From Niabella ginsenosidivorans (GTDB lineage: Bacteria > Bacteroidota > Bacteroidia > Chitinophagales > Chitinophagaceae): a DNA stretch of 64,000 bases. Within the stretch, counting starts at the first letter, position 1, and each line of letters starts with the position of its first letter. Below the pieces are notes generated by a model. The model did not search any database and was not told the origin of the DNA. It saw nothing but the letters and a program-made list of their open reading frames with translations. The stretch covers positions 3,534,001 to 3,598,000 of the forward strand of contig NZ_CP015772.1 of the NCBI RefSeq assembly GCF_001654455.1, written 5' to 3'. The translations under genes and the position numbers were made by a program. Positions 1 through 64,000 of this stretch are shown piece by piece.

Positions 1-295
1 CCCAAATAGAACCTTTTACCCACTGGGATGCGCCATAAAGCCGGTCGTCTTTTAAAACAAATTTAAAGATGCCTTTATCCGGGTATACGATTACAGTATC
101 CTCTTTCTGGAAATAATCTTCTTCTTCCCAGCCTGCAATATCTACAATACCATTTCCATAAAACGTAAAATAATCATAAAGAGCGCTGTCTGATGTTGCT
201 TTAAAATAGCCCAGCAGCTCGTTTGTAATTTTCTGTGAGTGCCCTTTTGCCGGAATGCTCCCAAGCAGCAGCCATATCATCAACAGCTTTTTCAT
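1..295 (-). CDS. secreted protein of unknown function, C-terminus cut off by window edge
   Basis: A reading frame on the minus strand starts with ATG at 295 and stays open to the window edge (98 codons). The N-terminus MKKLLMIWLLLGSIPAKG is a typical Sec signal peptide, so the product is exported. The visible mature part is acidic and aromatic (GYFKATSDSALYDYFTFYGNG, then DEDYF-like and KDDRLYGASQW stretches) and I do not recognise its family. An in-frame upstream ATG at 346 exists, but it would place 17 polar residues before the signal peptide, so 295 is preferred. It lies downstream of pgk on the same strand, separated by the pgk terminator. Confidence 0.6.
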   Translation of the reverse strand, partial: MKKLLMIWLLLGSIPAKGHSQKITNELLGYFKATSDSALYDYFTFYGNGIVDIAGWEEEDYFQKEDTVIVYPDKGIFKFVLKDDRLYGASQWVKGSIW

Positions 296-458
296 TTTGG
301 GGATTACCGTAGTGGTCTTTGTGGTCTTGTTTATAAAATTTTCCATGGTTATTATAAATGAGCGCTAAAGATAATCAAAGAATATTTCAGGAAGTTTTTT
401 CTTTAAAATCCCGCTGGCGGCGCTGAGTTTGCAGAAGGGTGCTCTTTCCACGGGCGCA

Positions 459-495
459 AATAAAAAAGCATGAAGCCCTTTTGACTGCATGCTTT
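459..495 (-). terminator. intrinsic terminator of pgk
   Basis: Read on the minus strand, an 8-bp stem (AAAGCATG paired with CATGCTTT, 488-495 with 465-472) closes a 15-nt loop. A T-rich tract at 459-467 follows it. It begins 25 nt after the pgk stop codon. Confidence 0.6.
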
Positions 496-520
496 AATTA
501 TTTTCCGGATCTTTCCTTAA

Positions 521-1717
521 TTACTCCTGGATTGCAGCAATACCTGGTAAAACTTTTCCTTCAAAAAATTCCAGCATGGCGCCACCACCGGTAGAAACAT
601 AGCTTACTTTATCAGCAAATCCGAATTTATTTACTGCTGATACGCTATCGCCGCCGCCGACCAGTGAGAAAGCACCGTTTTGCGTGGCTTCAGCAACCGC
701 TTCCGCAATGGCTTTAGTGCCGGCCTGGAATTGAGCCATTTCAAAAACGCCCATAGGCCCATTCCATAAAATGGTTTTTGAGTTTTTGATGACGTTGCTG
801 AACTGGGCCCTTGCCTCGCCGGCAATATCCAGCCCCATCCAGCCATCCGGAATATTATTGCTTAACGCTTCAGAAACATCTGCATCCTCAGCAAACCTGT
901 CGGCAATAATGCTATCGCCGGGTAAATGGATATTGACACCTTTTATTTTTGCTTTTTCAAGAATTTCCCCGGCAGTATCCAAACGGTCTTCCTCGCAGAG
1001 GGAAGCGCCTATTTTGCCGCCCATTGCTTTATAGAATGTATACGCCATGCCGCCGCCAATGATAATGTCGGTTGCTTTTTCCATCAGGTTCTCAATGATC
1101 AGGATCTTATCGGAAACCTTTGCCCCGCCCAGGATGGCGGTAAAGGGTTTTTCACTTTGGTTCAATACCCTTTGCGCGCTGTTTACCTCATTTTCCATCA
1201 GCAGGCCGAACATCTTTTTATCTGCCGGGAAAAATTTTGCAATAACAGCGGTTGAAGCATGCGCACGATGCGCTGTTCCAAAGGCGTCGTTCACATATAC
1301 ATCGCCCAGCTTGCTTAATTTTTCGGCAAAAGCTTCATCACCTTTTTCCTCTTCTTTATAGAAGCGCAGGTTTTCCAACAGCAGCACTTCACCGGGGCGC
1401 AGCATATCTGCTGTTAAGTAAGCCTGCTCCCCTATACAATCATTGGCAAACAGTACCGTGGTACCACCTAATAACTCACTAAGATGGTTTACCAGGTGCT
1501 TTAAAGAGAATTTATCTTCCGGCCCGTTTTTAGGGCGGCCCAGATGGCTCATTAGAATTACTTTACCTCCATCTTTCAATATCTTTTGAATGGTAGGTAC
1601 TGCCGCTTTCATACGTGCGTCGGAAGTGATCTCCATCTTATCGTTCAGCGGCACATTGAAATCTACGCGTATCAGCGCTTTCTGGTCTTTGAAATTATGA
1701 TCTGAAAATTTTGACAT
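521..1717 (-). CDS. pgk: phosphoglycerate kinase
   Basis: The enzyme catalyses the reversible transfer of phosphate from 1,3-bisphosphoglycerate to ADP in cytoplasmic glycolysis. The 398-aa product has the usual family length. The N-terminal substrate motif RVDFNVPL (about residues 17-24) and LMSHLGRP (about 55-62) are present, and the C-terminal nucleotide-binding GGGDSVSAV loop is intact. The ATG at 1717 gives the expected N-terminus [20 protein letters not shown]. It lies 185 nt downstream of gap on the same strand, but a terminator and a repeat separate the two, so it probably has its own promoter. Confidence 0.97.
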
Positions 1718-1747
1718 TATTAAAGAATTTGAGGTTTCAGATTTGAG

Positions 1748-1840
1748 TCCCGATGGCTATCGGGATGAGCTTGAATCAAATGGATGCCACATGCACAGCA
1801 GTACAACTGAGCGTAGCAACAAGGATGCCCTCTGTACTGC
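1748..1840. repeat. intergenic dyad element between gap and pgk
   Basis: Two inverted repeats lie in tandem. The first is TCCCGAT-ggct-ATCGGGA at 1748-1765. The second is GCAGTACA near 1797-1804 paired with TGTACTGC at 1833-1840 across about 28 nt. No T-run follows either stem, so neither looks like a terminator. The layout resembles dispersed intergenic repeats of Bacteroidota, but I cannot count copies outside this window. Confidence 0.4.
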
Positions 1841-1850
1841 AGCCCGTCCA

Positions 1851-1882
1851 ATAAAAAGAAAAAGCGGAACGAGGTGTTCCGC
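1851..1882 (-). terminator. intrinsic terminator of gap
   Basis: On the minus strand GCGGAAC and GTTCCGC (1864-1882) form a 7-bp stem with a 5-nt loop. A T-rich tract opposite the A-run at 1851-1863 follows. The stem starts 20 nt past the gap stop codon. Confidence 0.75.
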
Positions 1883-1902
1883 CTTAGTTCTTTATTACCG
1901 GA

Positions 1903-2916
1903 TTACTTGCTGATCAGTTTAGCAAAGTAGTCTACTGTACGTACCAGCTGAGATACGTAGCTCATTTCATTATCATACCAGGAAACAGTACGTACAATGT
2001 GCTTGTCTCCTACGTTCATTACTTTTGTTAATGTGGCGTCAAATAAAGAGCCATAGTGCGTGCCGATCACATCGCTGCTCACGATCTCATCTTCATTATA
2101 ACCAAAGCTTTCATTGGCAGCTGCTTTCATTGCTGCATTGATCTCCTCGGCTGTGGTTGCTTTTTTCAGGATAACATTCAGCTCGGTAATAGAACCGGTG
2201 ATGGTAGGAACCCGCTGTGCACTTCCATCCAGTTTACCTTTTAAGTTGGGCAGTACCAATCCGATTGCCTTTGCAGCACCGGTGCTGTTGGGTACGATAT
2301 TAGCTGCGGCGGCTCTTGCCCTTCTCAGATCGCCTTTTGCATGCGGAGCATCCAAAGTATTCTGATCATTGGTATAAGCGTGAATGGTAGTCATAATACC
2401 CAGTTCGATGCCAAATGTGTCATCCAGTACTTTTGCCATTGGCGCCAGACAGTTGGTTGTACAGGAAGCACAGCTGATCACTGTTTCGCTGCCATCCAGG
2501 ATATTGTGGTTCACATTGAATACAACGGTTTTCAGGTCGCCGGTTGCGGGAGCAGAAATAACCACTCTTTTTGCACCAGCTGTTAAATGTGCTTCTGCTT
2601 TTGCTTTATCGGTAAAGAAACCAGTGCATTCCAGCACAACATCTACATCATGATCTTTCCAGGGAATTTGGGAAGGATCTTTTTGTGCATATATTTTTAC
2701 TTCATGACCATCTACGATGATTGAGTTTTCGGTGCTTTTAACATCTTGATGAAAGCCTCCCTGGGCGGAGTCATATTTTAACAGGTGCGCTAATACTTTT
2801 GGGCTTGTCAAATCATTGATGGCAACAACATCGATACCCTGTTGATTGTAGATTTGACGATAAGCCAAACGGCCAATTCTTCCGAAGCCGTTAATGGCTA
2901 CTTTTACTGTACTCAT
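1903..2916 (-). CDS. gap: glyceraldehyde-3-phosphate dehydrogenase, type I
   Basis: The enzyme oxidises glyceraldehyde 3-phosphate to 1,3-bisphosphoglycerate with NAD and phosphate, the step before Pgk. The 337-aa length is normal for the family. The N-terminal Rossmann motif INGFGRIGR (residues 8-16) and the catalytic SCTTN block with Cys152 are intact. WYDNEMSY near the C-terminus is also conserved. ATG at 2916 sits in an A-rich context typical of this phylum. A good terminator follows, so it is probably monocistronic although pgk is next on the same strand. Confidence 0.97.
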
Positions 2917-2962
2917 AGTTGTGTAAATAAATTTAGTTAAGTAAGAACTTTTTTTGGAGGCG

Positions 2963-2970
2963 TAAAGTTA
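2963..2970 (-). promoter_or_regulatory. possible -7 element of the gap promoter
   Basis: Read on the minus strand the octamer is TAACTTTA, one mismatch from the Bacteroidota -7 consensus TAnnTTTG. It lies about 46 nt upstream of the gap start codon. No convincing -33 TTTG was found at the proper distance, so this is tentative. Confidence 0.3.
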
Positions 2971-3052
2971 CAGTATTTTGTATGGAATACATATTAAAGA
3001 ATTTCAATTTTTCCGGGATTTTTATTAAAAACAAATTATTTTTTAAAATTTA

Positions 3053-3085
3053 TTTGGCGAAAAGATAGCGTACAATTATCTTTGC
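3053..3085 (+). promoter_or_regulatory. Bacteroidota-type promoter of tRNA-Glu
   Basis: TTTG at 3053-3056 and TATCTTTG at 3078-3085 match the -33 TTTG and -7 TAnnTTTG consensus, with 21 nt between them. The tRNA begins 20 nt after the -7 box. Confidence 0.6.
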
Positions 3086-3105
3086 ACTCCCAAAAAACGG
3101 GTATG

Positions 3106-3177
3106 CCGCGTTGGTCAAGGGGTTAAGACGCATCCCTTTCACGGATGAATCACGGGTTCGATTCCCGTACGCGGTAC
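3106..3177 (+). tRNA. tRNA-Glu (anticodon TTC)
   Basis: The cloverleaf folds fully. The acceptor arm is GCCGCGT with ACGCGGT (G-U first pair), and the anticodon stem is CATCC/GGATG (3132-3136 with 3144-3148). The loop CTTTCAC carries anticodon TTC at 3139-3141, and the T arm is ACGGG-TTCGATT-CCCGT. The discriminator is A3177. The CCA end is not encoded. A promoter and a terminator flank it, so it is a single-gene unit. Confidence 0.95.
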
Positions 3178-3214
3178 AAACTTTTTCCATAGTCGGAAAA
3201 ACTAACAGAAATTG

Positions 3215-3245
3215 GGGCTGACCTTTTTGGTCAGCCCTTTTCTTT
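3215..3245 (+). terminator. intrinsic terminator after tRNA-Glu, possibly also the edge of the IS element
   Basis: A 9-bp stem GGGCTGACC/GGTCAGCCC (3215-3237) closes a TTTTT loop and is followed by TTTTCTTT. A second overlapping dyad (AGCCCTTTT at 3233-3241 with AAAAGGGCT at 3251-3259) runs toward the transposase start. The hairpin could therefore have come with the IS element rather than with the tRNA. Confidence 0.6.
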
Positions 3246-3293
3246 GTGAGAAAAGGGCTGAGTTGTAATTTTAGTTACCACACAAAAATTACA

Positions 3294-4562
3294 ATGGCTA
3301 AAGTAAAAACTTCTGTAGTATTTAAGCAATATAGTCCCCAACAAAATTTATTGCTGCCTCCATATTTGGAAGAGTTAATTGGCAAAGGTCACCTGGTGCG
3401 AGTGGTTAATGAGGTAGTTGAGTTAATGGATATCAGCGATTTAATTAATTTGTACAAGGGTGGCGGCACCAGTAGCTATCATTCCCGGATGTTGCTAAAA
3501 GTATTATTGTATGCTTATTGCGTTAAGATCTATACGGGCCGCAAAATAGCTAAAGCCCTGAACCATGACATTCATTTTATGTGGCTTTCAGCTATGAGCC
3601 GTCCTGATTTTCGTACTATTAATAACTTTCGCAGCAGCAAAGCCAAACAGGTAATAGAAGCATTGTTTAAAGAGCTGTTGGAGTTTTTGGTAGCTCATCA
3701 GTATATTAAACTGGAAAATTATTTTTGTGATGGAACAACATTGCGTGCAGATGCCAATCAACACAAAATGGTATGGAAGAAAAATGCAGAGCGGTATGGT
3801 CTGAAGGCTATAGAAAAATGTCAGGAGTTGTTTAAGCAAATAGATGAGCTGAACCAGCAGGAAGATAAAGCCTATGGGCAAGCTGATCTGGAAGAGCATG
3901 AACAAGCCGTTACCGTGAGCCGGGAAGCAATAGCCCAAAAAGTAGCTACCCTCAACGATGTCATCCGCAATACTGTTGTAAAGAGCAAACGACGCAGGGC
4001 CACCACACTGAAAAAGAAGTTAAAAGATGCTAAAGGCAAGATAAAAAAGTATAACAATCAGATTCACAAAGCCGGTAACCGTAGTGGTTACAATAAAACC
4101 GATACCGATGCCACAGCCATGATGATGAAAAATAAGGCAGAAGTACTGCCGGCCTACAACGTACGGGCAGGTAGCGAGGATCAGTTTATTACCGGCGTGA
4201 GCGTTCATCAATCGACCAATGATGGAGCCTGCTTTAATGATCACCTGCACACCATAGCCAACCAACAACCTTGCAAACCTGACAGGATTATCGCCGACAG
4301 CATCTTTGGTACCGAGCAGAATTATGAACTGCTACAACAAAATGAAATAGCCAACTATATGAAGTTCCCGCTGTATCATAAAGAACAAACCAAAGCGTAT
4401 CAGCAAAATTCTTTTCTGAGGGACAACTTTGTTTATGATATACTCACAGACACTTATAGCTGCCCCAATAAGCAGCTGCTTATTTTTAAAGGCAAACACC
4501 AACAAACGCATAAACGCACAGGTTACAGATCAGAGGTAAAAGTCTACGAATGTAATAATTGA
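3294..4562 (+). pseudogene. IS1182-family transposase, C-terminally truncated
   Basis: The N-terminal half matches IS1182-type transposases with a DUF772 domain (LPPYLEELIGKGHLVRVVNEVV, then SRPDFRTINNFR). DDE-fold Asp positions are recognisable in YFCDGTTLRADAN and in ADSIFGTEQNY. The frame stops at YECNN, where intact relatives continue into a Cys-rich stretch and the catalytic Glu region. Only 422 of the usual 480-530 residues are present. A few plausible codons (VKGHLSK) continue in another frame after 4563, and then homology is lost. I chose ATG at 3294, giving MAKVKTSVVFKQYSPQQ. Loss of the third catalytic acidic residue means it should not be able to transpose. Confidence 0.75.
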
Positions 4563-4653
4563 TGGTTAAAGGCCATTTAAGCAAAACAATACAGCGTTCG
4601 TCGACAAAAACCGTCATACGTCTGCTAACAAAAGAAGTATAAAGAACCAAACC

Positions 4654-4661
4654 TAACTTTG
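4654..4661 (+). promoter_or_regulatory. probable -7 element for the LytS/LytTR pair
   Basis: TAACTTTG matches the Bacteroidota -7 consensus exactly. It lies 23 nt upstream of the kinase start. No clear TTTG -33 box was found, and the segment upstream is decayed IS sequence. Confidence 0.45.
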
Positions 4662-4684
4662 TAGTTACATAAAAGGCTACTTAT

Positions 4685-5761
4685 TTGACAATAAAATACC
4701 CAATATTAAAACATTGGTTCTATTGGCTGCTTTCTTTTGGCCTGCTGTCAGTTATTTACGGAACGGCTTATGACAGCTATGAACTGGGCGCAAAAGTAAT
4801 CCTGATGCTGCTGCCCGTGCACATGTTCTATTTCTACCTTATTACCTATTGGGTGCTGCCACGGTTCTTCTTCCGTGACAAATACGTTAAAACTTTTTTG
4901 CTGTTGCTGCTGTTGTTACCTGTGATTGCGGTACTGTACAGGCTGGATGAAATTTTCATATCCAACCCCTACATTTTTCATTATTACACAACCCGGCATA
5001 TAAAAGTGGATTGGCCCGAAATGAACCAATCATGGTTTAAGCAGTTGTTGCGCCCGCTGGATTTTGCCAACGCCATTGAACGCACCAACACAGTGGTGTG
5101 GATTTGCGTAACACTCAGGTTTTTCATCTTATGGAACGAGCGAAAACAAGCGGTGCTACAGGCCGAGCTTAACTTTTTAAAAGGGCAATTGCACCCTCAT
5201 TTTCTCTTCAACTCGCTGAATAACCTGTACGCGCTTTCTTTGGACAACGCACCCCAAACGCCCGGCATTATCCTGGGCCTCTCCAATATACTGCGGTATG
5301 TGCTTTACGAGTGCACGGCAGAACGGGTATTGCTGAAACGGGACATTGAAGTGCTGAACGACTATATTGAACTGGAAAAGCTTCGTTATGAAGACCGGCT
5401 GGAGCTGAATGTAAACATCAATGACCAGGTAGGCAATGCGAAAATAGCGCCGCTGCTGATGCTTCCTCTTGTTGAGAACGCCTTTAAACATGGAGCTGCG
5501 GAAACCACCGATATGCCGTGGATCAATATTGAATTATATGTTACCGGAGACAACCTGGCTTTCAAGATTTCTAACAGCAAACCCGAACAGCCGGATACAA
5601 ACAGTTCCGGCCAAAAGGTTAACGGGGAGATAGGGTTGCTTAATTTACGCAAACGGTTAGAGCTGTTATATCCCGGCAAACATTCGTTCCGGTATTTTGA
5701 TGAGAGCGACTGCTTCATTGCCGAACTGAATGTTCAACTGTCTTCAAACAATAAAAAATAA
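4685..5761 (+). CDS. LytS-type sensor histidine kinase (His_kinase PF06580 family)
   Basis: This is a membrane-bound sensor kinase. Four hydrophobic segments are seen at about residues 12-27, 37-58, 69-86 and 136-150, followed by a cytoplasmic kinase module. The phosphoacceptor block QLHPHFLFNSLNN puts the likely histidine at 172. PLVENAFKHG is the N box of the ATP-binding domain. The frame begins with TTG at 4685 (MTIKYPILKHWFYW), and no in-frame ATG is available upstream. The response regulator follows after 3 nt, so the pair is surely co-transcribed. The signal it senses cannot be read from the sequence. Confidence 0.9.
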   Translation: MTIKYPILKHWFYWLLSFGLLSVIYGTAYDSYELGAKVILMLLPVHMFYFYLITYWVLPRFFFRDKYVKTFLLLLLLLPVIAVLYRLDEIFISNPYIFHYYTTRHIKVDWPEMNQSWFKQLLRPLDFANAIERTNTVVWICVTLRFFILWNERKQAVLQAELNFLKGQLHPHFLFNSLNNLYALSLDNAPQTPGIILGLSNILRYVLYECTAERVLLKRDIEVLNDYIELEKLRYEDRLELNVNINDQVGNAKIAPLLMLPLVENAFKHGAAETTDMPWINIELYVTGDNLAFKISNSKPEQPDTNSSGQKVNGEIGLLNLRKRLELLYPGKHSFRYFDESDCFIAELNVQLSSNNKK

Positions 5762-5764
5762 GAG

Positions 5765-6505
5765 ATGAAGATACGCACACTGATAGTGGATGATGAGCCT
5801 CATGCCATGGAGATTATAAGAAGGTACGCTGCGCATATTCCCGAAATAGAAATTGTGGGAACCTGTAGTAACGCCATAGAAGCTTTTCAAACCATTCAGC
5901 ATAATAACATTGACCTCGTATTCCTCGATATTAAAATGCCCCGTCTTTTGGGTACCGACCTGGTGCGCAGCCTGAAAACGCCGCCGCTGATTATTTTCAC
6001 TACTGCTTACCAGGAGTACGCCATAGAAGGGTTTGATCTTAATGCGATTGACTACCTGCTAAAACCCATTCCACTGAAACGCTTTCTCCAGGCTATTGAT
6101 AAAGTGATGCACTTTCTTAACGGCGACGGTAAAAGAGGGGCGGCACAGCAGGACGCGGAAGCCCCGGCGCAACAGGCACCCGACCATTTCTTATACCTGC
6201 GCATAGAACGGCGCTTAATAAAAGTGAACACAAGAGATATTTTATGGATCGAGAGTATAAAGGATTATATTAAAGTGGTTACAAAGGATAAGATATTCCA
6301 GACAAAGCAAAAGATAAGCGTAACAGAAAAACTGCTGCCAACCGGTGAATTTATGCGCATTCACCGTTCGTTTATTATTCCCTTAAATAAAATGGAAGGG
6401 TATCATCCCAATCACCTTCTCGTTGCCGGAAATGTAATCCCCATCGGGCGCAATTACAAGCAGGTTTGCGCTGAGAAGTTCAATCCCGGAACAGAAATAT
6501 TATAG
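5765..6505 (+). CDS. LytTR-family response regulator
   Basis: The receiver domain occupies about residues 1-120, with the acidic pair D9/D10, phosphoacceptor D55 in VFLDIKMP, T79/T80 and K100 in DYLLKPI. The C-terminal part (about 140-240) is a LytTR DNA-binding domain, seen in WIESIKDYIKVV and MRIHRSFIIPL. It is the partner of the kinase 3 nt upstream. LytTR regulators bind short direct repeats at target promoters, but no target is evident here. No terminator is visible after the gene, and decayed DNA follows. Confidence 0.93.
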   Translation: MKIRTLIVDDEPHAMEIIRRYAAHIPEIEIVGTCSNAIEAFQTIQHNNIDLVFLDIKMPRLLGTDLVRSLKTPPLIIFTTAYQEYAIEGFDLNAIDYLLKPIPLKRFLQAIDKVMHFLNGDGKRGAAQQDAEAPAQQAPDHFLYLRIERRLIKVNTRDILWIESIKDYIKVVTKDKIFQTKQKISVTEKLLPTGEFMRIHRSFIIPLNKMEGYHPNHLLVAGNVIPIGRNYKQVCAEKFNPGTEIL

Positions 6506-6686
6506 GTAATGATACATAATATTGAAGCCGGCTAAAAGGTTCGGTCTAAAGATATGCGACTAAGATTCAAAGGCACAAAGCCTTGGTCTTCAGGGTTTGA
6601 TTTTCTTCGTGGCAAAATATTATACGAAACGGATTTTATTTTAAACGAAGTCCGGTTTATCGGAAGCCCTGCCTGCCCAGGCAAGG

Positions 6687-6939
6687 CTATGGATATCCAA
6701 TCGGTATTACCGGCAGTGCGCCACATATGGCCGTGTACTGGTCGTTATTGATTGTCCAGCCTTTTTCGCTGATCAGCTTCTTGATTAAAAGCGGGTTTAC
6801 GATTCCGGGCGAGTCTTCTTTTTATAAAATATGTGCTTTTTATAACCCGCATTCGTCAATAAAACCCTGCATATAACGATGAAAGCTTATATACATCGCT
6901 GCTGTTTGTATGGGTGTTGAAATAGCGCCAATCTTGCAT
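6687..6939 (-). pseudogene. decayed protein-coding remnant, family unknown
   Basis: On the minus strand coding-like fragments lie in shifting frames. MQDWRYFNTHTNSSDVYKLS begins at 6939. A short lysine/tyrosine-rich stretch follows in the same frame after a stop. The segment SPGIVNPLLIKKLISEKGW and then NDQYTAICGALPVIPIGYP ends at a stop at 6687-6689 in another frame. Joined together they would make a plausible 80-90 residue C-terminal region with two or more frameshifts. I do not recognise the family. The whole gap 6506-6998 holds nothing else that I can support. Confidence 0.4.
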
Positions 6940-6998
6940 TTTATCAGTGAAAAAGAGTAAGTCGCACACTTTTTTTTAAAAAAATAAAATAATAGATT

Positions 6999-7358
6999 AT
7001 GAAAAGTATTTTTATTATCGCTTGCACGCTAATACTGTTCGCGGGTGGCCTGAAAGCCGCGTCCCAAGCTCCTTGCAAAGAAAAAAAAAACAACTCCTGG
7101 GTTACCGAAACCGGCCCGCGCACCAATCCCTACACCATCATCCGTTTGTACGATGAGCAGCACAAGCAACTCCTTGAAATTGTAATGAACGGCTACAGGT
7201 TAAAGACGAACCCGGCCATGATTAAAAGATTAAGCCGCCTTGCTAAAGCAGCTAATGCGGATGATATAGCCTTCATCGCAGGCATATTGCGCATCAGCGA
7301 ATGCCGGGTATCCGCTGTAAAAAAAGCCGGTGCACAACAAGGGTATTGTAAAAATTAA
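6999..7358 (+). CDS. small secreted protein of unknown function
   Basis: The 119-aa product starts with a clear Sec signal peptide (MKSIFIIACTLILFAGGLKA, cleavage near residue 22). The mature part is basic and mostly helical in character (QHKQLLEIVMNGYRLKTNP, then IKRLSRLAKAANADDIAFI) and carries three cysteines. I do not recognise a domain. The ATG at 6999 follows an A-rich stretch typical of translation starts in this group. The next gene starts 104 nt downstream on the same strand. Confidence 0.6.
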   Translation: MKSIFIIACTLILFAGGLKAASQAPCKEKKNNSWVTETGPRTNPYTIIRLYDEQHKQLLEIVMNGYRLKTNPAMIKRLSRLAKAANADDIAFIAGILRISECRVSAVKKAGAQQGYCKN

Positions 7359-7462
7359 ATAAATCATAAAAATCAAGCTAACAGGCAATGCGCATGGGTG
7401 TCGGTTGGTGAATTGATGAAAACTATAGTCTGGCAATAACAGAATGAAAACAAAAATCAAAC

Positions 7463-7888
7463 ATGAAAAAATCAGTAACCATTATCAGTTGTATCTGCAT
7501 AGGAATATTTTCACTAAGCGTGTTATATATCTCCATTTTAGCCTGGGCAAATCCCGGAGCTGTAATGAAATTTGTGGAAGTCGAACTAAATAATAATGAC
7601 GCCCTGAGTTCCATACGCGGTGTATATGGTGGTGTGGGCTTCTTTTTGATAGGTGTAGCCTTAATTATATCCATCCGAAATCTGCAACACGGCTTGCTTT
7701 TCTTTACGGCTTTTTGGCTAATGTATGCTGTTTGCAGATTGCTCACCATATATATTGACGGGCCTTTGGGAGCATTTGGAAATACCTGGTTGAAAATCGA
7801 GCTAACCTTTGGCCTGCTGAGTTGGGTATTGTACCTGTTACGTAGATATGTTTTGAAAATAAAGATAACTCGTTTTGCTAATGTATAA
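7463..7888 (+). CDS. DUF4345 domain-containing membrane protein
   Basis: The 141-aa product has four predicted membrane helices, at about residues 5-28, 52-70, 75-95 and 108-128. The pattern VRGVYGGVGFFLIGVAL-like (here SIRGVYGGVGFFLIG) and the short cytoplasmic ends fit the DUF4345 family of small four-helix membrane proteins. No function is established for that family. A cytochrome c gene follows 134 nt downstream, but I see no direct link. Confidence 0.7.
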   Translation: MKKSVTIISCICIGIFSLSVLYISILAWANPGAVMKFVEVELNNNDALSSIRGVYGGVGFFLIGVALIISIRNLQHGLLFFTAFWLMYAVCRLLTIYIDGPLGAFGNTWLKIELTFGLLSWVLYLLRRYVLKIKITRFANV

Positions 7889-8022
7889 GCTTGCCCTTTT
7901 TGTGACAACAATAAAAAATATTAAATAAATGAAACGCCCATGTTAAAATAATTTTTCCATAAACAGGGGGATGTATATAGGGCGTTCCATGAGACCACTG
8001 GGAAAAATTAAAAAATAAACGA

Positions 8023-8997
8023 ATGAAATTATTAAAAGTTTCAGGCCTGATTATCGGCATTGTTATTCTGTTGGTTTTAAGCAGTGGCCTGTACATCAAT
8101 TTCGCTAAACCTGATGTAGGAGCCGCTCCTGACATAAAAGTTAGCATGGATAGTAGCAGCATTGAAAGGGGAAAATACTTAGCGACAAATGTTGCAGTAT
8201 GTATGGACTGCCATAGCCAGCGCGATTGGACTTTATTTAGCGGTCCGGTTTCGAAGGATAAAGAAGGAATTGGTGGAGAAAAGTTTGGTTCAGAGGCCGG
8301 TTTTCCCGGTAATATCTATTCTACTAATCTTACACCCTATCAACTATCTTCCTGGACGGATGGCGAAATCTATCGTGCAATAACCAGTGGTGTGAGCAAA
8401 AACGGTCGGGCGCTATTTCCGGTAATGGGCTATCATCGTTTTGGGCAGATGGATAAAGAAGATGTTTATAACATCATCGCTTATTTACGAACCTTGCGGT
8501 CTATACCTAATGATGTTCCTGAAACCGAACTGGATTTCCCTGTAAGCCTGCTGAACAAATTATCTCCAACGCCAGCCACACACCAAACAAGACCGCCAGT
8601 GAGCGATACCGTTCGATACGGGGCTTATTTAGTTAATGCCGCCGGCTGTGTAGACTGTCATAGCAGGCAGGAAAAAGGGAAGATTGTTCCCGGCAGTGAG
8701 TTTGGCGGCGGTATGGAATTTCGCCAGCCCGCAGGTATCATCCGTGCGCCGAATATTACCATGCACCGCGAAACGGGAATAGGTGCCTGGACGGAGGAAC
8801 TTTTTGTAAACCGATTCAAAGGGTATGCCGATAGTGGTTATCATCCTAAGACATTGTCGAAAGGAGATCTTAATTCACCCATGCCCTGGACAATGTATGC
8901 AGGCATGAGCCGGGAAGACCTGCAGGCCATCTACGCCTATCTGAAAACTGTAAAACCAAAAGTATCACCCGTTCAAATAAGAAATTATGAACAATAG
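8023..8997 (+). CDS. dihaem c-type cytochrome, membrane anchored
   Basis: Two CXXCH haem sites are present, CMDCH (Cys60-His64) and CVDCH (Cys209-His213), each at the start of a cytochrome c domain. Candidate axial Met ligands are Met135 and the Met-rich end near WTMYAGM. One N-terminal hydrophobic helix (residues 6-27) lacks an obvious cleavage site and probably anchors the protein on the periplasmic side. The arrangement resembles cytochrome subunits of periplasmic sugar or alcohol dehydrogenases, but no dehydrogenase gene is adjacent. The stop codon overlaps the next gene by 11 nt, which implies translational coupling. Confidence 0.88.
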   Translation: MKLLKVSGLIIGIVILLVLSSGLYINFAKPDVGAAPDIKVSMDSSSIERGKYLATNVAVCMDCHSQRDWTLFSGPVSKDKEGIGGEKFGSEAGFPGNIYSTNLTPYQLSSWTDGEIYRAITSGVSKNGRALFPVMGYHRFGQMDKEDVYNIIAYLRTLRSIPNDVPETELDFPVSLLNKLSPTPATHQTRPPVSDTVRYGAYLVNAAGCVDCHSRQEKGKIVPGSEFGGGMEFRQPAGIIRAPNITMHRETGIGAWTEELFVNRFKGYADSGYHPKTLSKGDLNSPMPWTMYAGMSREDLQAIYAYLKTVKPKVSPVQIRNYEQ

Positions 8998-9763
8998 AGC
9001 TATACATTCTTCATTCCGGTACCGGTTGAGCTGCTTCATCATGTTCACCTGCCTTTTTGCTGCACATGCCAACGGGCAATCCGGTACCGTTATCTCCTTA
9101 GAAAAAATACAGCAGCGCTACGCCGGCAAATGGCCAAAGAATATGAGCTACATCAAAAAAATAGTATCACGCCGTTATGGCCGCACAGACAGCTCTACTC
9201 ACTATTACGCTTACCTTTTCCCGTTGTATACCCGCATAGATGACCGCAGCCCGAATAATGGTAATAGCAGGATTTTAAAAGGCGATAGTACCTGGTATTT
9301 TCGCTACCACAGGAAGGATGGCAATGGGCAGGGGCATGCACGCCGCTATTTTTCGGATTATATGCTGGGCGAAATTTATTGGGATGATATTGAGGGGCTA
9401 AAGAAAGTACTTGCCTATAGCAAAATTGATTTTACGAAACAGGCAAAAGGCATCTGGGAAGGTAGAACAGTATATGTTATAGGTGCTACTACGCTGGAAG
9501 ACCGGTACCATGCACAGGTATGGTATGATGCGGAATATTTATACCCGGTGCGTTTTTTTGAAGGGGGCACTGGCAATGTCCTCTACTCTCACTATGAAAT
9601 AAAAAGACAAGGTGAAGTATGGCAGCCCGTAGCAACAAAAGAGTTTGTTAACAAAAGGCAAACCGGCGAAGTGCGGTTTGTTAATTTTTCTTTCGACCGA
9701 CAACTTTCAGAAGCATTATTTGACCCTGAAAAGTATGGTACGTTTCATTGGGCACAGGAATGA
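8987..9763 (+). CDS. secreted protein of unknown function, coupled to cytochrome c
   Basis: The ATG lies inside the last codons of the upstream cytochrome gene. The 258-aa product has an N-terminal hydrophobic segment (SCFIMFTCLFAAHANG) that looks like a signal peptide with cleavage near residue 31. The rest is rich in Tyr, Trp and Arg and reads as beta-strand-rich (WYDAEYLYPVRFFEGG, SHYEIKRQGEVWQPVATKEF), similar in style to periplasmic LolA-like folds. I cannot assign a family. Its coupling suggests a role connected to the cytochrome. Confidence 0.7.
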   Translation: MNNRAIHSSFRYRLSCFIMFTCLFAAHANGQSGTVISLEKIQQRYAGKWPKNMSYIKKIVSRRYGRTDSSTHYYAYLFPLYTRIDDRSPNNGNSRILKGDSTWYFRYHRKDGNGQGHARRYFSDYMLGEIYWDDIEGLKKVLAYSKIDFTKQAKGIWEGRTVYVIGATTLEDRYHAQVWYDAEYLYPVRFFEGGTGNVLYSHYEIKRQGEVWQPVATKEFVNKRQTGEVRFVNFSFDRQLSEALFDPEKYGTFHWAQE

Positions 9764-9938
9764 ACAGGCATCGGACAGGATGGCGTACGAAAAATCGGGG
9801 GTGAGGTACTTTGAGCCTTTGTGGCATATCTTCTAAATTGACCTTTTCGGACAGCCTCTGGGAGTGAGGTCTTTTAGCGAAAATGCTTGGCGCATAGCGC
9901 CGTAATATGATATCAGAAATTTTTAAAAAAATATAATC

Positions 9939-10913
9939 GTGAACAAAAACTTATTAATAGCAGCCTTATTATTTATTGGTTGCTCCAAAAATTCAGAAGA
10001 AAGCCAGGCGCAAGGCTGGGGAGCGCAACCGGCGTTGCCTGTGGTGCAGGGGCAGGCAACATTTTCGATGTCGGGCAGTGAATATTACGTCAATGTAATG
10101 GGAAACACCATACCGAGAATGCCGGTTTTCCCATCCTTATCTGCCAAAGGCGGCACAGCCAGGGGTTATGTGGCCGATTTAAGCGGCAAGCCTTTGAAAG
10201 GCGCCCATGTGGGGGTATCGTCCTCGCTCACCGGCGGGTTTTATTCCAACGGAAGCGGGCTTACTGATGACAACGGATATTACGAGTTTACCATTCCAAC
10301 AGGGGCTGCTTATTTCTTTGGCACAGCTGTTACGGTAACATATAATGAAACCCCGGCGGTGATGGCACTGTACCCTGTTGGTGGCACTACTGCTTTCCCT
10401 TCCGGTAGCGGCGTTGTCAAAAACTTTGTGTTGCTGTCCTATGGCCCGGCAAACCCGGATGAAGTGGCGCAGCAACCGAATAATGAAAGCAATTATTATG
10501 GCGGGGCGCTGTCGTTCAACTTCAATATTAATTATGCCGGAGACCCACAAATTCCGGAATACCTGCCTGAAAACGGGGTGATTGAAATAGAGCTGATACC
10601 CGTTGGTATAGGGCTTTACGGAGAAAGCAAATCATTTAAGATTAGGAAAAAAATCGGCAATATGAACACATTCAATATTCATAATATACCGGTAGGAAAA
10701 TATACCATTAACGCTAAAATGAGTGATGGGCGCAAATTAAAAATGAGGGCAATCGGCACCAAAGCCAATGTATATGAACATCTCGGGCTTAAGCCGGATA
10801 ACGCGGTGGGTACCTCTACAGTAACCTTCACCCCCAATCATCAATATACGCCGGTGATGGTGCCCTCTTTCAAAGGTAACTGGGACGCGCTGGAGATTGG
10901 TTTGAAATTATAA
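9939..10913 (+). CDS. lipoprotein with a carboxypeptidase regulatory-like domain
   Basis: The frame opens with GTG at 9939, giving MNKNLLIAALLFIGCSKNSEE. LFIGC is a lipobox with Cys15 as lipid attachment site. Residues about 72-135 (GGTARGYVADLSGKPLKGAH, then TDDNGYYEF) form a CarboxypepD_reg beta-sandwich. The C-terminal half is a second beta-rich region without a recognised family. It is probably anchored to the outer membrane. The 324-aa size and lipobox support the GTG start. No operon partner is close. Confidence 0.75.
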   Translation: MNKNLLIAALLFIGCSKNSEESQAQGWGAQPALPVVQGQATFSMSGSEYYVNVMGNTIPRMPVFPSLSAKGGTARGYVADLSGKPLKGAHVGVSSSLTGGFYSNGSGLTDDNGYYEFTIPTGAAYFFGTAVTVTYNETPAVMALYPVGGTTAFPSGSGVVKNFVLLSYGPANPDEVAQQPNNESNYYGGALSFNFNINYAGDPQIPEYLPENGVIEIELIPVGIGLYGESKSFKIRKKIGNMNTFNIHNIPVGKYTINAKMSDGRKLKMRAIGTKANVYEHLGLKPDNAVGTSTVTFTPNHQYTPVMVPSFKGNWDALEIGLKL

Positions 10914-11425
10914 ACAAAAGATGAATACTGTTAAGTTAAATATGAGTAGTCAGTAGTGAGTAATTGCGGAGAACAGAGTTGGCATTATTCGCGGCAAAAG
11001 GAAATCAGGCGTAAGCAAATATTCACAGATGATTTGCCAAGCAGAGCGCTGATAGTAATTCCCGCCGGAAATAGCTGGCGACAATTTCCGGCTGCCCTTT
11101 TTTGCTCTACTTTTTTGGGCAAGCAAAAAAGTGGAAAAAGAAAAACTTGTCATTCAAAGAACTTGACCTACGGTTATTTATGTCTCAAGGCTGACAATCC
11201 TTTTGATACAGCCTCTTTTTGGGGGCCATAAAAAAACTCACAAAAAAAAGGTGGCAAAATATAGTTTATATATGAATTTGATTTTAACGTGTTAGCAAAT
11301 ACGTCATTGGCGGCGCAGCGAGAAATCTCCTCATATATTCAGGAGATGCCTCCTTACAGTCGGCATGACGGTACGAAAAACTTTTATGCCCCCTTGTTTT
11401 AATACACTCCATTTTTAAACAAATA
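10914..11425. other. 512-nt intergenic stretch, noncoding apart from a REP-like repeat
   Basis: No convincing gene was found between the two lipoprotein genes. Short open frames here lack codon bias and homology-like motifs. The only structured part is the dyad element at 11302-11370, annotated separately. Confidence 0.5.
11302..11370. repeat. REP/MITE-like palindromic repeat
   Basis: The element starts with CGTCAT and ends with ATGACG. It contains facing arms AAATCTCCT (11322-11331 region) and AGGAGATGC around a 9-nt loop. The text GCAGCGAGAAATCTCCT is the same style as repeats scattered between genes in many Bacteroidota genomes. A related but diverged copy is at 33564-33667. Confidence 0.55.
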
Positions 11426-12700
11426 ATGATTATGAATACTCAAAAACGCTTTATAAAATTTTTTCTTCTTGCAGGACTGATTGTTTTAGGCATCTCCTGT
11501 AAAAAGAGCGATACACACACGCCCGGCAAACCTGCCGAACCTATAAGAACCCCGCCCGGCCAGGTAATGGGCACGCCTACCAAAGCTACCATTGGCGCGG
11601 GCGGAGGAGTCATCGCCATGCCCGACCAATACATTTCCCTACAGGTGCCTGCCGGGGCGGTGGACGCGGATACCGAATTTTCCATACAGGAAGTAACGCC
11701 GAACGCGGCAGTAAGCACCGGGCGCCTTTTCAGGATATTGCCGGAAGGCATCAACCTGAAAAAACCGGTGGAGATTACCTTCCGTTATACCGATGCCGAT
11801 ATTGCCGGCAGCAGCGAAGATTATCTCTACCCCTGTTACCAAAGCAGCGACGGGCTGTGGCACAAAGTAATGGACTGTACACTAGACAAGGCAAACAAAA
11901 CCATAAAAGTAGCTGCTACACACTTTAGCGACTGGGGCGTTTTTCGGGATATCGCTATTCATTCGCCCAAAGCGGAAATAGGCGCTAATGAAGAAATAGA
12001 CCTGGAAGCTTTTGTACTGGACGAATATACAGAAAACGACAAGCAGGGCGACGGTGTATTGGCTCCTTCATCGCTGAAGCCGGAACAAATTGTGGAATGG
12101 AAGATCGTGTACGGGGGTGGTACCATTTCAGGCGGGAAGAACCCCAAAATCAAATACAAGGCGCCGGATACCAATCAAAAGACGGAGGTGATGATTGAGG
12201 TAACCGTAAAAAATGTAGTGAAGCGATCTGACCCTAAACGGCCGGGTAATGGCGGGCTGATGATTGTAAGAAGAACACTGACCATCTTACCGGAAGAGTA
12301 TGTAACCTGGACGATAGGCGGTAAAAAGTACACGGGTATGTTTTTCGCTTTAGGCGTATTTGACGGCCATGCTATTTTTACAGCCACGGCAGTGGAAAGT
12401 GAAATAGCTTTTCATACTAACGGGACAAAGCTTGGCAAATACAGTTTTGGCAAGCTGGACGATCCTAAAAAATCCACCTTTTCCGGCACTGATAATCTTG
12501 TAACGTATCGGAGTGATTACACGGAGTGCGATACCTATAAGCATGTTATTGGAGAAGGTGCTGTTGTTTTTGAAACTTTTGGCGAAAGCGGCGGAGGAAT
12601 AGTGCAGGGAACATTTGAGGGAACACTATATAATATTAAGAATTGCGACGTTACCGCCCGGCATGTTGTTGGTACTTTCCGGGTAAGAAGGACGTACTAA
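11426..12700 (+). CDS. lipoprotein with a ZU5-like domain
   Basis: The 424-aa product has a lipobox LGISC (Cys25 counting from the ATG at 11426; a second ATG two codons later is equally possible). Residues about 55-170 contain the pattern ATIGAGGGVIAMPDQYISLQ, then VPAGAVDADTEFSIQEVTP. This is characteristic of ZU5-type domains on bacterial surface lipoproteins. The rest is an Ig-like or beta-rich region without a family name. It is 19 nt upstream of a second small lipoprotein gene, so both are likely co-transcribed. The function is unknown; a surface or binding role is an inference. Confidence 0.75.
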   Translation: MIMNTQKRFIKFFLLAGLIVLGISCKKSDTHTPGKPAEPIRTPPGQVMGTPTKATIGAGGGVIAMPDQYISLQVPAGAVDADTEFSIQEVTPNAAVSTGRLFRILPEGINLKKPVEITFRYTDADIAGSSEDYLYPCYQSSDGLWHKVMDCTLDKANKTIKVAATHFSDWGVFRDIAIHSPKAEIGANEEIDLEAFVLDEYTENDKQGDGVLAPSSLKPEQIVEWKIVYGGGTISGGKNPKIKYKAPDTNQKTEVMIEVTVKNVVKRSDPKRPGNGGLMIVRRTLTILPEEYVTWTIGGKKYTGMFFALGVFDGHAIFTATAVESEIAFHTNGTKLGKYSFGKLDDPKKSTFSGTDNLVTYRSDYTECDTYKHVIGEGAVVFETFGESGGGIVQGTFEGTLYNIKNCDVTARHVVGTFRVRRTY

Positions 12701-12718
12701 ATTATAACTGACAAGAGA

Positions 12719-13162
12719 ATGAAACACATATCCATCATCTGCCTGTTGACAATTTCTTGCCATCAGGCTTTAAAAAACAGCAGCGCCGAAAGTCTAAAGC
12801 AGGAATTGCAGGCCGTAGAGCAGGCGTTTTCCGATGCTTCCGCGCAAAAAGGATTTTATCCCGCCATGCTGGATGTGGCGGCTGACGACATCGCGCTGTT
12901 TGACAGCGGCGATACTGTGTTGCACGACATGGCATTTATCAAAGAAAACGTACGCAAATATCCTGATGGCACAAGGCCGCCTTTTACCATCACCTGGAAA
13001 GCCGAAAAAATTGAGGTGGCGGCAAGCGGGGATTTGGGTTATACCTACGGTTGGTACACCATGACCATAAAAGACAGCCAGGGAAGGGATAAAACAACTA
13101 AAGGGCTTTACAATTCGGTATGGAAAAAAATAAACGGGGTATGGAAGCTGGTAATGGATTGA
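12719..13162 (+). CDS. SnoaL-like (NTF2 fold) lipoprotein
   Basis: The 147-aa product carries a lipobox LTISC with Cys14, and an alpha+beta pattern typical of the DUF4440/SnoaL NTF2-like superfamily. That pattern is a long N-terminal helix (LKQELQAVEQAFSDASAQKG), a D-rich middle, then strands ending WKKINGVWKLVMD. Such domains bind small molecules or are enzymes of varied kinds, and no specific substrate can be named. It follows the ZU5 lipoprotein after 18 nt. Confidence 0.75.
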   Translation: MKHISIICLLTISCHQALKNSSAESLKQELQAVEQAFSDASAQKGFYPAMLDVAADDIALFDSGDTVLHDMAFIKENVRKYPDGTRPPFTITWKAEKIEVAASGDLGYTYGWYTMTIKDSQGRDKTTKGLYNSVWKKINGVWKLVMD

Positions 13163-13223
13163 TATTTTTAGCCAACACACAAGGCTGAAATGTCACCCCG
13201 GCCGGGAAGCAAGTCTATAAAGA

Positions 13224-14690
13224 TTACTGAACGCTTTTTATAATTGCGTCTATTTCTCTTTGCATTTGTTTGGACATATTTACATTTCTCACCGAGAAAT
13301 GATCGGCTTCCGGTACTACTATCACTTTTATATTTAACCCTAATTTTTCTGTTTTGGCTTTATAAGCATTAGCAGCTTCGTTTAAAGAAAAATTGTCGTT
13401 GCCGCCAACATAAATGTAAACCGGACCGGCTAATTTTTTAAGTTCTTTGGCATGAGCAAGTGTATATAAAGCCATATCATAATCTTTCCATGCTTTTACA
13501 ACAGCAGGATTAATGATTCCTGTTTGAGTATCCATTAATGGAATGGGTCTTCCATGCGCATCGGGAATTCCAAATGCTGCTTCAAAAGATTGCTGTTGCC
13601 CCCCGTCACCTTCAAATCTTTCTAACTGAATAACTTTTTTTATCGTGGACTTGTATTGGCCGTTTACTTTCATAAATCCTCTTTCCTTCCCTTCGTTATC
13701 GAAAAAGAAATTTTTATCCTTATATAAATTTACCCCTGTAAAATTACTGAAATCTATAGGGTCAGGAGAAGTAACCCATGTGCCGCCAAATTTTGAAGGG
13801 AAATGTAATGCCAGCCATAGCGAGCCATAGCCGCCACTGCTTTGCCCGGTTAAAAAATGAAGTTTAGGATTTTTATCCACCCTGTAATTGGCCACTAAAT
13901 AAGGAATAAATTCATTTACCAGCGCTGTTCCCCAGGCTCCGTTTACTCTCGAATCTATAAAGGCATGCAAGCCATAGGGCGTTTGGGCTTCAGGATTTAA
14001 AAAAACATATATCTTTTCTTCACCTAAACCCACGCCATAAATCTCACGCGCTTTAATGTGCATGGCATTATAATGAGTTCCACCCCAACCCGGGTTAATA
14101 AAAATGACAGGATAAGTGCGGTTTTTATATTTATGATAAGATGGCGGTAAGTATAGGCCGGCTACTATGTACGTATTTTTATTTTTTGAGGAGGTCAGCG
14201 ATGGCGATAGAAATTTAACCATTTTAGTAGAATCATTTTCTTTAAATGGCTGTTCTTCCATAGCAGAATTCAATACCAGATTGACAGTTGTCTTCTTCCC
14301 TTTTTCTACTTTTGCCACTTCTTCTTTTCTGGTATATAAATTACCAACCGCCAACTTTCTTCTTTCATAAATATTGGTGTCTAAAATGGCAATCATCCTG
14401 TAATAGCCATCTGTCAGCTCGTCCATTCTTTTATTTAAAAAGTTGGCAGATTCGGATAAAGTAATGGTTCTTTCGGGAGTCCAATTATTAACCGGTATCG
14501 AAAAGGCCGCTTCATTTTCAGAAGCGTCATTACCGAAATGCTGCGCAGTATCACTCAATGTGTACACTAAAAGTTTGCCGGTATAGGGCCCTTTTAAATT
14601 AGGGGATAGTTGTACATTAATAGTAAGCTGCGCATTTGCGTTAACGGAAAATACTCCGATGAATACCGCTAAAGAAAATAATTTTCTCAT
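13224..14690 (-). CDS. secreted alpha/beta-hydrolase, putative esterase (esterase D type)
   Basis: A signal peptide (MRKLFSLAVFIGVFSVNANA) precedes an N-terminal beta-rich region (to about residue 160) and an alpha/beta-hydrolase domain. The nucleophile elbow is TGQSSGGYG (GxSxG), and the likely acid and histidine are in VYVGGNDNFS and EADHFSVRN. The family includes putative esterases related to enterochelin esterase and feruloyl esterase. It lies downstream of the GH97 gene on the same strand, 368 nt away, so it may belong to the same former carbohydrate locus. Confidence 0.82.
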   Translation of the reverse strand: MRKLFSLAVFIGVFSVNANAQLTINVQLSPNLKGPYTGKLLVYTLSDTAQHFGNDASENEAAFSIPVNNWTPERTITLSESANFLNKRMDELTDGYYRMIAILDTNIYERRKLAVGNLYTRKEEVAKVEKGKKTTVNLVLNSAMEEQPFKENDSTKMVKFLSPSLTSSKNKNTYIVAGLYLPPSYHKYKNRTYPVIFINPGWGGTHYNAMHIKAREIYGVGLGEEKIYVFLNPEAQTPYGLHAFIDSRVNGAWGTALVNEFIPYLVANYRVDKNPKLHFLTGQSSGGYGSLWLALHFPSKFGGTWVTSPDPIDFSNFTGVNLYKDKNFFFDNEGKERGFMKVNGQYKSTIKKVIQLERFEGDGGQQQSFEAAFGIPDAHGRPIPLMDTQTGIINPAVVKAWKDYDMALYTLAHAKELKKLAGPVYIYVGGNDNFSLNEAANAYKAKTEKLGLNIKVIVVPEADHFSVRNVNMSKQMQREIDAIIKSVQ

Positions 14691-15058
14691 CTTAAAAATG
14701 ATGTTATTCTATACAATAATAGGTCATTTTTTATCTCTCCGCTCGAGATAGATTACCTGATTTTTTTTGGAGCTGTTACTTATGCCTGATGTAGGATTCC
14801 TTCTCATGATAAAAGCAGGAAGTTTATTATCATTGTTTTTTACAATAACGGTTCACCAGTTTTTTATGGAATCCTGAAATCCTGGCAATGAAGTAGTGCA
14901 ATCCAAAAAACGGGGTCATGAGCGCTCCGGAACCTGCACTTATTTTTGAAACCACCGCCAATGCTAGCAGGCTTTTGGGCATTTTTCCTGGTCGGTTTTC
15001 CCGTCAGCAGCACAAAAAGCCTATCATTCAATGGAATTCTTACGCCTTAATACTGCGA
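14691..15058. other. 368-nt intergenic stretch between the esterase and GH97 genes
   Basis: No coding frame, RNA or clear terminator is evident. Both neighbours are on the minus strand, so a promoter for the esterase may lie here, but no good TAnnTTTG match was found. Confidence 0.4.
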
Positions 15059-17017
15059 TCACTTCTTTATCCGTGCAGCAAAGCCTCCATTCCGTGCGAT
15101 TTTGATCCTGAACTCATCACCCTGCCTCACTGTTTTTGTAGTAGCCCGGTAATCCATTGCCTGGGTAGGTGCATTGATGCCGTCTTCAAAAAGATCCATT
15201 TTGTATGGCGTATCCGTGTTAAGGAAATCCAGTTTTATTTTAAAGGTTTTCCACTTTTCGGAATCATTTGTGATACCCCCGATAAACCATTCATCGCCTT
15301 TTCGTTTGGCTACAATTACGTACTCACCCAATTTTGCAGCCAGTACTCTTGTTTCGTCCCAGGTGGTTGGCACAGATGTTATAAAGCCTGTAACATCCGG
15401 GTTCTTATAATATTGGGTAGGGTTATCCGCCAGCATTTGTATGCCACTTTCAAACACAACAAATAAAGCCATCTGATAACAACGTGTACCTACCGCTGCT
15501 GAATTAGGCCTTTTGGAACTATACACTTCCGGCTGCATGCTGATCATTGCGCCGGGAGTATAATCCATCGGCCCTACCGAATTACGAATAAACGGGAGAT
15601 ATACACTATTATCGGGTGTGGCGCCTCCCATTTGTTCCATACCCCTTACGCCCTCATAGGAGATCACATTAGGGTAAAGATATTCCAGCCCTGAAGGTTT
15701 AAAAGCACCGTGAAAGTCTACAAATAAATGATACCTGGCGGCCTCTTTTGCAACCCGCTCATAATAATTCACCATCCATTGGTCAGACCGGTCCATAAAA
15801 TCAATCTTCACTCCTTTTACGCCCCAATCACTAAACGTTTTAAAAAGGCCGAAATTCTTTTCCACCGTTAGCCAAGTCAGCCAAAGTATAATGCCCACCC
15901 CTTTTTGTTTACCATATTCCAGCAACTGGTGCAAATCAACTTTGGGATTAGGTGTAAACGGATCCAATGTACTGGCCGCCCAACCTTCATCCATAACAAT
16001 GTACCTGACACCCTTCTTTGAGGCAAAGTCTATAAAATATTTATAGGTATCCAGGTTAAATCCTGATTCAAAATTTACGTCCGGGCCGTATGGCGAAGCG
16101 CCATTCCACCATTCCCAACTGGCCTGGCCCGGTTGAATCCAGGAAGCATCCTGCAGCAGACCGGAACCGGCGAGTTTCGCATTCATCGTATTGGTCAACA
16201 TCGCTCCTTCATCTTTAGAGATCAAAAAATAGCGCCAGGGATAATCTCTTTTACCATTGGTTTTGGCAATATAATCCGCTTCTCTGGTAATTTTAACGCT
16301 GCGATCACCATCTTCCCCGAATTCAAGAGGCATTTTTGGGAAAACGGCTTTTATACTATTTGCGGAAGCTGCCGTAAAAAACATTCCGGGATAATCCCTC
16401 AAATTCGTTTCCGACATCAATATTTTTATCCCGCTTTTTGTAACTCCCAGCCAGGGTAACAGACCCATTTTTTTTGATTCCAGCCACGCCGGTATATTTT
16501 TTACAACATATGGTTCTTCATACGCTGTTTTAAATGAGCCGGGTTGTTGCATATGAAACTGAATAGCATTATTAAAAGATAGCTCCAGTTTTTCATTCAT
16601 TATTTCCTGTTCTCCTTTTAAGCCGGTCAGATACCGATACGCCACCCCATCATCAAACAATCTGAATTCTATGGACACTCCGTTTTTGAAGGAGAGCAGT
16701 ACCTTCCGGTAAACGGATTGTATATGAGAAAACTTCAATGGTATTACGGGTCTGATGTCTTCATTTACTAATTTTTCTTTTTTACTACGCAGCAGCCACC
16801 GGTCCGGCAGCTTCTCCCCACCGAACTGTAACCCCAGGCAGGCCTGATCAATAACTTTTTCCCGCCCCAGCAACACAGAAAAACAAACGCTGTCTTTTAC
16901 AGCAACAACCAGTTTTATCTGTCCGCCGGGCGACGTATATTGTACTGTTTGGGAACCGGAAACCTTATTGCCTAAAATAAGGCAGAGCAGTACAATAACA
17001 GATTTAATCCTAAACAT
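15059..17017 (-). CDS. glycoside hydrolase family 97 (probable retaining alpha-galactosidase type)
   Basis: The 652-aa secreted enzyme (signal peptide to about residue 22) has the GH97 architecture: an N-terminal beta-sandwich (about 25-280), a central TIM barrel with VMDEGWAA (342-349) and LWLTW, and a C-terminal beta domain. In this family inverting enzymes such as SusB use Glu as base, while retaining members use an Asp nucleophile. Here VKIDFMDR places Asp406 at the nucleophile position and SYEGVRGME gives Glu455 as a candidate acid/base. I therefore infer the retaining, alpha-galactosidase-like branch. Upstream is a broken susD, so it probably belonged to a polysaccharide utilisation locus. 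Confidence 0.88.
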   Translation of the reverse strand: MFRIKSVIVLLCLILGNKVSGSQTVQYTSPGGQIKLVVAVKDSVCFSVLLGREKVIDQACLGLQFGGEKLPDRWLLRSKKEKLVNEDIRPVIPLKFSHIQSVYRKVLLSFKNGVSIEFRLFDDGVAYRYLTGLKGEQEIMNEKLELSFNNAIQFHMQQPGSFKTAYEEPYVVKNIPAWLESKKMGLLPWLGVTKSGIKILMSETNLRDYPGMFFTAASANSIKAVFPKMPLEFGEDGDRSVKITREADYIAKTNGKRDYPWRYFLISKDEGAMLTNTMNAKLAGSGLLQDASWIQPGQASWEWWNGASPYGPDVNFESGFNLDTYKYFIDFASKKGVRYIVMDEGWAASTLDPFTPNPKVDLHQLLEYGKQKGVGIILWLTWLTVEKNFGLFKTFSDWGVKGVKIDFMDRSDQWMVNYYERVAKEAARYHLFVDFHGAFKPSGLEYLYPNVISYEGVRGMEQMGGATPDNSVYLPFIRNSVGPMDYTPGAMISMQPEVYSSKRPNSAAVGTRCYQMALFVVFESGIQMLADNPTQYYKNPDVTGFITSVPTTWDETRVLAAKLGEYVIVAKRKGDEWFIGGITNDSEKWKTFKIKLDFLNTDTPYKMDLFEDGINAPTQAMDYRATTKTVRQGDEFRIKIARNGGFAARIKK

Positions 17018-17370
17018 AAATGTTTCTATTTTTTAAAAAGCAGGGTCTCGTTTTTATTTTAAAAACCGCTTTCCCTTTCGTCAAAATTAATTAAGCGCTG
17101 CCTTTAACGCTGAAAAAATATCCTGAAACCTCTGTATCACTTAAAGCCGCTATACAAAGTAAGCTTAACTTTCCATTATCAACGACAGGATTTAACAATT
17201 TCAATTCCAGAGCCGGCCCGGCTTATTACAAGCTAATATCAGCCTTAAAACAAACCAATGGCTCTATTGATATGAGCAAGCAAACCCGAAAATAATGCCA
17301 TTGATATAAATTCAAATGGGGTAGTTTATGCAATGCGTCTAACTTATTGCTTCAGACATTTTTTAACTAA
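17018..17370. other. 353-nt intergenic stretch upstream of GH97
   Basis: The stretch probably holds the present promoter of the GH97 gene. I see no intact frame, RNA or strong promoter match. Confidence 0.35.
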
Positions 17371-17403
17371 AAAAACGGGCGGGTCGACAGCCTGCCCGTT
17401 TCT
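17371..17403 (-). terminator. terminator after the susD remnant
   Basis: A 9-bp stem ACGGGCGGG/CCTGCCCGT (one G-T pair) with a 7-nt loop is flanked by A- and T-runs. It could work in both directions, and it lies just past the stop codon of the degraded susD gene. Confidence 0.6.
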
Positions 17404-17424
17404 TTATACTCCGAACATCATCTA

Positions 17425-17930
17425 TCAATCAGGATTGTTTTGCTCTTCACTTTGTGGAATAGCAAAGAGATAATAAAAGCTGTTAGGCGCAAAAGATGAT
17501 CCATCAGGAAATTTTAGTGACGTATGGTCTTTCGCTGCAACTTTTTTTGTTTTCCCGTCAGGTGTGGTAATCGTTACCTGTTTGGGATTCCCGCCTCATC
17601 TACACAGGCTTTCCGTACAACAGGCAGCTGGTTCCTGATGATATCTGAAAGCGCAAAGCCCTCTCCCCATAATTCTTTCCTGCGTTCGGTTAATATTTTT
17701 CCGATCAATGCAGACCTGTTTAAAGATGCAGGTAATCATTCGGCATTACGCGCTTTCAGCAATTCATTTAATACCGTAACAGCAGCGCCTGTATTACCCT
17801 GCCTTGCCTGTGCCTCCGCCTCAATCCGGTTGGGCCGTTGCGGCTATTATATGCTGATGTAAACAACACGCGCCGTTGTATAATCTGTTAAATGCAAAGG
17901 CATTTTTATCGGAGGCATATTGACAAGCCC
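17425..17930 (-). pseudogene. C-terminal remnant of a SusD/RagB-family lipoprotein gene
   Basis: On the minus strand the segment ILTERRKELWGEGFALSDII is the classic SusD C-terminal motif. It is followed by SFYYLFAIPQSEEQNNPD and a stop at 17425-17427. Farther upstream EAEAQARQGNTGAAVTVLNE (the TPR-like helix) is recognisable but in another frame, and a stop interrupts KARNAE. At least one frameshift and one nonsense change are present, and the N-terminal two thirds and any susC are missing. It was the glycan-binding partner of a TonB transporter that would have served the GH97 enzyme next door. Confidence 0.75.
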
Positions 17931-18179
17931 CACTGCTCTCTGGCACAGGGAATTTACTCCTGTTCCTGTAAAAAAATATTCAGAAATACAATCCGGGTTG
18001 TTTTGAAATATGAAAAGTTTATACGCTTAATGATTGGAATATCTTGCTCACTATGAGGAAATAACGCCCTGTATTTTTAAAAGCATAATAATGGGCTGCC
18101 GGAACTGAAGATCATTAATGCTGGTATGATTGTTGTCTTTATCTGAAATAAAGTCTGTTATTTTTCTAAATACATTTAT

Positions 18180-18350
18180 ATGCTACGTTGGACTATTACC
18201 TTTCTGATCGTTGCCATCATCGCAGCGGTTTTAGGATTTACCGGTATTGCGGTTGCTTTCGCCGGTATAGCCAAGATCCTGTTTTACATATTCGTTGTAT
18301 TATTTATTATTTCTTTTTTTCTGGGCAGAAGCGGTAAAACAACGGAATAG
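18180..18350 (+). CDS. DUF1328 small membrane protein (YtjA family)
   Basis: A 56-aa frame starts with ATG at 18180: [20 protein letters not shown], then [20 protein letters not shown] and the tail [11 protein letters not shown]. Two membrane helices and the motif FAGIAKILF match DUF1328, a short inner-membrane protein family of unknown function that is widespread and often stress related. A terminator lies 112 nt downstream. It stands alone. Confidence 0.85.
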
Positions 18351-18774
18351 AAAAGAGTTTTTGGATAAGAGCCTAAAGCAGCCAACAGGCCGTCTCTTAT
18401 AAGGGAAGAGGCTCGGTATAGTTAAAATTCCAGCAAGCGTTGAATGCAATCCTTATTCCGGGCATCTTTCAGAAGATGCTTTTTTCATCCGGCGATGTTA
18501 TAACCTGGTTCGCCTAAACCTATTTTTAATAGGACCAGGGCCGGTGATGATCATCTTTCCAGGATTGCAACCTGTTTGCAGGAGGTACGGCAACAACACA
18601 ATGTCTGTTGCTGAGACCCCTCATTCCGGAAGCGGTCGTTCCGGTTTTTCCTATACAGGTTGTCTTCCGGCTGAAAACCAAAGGAAAACAGCGGCGCTAA
18701 GGCTTGTCATCTATAATCGGTATTTTTAGTTAACTTTATAATGTTATCCATTTTTTACAACTCAACCCATTATT
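18351..18774. other. 424-nt intergenic stretch with a terminator
   Basis: Apart from the hairpin at 18462-18486, no gene is supported. An octamer TAACTTTA at 18731-18738 could be the -7 element for the SWIB gene starting at 18775. Confidence 0.4.
18462..18486 (+). terminator. intrinsic terminator downstream of DUF1328
   Basis: GCATCTT (18462-18468) pairs with AAGATGC (18473-18479) around a 4-nt loop, followed by seven T residues. Confidence 0.65.
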
Positions 18775-19176
18775 ATGGCCACAGCGAAAAAACCTGCTGT
18801 AAAAAAAGCAGCTACCAAAAAGCCAGCCGCAACGAAACCGGCTACCAAAAAAGTTACAAAAGCTCCTGTAAAAAAAGCGGCACCAAAGAAAGTTGCTGCT
18901 AAAAAGGTTGCACCAAAGAAGAAAAGGAAAATAAACCCTGCCTTGTTACAGCCTCTTGCACCCTCTCCTGCATTGGCAGCTGTTATTGGCAGTAAGGCGG
19001 CTTCCCGCCCGGATATCATTAAAAAAGTATGGGTCTATATTAAAAAGCAGGGACTACAGGACAGCGCAAACAAAAGAATGATAAATGCGGATGATAAATT
19101 AAAAATATTGTTCGGCGGTAAATCGCAGATATCAATGTTTGATCTGGCTAAGGTCATCAGCGCTAATGTAAAATAG
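18775..19176 (+). CDS. SWIB/MDM2-domain protein with histone H1-like basic tail
   Basis: Residues 1-55 are almost only Lys, Ala, Pro, Thr and Val in repeated KKAA/KKPA/KKVA units, as in H1-like bacterial chromatin proteins. Residues about 58-133 form a SWIB domain: LLQPLAPSPALAAVIGSKAA, then RPDIIKKVWVYIKKQGLQD and a short tail with ILFGG and ISMFDLAKVI. SWIB domains are protein-interaction folds found in eukaryotic chromatin remodelers and in some bacteria. The product likely binds DNA through its tail. A strong terminator follows, so the gene is monocistronic. Confidence 0.88.
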   Translation: MATAKKPAVKKAATKKPAATKPATKKVTKAPVKKAAPKKVAAKKVAPKKKRKINPALLQPLAPSPALAAVIGSKAASRPDIIKKVWVYIKKQGLQDSANKRMINADDKLKILFGGKSQISMFDLAKVISANVK

Positions 19177-19504
19177 CCGCGTATTCAAACCGTCATAGCG
19201 GGGGAACTTTTCTGTTCCCCTTTGTTTTTACTGATTAATTGCGGGCATTTGAGCAAACCTGACTATTGCTCTAACCCGTCCAGCTACTGTTAACCCGGTG
19301 CTTCCATGTATCTTTTTAATTTGTAGAGGCGGTAATAGCTTTTTCCCTCACGCAGGTACTGCATTGACAATATTACTGATTGAATGTATTAATTCTTTTC
19401 GGTTCTTCATCTGAAAAGTAAACGGCAATATCCTGTAACACTATAAAATGGCAGCGTTTTTGTTTTATAGACTTATCATCTAATAATCCTTTAAACAAAT
19501 TATT
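19177..19504. other. 328-nt intergenic stretch between the SWIB and DUF6496 genes
   Basis: Only the SWIB terminator (19201-19230) is recognisable. No gene or RNA is supported in the remainder. Confidence 0.4.
19201..19230 (+). terminator. intrinsic terminator of the SWIB gene
   Basis: GGGGAAC (19201-19207) and GTTCCCC (19214-19220) form the stem with loop TTTTCT, followed by TTTGTTTTT. Confidence 0.8.
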
Positions 19505-19747
19505 ATGGCAAAATATTCTAAAAAAGCGGGAGAAAAAGTGGAAAAAGCCATGCATGAAAAAAAGAAAGGCACCCTGAAAAGCGGAAAAAGCGGAAAGAAA
19601 GTTACCAGCAGAAAGCAGGCTATTGCTATTGGTTTATCCGAAGCAAGGGAAAAGGGAGCAAAAGTGCCTAAAGCGCCTGCCAAGAAAAAAACGCCCGCTA
19701 AGAAAAAGACTGCGACAAAAAAAACAGCTTCCAGGAAAAAAGCCTGA
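19505..19747 (+). CDS. DUF6496 protein, lysine-rich histone-like
   Basis: The 80-aa product begins MAKYSKKAGEKVEKAMHEKK, followed by a GTLKSGKSGKKVTSRKQAIA and IGLSEARE region typical of DUF6496. It ends in a Lys/Ala/Pro tail (KKKTPAKKKTATKKTASRKK) like the C-terminus of histone H1. It is highly basic, so nucleic-acid binding is likely. It is the second such gene within 1 kb of the SWIB gene. No terminator is obvious downstream. Confidence 0.8.
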   Translation: MAKYSKKAGEKVEKAMHEKKKGTLKSGKSGKKVTSRKQAIAIGLSEAREKGAKVPKAPAKKKTPAKKKTATKKTASRKKA

Positions 19748-19825
19748 GTAACCTGCTTTGTATTGCTTTTTAACCAGCCTGCACGCTGCGGATGGCAGTT
19801 TTATGGCTAAATACAACAATTTTTA

Positions 19826-20563
19826 TTGCCCGAAGGCCCCTCTATATTATTGATGAAAGAAGACCTGCAAAAATTTGCAGGCCAGCGCATCCTGGGCGCT
19901 GCGGGGAATGCCAAAATTGAGATGAACGCCCTGAAAGGGAAAAAACTGGTTGAAATAAGGACGTTTGGAAAACAGACCTTTCTTGTTTCAGATGAAATCA
20001 GCATCCGGGTACACCTGTTGCTATTTGGTTCTTACAGTATAAATGAGCCAACCAAACCGGAAGGACGGCTTCGGCTGGCTTTATTTTTTAAAACAGGAGC
20101 CGTGTTTTTTTACACCTGCTCGGTTAAAATAATAGAAAATGAGGCGTTGATGACAATTGACTGGGAAGCCGATGTGTTAAGCGATACCTGGGATCCAGCG
20201 AAAGCCGAAAAAAAATTACAGTCAGTACCTGACAGGATGGTTTGCGATGCACTTATGGATCAGCAGATCTTTTCCGGGGTCGGGAACATTATTAAAAACG
20301 AGGTGCTTTTCCGCATCGGGGTTCAACCGGAAAGCCTGCCTGGAAAGCTCACTCCCCAAAAACTAAAAGAACTGGTTTCTGAAGCCAGGAACTACAGCTT
20401 TCAGTTTCTGGAATGGAAAAGAGCTTTTGTATTAAAAAAGCACTGGCTGGTGCACACAAAAAGCATCTGTCCCAAATGTGGACAACCACTGGTTAAAAAA
20501 CATACAGGCCTCGGCAAAAGACGTAGCTTTTATTGTGCAACCGACCAGGTGTTATACAGATAA
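19826..20563 (+). CDS. Fpg/Nei-family DNA glycosylase
   Basis: The enzyme removes oxidised bases and nicks the AP site through the N-terminal proline. The start must be TTG at 19826, because only this gives MPEGPS, with catalytic Pro2 and Glu3. The middle contains the H2TH region (DALMDQQIFSGVGNIIKNEV). The C-terminal zinc ribbon reads CPKCGQ followed by FYCATDQ. Three Cys ligands are present and the fourth position is Asp, which is unusual. The length of 245 aa is normal for the Nei-like group. It stands alone with no operon partner. Confidence 0.88.
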   Translation: MPEGPSILLMKEDLQKFAGQRILGAAGNAKIEMNALKGKKLVEIRTFGKQTFLVSDEISIRVHLLLFGSYSINEPTKPEGRLRLALFFKTGAVFFYTCSVKIIENEALMTIDWEADVLSDTWDPAKAEKKLQSVPDRMVCDALMDQQIFSGVGNIIKNEVLFRIGVQPESLPGKLTPQKLKELVSEARNYSFQFLEWKRAFVLKKHWLVHTKSICPKCGQPLVKKHTGLGKRRSFYCATDQVLYR

Positions 20564-20859
20564 AGCAAGCTTCACCAGGTACAACAAAATACACCGGCCA
20601 GGTGGCTATCCCTGATGATCTTATAGCTACAATGTTAGCTTACAAAACATTTAAGCATCCCTGCTCTCCAGCCTGTTACAGAACCGTTTCTTCTCTGAAA
20701 AACGCAGGGGTCGCAAATAACCCCGTTTATTGTCGTACACAGCCTCCTTCAACGTTAAATTTTACCCCCATTTTTGTAATGTAATCAGGTGGAGCAGCAA
20801 CCACTGTAAAAACGGGCGAAACCGAAAAGCCATACGAGTAGGAAGCAAAAACATTTTTT

Positions 20860-21309
20860 ATGTCAGATAATACTGTTTCGTTGCACAGAGTACTGAAAGC
20901 ATCCCCTGAAAAGATCTACCGCGCTTTTACCGAAGCTGCAGCCATCGCCTCATGGCTCCCCCCATATGGTTTTATTTGCACTGTTCATGAAATGACCGTG
21001 GCGCCGGGCGGGTCCTATAAAATGTCATTTCAGAATTTTTCAACCGGTAACAGCCATTCATTTGGCGGTAAATATCTGGAGCTTCAGCCCAATGAATTTT
21101 TAAAGTATACCGATACATTTGATGACCCCAATCTGCCTGGGGAGATGGTCACGACTGTATGGCTCCGGAAAACCATGGCGGGCACAGAAATAAAAATCAC
21201 ACAGGAAGGAATTCCTTCTGCTATACCGGTAGAAATGTGCTATCTGGGCTGGCAGGAATCATTGGAAAAGCTGGCAAAACTGGCAGAGCCCGAGATACCG
21301 GATGCCTGA
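20860..21309 (+). CDS. SRPBCC (AHSA1-like) domain protein
   Basis: The 149-aa product fits the activator-of-Hsp90 ATPase homologue / START-like fold: VLKASPEKIYRAFTEAAAIA, SWLPPYGF, the central YLELQPNEFLKYTDTFDD, and the C-terminal helix LGWQESLEKLAKLAEPE. These small proteins bind hydrophobic ligands or act as enzymes in varied pathways, and no ligand can be named. A second gene of this type occurs at 27178. Confidence 0.85.
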   Translation: MSDNTVSLHRVLKASPEKIYRAFTEAAAIASWLPPYGFICTVHEMTVAPGGSYKMSFQNFSTGNSHSFGGKYLELQPNEFLKYTDTFDDPNLPGEMVTTVWLRKTMAGTEIKITQEGIPSAIPVEMCYLGWQESLEKLAKLAEPEIPDA

Positions 21310-21739
21310 TCTGCAGCGCTGCCTTCGGCTGATGAAAGGCCCGGCCAGACGGGCACTGACCATGGCGCGTCGTGCCCATGGCACTTAACGCTTTACAGGG
21401 AGGTCTTTGATTTCCGGAATAAACCTCCGGAGTTGTTTTGTGGAATCAGCCCCATGGCTTTCCCGGGTTGAAAACTTTGCCGGCGCATTACCTGGAAATT
21501 GCTATAATTAAGTGCAGAGGCGTAGCCCCGGCAGAATGTGCTAACGAGGAAACTTCAGTTCGTTATTACAATAATAATAGCGGAGAGCTGCAGGCTCGGG
21601 GGATACGGGCTGAAAAGACGATCCTTCCAACTGATAACATCCGGCGTTTTATTGAGGGTCAGGCGCTGTATCAGCCGCTTTATCCCTCTTGGGCTAAGCA
21701 GTTATTACTTTAGTTATTATTTTCCCGCTGCGGAAACTG
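21310..21739. other. 430-nt intergenic stretch between convergent SRPBCC and lipA genes
   Basis: Short frames here lack any recognisable motif. A small inverted repeat CCATGG(N9)CCATGG lies near 21360-21383. No T-run hairpin strong enough to call a terminator was found. Confidence 0.4.
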
Positions 21740-22651
21740 CTATCCCATCCTGTTCCTGCCGGCTTCCCACTGTGCCCGCCCGGCACCAGGGTGCACATGA
21801 CGGTCGCTGTGGTAGGAAGACCGTACCAGCGGACCACTTTCCACATAATCCAGCCCCATTTCATAGCCGGCATCCTTATAAAAGGCAAATTCATCAGGAT
21901 GCACAAAACGCTGTACCGGCAAGTGTTTGGGAGTAGGCTGCAGGTACTGGCCAATGGTTACCACATCACAGCCATTATCTTTAAGATCATGCAGGGTTTG
22001 CAGCACTTCTTCCCTTGTTTCTCCAAGCCCCAGCATAATGCCGCTCTTGGTGCGTGCACCGCCGGCTTTTAAGATGCGGATCACTTCCATGCTGCGCCAG
22101 TATTTGGCCTGTATGCGCACTTTACGGGTAAGGCGCTCTACGGTTTCAATATTATGGGAGATGACTTCCGGTGCTGCTTCCATTACGGTATGAATGTCTT
22201 CTTTTTTTCCTTTAAAATCAGGGATCAGGGTTTCCAGGGTCGTTTCCGGGGTAAGTGCCTTTACGGCCCGTATGGTATTGTACCAGATAGATGCACCTCC
22301 GTCCTTCAGTTCATCCCTGTCTACAGAAGTAATTACCGCGTGCTTTACCTTCATCAGATAAATGGCTTCCGCCACGCGTTGGGGCTCGTCATAATCCACC
22401 GGCAGTGGGCGGCCTGTTGCCACGGCACAAAAGCCGCAACTGCGGGTGCAGATGTTTCCCAGGATCATAAAAGTGGCCGTACCATCGCCCCAGCACTCGC
22501 CCATATTCGGGCAATTACCGCTCTCACAAATAGTGTGTAATTTATGTTGATCCACCAGCCCGCGTACATGCTTATAGCTTTCGCCAATAGGCAGCTTTAC
22601 ACGCAGCCAATCGGGTTTTTTTACTTTACTTGTTACAGGTAACTCAATCAT
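21740..22651 (-). CDS. lipA: lipoyl synthase
   Basis: This radical SAM enzyme inserts two sulfurs into octanoyl groups on E2 and H proteins to make lipoate. Both iron-sulfur cluster motifs are intact: the auxiliary [12 protein letters not shown] and the radical [12 protein letters not shown] chose ATG at 22651 ([20 protein letters not shown]), since the frame upstream to 22813 reads as low-quality sequence rather than protein. The C-terminus runs about 17 residues past the usual end GPLVRSSYH, with [20 protein letters not shown]. LipB is not nearby. Confidence 0.95.
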
Positions 22652-22919
22652 AGCACGAAAATAATACAATTTAAGCTGAATACCGGAAGCTTTTGCGGTT
22701 GTGGGCTTCATCAGTGCACCACCCGGCAGGAGCTCCCGCTGTTCCGGGCTCCGGTTGCCTCCGGAGGTAGCCCTTCTATACGGGTTCACCTGTTTATTAA
22801 CAACGGCTACCATTGTTTTGTTCAGGGCCTTCTACAGGGCTGTTTCCTGACCTGCATATTCCGCCAGAAGTTTTAATCCAGGCATATTAAAACTATCTTT
22901 ACATACTAAATTATTTGAA

Positions 22920-23333
22920 ATGACCTCAGAAGTAGTATATAATGGCGATCTGCGTACAACCTGTACTCACTTAAAGAGCGGATCGCAGATTGAAACAGAT
23001 GCACCGGTTGATAATAACGGAAAGGGAGAGCGGTTCTCCCCAACAGATCTGCTGGCTACCGGTCTTGCAGCCTGCATGCTCACCGTTATGGGCATTAAAG
23101 CCCGCAGCATGGATTTTGATCTGAATGACATAAAGATCGAAGTGCAAAAGATAATGGCCGAAAATCCCAGGCGCGTTGCCGGCATTGACCTGAAATTCCA
23201 TATCCCTGAACATCTTATCCAGCTGGATCCCAAAACGATCACTATTTTAAAAAATACAGCAGCTACCTGCCCTGTTAAAAAAAGCCTGCATCCAGATGTT
23301 GTGATCAACATGGATTGGGGTGCCTGGAGTTAA
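22920..23333 (+). CDS. OsmC-family peroxiredoxin-like protein
   Basis: The 137-aa product has the OsmC/Ohr fold with the two redox cysteines, in LAACMLTV (about residue 58) and in TAATCPVKKSL (about 117). Members reduce organic or fatty-acid hydroperoxides with thiol donors in the cytoplasm. It is divergent from lipA with 268 nt between the starts. An imperfect -7 octamer TATCTTTA is at 22894-22901. Confidence 0.88.
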   Translation: MTSEVVYNGDLRTTCTHLKSGSQIETDAPVDNNGKGERFSPTDLLATGLAACMLTVMGIKARSMDFDLNDIKIEVQKIMAENPRRVAGIDLKFHIPEHLIQLDPKTITILKNTAATCPVKKSLHPDVVINMDWGAWS

Positions 23334-23444
23334 TGTATAGCAGGGGCATCATCCTTGACAGAAGGATCTTTTCTGCTGCCCTATATTCTTTAACCCTTGC
23401 CGGCATTTTCACCAGCGGTGGCAGCGGCCCCTGCTTGCATTCCT

Positions 23445-25970
23445 TTAAAACTTGTAGGCAACGGACCCAATGAACTGGCGCGGCATCTGGGGTATAAAAT
23501 TGCTCCAGCCTTTCCAGTATTGCTCATTGGTAATATTGTTCACCTTCAGCCCGATCCGGAAATGAGGAAGATCATAAGTAAGGTGCCCGCCCAGGATCGT
23601 TGCCGCCGGCAGCATTAACTGGCCGTCCATATTACTGTTGATGGCATAGCTTTCACCGGAGTAATTGACGTTCATACCAATGCCCAGTCCTTTTAAAGCA
23701 GTCTCTGTAAAGGAATAGTTGGTCCAGAAATTAGCGGTATTATATGGGCCGGCCGGCACGGGACGCAACCCGTTTACATCCTCAGCGGCTTTTTGCATTT
23801 TACTGTCGTTATAGCCGTATCCTGCCAGGAGCGTCCAGCCATTTACAGGATTGGCCAGCACCTCCACTTCTATTCCTTTACTTTTTTGTTCCCCGTCCTG
23901 GATGCTGAAATTACCATCAGCCGGATCCTGGCGTACTATATTCTTCACCAGTATATTATAATAGCTTACTGTTCCCATTAATTTATTATCCAGCAGCACA
24001 TATTTTATACCTATCTCCTTCTGATCAGCTTCTTCCGGATCAAAGGTCTTGTGATTCCTGTCTTCACCAAACTGGTTGGTAAACCCGTTCTGGTAATTGG
24101 CAAAGAGGGACAACTGGTCTTTTACCGGCATAAAGATCAGCCCGAATTTGGGGGAGAATTTCGTCTGCACCTTATTGCCCACCCTGTCATCAAAATTATC
24201 TACCCGCACCCCGGCAGATACAATAAAGTAATCTGTAATATTGGCCACATCATTTATATAACCGCTCAGCACATTTGAATGCGTGTTATAAGGCAATGCC
24301 TCTGTATTTCCCCTGGTTTCATAAGCATTGAGCACACTGGCTTTATCAAATGCAAGGTTATTGGGCGATCTTCCATCAGCGCCAACCACATCATACAACT
24401 GGGGAAAAGGGAAAGCACCATGCATTAACCCGTAAAAGTAATAATAGGTTACATCAGAGCGGTAACTCAGGTAATCTACACCAATAACAGCCCGGTTCCG
24501 TACCTTTCCGAAGGTGTAATCTGCAACAAAGTTCTGCTGTACATCGAAGGTTTTCGTTTCTCCCACCGGGCGCCATACCATGCGTGCCACACTGTCGGCT
24601 CCGGGTGTGCCAAAGTCCGGGTTACCTGTCATAGCAGATTTCAGAAAACTGGCGGCATAGTTGGGTACCAGGTACTGGAAAGGCGCATAGCCGTTATTGT
24701 GGCTCAGGCTGTATGTCAGTGCCGTTTGCGAGGTCCAGTTACCGGATATTTTATAGCTGGCATCTGCAAAATAGGAGTTGGTATTGGTTTGGGAATACAG
24801 GTCATTGGATATAAAGGAACGGTCATAATCTACTTTAATATCTTTTACATTATCGGTGCCGAATGCCTCTTTTATTGTTTGGGGTATTTTTGCCAGTAGG
24901 GCGTCCTTATTGTTGGGGTACATGGCGGATATCATGCTGCTCAGCGGTCCATTGATCATGGACGGGGTTAATATAAACATAAAATTGCCGCCATTGCTGT
25001 TGCCCTTTGTTCCTACAATTTCCGCATCAGCGTTCAGCGTAAACCGGTCATTGGGCCTGTATACAAAAGAAGGAGCTATAATATAGCTTTTCTGGAAGCC
25101 TGCGTCCTGCCAGCTATCCTGGTTCTGCCCCGCTACATTAATGCGGGCAGCCATTTTATCTTTCTGCAAAACAAAATTAGCGTCAGCTGAAGCCCGCATA
25201 AAGTTATAGGACCCATACGCCACATCCACATAACCGCCATTATAAAAATAAGGGCGCTTTGTAATACGGTTAATTAAGCCGCCGTATGAATTGATGATGC
25301 TTCCAAACAAGGTGCCGGTAGGGCCCTTTATGACCTCTATCTTATCCAGGTTGGCCATATCCACATTGGTATTTACAATATTGGGCAAACCATTACGCGC
25401 TTTTGTAGTGGTCATAAATCCACGGCTTACAAAAAGCGAACCACCATCCGGGCGGTTGGTCGCATCCCAGAGCTTTGTTACGCCAGTGGCATTTTTCATG
25501 GCGTCTTCCAGGGTCATGGCGATCTGTTTTCTCAGGATCACATCCGGTATAGCTGAAACCACCTGGGCGTTTTCCAGGTTATCCAGCGGCATTTTGCTGG
25601 AATAAGAGCTCGCCCTGTTCATGATCTTATTGGTTTCCACAACCACTTCATTAAGTTCTTTAGCCGTTTCACCTATAGTAAAGTTCAGTTCTGCATGGCC
25701 GCCGGCGCTTAAGGAAACCGGTTTACTTTCCCTGACATCGCCGGTCAGCGAAACTTCTACCACATAGTCTCCCGGCTTAATATTTTTAATCCGGTATGCT
25801 CCATCATCTTTTGATACAGCGCCCCATTTGGTATCTTTTATTACAATGCTTACCCGGCTTACGGGTTGCCCGTCGGAGGTTGTTACTTTACCATAAATTT
25901 CAGCGTTCTGAGCCCTGCCCCAAAAGGCGCTACAGATAAAAAGCAACGCCAGTATACATTTATTTATCAT
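23445..25970 (-). CDS. TonB-dependent siderophore receptor with N-terminal CarboxypepD_reg domain
   Basis: This is an outer-membrane gated barrel for ferric-siderophore uptake. ATG at 25970 gives the signal peptide MINKCILALLFICSAFWGRA. The frame extends 36 codons upstream to 26078 but without signal-peptide logic. Residues about 22-100 are a CarboxypepD_reg-like domain. The plug follows (TLEDAMKNATGV, IEVIKGPTGTLFGS), then a 22-strand barrel ending NITNEQYWKGW and the final aromatic VAYKF. The plug motif GATGTLFG-like is of the FhuA/FecA siderophore type. It has no SusD partner, as expected for iron uptake. It is convergent with osmC. Confidence 0.9.
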   Translation of the reverse strand: MINKCILALLFICSAFWGRAQNAEIYGKVTTSDGQPVSRVSIVIKDTKWGAVSKDDGAYRIKNIKPGDYVVEVSLTGDVRESKPVSLSAGGHAELNFTIGETAKELNEVVVETNKIMNRASSYSSKMPLDNLENAQVVSAIPDVILRKQIAMTLEDAMKNATGVTKLWDATNRPDGGSLFVSRGFMTTTKARNGLPNIVNTNVDMANLDKIEVIKGPTGTLFGSIINSYGGLINRITKRPYFYNGGYVDVAYGSYNFMRASADANFVLQKDKMAARINVAGQNQDSWQDAGFQKSYIIAPSFVYRPNDRFTLNADAEIVGTKGNSNGGNFMFILTPSMINGPLSSMISAMYPNNKDALLAKIPQTIKEAFGTDNVKDIKVDYDRSFISNDLYSQTNTNSYFADASYKISGNWTSQTALTYSLSHNNGYAPFQYLVPNYAASFLKSAMTGNPDFGTPGADSVARMVWRPVGETKTFDVQQNFVADYTFGKVRNRAVIGVDYLSYRSDVTYYYFYGLMHGAFPFPQLYDVVGADGRSPNNLAFDKASVLNAYETRGNTEALPYNTHSNVLSGYINDVANITDYFIVSAGVRVDNFDDRVGNKVQTKFSPKFGLIFMPVKDQLSLFANYQNGFTNQFGEDRNHKTFDPEEADQKEIGIKYVLLDNKLMGTVSYYNILVKNIVRQDPADGNFSIQDGEQKSKGIEVEVLANPVNGWTLLAGYGYNDSKMQKAAEDVNGLRPVPAGPYNTANFWTNYSFTETALKGLGIGMNVNYSGESYAINSNMDGQLMLPAATILGGHLTYDLPHFRIGLKVNNITNEQYWKGWSNFIPQMPRQFIGSVAYKF

Positions 25971-26131
25971 CCTGTATTGATTATTGCGGCACAAAGCTAT
26001 TCTACACTTACCCGGCGTGTTTTCGAAATGCGGAAAAAATATAATGGAAAAGAAATTCTGTATTAAGGAAATAAGCATGCCGGCTTCCGAACAACTCCGG
26101 TAACTATTTTAATAAAACGTAACTTGTACGT

Positions 26132-26996
26132 ATGCAACCAGTATTAAAAATCGGGATGCTTTGTATCGTGTTTGCAGTAACTGCTTACAGGCTGCCCGCC
26201 CAATTCTCTTCAGCAGCCTTTAAAGTGATCGCTTTTTATACGGCCAAAAACGATCCCGCCCATATCAGTTTTGTACACGAGGCCAACCGCTGGTTTCCGA
26301 AAATTGCCCGGCAATACCATTTTCAATACGATGCTACCGATAACTGGAACAACCTGAACGACTTTTCTTTCCCGTTATGCTGTTGTCCTGTTCCTGGATA
26401 CAAGACCGGAAAAACCCGGACAACGTGCTGCATTTGAACACTATATGAAAAAAGGCGGTACCTGGATGGGATTCCACTTCGCGGCTTTTGCATTACCTCA
26501 GTCCGCCTATACTGATGACTGGCCCTGGTACAATAATGATTTCCTGGGGTCCGGAAATTATGTAAGCAATACCTGGCGCCCTACGGCTGCAGTATTAAGG
26601 GTAGCAGAAAAAAAACATCCTGTAACAAAAGGGCTGCCCCCTACGTTCCGATCGGCACCCAATGAATGGTACCGCTGGCAATACGACCTGAGAAACAATC
26701 CGGATATCGACATCCTGGTTGCCATCGACAGCAGCAGTTTTCCTCTAGGAACAGGGCCCAAGCCCCAGGAGATCTGGCACAGCGGCTACTACCCGGTTGT
26801 ATGGAGTAACAAAAAATACAGGATGGTTTATGTGAATATGGGCCATAACGACATCGACTATGAAAACAAAACCAATAAGGAATTGTCTTTTACGTTCAGT
26901 AGCCCCGTGCAAAACAAATTATTGATTAATGCGCTTCTTTGGTTAGGTAAAAAAAACAGTACAGACAAAAAGCAGCCTGCAAAAGAGCGGCATTAA
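26132..26996 (+). pseudogene. ThuA-domain protein, interrupted by a single frameshift
   Basis: The N-terminal part (signal peptide, then AFKVIAFYTAKNDPAHISFV) and the C-terminal part (MKKGGTWMGFHFAAFAL to WLGKKNS) belong to one ThuA-like protein of about 288 aa. Between them the frame breaks. Removing one T from TTTT at 26363-26366 restores LNDFLSRYAVVLFLDTRP, joining directly to the C-terminal part. The change may be a true mutation or a base-calling error in a homopolymer. ThuA-type domains are amidotransferase-like folds often found in secreted sugar-acting proteins, and the function is not established here. Confidence 0.8.
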
Positions 26997-27177
26997 GCAC
27001 TTCGGGGTTCAGGTCAACCCGGATACGGCAATATGGTTTAAGCAGCGCAAAAAATTTAAGAGACGCTGTACCTCTTCGCCTGTTCATAATAGCCGTTGTG
27101 ACTGACAAAAAGACGATGTATCATTTGCAGCACAGCATAGCGGCGCCCACAGCCCGGCAAACAGGCTTAACCTACCG

Positions 27178-27654
27178 TCATCCTGAAGATCGGCTTTCAA
27201 TATAGGCAGCTAATTTATCAAGTGAGGAAGCCGTACCTGTTTCATTATCTTCCGGCAGGATGCCTTCAGGAATATTTTCAAATAAAATACTTACCAATGT
27301 TGAAGTTTCCTGTTCTGTCAGGGTGATTGACATGGTCATCTCATCTTCAAAAGCCGGGTTATCACTTTCAAAACGGATGGCCTGTACAATCTTTTTACCG
27401 GGAACAAGCTCAATAAACCGTGCGTGGAAACGGTCTTCATTGGAGCTGGTCTTTCCAGGTGCTGTTGTGCCTGAGGAAGAATAATACAAAGACATCTTAT
27501 ACCCGCCGCCGGCCCTTCCGTCAAAAGAATGTACTTTACCCCTCATATTACCGGGCGCCATCCATTGTTCCAAAGCCCGCGGGTTCATAATAGCTTCGTA
27601 AACCTGCTTCGCCGGAGCCTTTATATTTTTGAAATTCTGAGTGCTGTTCTTCAT
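27178..27654 (-). CDS. SRPBCC-family protein
   Basis: The 158-aa START-like protein starts MKNSTQNFKNIKAPAKQVYE and carries AIMNPRALEQWMAPGNMRG, then FIELVPGKKIVQAIRFES and a C-terminal helix SLDKLAAYIESR. Its fold class is clear but the ligand is not. It is the last gene of a minus-strand run that also contains DinB, VOC and DUF1801 genes. Such sets are common in Bacteroidota and are often linked to detoxification by inference only. Confidence 0.85.
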   Translation of the reverse strand: MKNSTQNFKNIKAPAKQVYEAIMNPRALEQWMAPGNMRGKVHSFDGRAGGGYKMSLYYSSSGTTAPGKTSSNEDRFHARFIELVPGKKIVQAIRFESDNPAFEDEMTMSITLTEQETSTLVSILFENIPEGILPEDNETGTASSLDKLAAYIESRSSG

Positions 27655-27687
27655 TCCATTTTATTTAGCAACCCTAAAAAACGCAGC

Positions 27688-28209
27688 TTAATAGTGAATG
27701 CTCTCGTCCACATTATATTTCATACCCGGGTAATTGAATATCCGGCGCATTAAACCGATCTGTCCGAAAAGGTAAGATTCCCGGTCAATGCCCATACCCA
27801 CCATATTCAGCTTGTTTTCCTCCACAAAGGATACGCCCATGGGAAACGGACAGGCCTCCAGTAATTCTTCATCTGAAATGGCCAGTAACCGGTCAAACAA
27901 TTTTGGAGAGATCTGATGCCACTCTTTTTTCAACACATCCAGCGACGGATAAACTGCATTTTCATCCAATGCTTTTGCATCTTTAAACAGAGCCTCATTA
28001 GGGTCCCTGTCTTCGATGCCCAGTATATTGGCCAGCCAGTAGCGGCAGTTTACCAGGTTTCCGGTCATCCAGACAATATGATTGGTCCTGCCCTCCGCTC
28101 TTTTTACGGCATCGGCTTCGGAAATGCCTTCCAGCACGTTATTAAAATTTTGTGTATGCATCCGGAAAGCGGGAATAACAATCTCTAAGAATTTACTTTT
28201 TGATTTCAT
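27688..28209 (-). CDS. DinB-like four-helix protein
   Basis: From ATG at 28209 (MKSKSKFLEIVIPAFRMHTQ) the product has 173 aa with the DinB/YfiT-type helical bundle. It includes the NHIVWMTGNLVNCRYWLANI helix with a candidate metal His and the later GQIGLMRRIFNYPG. The final third His of the usual metal triad is not clear. The 21 extra codons up to 28272 have no RBS or motif support. It is 33 nt upstream of the SRPBCC gene. Confidence 0.8.
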   Translation of the reverse strand: MKSKSKFLEIVIPAFRMHTQNFNNVLEGISEADAVKRAEGRTNHIVWMTGNLVNCRYWLANILGIEDRDPNEALFKDAKALDENAVYPSLDVLKKEWHQISPKLFDRLLAISDEELLEACPFPMGVSFVEENKLNMVGMGIDRESYLFGQIGLMRRIFNYPGMKYNVDESIHY

Positions 28210-28282
28210 GATTAACAGGATTGAAAATGAAAAGAAAGATTGCCGGACAGTAACAGGACCCACAGCCGGCAATCCTGAAAAT

Positions 28283-28720
28283 TTATTGGTTCTGGTCCCC
28301 GGCGGTACGGTAGCTGATCATCCATTGTACACCAAACCGGTCTGCAAAGCTGCCCCAATAGTCGCCCCAGAACATATCAGTCATCGGCATTTCCACTTTA
28401 CCGCCTTCTGTAAGCTCTTTAAATAAACGGTCGGCCTCTTCCCGGGAATCAACAGTGATGGAAATATAACTATTATTGCCCTGGTTCATTTTGTGCCCCA
28501 TAGACGGGCAGATATCGGAAGCCATCAGCACGCTGTCGCCAACAGGCAATGCCACATGCATTACCCGGTTCTGCTCATTTTCAGGAAGTTTTTCCATGCC
28601 CGGAACCGCATTCATGCGCATAATGCCTCCCAGGAATTCGCCGCCAAATACAGATTTGTAAAAAGTGAAAGCCTCTTCTGTAGTTCCGTCAAAATTTAAA
28701 TAAGGATTAAGTTTTGTCAT
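28283..28720 (-). CDS. VOC-family protein, PhnB type
   Basis: The 145-aa product resembles PhnB/YxaE-like single-domain glyoxalase-fold proteins: MTKLNPYLNFDGTTEEAFTF, FYKSVFGGEF and the C-terminal WGDYWGSFADRFGVQWMISY. These are metal-dependent-fold proteins with mostly unknown substrates. It belongs to the minus-strand VOC/DinB run, 74 nt upstream of the DinB gene. Confidence 0.9.
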   Translation of the reverse strand: MTKLNPYLNFDGTTEEAFTFYKSVFGGEFLGGIMRMNAVPGMEKLPENEQNRVMHVALPVGDSVLMASDICPSMGHKMNQGNNSYISITVDSREEADRLFKELTEGGKVEMPMTDMFWGDYWGSFADRFGVQWMISYRTAGDQNQ

Positions 28721-28766
28721 TTTATTTATTTTATTGGTTTAAGAATATTTTGTTGGCGTTTAAACG

Positions 28767-29630
28767 TTATATAGTTCCGTTATAGGCGGCTTCCAGAGCT
28801 GCAACATCCAGCTTCTTCATTTTCATTAAGGCGCTCATCATCCGCTGATTTTTTTCCGGCTCGCCTTTACCCATCATTTGCCCCAGTTGCACGGGAATAA
28901 TCTGCCAGCTGAAACCAAATTTATCTTTTAACCAGCCGCACTGGCTTTCTGCCCCGCCATCTGCTGTAAGCTTCTGCCAGTACTGATCAATTTCTTCCTG
29001 GTCTTTACAATCCACTACCAGTGACCCTCCTTCTGTAAAACCAAACCGGTGCTCAACAGAACTATCCATACAGCCCAGTTTATACCCCTTCAGCAGGAAC
29101 TCACCGTGCTGCACGTTTCCTTCCTTGTCCAGGCTATCTGCGGCATATTTCAACAGACCTAGTTCTTTTGAATCGGGAAATACAGAGGTGTAGAAATGAA
29201 CCGCTTCTGCTGCACGGCCATTCTGGCTACCGGTAAACATCAGTGTGGGCACATATTTTTGTGTTATCTCCCATTGATCATTGGAATATAGTTGCCAGGA
29301 TACTCCATATTTATCCTGTACCCATCCATATCGCGGGCTCCAGGGATAGGATCCCAGATCCATTAATGCCTGGCCGCCATTGATCAACTGATCCCAGGCT
29401 GAATCCACTTCAGCCGGATCTGTTGTAACCATCATAAAAGAAAGCGATGGATTGATCTGAAACTCCGGCCCTCCATTCAGCAGCATGAACTTCTGACCAC
29501 TTAATTCAAAAGTAACCACAATACCGGAATCGGCTGTAATAACTGCATCGCGGAAAACAGTTGTATAAAAATCAGCTACTTCCCGGGCGTTGCCGTTTAA
29601 CCAGATACAGGGATAAATAGAATGCTTCAT
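28767..29630 (-). CDS. VOC-family protein with two glyoxalase-fold domains
   Basis: The 287-aa product is a tandem of two PhnB-like halves. Domain 1 is about residues 1-120 (YPCIWLNGNAREVADFYTTV, WSPRYGWVQDKYGVSWQLY). Domain 2 is about 127-250 (VPTLMFTGSQNGRAAEAVHF, CGWLKDKFGFSWQIIP). A C-terminal helix MMSALMKMKKLDVAALEAAY follows. This layout is known from proteins annotated as 3-demethylubiquinone-9 3-methyltransferase-like, a historic name that should not be taken as function. It is in the same minus-strand run. Confidence 0.9.
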   Translation of the reverse strand: MKHSIYPCIWLNGNAREVADFYTTVFRDAVITADSGIVVTFELSGQKFMLLNGGPEFQINPSLSFMMVTTDPAEVDSAWDQLINGGQALMDLGSYPWSPRYGWVQDKYGVSWQLYSNDQWEITQKYVPTLMFTGSQNGRAAEAVHFYTSVFPDSKELGLLKYAADSLDKEGNVQHGEFLLKGYKLGCMDSSVEHRFGFTEGGSLVVDCKDQEEIDQYWQKLTADGGAESQCGWLKDKFGFSWQIIPVQLGQMMGKGEPEKNQRMMSALMKMKKLDVAALEAAYNGTI

Positions 29631-29654
29631 AACTATTATTTTAACTGGGTTATA

Positions 29655-30044
29655 TTATTTTACAGGCCGGCTGCGTTTTGCCGCGGCTTTTTCTTCTGCA
29701 TCTTTTATGCGATACCGTACCATCTGTTTTATCAGCTCTTCCGGCAGCGGGTGCTCCAGGGGGAATTGCACTGCGCCCTCAGAGGTCTTATACCCTGTTA
29801 ACGCATTGGCAAATGCTTTTATTGGCGCCCCGGTTGGATAAAAACCGATATGATGCGCATAGGCAGCATAATAAACCAGAACCGTCTGCGCTTTTATTGC
29901 CGGTATATTATAACTGATCACTTCCTCCGCATCTGCCGGTGCCGCCTGCTTTATAATATTCCGGATCTGCTGCAACTGCTTTTTTTGAATACCGGAAACG
30001 CTGTTGATGTAACCTGCAACTGTTTTGAATTTTTCAGTCTGCAT
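29655..30044 (-). CDS. DUF1801 protein (YdhG/YjhG type)
   Basis: The 129-aa product begins MQTEKFKTVAGYINSVSGIQ and contains PADAEEVISYNIPAIK and HHIGFYPTGAPIKAF, both diagnostic for DUF1801. The fold is YjbR/DUF1801-like and the function is unknown. Its ATG overlaps the stop codon region of the SnoaL-like pseudogene upstream, so the two were once a translationally coupled pair. Confidence 0.88.
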   Translation of the reverse strand: MQTEKFKTVAGYINSVSGIQKKQLQQIRNIIKQAAPADAEEVISYNIPAIKAQTVLVYYAAYAHHIGFYPTGAPIKAFANALTGYKTSEGAVQFPLEHPLPEELIKQMVRYRIKDAEEKAAAKRSRPVK

Positions 30045-30388
30045 TTTTATTCATTTGATAGGTAGTTAATTTCTTTATTCTGCCATGCTCCAGCTCAAAC
30101 ACATCTCAAAACAACGCATCCAGCAGATTCCCGTTCCTGAAATGCGCCTGTACTCTCGCTGCTGCTATTACCACATCGTTCTCTTCGGTTATCCCTGAAA
30201 TGGTTATTACCGGCAGGACGGAAAATGCGTTATTTTCAATTTCCCTGTCAAAGGCTGCCTTGCCCTGCAGGTGAAAAAAACCGGCATGTACCATTCCACA
30301 TTTTATGTTAACAGGAAAGAATTTTTTCACGACCGTCTTCGCCGAAGCCCTCCATATACTGCGTTACAACTTCTTTATTCATATCCAT
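30034..30388 (-). pseudogene. SnoaL-like (NTF2 fold) gene, broken by a frameshift and a nonsense codon
   Basis: From ATG at 30388 the frame reads MDMNKEVVTQYMEGFGEDGR then EKILSC and a stop. The continuation in a shifted frame is GFFHLQGKAAFDREIENNAF, then ISGITEENDVVIAAARVQAH to LLDALF. A TGA stop at 30106-30108 is followed in the same frame by DVFELEHGRIKKLTTYQMNK and a true stop at 30034-30036. It was clearly one 115-120 aa SnoaL-like protein. The final codons overlap the start of the DUF1801 gene. Confidence 0.75.
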
Positions 30389-30636
30389 TGTTTTTATTCT
30401 GATATCGGTGTACGCAGCCCCACGCCACAGGATCACTTCACCAGCGCGCCGTTATAAATGCATGCAGCGCTCCCTGTTACCCAGGCATACAGCTTACTGC
30501 CTGCTGATCATATCCCATTTTAATAAGTATGATGGCGGAGCGAACCTTTCACGCTCATCCGTTATCCTGTTACCGGTGGGGTCATACCGGCCTCATCCAT
30601 AAAATATCCATACCGGTTCCCGGCCCGGCTCATTGC

Positions 30637-30927
30637 TCATTTTTTAAACTGCAGTCCCTGTTTCCTCAGAACCGCTTTCAACTTCGGTATTGTTGACGGA
30701 CCCATTCCGTGAAGCGCTAAAATTTCCTTTTCAGAGAGCACGGCAAGTTTTGCAGCGCTATCAATTCCTTTTGCTTCCAGCGCCCTGCGTGCAGGAGCGC
30801 TGATCGAAACGAACAGGCTGTTCTCCGGCTTCCTTTGCGCCTCGCAAACAGGGCAAACCGGACAAAGACTGGTTTTATAATACTGATGCCCCTGCGGACA
30901 AATCCTTACTGTACGATCTTTTGCCAT
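30637..30927 (-). CDS. RNA polymerase alpha C-terminal-domain-like / HhH protein with zinc-ribbon N-terminus
   Basis: From ATG at 30927 the product is 96 aa. The N-terminal part MAKDRTVRICPQGHQYYKTS, followed by CPVCPVC, looks like a zinc ribbon. The C-terminal part LFVSISAPARRALEAKGIDS and GMGPSTIPKLKAVLRKQG is a helix-hairpin-helix unit of the alpha-CTD type. Such short proteins are seen next to DinB or YdeI-like genes in Bacteroidota. DNA binding is likely, but the role is unknown. The upstream DinB gene ends 7 nt before it, indicating an operon. Confidence 0.75.
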   Translation of the reverse strand: MAKDRTVRICPQGHQYYKTSLCPVCPVCEAQRKPENSLFVSISAPARRALEAKGIDSAAKLAVLSEKEILALHGMGPSTIPKLKAVLRKQGLQFKK

Positions 30928-30934
30928 ATCCCGG

Positions 30935-31462
30935 TTATGCAGCCTGATAAATAGAACAGATATGCTCCAACTGATGTGTATGCCGCCGGAGATGATAGGT
31001 CCCAAAACAAATCCATTCAAGCCCTGTAAATTCAGCAAGGGTAGGAAAAGGAACACCTGTATACAGCTTCTCCAACCGGTCACCGGTAATATTTTCTATT
31101 ATTTCCTGCACCCGCTTTTTTATCTGAGCCACCTGATGCTGCCGGTCAAAAGGCCCGTTACCGGGCACTGCATTGGGTGGCGCGTTGAATTTTTTTCCAA
31201 AATCCAGAAATATTTCCTTTAAAACAGGTTCGTATTGATCAACAGGCCTTTCCGTAACCACCTGCGGCTGTTGCTGTACATATACAATACCTGATAAAAA
31301 TTTAATTACGTGATCGGCTACCTGGCCCGGTGTCCAGCTTCCTTCAAACGGAATCTCATTGTAACGGTCCTGCGGTACATTTTCCAGTAAAAAAATAAAT
31401 GCATTTGCCGCCAGTGTAAAATCCAGCCCCATCTTTTTTGCATCAATCGTACCTGTTTCCAT
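30935..31462 (-). CDS. DinB-family protein
   Basis: The 175-aa product has the DinB helical bundle, with the metal-ligand pattern of His residues in GQVADHVIKFLSG and in the C-terminal FGTYHLRRHTHQLEHI. These proteins bind a metal ion and include thiol-dependent transferases, but no substrate can be assigned. It is the first coding gene of the short operon with the HhH protein, and the second DinB gene of the cluster. Confidence 0.88.
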   Translation of the reverse strand: METGTIDAKKMGLDFTLAANAFIFLLENVPQDRYNEIPFEGSWTPGQVADHVIKFLSGIVYVQQQPQVVTERPVDQYEPVLKEIFLDFGKKFNAPPNAVPGNGPFDRQHQVAQIKKRVQEIIENITGDRLEKLYTGVPFPTLAEFTGLEWICFGTYHLRRHTHQLEHICSIYQAA

Positions 31463-31507
31463 TATGTAGTATTTTAGATGTATAATTGTTTATCCAAAGC
31501 AACCGGT

Positions 31508-31726
31508 TCAATTCAGCACATCTGCACGATGCCCTTGTTCTGCCAGTGAAAAAGTAACCTTACGTACATCGATTGGTTTTGAAGATTCAATACGTAATAT
31601 ATTATCGCAATCTTCCAGATCAAAATTGATCTTTGAATGCGGGAATAAGGATTTTAAGTTCCGCACCAGCAGCCTTGCCGTTGCTTTATCCGGTACATCG
31701 GTTTTAAAGATTTCAATTAATTTCAT
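31508..31726 (-). CDS. small protein, possibly ferredoxin-like fold
   Basis: The 72-aa product MKLIEIFKTDVPDKATARLL continues with VRNLKSLFPHSKINFDLEDC and IDVRKVTFSLAEQGHRADVL. The beta-alpha-beta-beta-alpha-beta pattern resembles HMA-type ferredoxin folds, but the metal-binding CxxC is absent. Similar short proteins occur near DinB/VOC clusters in this phylum. It is 45 nt upstream of the DinB gene and probably starts the transcript. Confidence 0.65.
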   Translation of the reverse strand: MKLIEIFKTDVPDKATARLLVRNLKSLFPHSKINFDLEDCDNILRIESSKPIDVRKVTFSLAEQGHRADVLN

Positions 31727-32127
31727 GGTATGCGTTTAGAATAAAAAACAACCCAATACATCATTTTATAATTCAGCCGTACCATAAGGCTTTTGATCCC
31801 GACACTAATCCTCTGCAACCAGCCTGCAGCGCTCATCATTTCTAAAAAAGATACTGCAGGGAACCCTGCTTATAAATCCAATTTTTACCTGTAAAATCTT
31901 CTGTACAAACCTACGCCCTGTAAAAATGAAAGTAAATACGCAAATACGACATTATCTGGGGTTGATTGCGACAATTTGTATATTTATATTTGTAATTACT
32001 AAAATGCAATATGAAATGAAGGACAAGAAAAATGTTCATTTTGTTGTCCGGAAGCAATGAATATTTCCCATACGCAATTCCCTGTTTGCCGGGTAAGCGT
32101 CTGGCAATTGAAAAACAAAAAGATCAG
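31727..32127. other. 401-nt divergent intergenic region
   Basis: The stretch lies between the minus-strand DinB/VOC cluster and the plus-strand AraC-type regulator. It should contain both promoters. Only one -7 match (31985-31992) is clear, and no gene or hairpin is supported. Confidence 0.45.
31985..31992 (+). promoter_or_regulatory. -7 promoter element for the DJ-1/AraC regulator
   Basis: TATATTTG is an exact match to TAnnTTTG. GTTG near 31961 is a weak -33 candidate at 20 nt spacing. The start codon at 32128 would leave a leader of about 130 nt. Confidence 0.45.
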
Positions 32128-33102
32128 ATGAAAAAGATAGTCATCCTGTTACTTAAAGGCGCTAACCTGTCTTCTATTGAAAACCCAAGGCAGGGGTTTG
32201 AAGAAGCCAATGCATACCTGGTCAATAGCAGCCGGGCTCCTTTATTTGATATACAGCTGGCAGCGCTGGAGCCCAGGGTGCAACTGAACAACGGGCTTTA
32301 CGAAGTGCAGGCCCATCAACTGGTGCATACAATAAAAAAAGCAGACCTTATTCTAATTCCGGCATTGCAGGAACCTGTTGCTACCTATGTTCAGGAGAAC
32401 CAGGCCATTATACCCTGGCTACTGCAACAATACCGTTCCGGCGCTGAAATAGCCAGCCTTTGCATGGGTGCTTTTTTGCTTGCCGCTACTGGCCTGCTGG
32501 ATAATAAAAACTGTGTTACGCACTGGAAAGCCGGCAACCAGTTCAGCCAGTTGTTTCCCAAAGTGCGCCTGCTGACCGATAAAATACTCACTGATGAAAA
32601 TGGCGTTTATACCAGCAGCGGCGCCTATTCTGCTTCCAATCTTATATTGTATCTTATTGAAAAATATGCAGGGCGCGAGGTAGCTATTTATTGCTCCAAA
32701 TACTTTCAGATCGACATCCAGCGCAGCAGCCAGTCGCCCTTTATCATCTTTTCAGGGATGAAAGATCATAATGATGATGCCATACGGGAAGCCCAGGAAT
32801 ACATAGAAAAGAATTTTGAGGAGCGGCTGCCGGTAGATACCCTTTGTGAGCGATTTGCGATCGGCCGCCGCACTTTTGAGCGCCGTTTCAAAAAAGCCAC
32901 CACAAATACCATTGTGGAATACATTCAGAAAGTAAAAATAGAAGCCGCCAAGAAATTACTGGAGCAGGGCCGCAAAACCATACAGGAGATTATGTACGAT
33001 GTGGGTTACAATGATGTAAAGGCTTTCCGGGATGTGTTTAAAAAGATCACAGGTATGACACCGGTTGATTATAAGCTCAAGTACGAGAAAATAAATGTAT
33101 GA
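32128..33102 (+). CDS. GlxA-type transcriptional regulator (DJ-1/PfpI domain plus AraC HTH)
   Basis: The 324-aa product starts at ATG 32128 (MKKIVILLLKGANLSS). The 32 upstream codons to 32032 do not look coding. Residues 1-190 form a DJ-1/PfpI-like domain with elbow Cys in IASLCMGAFLLAAT and the motif THWKAGNQF. Residues about 220-324 are an AraC-type double helix-turn-helix with DVGYNDVKAFRDVFKKITGM. These regulators sense small molecules through the first domain. It is divergent from the DinB/VOC cluster, which is its likely target (inference). Confidence 0.9.
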   Translation: MKKIVILLLKGANLSSIENPRQGFEEANAYLVNSSRAPLFDIQLAALEPRVQLNNGLYEVQAHQLVHTIKKADLILIPALQEPVATYVQENQAIIPWLLQQYRSGAEIASLCMGAFLLAATGLLDNKNCVTHWKAGNQFSQLFPKVRLLTDKILTDENGVYTSSGAYSASNLILYLIEKYAGREVAIYCSKYFQIDIQRSSQSPFIIFSGMKDHNDDAIREAQEYIEKNFEERLPVDTLCERFAIGRRTFERRFKKATTNTIVEYIQKVKIEAAKKLLEQGRKTIQEIMYDVGYNDVKAFRDVFKKITGMTPVDYKLKYEKINV

Positions 33103-33337
33103 TACCAGTTAGATTTTAAAAATGTACGTCTTCCTGCCGAAGGATATTCTCAAATGAATCCTGACCGCCTTCCCGGTCAGGGCTTCAAACAGCAGGTTCC
33201 TCAGCGGTGCTACAAACTGTTATACCATTTACATTAAAAGAACACTGTCACCCGGAGTTTTCCATTTGTAAAAACAAAATCATCCGAAAGTTCGGATGAG
33301 GCAATGACAATTATTCTTATGGAGCACCCTGGAGAGG

Positions 33338-33435
33338 TCATCCCGGACTTATTCCGGGATCTGTTTTTGTTTCCGGGTCCAGATCAGCGATAAATAGATG
33401 CCGAAACAATTCCGAACTATCGGAACGGCATGACA
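33338..33435. repeat. composite palindromic repeat bounded by GTCAT and ATGAC
   Basis: The left half has ATCCCGGA (33340-33347) paired with TCCGGGAT (33353-33360). The right half contains nested CCGAA/TTCCG dyads, and the element closes with GGCATGAC. The ends are complementary (GTCAT...ATGAC), as in MITE-like intergenic units. Confidence 0.55.
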
Positions 33436-33563
33436 AAAAAGAAAGATTGATTTTCAAAACAATAACACATCTGTGATTGACAGCTTGACGAAGGGTGATC
33501 ATGGTTCGTCAGGTTGTTAATGACAAGTGCCGTACGTTGTTGGAAATAAACCTACATAAGGAA

Positions 33564-33667
33564 CGTCATTCCGAACGGATGGAGCGGAATGATCGGAGGA
33601 ATCTCTCTGATAATACAGGAATTACGCCGGCTTCTCCCGCTATCGCGGGCTGCGCCCGGATGATGAT
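33564..33667. repeat. REP/MITE-like repeat, relative of the 11.3-kb element
   Basis: It begins CGTCATTCCGA and contains GGAGGAATCTCTCTGATAAT, followed by ACAGGA, and a CCCGCTATCGCGGG dyad. It ends near GGATGATGAT. The order of parts matches the repeat at 11302-11370 with differences. Confidence 0.5.
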
Positions 33668-33841
33668 TGAAAAAATTGTCATCCAATATGCGTAAATGCA
33701 ACGCTTTTATGCTTACCTCAGCCTGACATACCTTCACCTGGTGCAATTTAAAAGTCTACTGGTATTCATGTGTAGTAGCAATATAAAAAAGCATGATAAA
33801 ATAAATATCCATTTATACAGGATCAAAGACCCGGAACCTTT

Positions 33842-34714
33842 CTATAAAGCTGTATTATATTTACGACTAAAGATCTGCAGCAGCCGGTGGTGGGGTTTTT
33901 GGAAGAATTCATCCACTTTTTTATTAAACTGGCGACTGTGATCAATCAATGTGGCATGCCCGGAATTGGGAACGATCCATAATTCAGCATTACTGATGCC
34001 GGCAGCGATCTGCCGGGTATGCGCCACGGGGATCAGGTCATTATCCCCACCAATGATCAATGCGGGGCATTTGATCTTTTTCAGCTCTTCTAACGCAATA
34101 TTGGGCTGCTCATAGTCCAGCATAAAAATTTTGTAATCATTCCTGTCATTTACATCTGTTAACGGCAGCCGTTTTTGCCAGGATTGGTATTCTTCCACTC
34201 CTTCCAGCCATACATCGGGCCGCAGGCCCACGGAATCAGCCCAAAGATTGGCCCCGGAACTTGCCAGCTTGAGCACTTTATCCGGGTGGCGCATGGCCAG
34301 TTCCAGGGCTATGATCCCTCCATCGCTCCAGCCCAGGACATAAGCAGATGGAATATGCATTGCTGTAAGCAAGGCCGCATAATCATCTGCCATCATTTCA
34401 AAACTAAGCGAATCCGAGGTATCTGCTGAACGCCCGTGCGCCCGGCTATCGGCCAGGATCACCTTATATTTTTTTGAAAAATAAGGGACGTTATTTGCAA
34501 AAGCGCTCATATCGCCGCCATTGCCGTGAATCATTAGCAACGGCTTACCCTTACCATATACTTCTGTGTACATATGAATACCGCGGATATCATAATATTT
34601 CCCCACATTGTTATTATACCCGTAAGTCATTACCCGCAGCCGGCCGCAGCCGGCAGCGCCCAAAAGCAACAGGCCTGTAAATAACCAGGTTCTCAGCCAA
34701 AATAATTTCATCAT
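33842..34714 (-). CDS. alpha/beta-hydrolase lipoprotein
   Basis: The 290-aa product has a lipoprotein-type N-terminus (LLLLGAAGC, Cys23). A canonical alpha/beta hydrolase follows: oxyanion-hole HGNGG, nucleophile elbow GWSDGG, acid candidate in GGDNDLIPV, and catalytic His in NSGHATLID. The substrate is not predictable. The enzyme is likely outer-membrane attached or periplasmic. It is divergent from the DPP-IV-like peptidase gene (210 nt between the starts). Confidence 0.85.
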   Translation of the reverse strand: MMKLFWLRTWLFTGLLLLGAAGCGRLRVMTYGYNNNVGKYYDIRGIHMYTEVYGKGKPLLMIHGNGGDMSAFANNVPYFSKKYKVILADSRAHGRSADTSDSLSFEMMADDYAALLTAMHIPSAYVLGWSDGGIIALELAMRHPDKVLKLASSGANLWADSVGLRPDVWLEGVEEYQSWQKRLPLTDVNDRNDYKIFMLDYEQPNIALEELKKIKCPALIIGGDNDLIPVAHTRQIAAGISNAELWIVPNSGHATLIDHSRQFNKKVDEFFQKPHHRLLQIFSRKYNTAL

Positions 34715-34924
34715 CCCAATTCATTTATTTACCGGGCTGATAAAAATACTATAGTTTACCCATCGTTTTATCAATTTTCAAAAATCACCTTTCCTAAATG
34801 AAGCGCCCTTCTGTTTCCCCGATCTTAACCAAAATAAAACAATCGTTACCGGTTATTGTATTTTTTATGAGATATTGAAAAAAGCCTTTTAATTTAGCCG
34901 CTTTCTTATCATAAAAAAACACAT

Positions 34925-37102
34925 ATGAATTTTACAGTGAGAAAATGCAGCGGCTTTATCATAGCCTTACTGATACTGTTCCTGAACAAAGCCATTGCCC
35001 AGAAGCTGCAGTGGTCTGCCGATGGGAACAGCTTTTACAGTTTTTCTGAAAATGGCATTTCAGCTATTGACCCTGTAAATCCTGCTAACAATAAAGTATT
35101 TATGACCGGGCAGGAGCTTACGCCGAAAGGAGCCTCAAAAGCCCTGAATGTACAAAGCTTTACCATTTCCCCGGATGGTAAACAGATCCTTCTTTTTGCA
35201 AATACCCAACGCGTCTGGCGCCAGAACACCCGGGGCGATTACTGGATCTATAACCGGGATTCAAAGATGCTGAGCCAACTGGGTAAAGACCTGCCTGCCG
35301 CATCCCTGATGTTTGCAAAATTTTCTCCGGACGGAACGAAGGTGGCTTACGTATCCAAACACAATATTTATATTGAAAACCTGGCAGATCACAAGCGCAC
35401 ACAAATTACCCAGGATGGCACTGACCGCATGATCAATGGTACATTTGACTGGGTATATGAAGAAGAATTCGGCTGCCAGGATGGTTTTCGCTGGTCACCG
35501 GATGGCAGCAGGATCGCTTACTGGAAATTAGACGCCAGGGGTATCCGCAATTTTTTAATGATCGACAATACGGATTCCCTTTACTCGTTCACGATTCCTG
35601 TGGAATACCCCAAAGTAGGACAGGACCCCAGCTCCTGTACGATCTGGTTTTATGACCTGGCAACAGGAAAATCACGCCGGGCACAGGTGGAAGGTGATCC
35701 TGTCCAGCACTATATTCCAAGAATGGAATGGGCGCCCAACGGTAAGGCAATTGTGCTGCAACAACTGAACCGCGCGCAGAATGAAAGCCGTTTGTTTTTG
35801 GTGGATGTTGCCGGTGCCAAAGGCAAGGTTTTTTATACAGAAACAGATCCTGCATGGATAGATATCAAAAGCCGGTGGAATGAGAATGATCCTACTGGCT
35901 GGGACTGGCTGAACGATAAAGGCGATTTCCTGTGGATATCTGAAAAAGGAGGTTGGCGCCAGATTTACAAAATAAACCTGGATGGAAAAGAATCATTAAT
36001 TACAAAAGGAAATTATGATGTGATCAAATTTGATTTTTATGATGCCGCTACCCAAACCATTTATTATACCGCGTCCCCGGATAATGCCACACAAACTTAT
36101 TTATATAAAATAAGCAGCAATGGCGGACAGGGAGACCGGGTTACGCCAACTGCCCTTGCCGGAACCAACGAATATACCATTTCGCCTAATGGTAAGCTCG
36201 CATTGCTGAACCATAGCAGCGCCAATGAAATTGCGTATGGCGCCGTGGTAAGCCTGCCACAACACCAGGAGCTGGTAAAAGCGCCCAGAACAAAAGCTGC
36301 TGCTCCAAATGATCCTAAAACCGAATTTTTTAAGGTAAAAACCGCAGATGGTGTGGAGCTGGACGGCTGGATGGTAAAGCCGGCCCATTTTGACACAACC
36401 AAAAAATACCCGGTTGTATTTTATGTTTATGGTGAGCCGGCATCGCAAACTGTTGTTGACAACTATAGCGCCGGTAAGAACTTTTTGTATAATGGCAGCA
36501 TGGCGGAGGATGGCTATGTTTATATCTCTATTGAGAACCGTGGCACCCCTGCTCCCAGGGGAAGAGAATGGCGCAGATCTATTTACAAAAAAATAGGGCA
36601 ACTGAATATCCGTGACCAGGCAATGGGCGCCCGGGAAATTTTAAAATGGAACTTTATTGATACCAGCCGCGTTGCCGTGTGGGGATGGAGCGGTGGCGGA
36701 TCCTCTACATTAAACCTGCTGTTCCAGTATCCTGATATCTACAAAACCGGCATTGCCATTGCAGCGGTCACCAACCAGCTGCTATACGACAATATTTACC
36801 AGGAACGGTATATGGGCGTGCCTGTTGCTTCCAATGAAGATTTTGTAAAAGGCTCCCCTATTACCTATGCAAAAAACTTAAGGGGCAACCTGCTATACAT
36901 ACACGGAACCGGGGATGACAATGTGCATTATCAGAATGCCGAAATGCTGATCAATGAACTGATCAAAGACGGGAAACAATTTCAGCTGATGTCCTATCCC
37001 AACCGCACACATTCCATTTCGGAAGGAGAAGGTACAAGAGAGCACCTGTCCACTTTATATACCAATTACCTGAAAACCTACTGCCCTCCGGGTGGCAGGT
37101 AA
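34925..37102 (+). CDS. dipeptidyl peptidase IV (S9B peptidase)
   Basis: This is a secreted serine peptidase that removes X-Pro or X-Ala dipeptides. The signal peptide reaches about residue 25. The N-terminal beta-propeller (about 30-480) contains DWVYEEEFGCQDGFRWSPDG, the double-Glu motif that anchors the substrate N-terminus. The catalytic domain has Ser589 in WGWSGGG, Asp in GTGDDNVH (about 664-665) and His696 in NRTHSI. The length of 725 aa is standard for the bacterial DPP-IV group. It stands alone. Confidence 0.93.
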   Translation: MNFTVRKCSGFIIALLILFLNKAIAQKLQWSADGNSFYSFSENGISAIDPVNPANNKVFMTGQELTPKGASKALNVQSFTISPDGKQILLFANTQRVWRQNTRGDYWIYNRDSKMLSQLGKDLPAASLMFAKFSPDGTKVAYVSKHNIYIENLADHKRTQITQDGTDRMINGTFDWVYEEEFGCQDGFRWSPDGSRIAYWKLDARGIRNFLMIDNTDSLYSFTIPVEYPKVGQDPSSCTIWFYDLATGKSRRAQVEGDPVQHYIPRMEWAPNGKAIVLQQLNRAQNESRLFLVDVAGAKGKVFYTETDPAWIDIKSRWNENDPTGWDWLNDKGDFLWISEKGGWRQIYKINLDGKESLITKGNYDVIKFDFYDAATQTIYYTASPDNATQTYLYKISSNGGQGDRVTPTALAGTNEYTISPNGKLALLNHSSANEIAYGAVVSLPQHQELVKAPRTKAAAPNDPKTEFFKVKTADGVELDGWMVKPAHFDTTKKYPVVFYVYGEPASQTVVDNYSAGKNFLYNGSMAEDGYVYISIENRGTPAPRGREWRRSIYKKIGQLNIRDQAMGAREILKWNFIDTSRVAVWGWSGGGSSTLNLLFQYPDIYKTGIAIAAVTNQLLYDNIYQERYMGVPVASNEDFVKGSPITYAKNLRGNLLYIHGTGDDNVHYQNAEMLINELIKDGKQFQLMSYPNRTHSISEGEGTREHLSTLYTNYLKTYCPPGGR

Positions 37103-37109
37103 GACCAAT

Positions 37110-37126
37110 AAGGTTTTAAAAACCTT
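37110..37126. repeat. short palindrome AAGGTTTT-A-AAAACCTT
   Basis: The 17-nt dyad is identical to the core of the 37-bp palindrome at 38589-38625, on the other side of the ATPase pseudogene. No U-tract follows on either strand. Confidence 0.5.
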
Positions 37127-37311
37127 CGCCACCGTTGGTGTTGAATACAGCTTATGTGCCCGGGAAAGGCACCAATGGCATAACAGAGCTTGTTGGTGTT
37201 TCTATCGCTGCGAAGCCAGTGTCCAACACTAACAAAGGTGCAAATAGGGCAGGATGCAATGCAAGAGATGAAATAAAGAGCACCTAATACTGTCATTAAT
37301 ATAAAAATATA

Positions 37312-37354
37312 CTACCGAGTAAATTCAAAGTTAAATTTTAATTTTACTCGGTAG
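37312..37354. repeat. palindromic repeat at the 3' end of the ATPase gene
   Basis: CTACCGAGTAAA (37312-37323) pairs with TTTACTCGGTAG (37343-37354). The segment is about 85% identical, in the same orientation, to 38547-38586 upstream of the gene. It also supplies the stop codon and the last residues of the ATPase frame. Confidence 0.65.
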
Positions 37355-38529
37355 CAAGTATTAATCAAGAACAGGTAATATACCTGAAGCATTTCCTCTA
37401 AAGAAGTAAATTGAACGCCCTCCCGGTTCTGGTAGCCTTCCTTTCCGGCATATATCAGATAATTATGTTTTGTTTTCAGGTCCTTAATGCATTGGTAAAA
37501 GCCGCTAGCGGGAACGGGTGCTTTGCTGTACTCGATTTCAATACAGGCAACAGGCCGTATTCCCTTTACCAGCACCAGGTCTGCTTCTGCCCCATGCTGG
37601 GTACGATAATAAAATGCCCGGAGCTTTTTGGGCAGATGCCTGATCACTTCTTCTACCACATAGGATTCCCTGCTACCGCCGATGATGACATTACCGGGCA
37701 GTTCAGCCGGTGATGCAATACCGCATACAGCGTGCACAATACCCGTATCCCGCACATATATTTTGGCGGACCGTACAATTCTCTTTTGGACATTGGCTAA
37801 CCAGGGTTGTAACCGGCGGATAAGGAAGGCCCCTTCCAGGAAATCCAGGTAACGTTTTACGGTTGGCCCACTGATGCCAAGCGACCGGGCATACTGTTCA
37901 TTGTTAAGCAGGGTGCCGGTATTGGCTACCAGCATTTCCCAGAAATTACGAATGATAACAGGCGACAGGTTGGCTCCAAACAGAAAAGATCAATCCCACT
38001 CTACATAGCTGCGGATAAAATTGTCGGCCCAGCGATGAAACGATGCATCGTTCCGGGCAGTCAATGCAGGAGGAAACCCTCCACGAAACCAGTGCCGCTG
38101 CAGGCTATACCGGCTATCTCTTGCTTCCGTTAAATTGACCGGTGTTAATTCGACATATGCAAAACGCCCGCCAGGCTTTCTGAAACACCTTTCACAAGAT
38201 CGGGGCTGGCAGATCCTGTTATTAAAAAGCGCCCGGTTTTGCGGTACGCGTCAATTTCCGGCCACAGTGCCGCAAACAGGTGTGGCATCATTTGTATTTC
38301 ATCCAGCAATATGAGCCGGTGCCGGTTTGCTTCAAAAAAAGTTCGGGGTCAGCCAGCCTGCGTTGATCTGAAGCTCGTTCCAGGTCGAGGTACAATACGT
38401 CCTTTTTCAGCATCCTGGCAACATTTTTAGCCAGTGTTGTTTTTCCTACCTGCCGGGGGCCAATAGAGCTACAGCCGAAAATTTCCGGAGCAGCATTTTT
38501 ACTTCCGGTATTACTTCTCTGTGTATCAT
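37312..38529 (-). pseudogene. AAA ATPase with DUF4143 (COG1373), multiply frameshifted
   Basis: From ATG at 38529 the joined frames give MIHREVIPEVKMLLRKFSAV, then Walker A GPRQVGKTTLAK and Walker B ILLDEIQ. DUF4143 is clear in RYLDFLEGAFLIRRLQPWL and the nuclease-like AEADLVLVKG. Three one-base deletions can be placed: in the G-run before the Walker A, in the T-run of DPELFF, and in SLAGRF. A stop interrupts YVEWD. The intact C-terminal part is 37312-37935. Such ATPases are widespread accessory genes of unknown role. Confidence 0.85.
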
Positions 38530-38546
38530 AATTAAAGGTAAATAGA

Positions 38547-38586
38547 TACGAGTAAATTCAAAATACCATTTTAATTTTACTCGGTA
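38547..38586. repeat. palindromic repeat upstream of the ATPase gene
   Basis: CGAGTAAA and TTTACTCG arms frame an AT-rich centre. The repeat ends 18 nt upstream of the ATPase start codon, so it may have been an operator. It is a direct repeat of 37312-37354. Confidence 0.6.
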
Positions 38587-38588
38587 TT

Positions 38589-38625
38589 AAATATCTATAA
38601 GGTTTTAAAAACCTTATAGATATTT
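38589..38625. repeat. perfect 37-bp palindrome
   Basis: Two 18-nt arms (AAATATCTATAAGGTTTT and its reverse complement) are separated by one A. Only its centre recurs, at 37110-37126. The hairpin sits next to the terminator of the GH109 gene but lacks a following U-tract. Confidence 0.7.
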
Positions 38626-38657
38626 AAAAAAATGCCCGCCAATCAGCGGCGGGCATT
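38625..38657 (-). terminator. intrinsic terminator of the GH109 gene
   Basis: On the minus strand AATGCCCGCC (38648-38657) pairs with GGCGGGCATT (38631-38640) around a 7-nt loop, followed by six or more T residues opposite the A-run at 38625-38630. Confidence 0.8.
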
Positions 38658-38680
38658 TTCATATTGAACAGCGCTACTTT

Positions 38681-40036
38681 TTAATAGTCATCGTTCAGCG
38701 CAAAGGTTGTTTTCCGGTACATCCAGTCGCCACCGGTAAAATCCGGGAACTCAACCGTCTGGTGGCCCAGGGCAATAGACTGCTCGCTTAACGGGGTAAT
38801 AGCGCTCCACGTTGCAGAATCATACACATCAATGGGTGTAGGTAATTTTCTTTTTGCGGACTCTATAAATGCATGGATCACAAAAAAGTCCATGCCTCCG
38901 TGACCGGCTCCTGCCGCATCTTTACCGTATTTTTTCCAGAGCGGGTGATCATATTTGTCTAACCACTCCTTGGCATCATCCCAGGTATGCGGTTTGGAAA
39001 CGCCTTCTACGTACATGCCGTTATTCACATCCATCCACAAACCTTTGGTACCCTGTACACGGAAGCCCAGCGAATACGGGCGGGGCAGGTTGGTATCATG
39101 CTGCAGAATGATCGTTTCGCCGTTTACACAACTGATCTGGGTGGTAACAATATCTCCCAGCTTAAAGTTCACCTTTGCATTTTTATGGGTAGGGCCGCCA
39201 ACATCCACAATATAATTATGCAGGCCTCTTGATTTGGTGGCAAAGGAATTCAGCGACAGGAAGCGGTTACCCCTGTTAATATTGATGTAATGCGCCAATG
39301 GCCCGATGCCGTGGGTAGGATACAGATCTCCATTCCGCCAAACGGAATGATCCGTGCGCCATCTGGATTCGGAATACCCGTCTACATGGCCAAATTCTGC
39401 ACCTCTACCATAAGGGGTTTTTCCATCATTGAATTTCACACCCCTGAGATCATGCTGGTACCCGCCCTGCAAATGGATCATTTCCCCGAGAATATTCTGG
39501 CGCACCATGTTCAGCACAGCCAGCACATCCCGGCGGTAACAAACATTCTCCAGCATCATTACATGACCATTATGCTGTTCTGCCGCTTTTACCACATCCC
39601 AATGATCCTGCAGGGAAATGCCTATGATCACCTCTGATCCTACATATTGAATGCCGGCTTCCAGTGCGCCAATGATCATGGGTTTGTGCAGTTCCCAGGG
39701 GGTGGCAATAATAACAGCGTCTATGCCTTTTTTGGCATACATTTTCTTCCAGTCGTCAGGGCCGGCTGAATAATATACAGGATGCTTTTTTCCGGCAGCA
39801 GCCACTTTTTCTTTTGCAGCTGTAATGGTTCTTGGGTCAATATCACAAACGCCTACCACATCCACATCATTTCTTTTCAACAGTAAGTCCAGGTGCCAGA
39901 TGCCCCGTGCACCAACGCCCACTATGGCAACTTTTAATTTAGTGGCAGCAGTTGGTTTCAATACGGTTTCGGACGGCAGTATGGCAACTGATGCAACACC
40001 TAAACCTGCGGTTTTTACAAAATCTTTTCTATTCAT
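38681..40036 (-). CDS. glycoside hydrolase family 109 (Gfo/Idh/MocA-fold alpha-N-acetylgalactosaminidase type)
   Basis: The 451-aa product is very similar in recall to known GH109 enzymes. The Rossmann motif VGVGARGIWH, ATPWELHKPM, and the signature ENVCYRRDVLAVLNMVRQN are present. GGYQHDLRGVKFN, YPTHGIGPLAH and HDTNLPRPYSLGFRVQGTKG also fit, and it ends FALNDDY. GH109 uses NAD as a bound cofactor for glycosidic cleavage of alpha-GalNAc. The N-terminus MNRKDFVKTAGLGVASVAIL is Tat-like, but the motif has RK instead of RR. Export is probable. It ends at a strong terminator. Confidence 0.9.
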   Translation of the reverse strand: MNRKDFVKTAGLGVASVAILPSETVLKPTAATKLKVAIVGVGARGIWHLDLLLKRNDVDVVGVCDIDPRTITAAKEKVAAAGKKHPVYYSAGPDDWKKMYAKKGIDAVIIATPWELHKPMIIGALEAGIQYVGSEVIIGISLQDHWDVVKAAEQHNGHVMMLENVCYRRDVLAVLNMVRQNILGEMIHLQGGYQHDLRGVKFNDGKTPYGRGAEFGHVDGYSESRWRTDHSVWRNGDLYPTHGIGPLAHYININRGNRFLSLNSFATKSRGLHNYIVDVGGPTHKNAKVNFKLGDIVTTQISCVNGETIILQHDTNLPRPYSLGFRVQGTKGLWMDVNNGMYVEGVSKPHTWDDAKEWLDKYDHPLWKKYGKDAAGAGHGGMDFFVIHAFIESAKRKLPTPIDVYDSATWSAITPLSEQSIALGHQTVEFPDFTGGDWMYRKTTFALNDDY

Positions 40037-40318
40037 ATGCTCTTTTATTGTGTTTCAATAACCGCCCTGTTGAACAGACCCGGTATCGTTTTAAAATACA
40101 AACCATCAATTTCCTCAGCTCCATCTCCTGCCTGGAGTTCCAGCATCCGGCACCGGCACAATAAAATATCTGATGCACTCAGCCGGTCTTACTATTCAGA
40201 TTTAATTAATCCATTAGTTCACAAGCAACTCTAAGGTACCATGAATCCTCTATTCCATCAAAGATACAGGGCCCTTTTTGCCGTTCAACCGTTTGCACAA
40301 AATTCAACCAGGCCCGTT

Positions 40319-43573
<3,255 letters not shown>

Positions 43574-43697
43574 CTACAAAAAACAGCCAATAAAAACACA
43601 TTTTATTACAGGATCCGCTCCGGTAGCGTATTACAGCCCATGCTCCTTTCCAGGCGCTTACCGGTGCAATCGATTGAGCAGCCCGTTTTAAAAACTG

Positions 43698-44222
43698 TTA
43701 TGCGGCACCTCTTTTATGCGCCGGAGGCCGGCCTTTTATTAATGGCAACAAAAAAATTTCCAGCAGCATTAAAAAAGCACCTACCATAATAGAAACATCT
43801 GCCATATTGAATACACCGGTCTGAAAATAATGAAAATCCATATGCAGAAAATCCGTTACATGGCCAAACACCACCCTATCGTATAAATTACCGATGCCCC
43901 CTCCAATGATCAACCCAAAAGCAATGACCATAAGCAGCGATACCTTGCGTCTTTTAAAGAGATAAAAGGTGACACTCAAAATAGAGGCAATAGGCAGAAT
44001 GACCAGTACAAATATCCTGAGCGGCATTGGCCAGGAATGTCCCAGGCTTAAAAAAGCACCGGTGTTCTCTACCCTTATCAGGCTCAGAAAACCATCCATT
44101 ACATGCACCGGCTGCATATAATCCAGCCGTGCCCGGGCGACCTGCTTGGACAACTGGTCGCATGAAATACTGCTGACAACAATCAGCAACAATAAAATGA
44201 AACGAAGGGTTTTATTTTTCAT
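43698..44222 (-). CDS. lspA: lipoprotein signal peptidase II
   Basis: The enzyme cleaves prolipoprotein signal peptides in the inner membrane. It has four membrane helices, and the family motifs NTGAFLSLG, GGGIGNLYDR and FNMADVSIM carry the two catalytic Asp residues. The 174-aa length is normal. It lies between glycan genes without an operon partner. The usual ileS or dksA neighbours are not here. Confidence 0.95.
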   Translation of the reverse strand: MKNKTLRFILLLLIVVSSISCDQLSKQVARARLDYMQPVHVMDGFLSLIRVENTGAFLSLGHSWPMPLRIFVLVILPIASILSVTFYLFKRRKVSLLMVIAFGLIIGGGIGNLYDRVVFGHVTDFLHMDFHYFQTGVFNMADVSIMVGAFLMLLEIFLLPLIKGRPPAHKRGAA

Positions 44223-44347
44223 TAACAGCTATTGACCAGCTAAAATTAAGCAGCATACTACTTACTTTTATCATTCATCCAGTTTCTGCTTATTGATCCT
44301 TTAAGGCTTCACCGTATTGTATTTACACCGTTATAACGACCCTGCAG

Positions 44348-45286
44348 TTATGCCGTCAATGCCTGCCTGGCAAAATCCAGACAGCGCTTTACTTCCTGTA
44401 CTGCGTCAGATCCGGCCGGGATCTCATACTCCAGCTCTATAGTAGCGGGTATCTTATATTTTTGTTCTTTTAAAAGATCCAGGATTTCTTTTATAGGTGT
44501 ATCCCCCTGCCCCCAGGGCACGTTGGCCCCTCCATGCTCTTTTGTTTTACGATCTTTTATGTGCATGGAAGTAATACGGTCGTGCCGGGCCTTTATTAAT
44601 GCAAGCAGGGATTCTTTTGTGTTACTGCCACCTGATGCCATATAATGCCCGCAATCCAGGTTCATGGAATTATAGGGCGACTGGGCCAACGCAGTGTCCC
44701 ATACCGTATCAGTTGCCTGTGTATGCGCATGATAGCCTATATACATTTTATGCCTGGCGGCCAGCGTGCCCAACCGTTGTGAGTGTGCAGGGTCTTTAGG
44801 CAGCTCCACTGTTACGGATTGTGCGCCCAGCACCTTTGCTGCTTTTAAAGCGTATTCAATTTCAGCATCCGTATTATCGGGGTTAAGCGCATTTGGTTTA
44901 AACGCGTAAATATGCACACCGGCTTTGTCGAACATTTTTTTTACTTCCGCAAATTTATCCATCGGTGCATTTGCACGCCATGCTGCAATTTTTTCTTTAT
45001 CGGAAGGTATGCCGGCATAGGCTTCCACCGGGCCACCCATCAGTTCAGTTGCGCTGATACCACTGTCTGCAATATACTGCAATACCTGTTCTAAAGCCTG
45101 CGGCATGCTCCTGTAAGAATAAGTGATCACCCCTATCTGAACGCCTGCAATTCTTGAATCAGGGTTCTTAAAAAATAAAGAAGGACGCGCCAGCACCTTT
45201 CCGCCCAATAACAATCCGGCTGAAGCCAGAGAGCCGGTTTGTAAAAAGGACCGGCGGGATATTGTATTTTTTTTATCAGCAAACAT
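44348..45286 (-). CDS. sugar phosphate isomerase/epimerase-like (xylose isomerase-like TIM barrel)
   Basis: From ATG at 45286 the product has 312 aa. A Tat-type N-terminus (SRRSFLQTGSLASAG) precedes an AP_endonuc_2 TIM barrel with metal-ligand candidates in YHAHTQ, NLDCGHY, HIKDRK and ELEYE. The 63 codons upstream to 45475 do not look coding. Secreted members of this fold are common in Bacteroidota carbohydrate loci. The substrate is unknown. Confidence 0.85.
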   Translation of the reverse strand: MFADKKNTISRRSFLQTGSLASAGLLLGGKVLARPSLFFKNPDSRIAGVQIGVITYSYRSMPQALEQVLQYIADSGISATELMGGPVEAYAGIPSDKEKIAAWRANAPMDKFAEVKKMFDKAGVHIYAFKPNALNPDNTDAEIEYALKAAKVLGAQSVTVELPKDPAHSQRLGTLAARHKMYIGYHAHTQATDTVWDTALAQSPYNSMNLDCGHYMASGGSNTKESLLALIKARHDRITSMHIKDRKTKEHGGANVPWGQGDTPIKEILDLLKEQKYKIPATIELEYEIPAGSDAVQEVKRCLDFARQALTA

Positions 45287-45603
45287 ATCAGTTTTTTTAA
45301 GAGCTGAAGTTAGTGATTTTATCGGAGATCTGACCAGTGATGCGCCTTTAATGAGTACAGTGAAAGAAGTGAGGGATGAGCGGCAAAAAATGAAAAGTGA
45401 AAGGCTATCTGTAAGAAGTAAACGATGCAACAGCAATAGTGAACTCCAAAAGTTACATATACGATCAAGGCACACTTCTCTTTTCTGCAGTCAGTGAAAA
45501 ATTACTGGCCGCAGGCATAAACTGCCACCCCCGGAAGGAGGAGCTTTTTGCTCACCTCCCGTCAAAAAACTTCAATCAACATCTTACGAATATCCAACCG
45601 GTA
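45287..45603. other. 317-nt intergenic stretch
   Basis: The stretch lies between the isomerase-like gene and the GH92 gene, both on the minus strand. No gene, RNA or clear hairpin terminator was recognised. Confidence 0.4.
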
Positions 45604-47889
45604 TTATTTCTCATCCCTGCTCATGGAGTAAGGAACGTCTGCTTCACCAATACCTCTTGTCTTATTGGGCTGCGCACCCATCGTATAATTGATAACGGCC
45701 CCTTTCTGCAGCCTGCTATGACTGAGCCAGTTTTTTGTAAAGGGCTGCCCGTTGAAGGAGGCCGACTGAATATACCGGTTCACATCACTGTTGGCAGGGG
45801 CGTTAATAACTATTTTTTTGCCATTTTCCAGGTAGATGGTTGCCTTTTTAAATAATGGGGCCCCTACCACATATTGATCCACAGCCGGTGTTACCGGATA
45901 AAATCCAAGTGCCGAGAATATATACCAGGCGCTTGTTTGCCCGTTGTCTTCATCACCACAATAACCATCAGGTGTTGCATGATACATCCGGTTCATGGTT
46001 TCCCTTACCCAATATTGCGCTTTCCATGGCGCACCTGCATAATTATACAAATAGATCATATGCTGGATGGGTTGGTTCCCATGCGCATATTGCCCCATAT
46101 TGGCGATCTGCATTTCACGGATCTCGTGGATCACACTACCGTAATAGCTGTCGTCAAAGACAGGAGGCATCACAAATATGCTGTCCAGTTGCTGTACAAA
46201 TGCTTTCCTGCCTCCCATCAGATCAATCAGTCCCTGGATATCATGAAAGACGGACCAGGAGTAATGCCAGCTATTTCCTTCAGTAAATGCATCACCCCAT
46301 TTAAACGGATTGAACGGGCTCTGGAAGCTGCCATCCTTATTTTTTCCACGCATTAAATTATGCGACGGATCAAACAGGTTCTTATAATTATGGGCATGTT
46401 TGAAATACGGTTCCAGCTCTGTTTTAGGGTGTCCCAGCGCCTTTCCCAGCTGGTAGATCGTAAAATCGTCATAAGCATATTCCAGCGTACGCGCTGCATT
46501 TTCATTAATCCCTACATCATAAGGCACATACCCCAGTTCATTATAAAAAGACACTCCTTTTCTTCCTGTTCCACCCGGCCCTTCAGCATTGGCACCGTGC
46601 AACAGCGCTTCATAGAGCTTATTGATATCATACCCCCGCAGCCCTTTTATATACGCATCCGCCACAACGGATGCAGAATTATTACCTACCATTACCGGCG
46701 CATAGGCAGGGCTGCTCCACTCCGGCAGCCAGCCGCCTTCCTTATAATCATTGATCAGCCCTTCCTGCATTTCTTTATTGATAGACGGGTACACCAAATT
46801 GAGGAAAGGATATAAGGCACGGAAAGTATCCCAGAAGCCGGTTCCGGCAAACAGGTAGCCGGGCAGGGTTTTACCGGTATACGGGCTGTAATGTACCGGG
46901 TTGCCAGATGCATCCAGTTCATATAATTTATTAGGGAAAAATAATGTACGGTACAGGGCAGAATAAAAGGTACGCATCTGGTCAATGGTGCCTCCTTCTA
47001 TTTCAATCTTTTTCAAACGGTCATCCCACTGTTGTTTTGCTTTTGCCATTGTTTGGGCAAAGCCGTCTTTGCCCAGCTCTTTTTTCAGGTTCAGCTCTGC
47101 CTGGTCAAAGCTGATAAAGGAGGTTGCGATGCGCATGTTCACTTTTTCACCCTTACGGGTTTTAAAGCCCACAATGGCGCCGGTATGATCTGCGCTGATC
47201 TCCAGCTTGGTTTCGTTCAGCTTTTTTCCTTCCCATGTATGGGCGTTTGCAAAGGGCTTGTCAAAATAGATGACAAAGAAGTTTTTAAAATCCGGCAATT
47301 TTCCGATGGCATGTTTTGTTGAATAGCCGATGATCTTTTTTTCAGCAGGAATGACCTTAATATACGATCCCTTATCAAAAGCATCGATCACTACATAGGA
47401 GCTATCTGATTCCGGGAACGTAAAGCGGAACTGCGCAGCACGTTCAGTAGGCGTCAGTTCGGCAGTTACATCATGATCAGCTAGATACACACTGTAATAA
47501 TAAGGTTTTGCCACCTCTGCCTTATGCGAGAACCAACTGGCACGTTCATCCTGGTCAAAGACCATTTTACCGGTTACCGGCATAATGGACAGCTGGCCAT
47601 AATCGTTCATCCATGGTGAGGGCTGGTGTGTTTGCTTAATGCCCCGTATCTTATCCGCATCATAGGTATACATCCATCCATCTCCCATTTTACCGGTCTG
47701 TGCGCTCCACAGGTTCATTCCCCAGGGTACTCCAACTGCAGGATACGTATTACCTGTAGACATACTTGGTTTGGACATAGTACCCATTAATGGGTTCACC
47801 AGCTCTACCGGGTCATATTTTTGGGCGTTCACTGTATTTACAAGCACTCCTGTTAATAACAACAAGCCAATATGGCCAATCCGCTTCAT
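45604..47889 (-). CDS. glycoside hydrolase family 92 alpha-mannosidase
   Basis: The 761-aa secreted enzyme (ATG at 47889, signal MKRIGHIGLLLLTGVLVNTVNA) has the GH92 layout: an N-terminal beta-sandwich with GNTYPAVGVPWGMNLW, and an (alpha/alpha)6 barrel with GFWDTFRALYPF and the GYCGDEDNGQTSAWY signature. GH92 enzymes are calcium-dependent inverting exo-alpha-mannosidases acting on N-glycans. The longer frame to 48015 lacks signal logic. It sits with GH2 and GH109 genes, which supports use of host-type or fungal glycans. Confidence 0.95.
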   Translation of the reverse strand: MKRIGHIGLLLLTGVLVNTVNAQKYDPVELVNPLMGTMSKPSMSTGNTYPAVGVPWGMNLWSAQTGKMGDGWMYTYDADKIRGIKQTHQPSPWMNDYGQLSIMPVTGKMVFDQDERASWFSHKAEVAKPYYYSVYLADHDVTAELTPTERAAQFRFTFPESDSSYVVIDAFDKGSYIKVIPAEKKIIGYSTKHAIGKLPDFKNFFVIYFDKPFANAHTWEGKKLNETKLEISADHTGAIVGFKTRKGEKVNMRIATSFISFDQAELNLKKELGKDGFAQTMAKAKQQWDDRLKKIEIEGGTIDQMRTFYSALYRTLFFPNKLYELDASGNPVHYSPYTGKTLPGYLFAGTGFWDTFRALYPFLNLVYPSINKEMQEGLINDYKEGGWLPEWSSPAYAPVMVGNNSASVVADAYIKGLRGYDINKLYEALLHGANAEGPGGTGRKGVSFYNELGYVPYDVGINENAARTLEYAYDDFTIYQLGKALGHPKTELEPYFKHAHNYKNLFDPSHNLMRGKNKDGSFQSPFNPFKWGDAFTEGNSWHYSWSVFHDIQGLIDLMGGRKAFVQQLDSIFVMPPVFDDSYYGSVIHEIREMQIANMGQYAHGNQPIQHMIYLYNYAGAPWKAQYWVRETMNRMYHATPDGYCGDEDNGQTSAWYIFSALGFYPVTPAVDQYVVGAPLFKKATIYLENGKKIVINAPANSDVNRYIQSASFNGQPFTKNWLSHSRLQKGAVINYTMGAQPNKTRGIGEADVPYSMSRDEK

Positions 47890-48080
47890 GAGCAACAAAT
47901 TTTGAAACTTATTTAATGAATAAAAACCGGTTAAATGCCGGAAACAGGTGGAAAAATACACCAAATTATTAACAAACAGGCTCCTGTCTGCATCAAGGAT
48001 AAAATGCCGGTACATATTCCTGCTGCCCTGAAGCTTCAGAACGGGGGGAAATACAGCAAACTATTCTATTCTGAGCATTG

Positions 48081-49466
48081 CTATTTCATGGTATCAAGGA
48101 TCCGGTCAATATCATTTTCCGTGGTATCCGGGTTTATAAAACAGAAACGGGCAACCGTTTCCATCATTCCCTGCCGGCGATACCTGGTAGGCGTTACCAA
48201 TGCAAAACCTTCTTCAAGGTTTTTGAAGGTCCAGTGTTTATAATCATCCGGCTGCCATCCTCTTCTCCGGAACAGTACGCAGCTTAAGCCGGGCTCCCGG
48301 ACCAGCTCCAGCAACGGGTTTGCCGTTATTTTCCGGGCGGCGGCCTGTGCCAGCTCTATTCCCCGTTCTATCGCTTTCTTATAAGTATTGGTACCATGCA
48401 TGGCCAGTGAGAACCATAAGGGCAGCCCCCGTACCCGCCTGGTAAGCTGTATCTGGTAATCAGAAGGGTTAAAACCATCTGCAGCTTTATCTTTAAAGAT
48501 ATCTAGATAAGCACCTTCCTGCGAATGAGCTTTTTTTGCCAGTTCCGGTCTTTTATAAATAACAGCTCCGCAGTCGTATGGGGAAAACAGCCATTTGTGC
48601 GGATCGATGGTAATACTGTCGGCTTTTTCAATGCCTTTGAATAAATGCCTTACGGAATCCGCTGCAAGCGCTCCGCCTCCGTAAGCAGCATCCACATGAT
48701 ACCAAAGGTCATAACGCTTACAAATATCAGCAATACTGTCCAGGGAATCAATGATCCCTGCGTTGGTAGTGCCTCCTGTTGCCACCACGCCCAGCAGCCT
48801 GCGCCGTTTATCCGCATCCAGGCTTTCTATTAACTGCGTTACCGCTTCGCCCGTCATCCGGTCTTCCGTATCTATCAGCAGCAATTCTGCATCAATGATC
48901 TTTGCCATTGCCCTTACAGAAGAGTGCGCGCCTGTAGAGGTGATCAGTACTCCTTTATGATGATCGTGCTCCGGATCTTTTGATCGCCAGTATTCCCGCG
49001 CGGTGATCATTGCTGAAAGATTGGCAGCTGTGCCACCGCTTGTAAACACGCCAAAAGCGCCTTTGGGCATGCCCGTCAGCGACACCAGCCATTCCATTGC
49101 CTGATTCTCTGCAAAAATGCCACCGGCGCCTTCCATCCAGTAAGCTCCGTGAATGGAGGATGCGGAAGTAACCAGGTCAAACATTACAGCCGCGCGCGAC
49201 GGTGCAGCCGGCACAAATGCAAGATGCCGGGGGTGATCGATAGAAGCCGTTGCTTTTTCCAGCACATTTTTCCATAATTCCAGTGCCCGTTCCCCGCCGA
49301 TCCCTTCCGGAGTAATGGTTGCTCCTACTAAAGCCTTTAACTCTTCGGCCGATTTAAACTTCCCAAGCTTCCTGTCTTTTTCGGTAATACGATGAATCAC
49401 ATATTTGGTAATGTCAAGCGTCATTTCGATCAGGTCAATATCAATATCATGCATATTCTTAGACAT
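48081..49466 (-). CDS. PLP-dependent decarboxylase (group II, aromatic amino acid / diaminobutyrate type)
   Basis: The 461-aa product has the group II decarboxylase fold: FTSGGTAANLSAMITARE for phosphate binding, HVDAAYGGG, and the PLP lysine in ITIDPHKWLFSPYDCG. The C-terminal FCFINPDTTENDIDRILD is typical. Related enzymes act on aromatic amino acids, 2,4-diaminobutyrate or glutamate, and I cannot decide among them. It is cytoplasmic, and divergent from the TSUP gene. Confidence 0.88.
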   Translation of the reverse strand: MSKNMHDIDIDLIEMTLDITKYVIHRITEKDRKLGKFKSAEELKALVGATITPEGIGGERALELWKNVLEKATASIDHPRHLAFVPAAPSRAAVMFDLVTSASSIHGAYWMEGAGGIFAENQAMEWLVSLTGMPKGAFGVFTSGGTAANLSAMITAREYWRSKDPEHDHHKGVLITSTGAHSSVRAMAKIIDAELLLIDTEDRMTGEAVTQLIESLDADKRRRLLGVVATGGTTNAGIIDSLDSIADICKRYDLWYHVDAAYGGGALAADSVRHLFKGIEKADSITIDPHKWLFSPYDCGAVIYKRPELAKKAHSQEGAYLDIFKDKAADGFNPSDYQIQLTRRVRGLPLWFSLAMHGTNTYKKAIERGIELAQAAARKITANPLLELVREPGLSCVLFRRRGWQPDDYKHWTFKNLEEGFALVTPTRYRRQGMMETVARFCFINPDTTENDIDRILDTMK

Positions 49467-49581
49467 ATCAGTTTATTGAGGTAACAAATGTAATCACATA
49501 ATCGGCAAAAGAAGAAGGATTTGCTGCTATCGCCTGCTAACCAGGCACTGTCTGTCAGCTATTTTACCGGTCATCAATTAA

Positions 49582-50358
49582 TTGAAGCAGATCTTTGCTA
49601 TTTTGTATCTTGCCCGTGCATTGAAAGAGCATCCTGTTTTAATTATCATTGTTGTAAGCTTTGTTGCCACGCTTGTTCGTTCCACCTTCGGTTTTGGAGA
49701 GTCGATGGTAGCCGTGCCGCTGTTCCTCTGGATATTGCCGGCTAAGATTGCGGTACCATTGTCGGCCCTGCTTTCTGTTACGGTTGCCCTGGTGATCCTG
49801 GTGCAGGATCACCGGAAGATCCATTTTCACAGCGCCAAATGGCTGGTTATTTATGCTGCCTTGGGCATTCCTATAGGATTGTTACTGCTGGTATATGGCA
49901 GCGAGCCCCTGATCGTTTCCGGCCTCGGTATCTTTTTAATTGGCTATTCCGTTTATTCCCTTCGTTATAAAAACAAATTCCACCTGCAAAAGGACAATAA
50001 GCTATTATTGTTTTTATGCGGATTTTTTTCGGGTATTTTTGGCGGCGCTTACAGTATTAACGGCCCGGCATTAGTGATCTATGGCAACCTGCGCCGCTGG
50101 CCGGCAAAAACATTCCGGGCAACCCTTCAGGCCTATTTTTTACCGGCAAGCTTCCTGGGCCTTGCGGGGTTCTGGTGGAAAGGCTTACTGGATCTTCACT
50201 TATTTATTTATTTTGGTTATGCATTTGCCGGTGCGTTTCCGGCTATATTCCTGGGCAGGTATTTCAATGGCCGGCTTAAAGACCAATCCTTCTTTGATTA
50301 TGTATATGCGGGGCTCATCCTTATTGGTGCGCTGCTGATTTACAGGGGCATCCGGTAG
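49582..50358 (+). CDS. TSUP-family (TauE/SafE) membrane transporter
   Basis: The 258-aa protein has seven or eight membrane helices and the repeated TSUP pattern: STFGFGESMVAVPLFLWILP in the first half and FFSGIFGGAYSINGPALVIY in the second. It starts with TTG at 49582, since no ATG is available before the first helix. Family members export sulfite, sulfoacetate or related organosulfur anions, and the substrate here is unknown. It is divergent from the decarboxylase (115 nt apart). Confidence 0.88.
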   Translation: MKQIFAILYLARALKEHPVLIIIVVSFVATLVRSTFGFGESMVAVPLFLWILPAKIAVPLSALLSVTVALVILVQDHRKIHFHSAKWLVIYAALGIPIGLLLLVYGSEPLIVSGLGIFLIGYSVYSLRYKNKFHLQKDNKLLLFLCGFFSGIFGGAYSINGPALVIYGNLRRWPAKTFRATLQAYFLPASFLGLAGFWWKGLLDLHLFIYFGYAFAGAFPAIFLGRYFNGRLKDQSFFDYVYAGLILIGALLIYRGIR

Positions 50359-50387
50359 TCAGTAAAGACCGGCAATGGGTTGAGCCA

Positions 50388-51293
50388 TCAAAACCCTGCA
50401 CCTTTTACGGTTGTTTTTACCCCATATACTGACGTTCTGGCGGTAATAAACAACAGGTCATGATCCTTTCCCCCAAAACAAACATTGGACGTGCCTTCCG
50501 GAACAGGGATGTAAGCGCTCTTTCGCCCCCGGGGGTCATAAACGGTAATACCCCCCTTGGTCAGGTACAGGTTGCCTTTTTCGTCCAGCGTAATTCCATC
50601 CGATCCCTGCGGTACAAACAGTGTTTTTTCAGATAGTGTACCATCTTCTTTAATCAAAAATTTATAGGTTTTGTTATCCCCGATGTCTGCTACAAATAAA
50701 TACCTGCCGTCTTCTGAGCCTGTAATACCATTGGGTTTTACCAGTTCATCAGAAACCACTATGGGTTGCTGAGCACCTTTGGGCAGGTAATAAACAGCCT
50801 GTTCTTTTATATCAGGTGCTTTTCTGGTCCAGTAATCGCGCTGGTAATAAGGATCTGTGAAATAAATGCCGCCCTTTTTATCGATCCACAGATCGTTGGG
50901 ACCGTTTAATTTTTTGCCCCCTACTTTACCCAGGATCACTTTTACTCTTCCTTTCGGCGTAATGGACCAGAGCTCGTTGTTTTCATCAGCACAGGCAATA
51001 ATGCTCCCGTTTGCATCAATAGCCAGTCCATTGGCCCGGCCCGATTTTCTTTTGAATTCCGTCAAGGTGCCATCAAGGTTATACCGCCAGATGCGGTCAT
51101 TGGGCTGGTCTGTAAAATACACACGCCCCTGCGCATCTGCTGCAGGGCCTTCCGTAAAAGCAAAGCCACCGGCTAATTTCCGGAGGGGCTCTCCTCCTTT
51201 GGCAATGATGCCCAGGGAATCAAAAAAGGGTTGCTGCTGTGCAGCTAAAAAAGTACCTGCAAGCAGGCTGGCTATCAGGAAAAAATGCTTCAT
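50388..51293 (-). CDS. secreted SMP-30/gluconolactonase-like protein
   Basis: The signal peptide (MKHFFLIASLLAGTFLAAQ) is followed by a six-bladed propeller: GFAFTEGPAADAQGRVYFTD, RANGLAIDANGSIIACADEN, LNGPNDLWIDKKGGIYFTDP and DGITLDEKGNLYL. These are the metal-binding loops of the SMP-30/LRE family, which often hydrolyse lactones of sugars. I chose ATG 51293, as the frame to 51353 adds a non-signal extension. It is 11 nt downstream of the esterase gene, so they form an operon. Confidence 0.9.
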   Translation of the reverse strand: MKHFFLIASLLAGTFLAAQQQPFFDSLGIIAKGGEPLRKLAGGFAFTEGPAADAQGRVYFTDQPNDRIWRYNLDGTLTEFKRKSGRANGLAIDANGSIIACADENNELWSITPKGRVKVILGKVGGKKLNGPNDLWIDKKGGIYFTDPYYQRDYWTRKAPDIKEQAVYYLPKGAQQPIVVSDELVKPNGITGSEDGRYLFVADIGDNKTYKFLIKEDGTLSEKTLFVPQGSDGITLDEKGNLYLTKGGITVYDPRGRKSAYIPVPEGTSNVCFGGKDHDLLFITARTSVYGVKTTVKGAGF

Positions 51294-51304
51294 GGCAATT
51301 TTTT

Positions 51305-52216
51305 TTATAAAATATGCTGTTGTTGTAACCACTCCTTTAAAAGCCCGGCCCATAGCACATCAGAGGTTTTATTATGCAGTCCGAAACCATGACCACCTGC
51401 CTCGTAATAATATACTTTGGCTGGCACTCCGTTTTTTAACAGGGCTTCATAATAATCTTCACTATTACGCCAGGGCACTGTTTTATCGTCTTTGGCGTGC
51501 ACCAGGAAGGCCGGAGGTGTATTTTTATTTACATGCAGCTCATTAGAAAAACGTTCGATCATTTTTTGTGAAGGGGATTTACCGATAAGATTATTACGAC
51601 TGCCTGTATGCCCGATGCTATCACTGAAGCTGATTACGGGGTAGACCAGAACGGAAAAATCCGGACGGAAAGAGATCTTCCGGGGATTATTAATGAGCGG
51701 GTCATTATAATGGGTAGATAACGTTGCGGCAAGATGCCCTCCTGCCGAAAAGCCCATAATGCCTACCCTATGTATATCTACATTATATTCTTTGGCATGC
51801 TCCCGTACCCATTGCATGGCACGTTCTGCATCCTGTAAAGGAGCAATGGATTTATCAACCATGGCTCGATCATCCGGCAAACGGTATTTTAAAACAAAAG
51901 CGGTCATACCCCATTCATTAAGGGTTTGGGCTACCTGGGTGCCTTCGTGGTCAAAAGCCAGGATGGCATATCCCCCACCGGGACAAATAACAACCGCAGG
52001 GCCGGGCTTTTTACTTTTTGCTGACGGCTGAAAAACCATGATCGTGGGAACGGAAACATTGCTGATGCGTGTAATACCGTCTGTGCCTTTTTCTGCTTTT
52101 TCAACATTGACTGCCGGTTGACTGTTGGGCACATTTTTATAAAGTGCTATTTCCGTTTGTGCATGGATCATAGAAAAAAAGAATAGTGAGGCAGACAGGC
52201 AAAATAAGCGCGTCAT
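51305..52216 (-). CDS. secreted alpha/beta-hydrolase, acetyl xylan esterase-like
   Basis: The signal peptide (MTRLFCLSASLFFFSMIHA) is followed by an alpha/beta-hydrolase with oxyanion HGGGY-like CPGGGYAILAFDHEG, elbow GFSAGGHLA, acid in HAKDDKTVP and His in GGHGFGLHN. The family (BD-FAE / axe-like) comprises esterases acting on acetylated sugars and glycan side chains. It forms an operon with the SMP-30 protein. Confidence 0.88.
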   Translation of the reverse strand: MTRLFCLSASLFFFSMIHAQTEIALYKNVPNSQPAVNVEKAEKGTDGITRISNVSVPTIMVFQPSAKSKKPGPAVVICPGGGYAILAFDHEGTQVAQTLNEWGMTAFVLKYRLPDDRAMVDKSIAPLQDAERAMQWVREHAKEYNVDIHRVGIMGFSAGGHLAATLSTHYNDPLINNPRKISFRPDFSVLVYPVISFSDSIGHTGSRNNLIGKSPSQKMIERFSNELHVNKNTPPAFLVHAKDDKTVPWRNSEDYYEALLKNGVPAKVYYYEAGGHGFGLHNKTSDVLWAGLLKEWLQQQHIL

Positions 52217-52228
52217 TTGTATTGTATT

Positions 52229-52684
52229 TTAAGGTTCAAAATGATCTTTGGCAATAACCCAGAAAGCGTCCAGACCTGTTAATCGTTCCTTCAGGAAAGC
52301 AATAATTTCTGGCCAGTCCGTTTTATTAAAGATATTGACATTTTCCTTAAAACAAATAATTCTTGAAAGAGGGATTCCCTGCTCATCATAAACCGCTTCC
52401 TGCCAGTACCATTCACCGGAAACCGTCTCCCTGAAAACAGTCTTTAGGCATTGCATTTTTTCAAAAGCAACAAGACGGTCTTCCTGCACAGGATGCGTTA
52501 GCTCAATAGCTGCGCTGGCCTCTTTTTTGGTAACATCTGTACGAAAATAAATATGCCTGATCCCGGTTTTGTAATTTACCCAGTTGATAGGGTACCCGTT
52601 TGCATTGGGAATCGGTTTCAGGTAGCTTCCCAGGGCGGTCCAGAATTCCTTTTTAAGAAGCGCTGCTTCATGTTTACTGTACAT
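52229..52684 (-). CDS. DUF4268 protein
   Basis: The 151-aa cytoplasmic protein begins MYSKHEAALLKKEFWTALGS and contains INWVNYKTGIRHIYFRTDVT and ENVNIFNKTDWPEIIAFLKE, the DUF4268 pattern of a small enzyme-like or nuclease-associated domain. No function is established. It is 12 nt upstream of the esterase gene and could share its transcript. Confidence 0.85.
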   Translation of the reverse strand: MYSKHEAALLKKEFWTALGSYLKPIPNANGYPINWVNYKTGIRHIYFRTDVTKKEASAAIELTHPVQEDRLVAFEKMQCLKTVFRETVSGEWYWQEAVYDEQGIPLSRIICFKENVNIFNKTDWPEIIAFLKERLTGLDAFWVIAKDHFEP

Positions 52685-52868
52685 AAGATTCCAAAATAAG
52701 GTTATTTATATCTTTTTTATCGGAAAAAACTCCGGTAATTAAGGTTCTTCGTTCCGGGATTGGGGTTTAGTACGCATTTAACAAAGAAATTCTGCGCTAA
52801 TAGTCCGACGCCTTCTCCGGGGCATAAAAAGAAAATGCTCGGCCGGATGAGGTCATCGCTGACCTTTT

Positions 52869-53279
52869 TTACTCATTTATTCTTTTGAATACACGTGGGC
52901 ACCCCTCATCACAATTCCTGTTATTTAAAACCAGGGTATTATCATCGGGGAAACGGGCGTTTGCGTGCCCTCTTATGCTATACCACAATTGTCTGGAAGC
53001 GTTGCAGTTTCTGAACTCCACAGTAAGGTTATTTTCACTTAAATCCTGCCCTCCCTCTTTATCAAAAGTAAAAGTACCGGCACAGGGGTAATCACTTGCC
53101 TTTACTGCTCCTGTTGCATCAAAACTTACAATATAATTTTCTGTATGTACATTATCATCAGCAGTTTTAACCAGCTTCCATTTTCCCTCGATTCCTTTTT
53201 GCAGAGGCAGAGCAGGGTTATGCTGCCTGCTGCAGGCTAAAAACAAAATTGCAATCAGAAGATATAGTTGCATTTTCAT
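52869..53279 (-). CDS. small lipocalin-like lipoprotein
   Basis: From ATG at 53279 (MKMQLYLLIAILFLACSRQH) the product has a lipobox LFLAC and a small beta-barrel-like body: GIEGKWKLVKTADDN, CAGTFTFDKEG, then VFKRINE. Three further Cys pairs may form disulfides. The family looks lipocalin-like (META or DUF type), but I cannot name it. The first ATG in frame, at 53342, lies upstream without signal logic. Confidence 0.75.
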   Translation of the reverse strand: MKMQLYLLIAILFLACSRQHNPALPLQKGIEGKWKLVKTADDNVHTENYIVSFDATGAVKASDYPCAGTFTFDKEGGQDLSENNLTVEFRNCNASRQLWYSIRGHANARFPDDNTLVLNNRNCDEGCPRVFKRINE

Positions 53280-53616
53280 AACCGGGTGTTTTACTTTTTT
53301 TAATGTTACTGCAAGGTGATGTGACAGGAGGATGCTTAGCAAAACAGCCGCATTCAGCCCGGTTTTTCATAAATACCTGGCAGGCTTTTGAAGGCAGCAA
53401 TGCACGCTTTATACTGTTAGCGCTTATTCATTTTATTGATACGCTTTTCTTTCCTGCTTTTAACTTCGGTCGTTTAGTATGGTATATAACCCAATCGGCT
53501 TTCCGGCAAATATCATCTTCACTATCAGCAGTAATAATGACGTATTAAATATAATAAAAAAAGTAATGCCTTTTTCAGTGAAGTTATTTTCTATATTGAA
53601 ACCACTGCATCTTCTG

Positions 53617-54357
53617 TTAATTGTTAGCAACCTTTTTCCGGTAGTTCTTAAACAGACTTTGCCAGCGCAGGTTCAGTACTCCCAGTATACCTTCTTTCAG
53701 GATGCCCTTATTCATCTTTGACTGTCCCTCTGTTCTGTCCTGGAAGATAATAGGCACTTCCTTTATCTTAAAGCCCAGTTTCCAGGCAGCATACTTCATT
53801 TCAATCTGGAAGGCATAGCCTACAAAGCTGATATTGTCAAAATTGATCGCGTTCAGCACTTTTGCCGTATAACACATAAACCCGGCGGTCGGATCCTTAA
53901 CCGGCATCCAGGTAATGATCCGCGTATACAAAGATCCTCCTTTAGATATAAACACCCGGTCAGCCGGCCAGTTAACAATACCACCTCCCTTTACATAACG
54001 GCTGCCAATAGCAAGATCTGCCCCGTCAACACAGGCCTGGTATAAACGAACCAGGTCCTTGGGGTTATGCGAAAAATCGGCATCCATTTCAAAAATGTAC
54101 TGGTACCCGCGCGCAAGGCTCCATTTGAATCCGTGGATATAGGCAGTGCCCAGTCCCAGCTTACCCCTGCGCTCTTCCAGGAATAAACAGCCGTTGTATT
54201 TTTGTTGCAGCTCCTTTACAATACCGGCGGTGCCATCAGGCGACCCGTCATCTACGATCAGTATATGAAAATCACCGGGCAGCATTAGAACGGCCTCTAT
54301 AATATTGGCGATATTTTCTTTTTCGTTATATGTTGGTATAATTACAATTTTCTCCAC
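53617..54357 (-). CDS. polyprenol monophosphomannose synthase (GT2, dolichyl-phosphate mannosyltransferase type)
   Basis: The 246-aa glycosyltransferase family 2 enzyme transfers a sugar (mannose in characterised relatives) from a nucleotide sugar to polyprenyl phosphate at the inner membrane face. The motifs IPTYNEKENI, VDDGSPDGT, RRGKLGLGTAYIHGF, EMDADFSHNP, GSRYVKGGG and DPTAGFMCY are complete. Strong conservation to the Dpm1 type supports the call. No membrane helix is present, as is common for short members. Confidence 0.92.
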   Translation of the reverse strand: MEKIVIIPTYNEKENIANIIEAVLMLPGDFHILIVDDGSPDGTAGIVKELQQKYNGCLFLEERRGKLGLGTAYIHGFKWSLARGYQYIFEMDADFSHNPKDLVRLYQACVDGADLAIGSRYVKGGGIVNWPADRVFISKGGSLYTRIITWMPVKDPTAGFMCYTAKVLNAINFDNISFVGYAFQIEMKYAAWKLGFKIKEVPIIFQDRTEGQSKMNKGILKEGILGVLNLRWQSLFKNYRKKVANN

Positions 54358-54428
54358 CAGTCTCCGTTATAAATCAAATAATTGAATTACATCAATATAC
54401 AAACCCTGATACGGTCGTTTTCCCTGTC

Positions 54429-55199
54429 TTATACCTTCTTTAATAATTTGCTCCTGGTGAAGATTTCTGTTAGCTTCTGTTTGGTATGTTGCGGGAAATC
54501 GCCTTTCATCATCCAATCATAATACTGCGGCTCTGCTTTTAGTACTTCTGCAACACTCTTTCCTTTGTATTTTCCAAAATTAAAAACCTCTATTCCGTTA
54601 TCCATAACAAAGCGGCGGGCAAAATCAACGATTACCTCCTCACCAATGACCTTATTGATTGTATCGATGGTAGTTCCCAATTCAGGATAACGCGCTACCT
54701 GCGCCAGCAGCACTTCATGAGTAGCTGCTGCATCTGCTTCCGCAGAATGGGCACCGTCCAGCACTTTATTGCAATAAAATTTATAGGCGGCTGATAATGT
54801 ACGTTGTTCCATTTTATGAAAGATATTCTGCACGTCAATCAGCTTCCTTCCCTTCATATCAAAATCAACACCCACTCTCAGGAATTCTTCAACCAATAAG
54901 GGAATATCAAAACGGTTGGAATTATATCCCGCAAGATCGCACCCGTCCAGTACCTGTTTCAGCTCCCGGGCTACCTGCGCAAAAGTAGGCGCATCCTTTA
55001 CCATATCGTCCGTAATACCATGAATGTCGGAGTTAGCCTTGGGTATAGGCATTTCAGGGTTGATGAGCTTCCGTTTTACTGTTTTTGAGCCGTCCGGTAA
55101 TATTTTTACAATAGCAATTTCAACAATACGGTCCGTACCCAGGTTTACACCTGTGGTTTCCAGGTCAATAAAAGCGAGGGGTTTGGTAAGTTGTAACAT
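54429..55199 (-). CDS. DnaQ-like 3'-5' exonuclease (DEDDh)
   Basis: The 256-aa protein has Exo I FIDLETTG with Asp12/Glu14, Exo II in GYNSNRFDIP and Exo III HSAEADA. A C-terminal extension (FNFGKYKGKSVAEVLKAEPQ) is a short nucleic-acid-related motif seen in this exonuclease group. It might be an accessory proofreading or RNA/DNA trimming enzyme. It is divergent from the his operon leader (177 nt between the starts). Confidence 0.92.
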   Translation of the reverse strand: MLQLTKPLAFIDLETTGVNLGTDRIVEIAIVKILPDGSKTVKRKLINPEMPIPKANSDIHGITDDMVKDAPTFAQVARELKQVLDGCDLAGYNSNRFDIPLLVEEFLRVGVDFDMKGRKLIDVQNIFHKMEQRTLSAAYKFYCNKVLDGAHSAEADAAATHEVLLAQVARYPELGTTIDTINKVIGEEVIVDFARRFVMDNGIEVFNFGKYKGKSVAEVLKAEPQYYDWMMKGDFPQHTKQKLTEIFTRSKLLKKV

Positions 55200-55300
55200 G
55201 TATCCTGTTTAAAAATTTAAAGATAGGGCATTTTTTTTCTGTGGTAAGATTTCCATCTTAAAATTTTGTGGCAAAAAAATGAGGCAATAATAAATTTTTA

Positions 55301-55308
55301 TATATTTG
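55301..55308 (+). promoter_or_regulatory. -7 promoter element of the his operon
   Basis: TATATTTG matches TAnnTTTG exactly. A TTTG at 55265-55268 lies 32 nt upstream, which is too far for the usual -33 box, so only the -7 element is supported. The leader peptide ATGs follow 8 and 68 nt later. Confidence 0.55.
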
Positions 55309-55375
55309 CACCGCAATGAAATACTGTATATCTATTAAACAAAGAGTTGCAGCGTTCCATTCTATTAAAAAATAT

Positions 55376-55426
55376 ATGAAAATTTTAGTACATATCCATC
55401 ATCATTTTGCAGACTTACCCAAGTAA
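55376..55426 (+). CDS. hisL: histidine operon leader peptide, His-rich
   Basis: The 16-aa frame MKILVHIHHHFADLPK has four His codons among five successive codons (55391-55405) followed by a stop at 55424-55426. An in-frame ATG at 55316 would give a 36-aa version with one more His. Such His clusters sense histidyl-tRNA level by ribosome stalling, as in enterobacterial hisL. Its position just before the alternative hairpins and hisG supports a regulatory peptide rather than a functional protein. Confidence 0.85.
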   Translation: MKILVHIHHHFADLPK

Positions 55427-55486
55427 GCCCGGTGGTGTTATGTATCAGTTTATAGAAAAAGGCTTACAAATTTGTAAGCCTTTTTT
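55414..55486 (+). promoter_or_regulatory. his transcription attenuator (competing hairpins)
   Basis: Three pairings compete. CTTAC (55414-55418) with GTAAG (55423-55427) forms a pause-type hairpin over the peptide stop. GTAAGCC (55423-55429) with GGCTTAC (55461-55467) is an antiterminator. GGCTTAC (55461-55467) with GTAAGCC (55474-55480) is the terminator, extended by A and T runs and ending in TTTTTT (55481-55486). A ribosome stalled at the His codons would mask CTTAC and favour the antiterminator. Confidence 0.85.
55456..55486 (+). terminator. attenuator terminator hairpin upstream of hisG
   Basis: AAAAAGGCTTACAAA and TTTGTAAGCCTTTTT are perfect complements around the centre, and a six-T tract follows. 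It ends 20 nt before the hisG start, so readthrough is needed for operon expression. Confidence 0.85.
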
Positions 55487-55506
55487 ATTGCAATTGCGGG
55501 TAAACG

Positions 55507-56460
55507 ATGAACATTCAGAAACAACAAAAAGAAATAACAGTGAAAAAAAGTGTATCAGGCAAATTAAACAGTCGCCCGGATCTTAAAAAAAAGGCCCCCG
55601 GCAATGAGGTGCTTCGTATTGCGGTGCAAAAATCCGGCAGGCTGAGCGAAGACTCGCTGAAACTACTAAAGGAATGTGGCATTGGCGTGCCTAACGGCAA
55701 CAACCAGTTAAAAATAAAAGCTGAAAACTTTGACGCAGAGATCTTATTTCTAAGAGATGATGATATTCCGGAATATGTACAGGACGGCGTAGCCGATATT
55801 GGTTTTGTTGGAGAAAATGTAGTGCTGGAAAAAAATAAAGCGACAGAGATCGTAGAACGGCTGGGTTATGGTAAATGCCGGCTTTCTATTGCCCTGCCCA
55901 AGACCAGGAAAAAAATAGAATTAAAAGAATTGAACGGAATGAAAATAGCTACCAGCTATCCTTTTATCCTGAACAGGTGGCTAAAGCAAAATAAAATAAA
56001 GGCAGAGACCCATGTAATCAGCGGCTCTGTGGAAATTGCGCCCCGTATTGGCCTCGCTGATGCTATCTGCGACCTGGTAAGTTCCGGCAGCACCCTGTTC
56101 AGTAATGAGCTTTACGAATATGAAACGCTGCTACGATCAGAAGCAGTACTGATTTCGGGAAAACAACTGAGCCCGCAAAGAAAAGAGCTGCTGGATAAAC
56201 TGTTATTCCGCATCCGCTCAGTAAAGAAAGCTAAATACAATAAGTACGTGCTGTTAAATGCCCCTAATAAAAGCATTGAACAAATATGCGCTTATTTGCC
56301 CGGCATCAACAGCCCTACTATTGTTCCCCTGGCAAAAAAAGGCTGGAGCTCCGTTCATTCAGTGATCAGCGAATCTGATTTCTGGAACGTGATCGAAAAT
56401 CTGAAAGCCGCCGGTGCCGAAGGGATCCTGATCATACCGATTGAAAAGATGATTGAGTGA
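55507..56460 (+). CDS. hisG: ATP phosphoribosyltransferase, long form
   Basis: This is the first step of histidine synthesis, joining ATP and PRPP. The 317-aa product contains VLRIAVQKSGRLSEDSLKLL, GVADIGFVGENVV, the PRPP loop DAICDLVSSGSTLFSN and a C-terminal HisG_C regulatory domain (about 240-317), so it is the long, allosteric form that does not need HisZ. It carries an unusual basic N-terminal extension of about 34 residues. ATG at 55507 is the only good start. Its expression is gated by the attenuator. Confidence 0.96.
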   Translation: MNIQKQQKEITVKKSVSGKLNSRPDLKKKAPGNEVLRIAVQKSGRLSEDSLKLLKECGIGVPNGNNQLKIKAENFDAEILFLRDDDIPEYVQDGVADIGFVGENVVLEKNKATEIVERLGYGKCRLSIALPKTRKKIELKELNGMKIATSYPFILNRWLKQNKIKAETHVISGSVEIAPRIGLADAICDLVSSGSTLFSNELYEYETLLRSEAVLISGKQLSPQRKELLDKLLFRIRSVKKAKYNKYVLLNAPNKSIEQICAYLPGINSPTIVPLAKKGWSSVHSVISESDFWNVIENLKAAGAEGILIIPIEKMIE

Positions 56461-56482
56461 AATTTGAGCAATAGAAAATAAG

Positions 56483-57772
56483 ATGAAACCCCCGATAATG
56501 AATTTTTATAAATACCCTGCTCCTGAGCTTTGGCCGGAGATCTGTAAACGACCCTTACAGGAATTTCAGAAAATAATACCGGCTGTAAACAGCATTATAG
56601 TGGCGGTTCAGAAAAAGGGCGATGCTGCGCTGAAAACATTCAGCAAAAAATTTGACGGCGTTCAGCTGGAATCTTTAATCGTTACGGAAAATGAAGTAAA
56701 AGAGGCAACTGCCCTGGTGAGCGCCTCTTTAAAAACAGCCCTCAGGCAGGCAAAGAAAAATATTGAGGCCTTTCACCGTGCACAAAAAGAGGCCGCCCGT
56801 AAAATAGCTACGGCGCCCGGTATTGTTTGCTGGCGCGAAAGCAGGGCCATTGAAAAAGTAGGATTGTATATACCCGGAGGCTCTGCACCTCTGTTCTCTA
56901 CTGTTTTAATGTTAGGAGTTCCCGCACGTTTGGCAGGTTGTAAAGAGATTGTCCTGTGCACCCCCTGTAATAAAGAAGGGAAAGTGCACCCTGTCATTTT
57001 ATATGCCGCCGCTCTTTGTGGTATTACAAAAATCATTAAGGTGGGCGGGGCGCAGGCCATCGCCGCAATGGCTTATGGTACAGAAACGGTACCGGCTGTT
57101 TATAAGATCTTTGGTCCGGGCAACCAGTATGTTACTGCAGCAAAGCAGTTGGTGCAGAACCAGGTTGCCATTGATATGCCGGCCGGCCCCTCAGAAGTGC
57201 TGGTCATTGCCGATGAAACCGCCAACCCTGATTTTGTTGCGGCAGACCTGCTGGCACAGGCAGAGCACGGGCCGGACTCACAGGTGTTGCTGATTGCAAC
57301 GTCAGCATCCCTGATCAAAAAAACAGAGCAGGCTATTGCCGGACAACTGGAAACATTGCCCCGGAAAGAGATTACGGCAAAAGCATTAGCGCACTCCCGT
57401 ATGGTGCTGGTAAAGAACTGGCAGCAGGCCATTGCCCTTTCTAATTATTATGCCCCGGAGCACCTGATCCTTTCCGGCAAGGTGCCGGCTTCGCTGTTAA
57501 AGAACATCAGCGCCGCTGGCTCTGTTTTTATCGGTCACTATTCACCGGAAAGCGCGGGGGATTATGCAAGCGGCACCAATCATACCTTACCCACCAACGG
57601 GTATGCCACTGCTTACAGCGGTGTGTCGCTCGACAGCTTCTGCAAAAAGATCACCTTCCAGCAATTAAGCCGGCGCGGGTTGGAAAATATTGCAGACACC
57701 GTAATAGCAATGGCAGAAGCAGAAGGTTTACAGGCACACAGCAATGCCGTTAAAGTAAGAATCACAAATTAA
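56483..57772 (+). CDS. hisD: histidinol dehydrogenase
   Basis: The enzyme oxidises histidinol to histidine in two NAD-dependent steps. The 429-aa zinc enzyme has VGLYIPGGSAPLFSTVLMLG, GGAQAIAAMAYGTETVPAVY, KIFGPGNQYVTAAKQL and AEHGPDSQVLLI. The conserved His of YAPEHLILS and GSVFIGHYSPESAGDYASG are also present. Two in-frame ATGs (56483 and 56498) are possible. It is separated by 22 nt from hisG. Confidence 0.97.
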   Translation: MKPPIMNFYKYPAPELWPEICKRPLQEFQKIIPAVNSIIVAVQKKGDAALKTFSKKFDGVQLESLIVTENEVKEATALVSASLKTALRQAKKNIEAFHRAQKEAARKIATAPGIVCWRESRAIEKVGLYIPGGSAPLFSTVLMLGVPARLAGCKEIVLCTPCNKEGKVHPVILYAAALCGITKIIKVGGAQAIAAMAYGTETVPAVYKIFGPGNQYVTAAKQLVQNQVAIDMPAGPSEVLVIADETANPDFVAADLLAQAEHGPDSQVLLIATSASLIKKTEQAIAGQLETLPRKEITAKALAHSRMVLVKNWQQAIALSNYYAPEHLILSGKVPASLLKNISAAGSVFIGHYSPESAGDYASGTNHTLPTNGYATAYSGVSLDSFCKKITFQQLSRRGLENIADTVIAMAEAEGLQAHSNAVKVRITN

Positions 57773-57796
57773 GAATCAGCAATCACAAACAGGATC

Positions 57797-58873
57797 ATGG
57801 AATTTAATTTAGACAATTTAGTACGGGAAACTATAAAAGACCTGGCGCCCTACTCCACGGCCCGCCATGAGTTCAGCGGCGAGGCAAAAGTAATGCTGGA
57901 TGCCAATGAAAATGCAGCCGGCTCACCGGTTACACTGGATATTAACGAACGGCACGAACAGCTAAACCGTTATCCCGATCCCATTCAGCTCAAATTAAAA
58001 GAACGCATCAGCAACATCAAACGCATTCCTGTTGATCATATCTTTACCGGTAATGGCAGTGATGAGGCTATTGACCTGCTGATCCGTATTTTCTGTGAGC
58101 CGGGTTTTGACAATATTATTACCCTTCCGCCTACATATGGTATGTACAGTGTGGCAGCAGCCATTAATAATATAAAAGTAAAGGAAGTAGCCCTGGATGC
58201 GGATTTCCAATTAAACATACAGGGTATTGCAGACGCAATTGACGACTATACCAAGATCATTTTTATTTGCTCACCCAACAATCCAAGCGGCAACAGCATC
58301 ATTCGCCAGGATATAGAGATCATCCTGAACAATTTCGACGGCATCGTGGTAGTGGATGAAGCGTATATTAACTATGCCCGGCAAAAAACATTATCCCTGC
58401 AGTTAATGGACTACCCGAACCTGGTAGTATTGCAAACGCTCTCCAAAGCCTGGGGGCTGGCGGCATTGCGCCTGGGGATGGCATTTGCCGGCAAAGAGAT
58501 CATCCGGCTGATGAATAATGTGAAATATCCGTATAACATAAATATTGCCACACAGGAACTGGCATTAAAGGCATTGCAAAATGTTGAACAGGTAAACGGA
58601 TGGATCCGCGATACCATTGCTCAGCGCGAACTGCTGGCGGATGCATTAAAACAAATGGACATTACGCGCAAGGTCTATCCCTCAGATGCCAACTTCCTGC
58701 TGGTGCAAATGACCGGGGCCAATGAAATTTTCGGATACCTGCAGCAAAAAGGCATCATTGTGCGGAACCGGAGCAACGTTCCGGGATGTGAAGATTGTTT
58801 ACGTATTACTATTGGCACCGAAGAGGAAAACCATATTTTAATAGAAGCATTAAAAGCATACTGTGAGAAATAA
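57797..58873 (+). CDS. hisC: histidinol-phosphate aminotransferase
   Basis: This PLP enzyme transfers an amino group from Glu to imidazole-acetol phosphate. The 358-aa product has [49 protein letters not shown], and the PLP lysine in [15 protein letters not shown]. It follows hisD after 24 nt. Its last codons lie beside the start of hisB (4-nt gap with the ATG chosen). Confidence 0.97.
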
Positions 58874-58877
58874 GAAA

Positions 58878-60017
58878 ATGAAAAAAGTATTATTTATTGA
58901 CCGGGACGGCACATTGATTTATGAAGCGCCTCCCACCTATCAGCTGGACGCTATTGATAAGATCACCTTTTACCCCGGCATGTTTACCTGGCTGGGCAAA
59001 ATTGCCAAAGAAATGGATTTTGAGCTGGTAATGGTAACCAACCAGGATGGTTTGGGAACGGAGAAATTTCCTGAAGCTACTTTCTGGCCTGTTCAAAACC
59101 TGGTTATGCGCAACCTGGAAGCGGAAGGCATTCATTTTTCTGAAGTATTTATCGATAAAACCTTTCCGGAAGAGCAGGCACCTACCCGCAAACCGGGAAC
59201 CGGTATGCTGACAAAATACATTAACAATCCGGATTATGATCTGGCTGGCTCCTTTGTGATCGGTGACCGCATCACAGATATTCAGCTGGCTAAGAACCTG
59301 GGCTGCAAAGGCATCTGGCTGAACCAGGATGAAGCTCTGGGCGCAACGGAAATTACTGATACAATAAAAGAGCTGGAACCTGTTATTGCATTAAAGACCA
59401 CCGGTTGGCAGGAGATTTATGCATTGCTGCAACTGAAAACAAGAGTTGTGGAGTATGAACGCAATACCAATGAAACAAAAATAAAGATCCGTATCAACCT
59501 GGATGGAACCGGGCAGTGCTCCATTGATACCGGCCTGGGTTTTTTTGATCATATGCTGCACCAGCTGGGCCGTCACAGCGGTATGGATTTAAGTATTGAA
59601 ACAAAAGGCGATCTGCATATAGATGAGCATCATACTATAGAAGATACAGCCATTGCACTGGGCGAAGCACTGGGTATTGCACTGGGCAATAAAGCAGGCA
59701 TTGAACGATATGGCTTTTATTTACCGATGGATGACGCACTGGTAAAGGTGGCGCTTGACTTTGGCGGCCGTTCCTGGCTGGTTTGGGACGCAACTTTTAA
59801 ACGTGAAAAGATCGGGGAAATGCCTACTGAAATGTTCTACCATTTTTTTAAATCATTCAGTGACGGTGCAAAAATGAATCTGAACATTGAAGCAGAAGGT
59901 GAAAACGAACATCATAAAATTGAAGCCATTTTTAAAGCACTGGCAAAAGCCATCAAAATGGCCATCAAAAGAACACCGGGCAATGACCAGCTGCCCAGCA
60001 CAAAAGGATTCATCTAA
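58878..60017 (+). CDS. hisB: bifunctional histidinol-phosphatase / imidazoleglycerol-phosphate dehydratase
   Basis: The N-terminal HAD-type phosphatase (about 1-165) has the DxDxT-type [19 protein letters not shown] and [17 protein letters not shown]. The C-terminal IGP dehydratase (about 190-379) has [20 protein letters not shown] and the metal motifs [11 protein letters not shown] and [14 protein letters not shown]. The two reactions are non-consecutive steps of the pathway. The start ATG 58878 lies 4 nt after the hisC stop. An earlier GTG at 58863 would overlap hisC, adding MRNKK. Confidence 0.97.
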
Positions 60018-60075
60018 AACCCAGCCAACCTCTCAAAGGAAGGTATAAAATTATCAACTGTTAACAATTGTAAGA

Positions 60076-60720
60076 ATGAATGGACATATTCAAAATACAA
60101 ATGGCTCAAACGCCCCTTCTCCTGTGGGGAAGGGGGATGGGGTCGTCATCATAAAATACAATGCAGGCAATATCCGGTCGGTATTGTTCGCACTGGAGCG
60201 GATCGGGGTCCGGGCCACCGTAACAGATGACCCGGAAGCCCTACAGGCGGCCGATAAAATCATCTTCCCCGGTGTGGGCGAAGCCAGCACGGCCATGAAT
60301 TACCTGAAGGAACGCAAGCTGGATCTGCTGATCCGGAACGCGCGGCAGCCCCTGCTGGGCATCTGCCTGGGAATGCAGCTGCTATGTGCCCATAGCGAGG
60401 AAAATGACACCCAATGCCTGGGCATTTTTGATGTGCCTGTAAAAAAATTCATCAGCACGGAATTGAAGATCCCGCAAATGGGATGGAATACCATTCATAC
60501 AAAGGAAAGTGCATTATTCAGAAATGTACCGCAGGATACCTGGTGCTATTTCGTACACAGCTATTATGCAACGCTGAATCCTGAAACCATTGCTACAACA
60601 AGCTATGCAACGGACTTCAGCAGCGCCCTGCATAAGGATAATTTTTATGGCGTTCAGTTCCACCCGGAAAAAAGCGCTGATGCGGGCGCACAAATATTAA
60701 AGAATTTTTTAGACCTTTGA
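60076..60720 (+). CDS. hisH: imidazole glycerol phosphate synthase, glutamine amidotransferase subunit
   Basis: HisH supplies ammonia to HisF. The class I glutaminase triad is complete: Cys97 in GICLGMQLL, and His196 and Glu198 in QFHPEK. The usual start is at VVIIKYNAGNIRSVL. Here the frame begins 22 codons earlier (ATG 60076), with a low-complexity stretch made of a REP-like palindrome (60113-60135). GTG at 60124 is an alternative start. Its neighbour upstream is hisB (58 nt). Confidence 0.95.
   Translation: MNGHIQNTNGSNAPSPVGKGDGVVIIKYNAGNIRSVLFALERIGVRATVTDDPEALQAADKIIFPGVGEASTAMNYLKERKLDLLIRNARQPLLGICLGMQLLCAHSEENDTQCLGIFDVPVKKFISTELKIPQMGWNTIHTKESALFRNVPQDTWCYFVHSYYATLNPETIATTSYATDFSSALHKDNFYGVQFHPEKSADAGAQILKNFLDL
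60113..60135. repeat. REP-like palindrome inside the 5' part of hisH
   Basis: CCCCTTCTCC (60113-60122) and GGGGAAGGGG (60126-60135) form a stem with one G-T pair around a 3-nt loop. It is followed by GATGGGG, in the style of intergenic repeats. It has been captured in the coding frame. Confidence 0.6.
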
Positions 60721-60748
60721 GCAATTGAAGAACACTAAAAAATAAACA

Positions 60749-61588
60749 ATGGCACCCCAGCAGACAAAAGAAACCCTTCATGCCAAAGGTCCTGAAATTG
60801 CGATCTATACAGAAGACTTTAAAAACGAATATATATCGCTTACGGACATTGCGCGGTATAAGAGCGATGAGCCCTTTATAGTCATCAACAACTGGATGAG
60901 AGGAAAAGACACGATCCAATTTATAGGATTATGGGAGCAATTGCATAATAAAAATTTTAAACCTATCGAATTCGATAGGTTTAAAAAAGAAGCGGGCTTT
61001 AATGCCTTTACCCTCTCTCCCCAAAAATGGATTGAGGCAACGAATGCGATTGGTATTATTTCCAGATCCGGCAGGTATGGAGGCACTTTCGCGCACTCGG
61101 ATATTGCTTTTGAATTTGCTTCCTGGGTTTCCCCTGAATTTAAGTTATACATTATAAAAGACTATAAACGGCTAAAGAACGAAGAGAACAGCCGGCTTTC
61201 TTTAAACTGGAACTTAAACAGGACCATCTCAAAGCTTAATTACCGCATTCATACCGATGCCATTAAAGAAACCATCATCCCCAAAAGTATTACGAAAGAA
61301 CAGGCGGCCATTATCTATGCCCATGAAGCCGATGTATTAAATATGGCATTATTCGGCATTACCGCTAAACAATGGAGGGATCAAAATAAATCATCAAAGG
61401 GCAATATAAGAGACCTGGCAACAATAGAACAGCTATTGGTTCTGGCCAACCTGGAAAGTCTGAATGCTGAATTCATCAGGATGGGGATGCCCCAAAATGA
61501 ACGGTTAATAAAGCTGAACCGAACTGCTATCTGTCAGTTAACTTCTTTACTAAAAAACAACACAACCAATCAAATAGACAAACGATAA
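60749..61588 (+). CDS. KilA-N domain DNA-binding protein inserted in the his operon
   Basis: The 279-aa product starts with MAPQQTKETLHAKGPEIAIY. A KilA-N domain spans about residues 25-140: ISLTDIARYKSDEPFIVINN, LSPQKWIEATNAIGIISRSG, then FAHSDIAFEFASWVSPEFKL. The C-terminal half (about 150-279) is helical with unclear family. KilA-N proteins are known from phages and accessory loci and are presumed DNA binding. It starts 28 nt after hisH, and its TAA touches the ATG of hisA directly, so it is co-transcribed. It has no known place in histidine synthesis. Confidence 0.88.
   Translation: MAPQQTKETLHAKGPEIAIYTEDFKNEYISLTDIARYKSDEPFIVINNWMRGKDTIQFIGLWEQLHNKNFKPIEFDRFKKEAGFNAFTLSPQKWIEATNAIGIISRSGRYGGTFAHSDIAFEFASWVSPEFKLYIIKDYKRLKNEENSRLSLNWNLNRTISKLNYRIHTDAIKETIIPKSITKEQAAIIYAHEADVLNMALFGITAKQWRDQNKSSKGNIRDLATIEQLLVLANLESLNAEFIRMGMPQNERLIKLNRTAICQLTSLLKNNTTNQIDKR
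60955..60986. repeat. 32-bp perfect palindrome in the KilA-N coding sequence
   Basis: TTTTAAACCTATCGAA and its exact reverse complement meet at GAATTC in the centre. The palindrome encodes residues about 69-80 (NFKPIEFDRFKK). It could form a strong RNA hairpin or serve as a binding site. Confidence 0.75.
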
Positions 61589-62311
61589 ATGGACATCATA
61601 CCCGCAATAGATATTATAGAAGGCAAAGCCGTACGGCTAAGCAAAGGAGACTACAGCCAGAAAAAAATATACAACGAGCATCCCCTGGAAGTAGCGCAGC
61701 AGTTTGAGGATACCGGCTTAAAACGCTTACATCTTGTAGACCTGGACGGTGCTAAGGCCGGCCGTGTTACCAACTGGAAGGTACTGGAAACCATTGCCGG
61801 TAAAACCAGCCTCATCATCGACTTCAGCGGAGGCATCAGCAGCGAAAAGGACGTACAGATCACCTTCAATTCCGGTGCTGCTTACGCTGCCGTAGGCAGT
61901 ATGGCAGTTAGGAAGCCCGTGGTGTTCCAGGATTGGCTGACCGCTTTCGGGGTTGAAAAATTCATCCTGGGCGCAGATGTGCTGGATGAAAAAATAATGA
62001 TCAAAGGCTGGACAGAAGCAACAGAGATTAATATTTTTAATTTCCTTAAACATTACCGTACCAAGGGCCTGCAGCAGTTCTTTTGTACAGACATCAGTAA
62101 GGACGGCCTTTTGCAGGGCAGCTCCAATGATCTTTACAGGAAAATTCTTGACGAAATAGAAGGCTTAAAGCTCATTGCCAGCGGTGGTGTCAGCTGTATA
62201 AAAGACCTGGAAGAGCTGAGCGCCATAGGCTGCAGCGGAGCCATAGTAGGCAAGGCAATCTATGAAAACAGGATCAGCCTAAAAGAGCTGACTCATTTTC
62301 ATAATAAATAG
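61589..62311 (+). CDS. hisA: ProFAR isomerase (phosphoribosylformimino-5-aminoimidazole carboxamide ribotide isomerase)
   Basis: This (beta/alpha)8 barrel isomerase makes the substrate of HisF. Catalytic Asp8 is in IPAIDIIEGK. VDLDGAKAG, DFSGGISSEKDVQITFNSGA, CTDISKDGLLQGSS and ASGGVSC are the family motifs. The length is 240 aa. Its ATG directly follows the stop of the KilA-N gene. A 99-nt gap separates it from hisF. Confidence 0.96.
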   Translation: MDIIPAIDIIEGKAVRLSKGDYSQKKIYNEHPLEVAQQFEDTGLKRLHLVDLDGAKAGRVTNWKVLETIAGKTSLIIDFSGGISSEKDVQITFNSGAAYAAVGSMAVRKPVVFQDWLTAFGVEKFILGADVLDEKIMIKGWTEATEINIFNFLKHYRTKGLQQFFCTDISKDGLLQGSSNDLYRKILDEIEGLKLIASGGVSCIKDLEELSAIGCSGAIVGKAIYENRISLKELTHFHNK

Positions 62312-62410
62312 CAGCGCCTGAAATTTCTGATCTAAAATGAGGCCGGTTATTCAATAGATCAGCCACAGGAAAACAAAAATTTAAAGAAAACAACTAAATC
62401 AGCAATTAAA

Positions 62411-63166
62411 ATGCTCGCAAAACGAATCATTCCCTGTTTAGATATCAAAGACGGGCAAACCGTAAAGGGAACCAACTTTATAAACCTGCGCCACGCGGGC
62501 GACCCGGTGGAACTGGCGATGCGCTATTGTACTGAAGGTGCTGATGAATTGGTGTTTCTTGACATTACTGCAACGGTAGATAAAAGGAAAACCCTGTCGG
62601 AACTGGTGCGCAAAATTGCTACTCACATCAATATTCCTTTTACAGTGGGCGGAGGAATTAATTCGGTGGAAGATGTATCTGTGCTTATGGAAAACGGGGC
62701 CGATAAAATATCTGTTAACACATCGGCCGTTAAAAATCCGCAGCTGGTAAGCGATCTTGCAAAAAATTTCGGCAGCCAGTGCGTAGTGGTTGCTATTGAC
62801 ATCAAACTATTTGATGGCGTATGGAAAGTGGTAACCCATGGGGGTAGAACAGCAACAGAGCTGAACGCCACAGAATGGGCAAAGGAAGTAAGCCGGTTAG
62901 GCGCAGGAGAAATCCTGTTAACGTCCATGGAAAATGATGGCACAAAAAACGGGTTTGCCATTGACATAACAAGGGCGATCAGCGAAACGCTCCCTATTCC
63001 GGTCATTGCTTCCGGCGGGGCCGGCTCTATGGAACATTTCCGGGATGTGTTTCAAAAAGGAGCTGCTGATGCAGCACTGGCGGCCAGTATTTTCCATTTC
63101 CGGGAAATTGAGATCGGCACATTAAAAAACTATTTAAATAACAATCAGATTCCCGTCCGGTTATAA
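62411..63166 (+). CDS. hisF: imidazole glycerol phosphate synthase, cyclase subunit
   Basis: This (beta/alpha)8 barrel cyclase pairs with HisH to make imidazole glycerol phosphate and AICAR. Asp11 in [17 protein letters not shown] and Asp130 in VVAIDIKLF are present, as are [24 protein letters not shown] and [10 protein letters not shown]. The 251-aa length is normal. It is separated from hisIE by 54 nt. Confidence 0.97.
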
Positions 63167-63220
63167 TTTGCCGGCAGTTGAATTCTTATTATAAAACTCC
63201 GAAATTTTTAAATTCGCACA

Positions 63221-63811
63221 ATGATCAGTTTTTCAAAATATACAGATGGCCTGGCGCCGGTAATCATCCAGGACGCAGCTACGCAACAGGTGCTGATGCT
63301 GGGTTTTATGAACGAAGAAGCCCTGGAAAAAACAAAGCAGGAAGGAAAAGTAACCTTCTTCAGCCGCAGCAAACAACGCCTGTGGACAAAGGGAGAAACT
63401 TCCAGTAATTTTTTGCTGGTAAAAGAGATCTTACCGGATTGCGATAACGATACCCTGCTCATCAAAGCCGATCCGCAGGGCCCTACCTGTCATACAGGCA
63501 CTACAAGTTGCTTTGGAACGGCCAATGATACTTTTTCATTACAGCAACTGGAAAAAGTGATCCGCGACCGGAAAAACAACCCATCTGAAAAATCATATAC
63601 CGCTTCCTTATTTGCAAAAGGCATTAACAAGATCGCCCAGAAAGTAGGTGAAGAAGCCGTGGAAGTAGTGATCGAGGCAAAAGACGATAACCCCGGCCTG
63701 TTTTTAGGAGAAGCCGCCGACCTGCTGTTCCATTACCTGGTATTATTGCAGGCCAAGGGATTTGAGCTGAAAGATGTGCTTGGCGTACTGGAAGCAAGGC
63801 ATCAGCAATAA
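63221..63811 (+). CDS. hisIE: bifunctional phosphoribosyl-AMP cyclohydrolase / phosphoribosyl-ATP pyrophosphatase
   Basis: The N-terminal HisI (about 1-110) has LMLGFMNEEALEKT, FSRSKQRLWTKGETS and the Cys/His metal ligands in GPTCHTGTTSCF. The C-terminal HisE (about 115-196) has SYTASLFAKGINKIAQKVGE, then EEAVEVVIEAKDDN. It completes the pathway after hisG. It is the last gene of the operon, and no hairpin terminator is clear after it. Confidence 0.97.
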   Translation: MISFSKYTDGLAPVIIQDAATQQVLMLGFMNEEALEKTKQEGKVTFFSRSKQRLWTKGETSSNFLLVKEILPDCDNDTLLIKADPQGPTCHTGTTSCFGTANDTFSLQQLEKVIRDRKNNPSEKSYTASLFAKGINKIAQKVGEEAVEVVIEAKDDNPGLFLGEAADLLFHYLVLLQAKGFELKDVLGVLEARHQQ

Positions 63812-63891
63812 ACCTGCTTATACGAAACGGTCCTTATCCGGGCCATCGTGATTCCCGTATTAAAGGCCGGCATTCATCATGGTATCTTCTT

Positions 63892-64000
63892 TTATTTCCG
63901 CAAGATCCGGCAAAGGCTTTTTTTGATTACAGACCAGCGTTCTCTTGGATGATCTTCTTCGGGATTGAATTCATTGCCTCCGTATATTTCCTGCTTCTTC
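63892..64000 (-). CDS. possible C-terminal part of a gene running off the window
   Basis: On the minus strand, entering from the right edge, a frame reads EIYGGNEFNPEEDHPRERWS and stops at 63892-63894. The piece looks coding (acidic and aromatic), but it has only 36 codons, and a neighbouring frame continues in a protein-like way (PLPDLAEIKEDTMMNAGL), so a frameshift is possible. The family is unknown. Confidence 0.35.
   Translation of the reverse strand, partial: KKQEIYGGNEFNPEEDHPRERWSVIKKSLCRILRK

Follow-up and report, generated by a model that had tools for sequence, protein, structure and literature searches.

A conserved candidate histidine attenuator with a probably near-leaderless leader peptide ahead of hisG in Niabella ginsenosidivorans

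Leader-peptide attenuation is a known principle, and attenuators of Bacteroidetes are reportedly mentioned by Vitreschak 2004. The enterobacterial his leader (Rfam RF00514), as presented in the available part of PMC9413887, combines a leader peptide with tandem His residues and a mutually exclusive terminator and antiterminator, the same logic as proposed below for Niabella. Candidate his attenuators of Firmicutes in the same part of that article contain three to five His codons together with a terminator and an antiterminator; they are likened to our locus by description and belong to another phylum. His leaders of other phyla are treated in PMC9413887 and in the accessible sections of PMC2965389. 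For Bacteroidota, the motif Bacteroid-trp (RF01692) is marked as a probable cis-regulatory RNA in the portion of PMC2864571 at hand, belonging by its name to trp and not to his, and a search of the whole Niabella genome with its model yielded nothing at E up to 10. The nearest prior report that was found concerns Flavobacterium psychrophilum (PMC9723704, available in part): it presents strong indications of attenuation by leader peptides ahead of amino-acid operons and describes a structured element before hisG, which was found in other Flavobacteriaceae genera and had no Rfam matches. This element shares phylum and gene with ours and is likened to it by description; the available text does not call it an attenuator. 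No description of the present element in Chitinophagaceae was found in the literature searched, outside which most subscription journals lie, and Bacteroidota attenuators as a whole are little described in the literature found.

The locus described here lies in the window, by which we mean the whole stretch of 64,000 nucleotides analysed, from the single-contig genome (5.63 Mb) of the soil bacterium Niabella ginsenosidivorans, a member of the Chitinophagaceae. All features of the leader are on the + strand. A Bacteroidota-type −7 box of the form TAnnTTTG, TATATTTG, was read directly from the sequence at 55301-55308. It is followed by a leader ORF of 36 aa, MKYCISIKQRVAAFHSIKKYMKILVHIHHHFADLPK (55316-55426), which starts at a promoter-proximal ATG and has within it an internal in-frame ATG opening a 16-aa ORF, MKILVHIHHHFADLPK (55376-55426), with the same stop codon TAA at 55424-55426. 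The codons CAT ATC CAT CAT CAT (H-I-H-H-H, 55391-55405), assigned as regulatory from direct reading and from conservation, provide the four His codons of the leader at 55391-55393 and 55397-55405. hisG (55507-56460, +), the first gene of a presumed operon, was identified by TIGR00070 and TIGR03455 matches above cut-off.

At and behind the stop codon several short sequences can pair in alternative ways. GTAAGCC (arm B, 55423-55429), which contains the stop TAA and would be the 5′ arm of an antiterminator, is complementary to GGCTTAC (arm C, 55461-55467), and arm C is also the partner of a second GTAAGCC (arm D, 55474-55480), the 3′ arm of the terminator. Arms C and D are parts of an intrinsic terminator at 55455-55486, defined by fold and alignment, which has a 14-pair stem, a 4-nt loop and a T run with six T at 55481-55486. 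Arm A (ACTTAC, 55413-55418) can pair with B around the stop codon in two possible registers, CTTAC at 55414-55418 being opposite GTAAG at 55423-55427. A sequence-only reading of this DNA had proposed the alternative B, C and D pairings with six T, which proved exact, and the third pairing CTTAC/GTAAG spanning the stop codon, which is present. A further helix, P1, in which His codons are paired with sequence past the stop codon, is an addition to that reading. Its 5′ arm (55388-55403) comprises GUACAUA (55388-55394) and CAUCAUC (55397-55403), and its 3′ arm (55431-55445) comprises GGTGGTG (55431-55437), a single T and TATGTAT (55439-55445). P1 and arm A were assigned from fold and covariation, the 5′ arm of P1 in addition from partner swaps.

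The region 55388-55486 folds at −32.2 kcal/mol, compared with −14.3 for shuffles (z −6.7, 0 of 200 shuffles as good), and the fold consists of the P1 hairpin enclosing the small stop-codon hairpin, plus the 14-pair terminator. P1 prevails in the fold with the leader free (z −1.3). When the ribosome-covered part was removed and D was left unmade, B:C (GUAAGCC/GGCUUAC) was the best fold, with a z of only −1.1 and thus not unusually stable. The terminator is absent from the list of a simple terminator scanner, perhaps because its stem takes in the entire T run.

By score the element lies outside the enterobacterial Rfam family. A cmscan search with RF00514 (His_leader) gave no match at the locus, either at gathering (49 bits) or at E up to 10, in keeping with the earlier claim that this leader differs from that family. 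Genome-wide the RF00514 search gave 8 sub-threshold matches, none at the hisG leader; among 14 control genomes, one gave a match above the cut-off in the same search. Two further families appeared below threshold at E up to 10, Phe_leader with 26.7 bits (cut-off 55) and Thr_leader with 24.6 bits (cut-off 55); these matches were not accepted and were taken to reflect a shared plan. That a His-codon leader before a his operon is shared with RF00514 speaks of shared function and is not evidence of homology. From its sequence we regard the element as a well-conserved candidate his attenuator, which should work like the enterobacterial one; the sequence family that recurs in the relatives is absent from Rfam. 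A search of the genome with a model of the element revealed one strong copy (139.5 bits), followed by the same terminator on the other strand (32.8 bits) and a match elsewhere (32.0 bits). A supposed second genomic copy, a 30-nt reverse-strand match, was rejected as the terminator palindrome itself.

We consider it highly probable that the element is a ribosome-mediated transcription attenuator, which couples expression of the his operon to charged tRNA-His. Transcription would begin just past the −7 box, and translation of the leader peptide would be initiated by a ribosome almost at the RNA 5′ terminus. A shortage of charged tRNA-His would hold this ribosome on the CAT codons, where it should cover the 5′ arm of P1 as well as arm A and leave B free. 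Free B could then take C before D is made, so that no terminator would form and polymerase would enter hisG. If histidine is plentiful, a ribosome at the stop codon inside B would cover B, C:D would form and transcription would end at about 55486. With no ribosome on the leader, P1 and A:B would sequester B, and the terminator is predicted to form too. Stalling-controlled antitermination, as the sequence-only reading had it, is in this form supported by anatomy, conservation and covariation.

For comparison with relatives, hisG was sought in genomes of the genus (found in 16 of 17), of a family sample (113 of 147) and of a phylum sample (128 of 148). A subset of these matches was read, amounting to 189 distinct upstream regions after removal of one row with identical last 150 nt (190 to 189). 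The named loci among them are the best 80 of 578, a few carrying other labels such as Marivirga. The 128 phylum genomes contributed 65 loci outside the family and a few inside, the 113 family genomes the fetched loci only. Rows left out were self matches (L001/L002), a gene cut by a contig end (L016), extra fragments of the same genes (L019-L021) and repeats (L049/L050); L010 and L079 come from one genome and were both kept, and further repeats among the genomes are possible.

A His-rich leader ORF, defined as an ATG ORF shorter than 60 codons in which a stretch of seven residues includes three or more His, is located ahead of hisG at 163 of the 189 loci. The reverse strand gave 2 of 189, and five shuffles gave 2, 4, 3, 7 and 4 of 189. 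The ORF is present at 15/15 genus loci, 30/30 other family loci, 75/79 named loci and 43/65 loci outside the family; ORF and terminator together occur at 148 of the 189 loci (genus 15, other family 29, named 73, outside family 31). The His codons are thus conserved in hisG upstream regions, on which the earlier proposal had made itself depend. At nine loci where hisG is divergent (about 30% identity) a His leader ORF is absent. Of the four named exceptions, L109 can be read as a His leader that begins with GTG, and at L102 no leader was evident in the sequence. The other two show apparent decay of the switch upstream of hisG: at L136 the promoter box is followed by a terminator without a leader, and L147 retains the arms with hardly any His codons.

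The terminator 5′ arm contains GCTT at 116 of the 148 loci, and 32 have other stems. A GTTTGA stem is found in all 14 genomes of family f5 with a hisG match; family f14 has CCCCGGC-like stems, with ORF and terminator at 9 of 10 loci read. The effect of ribosome position was modelled by hiding 13 nt, beginning with the first nucleotide of the codon in the A site; the 16-aa ORF was used for the window. In this model the probability of B:C in the window is 0.00-0.02 with the A site on the first four codons and 0.51 on GTA, rises to 0.97-1.00 on the His run and the two codons after it (first His codon through GCA), is 0.55 at GAC and falls to 0 from TTA to the stop. Among the 116 GCTT-type loci, B:C above 0.5 was predicted at 116 with the ribosome on the last His codon, at 112 on the first His codon, at 32 with no ribosome and at 0 with the ribosome at the stop codon, the last largely by construction because the footprint there hides B; the predicted switch was complete in all three respects at 84 of 116.

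When any upstream pairing of C above 0.5 was counted at the 148 loci, the model gave 146, 144 and 140 loci for the last His codon and 6, 12 and 15 for the stop codon with footprints of 10, 13 and 16 nt, and 52 loci with no ribosome. With the spacer shuffled, the last His codon still gave 57 of 148 loci at the 13-nt footprint, versus 144 of 148 for the real sequences, so the stall effect is partly generic and the control is a weak one. Since C is predicted to be paired upstream at 52 of 148 loci with no ribosome and at 12 of 148 at the stop codon, basal termination would not be tight everywhere.

The arms were then compared between loci. In a partner swap the stop-proximal arm B paired better with its own C than with a C from another terminator type at 114 of 116 GCTT-type and 29 of 32 other loci. 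A stricter test, in which a narrow stretch round the stop codon was shuffled, gave p ≤0.05 for B:C at 102 of 148 loci (76/116, 13/14 and 13/18 by type); some of the failures arose because the ORF extends past B, so that the shuffled stretch missed B. The stop codon overlaps B at 87 of the 116 GCTT-type loci and has no overlap at 29. For P1 the own partner was stronger at 87 of 116 GCTT-type loci (Wilcoxon p 8e-8, on loci that are not independent) and, weakly, at 22 of 32 loci with other terminator types (p 0.087).

A covariance model, R1, was built from the genus (15 training rows) and applied to 88 of the 101 GCTT-type loci outside training, which were preselected as that type. All 88 matched at E ≤0.01, with 18 extra matches, mostly to the reverse-strand terminator. 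The pair count used 75 sources (74 loci and the window) after 14 loci had been dropped, 11 of them below the cut and three (L024, L026, L132) despite good scores. In the resulting model-fitted alignment, which leans towards its own structure and consists of related sequences, 24 of 33 pairs changed on both sides, in 187 cells versus a shuffled mean of 59.6, and 0 of 500 shuffles were as high. Of its cells 88.1% pair, compared with 35-44% when the partners are slid by one to three columns. Both-side changes affect 7/7 pairs in the outer part of P1, 4/7 in its inner part and 4/4 in the A:B helix. By partner swap and by pair count, the arms thus covary, and the compensatory changes that the sequence-only reading had looked to are there. 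When 64 of the 116 GCTT-type loci were aligned plainly with MAFFT, RNAalifold predicted the terminator only, with both-side changes in 5 of 11 pairs; P1 was not predicted from this alignment, which may be because of a one-base register shift between the relatives' columns.

Among the relatives the CTTAC-like arm A falls in any of three reading frames (55, 17 and 9 loci; 35 loci are without the motif), which points to a constraint on the RNA rather than on the peptide. This bears on the possibility that the leader acts chiefly on translation, or in trans as a small RNA or peptide, with the transcription switch being secondary. For Sinorhizobium meliloti, a trans action of both the attenuated trp leader RNA and the peptide that it encodes is described (available part of PMC7298713), and the terminated RNA of the present locus would be about 170 nt in length. 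Nevertheless, outside the His run the peptide varies, the CTTAC-like motif occurs in different frames, and the terminator ends 20 nt ahead of the hisG ATG and leaves this ATG uncovered. We judge such a mode of action very unlikely.

The same comparisons speak against the view that the hairpin is a mere terminator of an upstream unit, or a constitutive leader terminator, accompanied by a coincidental His-rich ORF. A promoter box, a hairpin and a T run alone would indeed need no regulation, but the His ORF is present at 163 of 189 loci versus 2 on the reverse strand, B:C and P1 covary, and the next ORF upstream (54429-55199) is encoded on the other strand and directed away; this view retains almost no credit. 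A metabolite- or tRNA-binding riboswitch (T-box or similar) in place of a ribosome-sensing leader is likewise extremely improbable, for although position and terminator/antiterminator logic are as in T-box leaders, no Rfam model matched here at gathering, no T-box covariance model matched the locus at gathering or at E up to 10, the 16 matches at E up to 10 include no T-box or riboswitch, all 15 genus loci read have the His-codon ORF, and P1 is made of the His codons themselves.

The candidate attenuator of the window probably makes its leader peptide from a near-leaderless RNA. A −7 box lies about seven bases ahead of the transcription start. The ATG at 55316 is 7 nt past TATATTTG, and from the internal ATG the leader frame stays open upstream as far as 55316. 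An exact TAnnTTTG ending at most 10 nt before an in-frame leader ATG was found at 79 of the 116 GCTT-type loci, with 0.76 expected from shuffled upstream sequence; 37 of the 116 fall outside this rule. From the 7-nt spacing here and the spacing of at most 10 nt at 79 of 116 loci, the 5′ UTR would be roughly 0-6 nt. Where the stem is of another type and the box complete (20 loci), box and ATG are 7-35 nt apart, and at 17 of these loci the distance is at least 17 nt.

The same ATG changes the peptide. The sequence-only reading had placed a 16-aa peptide with four His codons between the −7 box and hisG; ORF, codons and coordinates hold, and the start is probably at 55316, giving 36 aa and not 16. 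In congeners such as L004-L007 the ATG at the promoter-proximal spot continues directly into the His-codon ORF. Compared with them, the window leader has 60 additional in-frame nt after its first codons, which preserve the frame between ATG 55316 and the His codons. The 16-aa ORF (55376-55426) is the counterpart of the entire leader ORF in congeners such as L004-L007, L009 and L010. Because ATG 55316 is 7 nt past the box and 79 of 116 relatives are similar, both the near-leaderless RNA and the 36-aa peptide are probable. The congener L008 was rejected as support for the promoter-proximal start, since this ATG is lost there and the locus is a counterexample. Promoter spacing of other window genes was dropped as a yardstick, an exact box within 120 nt being present in just 3 of 47 ORFs (18, 39 and 64 nt).

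If correct, the near-leaderless start is the most unusual trait of the candidate his attenuator. The his leader of E. coli has a 5′ UTR, in contrast to the start that we infer for Niabella. Shine-Dalgarno sequences are used little in Bacteroidota. The available sections of PMC9723704 note that flavobacteria lack them and count 5.5% of F. psychrophilum mRNAs as leaderless; for B. thetaiotaomicron about 3.7% of 5′ UTRs are <10 nt according to the accessible part of PMC7366714. Leaderless attenuator peptides, encoded from the RNA 5′ end, are described for S. meliloti trpL (PMC7298713) and for Streptomyces lividans trpL, leuL and ilvL (PMC8079986), each source being available in part. In those leaders transcript ends were mapped, whereas the Niabella start is deduced from promoter spacing; they belong to other phyla, and the parts at hand include no his leader.

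Further amino-acid operons of the Niabella genome carry candidate leader peptides with matching amino acids. trpE is preceded by MNFTKNNMWWHNNTVGVL, the ATG of which lies 6 nt past TATATTTG, plus a terminator. Ahead of ilvD lie MFDNAHNRSQLFRNAIVVFAIVILHKNGGGII and a terminator, with no exact −7 box; ahead of thrA lies MNTGSVNGTTTTIITTPCGL, with neither an exact −7 box nor a perfect-stem terminator. MNTGSVNGTTTTIITTPCGL is threonine/isoleucine-rich and is located about 140 nt upstream of an aspartokinase match (L203); the thr leader of E. coli has a similar content. Of the 59 family genomes with a trpE match, 30 trpE genes were read. A Trp leader, defined by two or more Trp within five residues and mostly with WWW, is found ahead of 29 of these 30; a perfect-stem terminator is present at 17 and an exact −7 box at a distance of at most 10 nt at 7.

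We put forward, tentatively and with doubt slightly outweighing confidence, that the amino-acid attenuators of Chitinophagaceae form one coherent RNA family, as yet unregistered, whose leader peptides are near-leaderless (his, partly trp), and that arms A-D of the switch were swapped together on more than one occasion within the phylum. If true, the switch would read the supply of charged tRNA and also the capacity of the cell to initiate on 5′-terminal AUGs, and the locus offers a clear test of leaderless initiation driving an attenuator in Bacteroidota. For histidine synthesis, covariation as well as anatomy supports widespread ribosome-mediated attenuation in this phylum. The analysis furthermore yields a registrable covariance model and four candidate leader peptides in one genome.

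Several loci ahead of hisG are built differently. L060, L062 and L149 have His-rich leaders ending FHHSS with a hairpin (ATTCCTC..GAGGAAT type) over the stop codon, and no intrinsic terminator was found there; they are perhaps another attenuator type. In family f3 the His ORF was present at 5/5 and the terminator at 0/5 loci read. Leaders of this family (L165, L166, L167, L173) end in HHRR or a like sequence, and a hairpin, such as ATCGCC GATA GGCGAT in L165, covers the stop codon or lies close to it. In family f21 (L182, L185, L188) leaders of 24-30 residues contain many scattered His codons, and no terminator was found; these could act by Rho or at translation.

Downstream of hisG the presumed operon (56483-63811, +) contains hisD, hisC, a bifunctional hisB, hisH, a KilA-N ORF, hisA, hisF and hisIE. 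The KilA-N ORF between hisH and hisA (60749-61588, +; PF04383, E 1e-18; no NCBIfam match) is an unusual neighbour for histidine genes. In the hisG ORF, the first 35 residues (55507-55605, +) are outside the TIGR00070 match (36-216), and the true start of hisG may be downstream of 55507. Elsewhere in the window, a DUF805 RNA (RF03081) was detected at 20784-20848 (+) with 68.5 bits versus a cut-off of 51.1.
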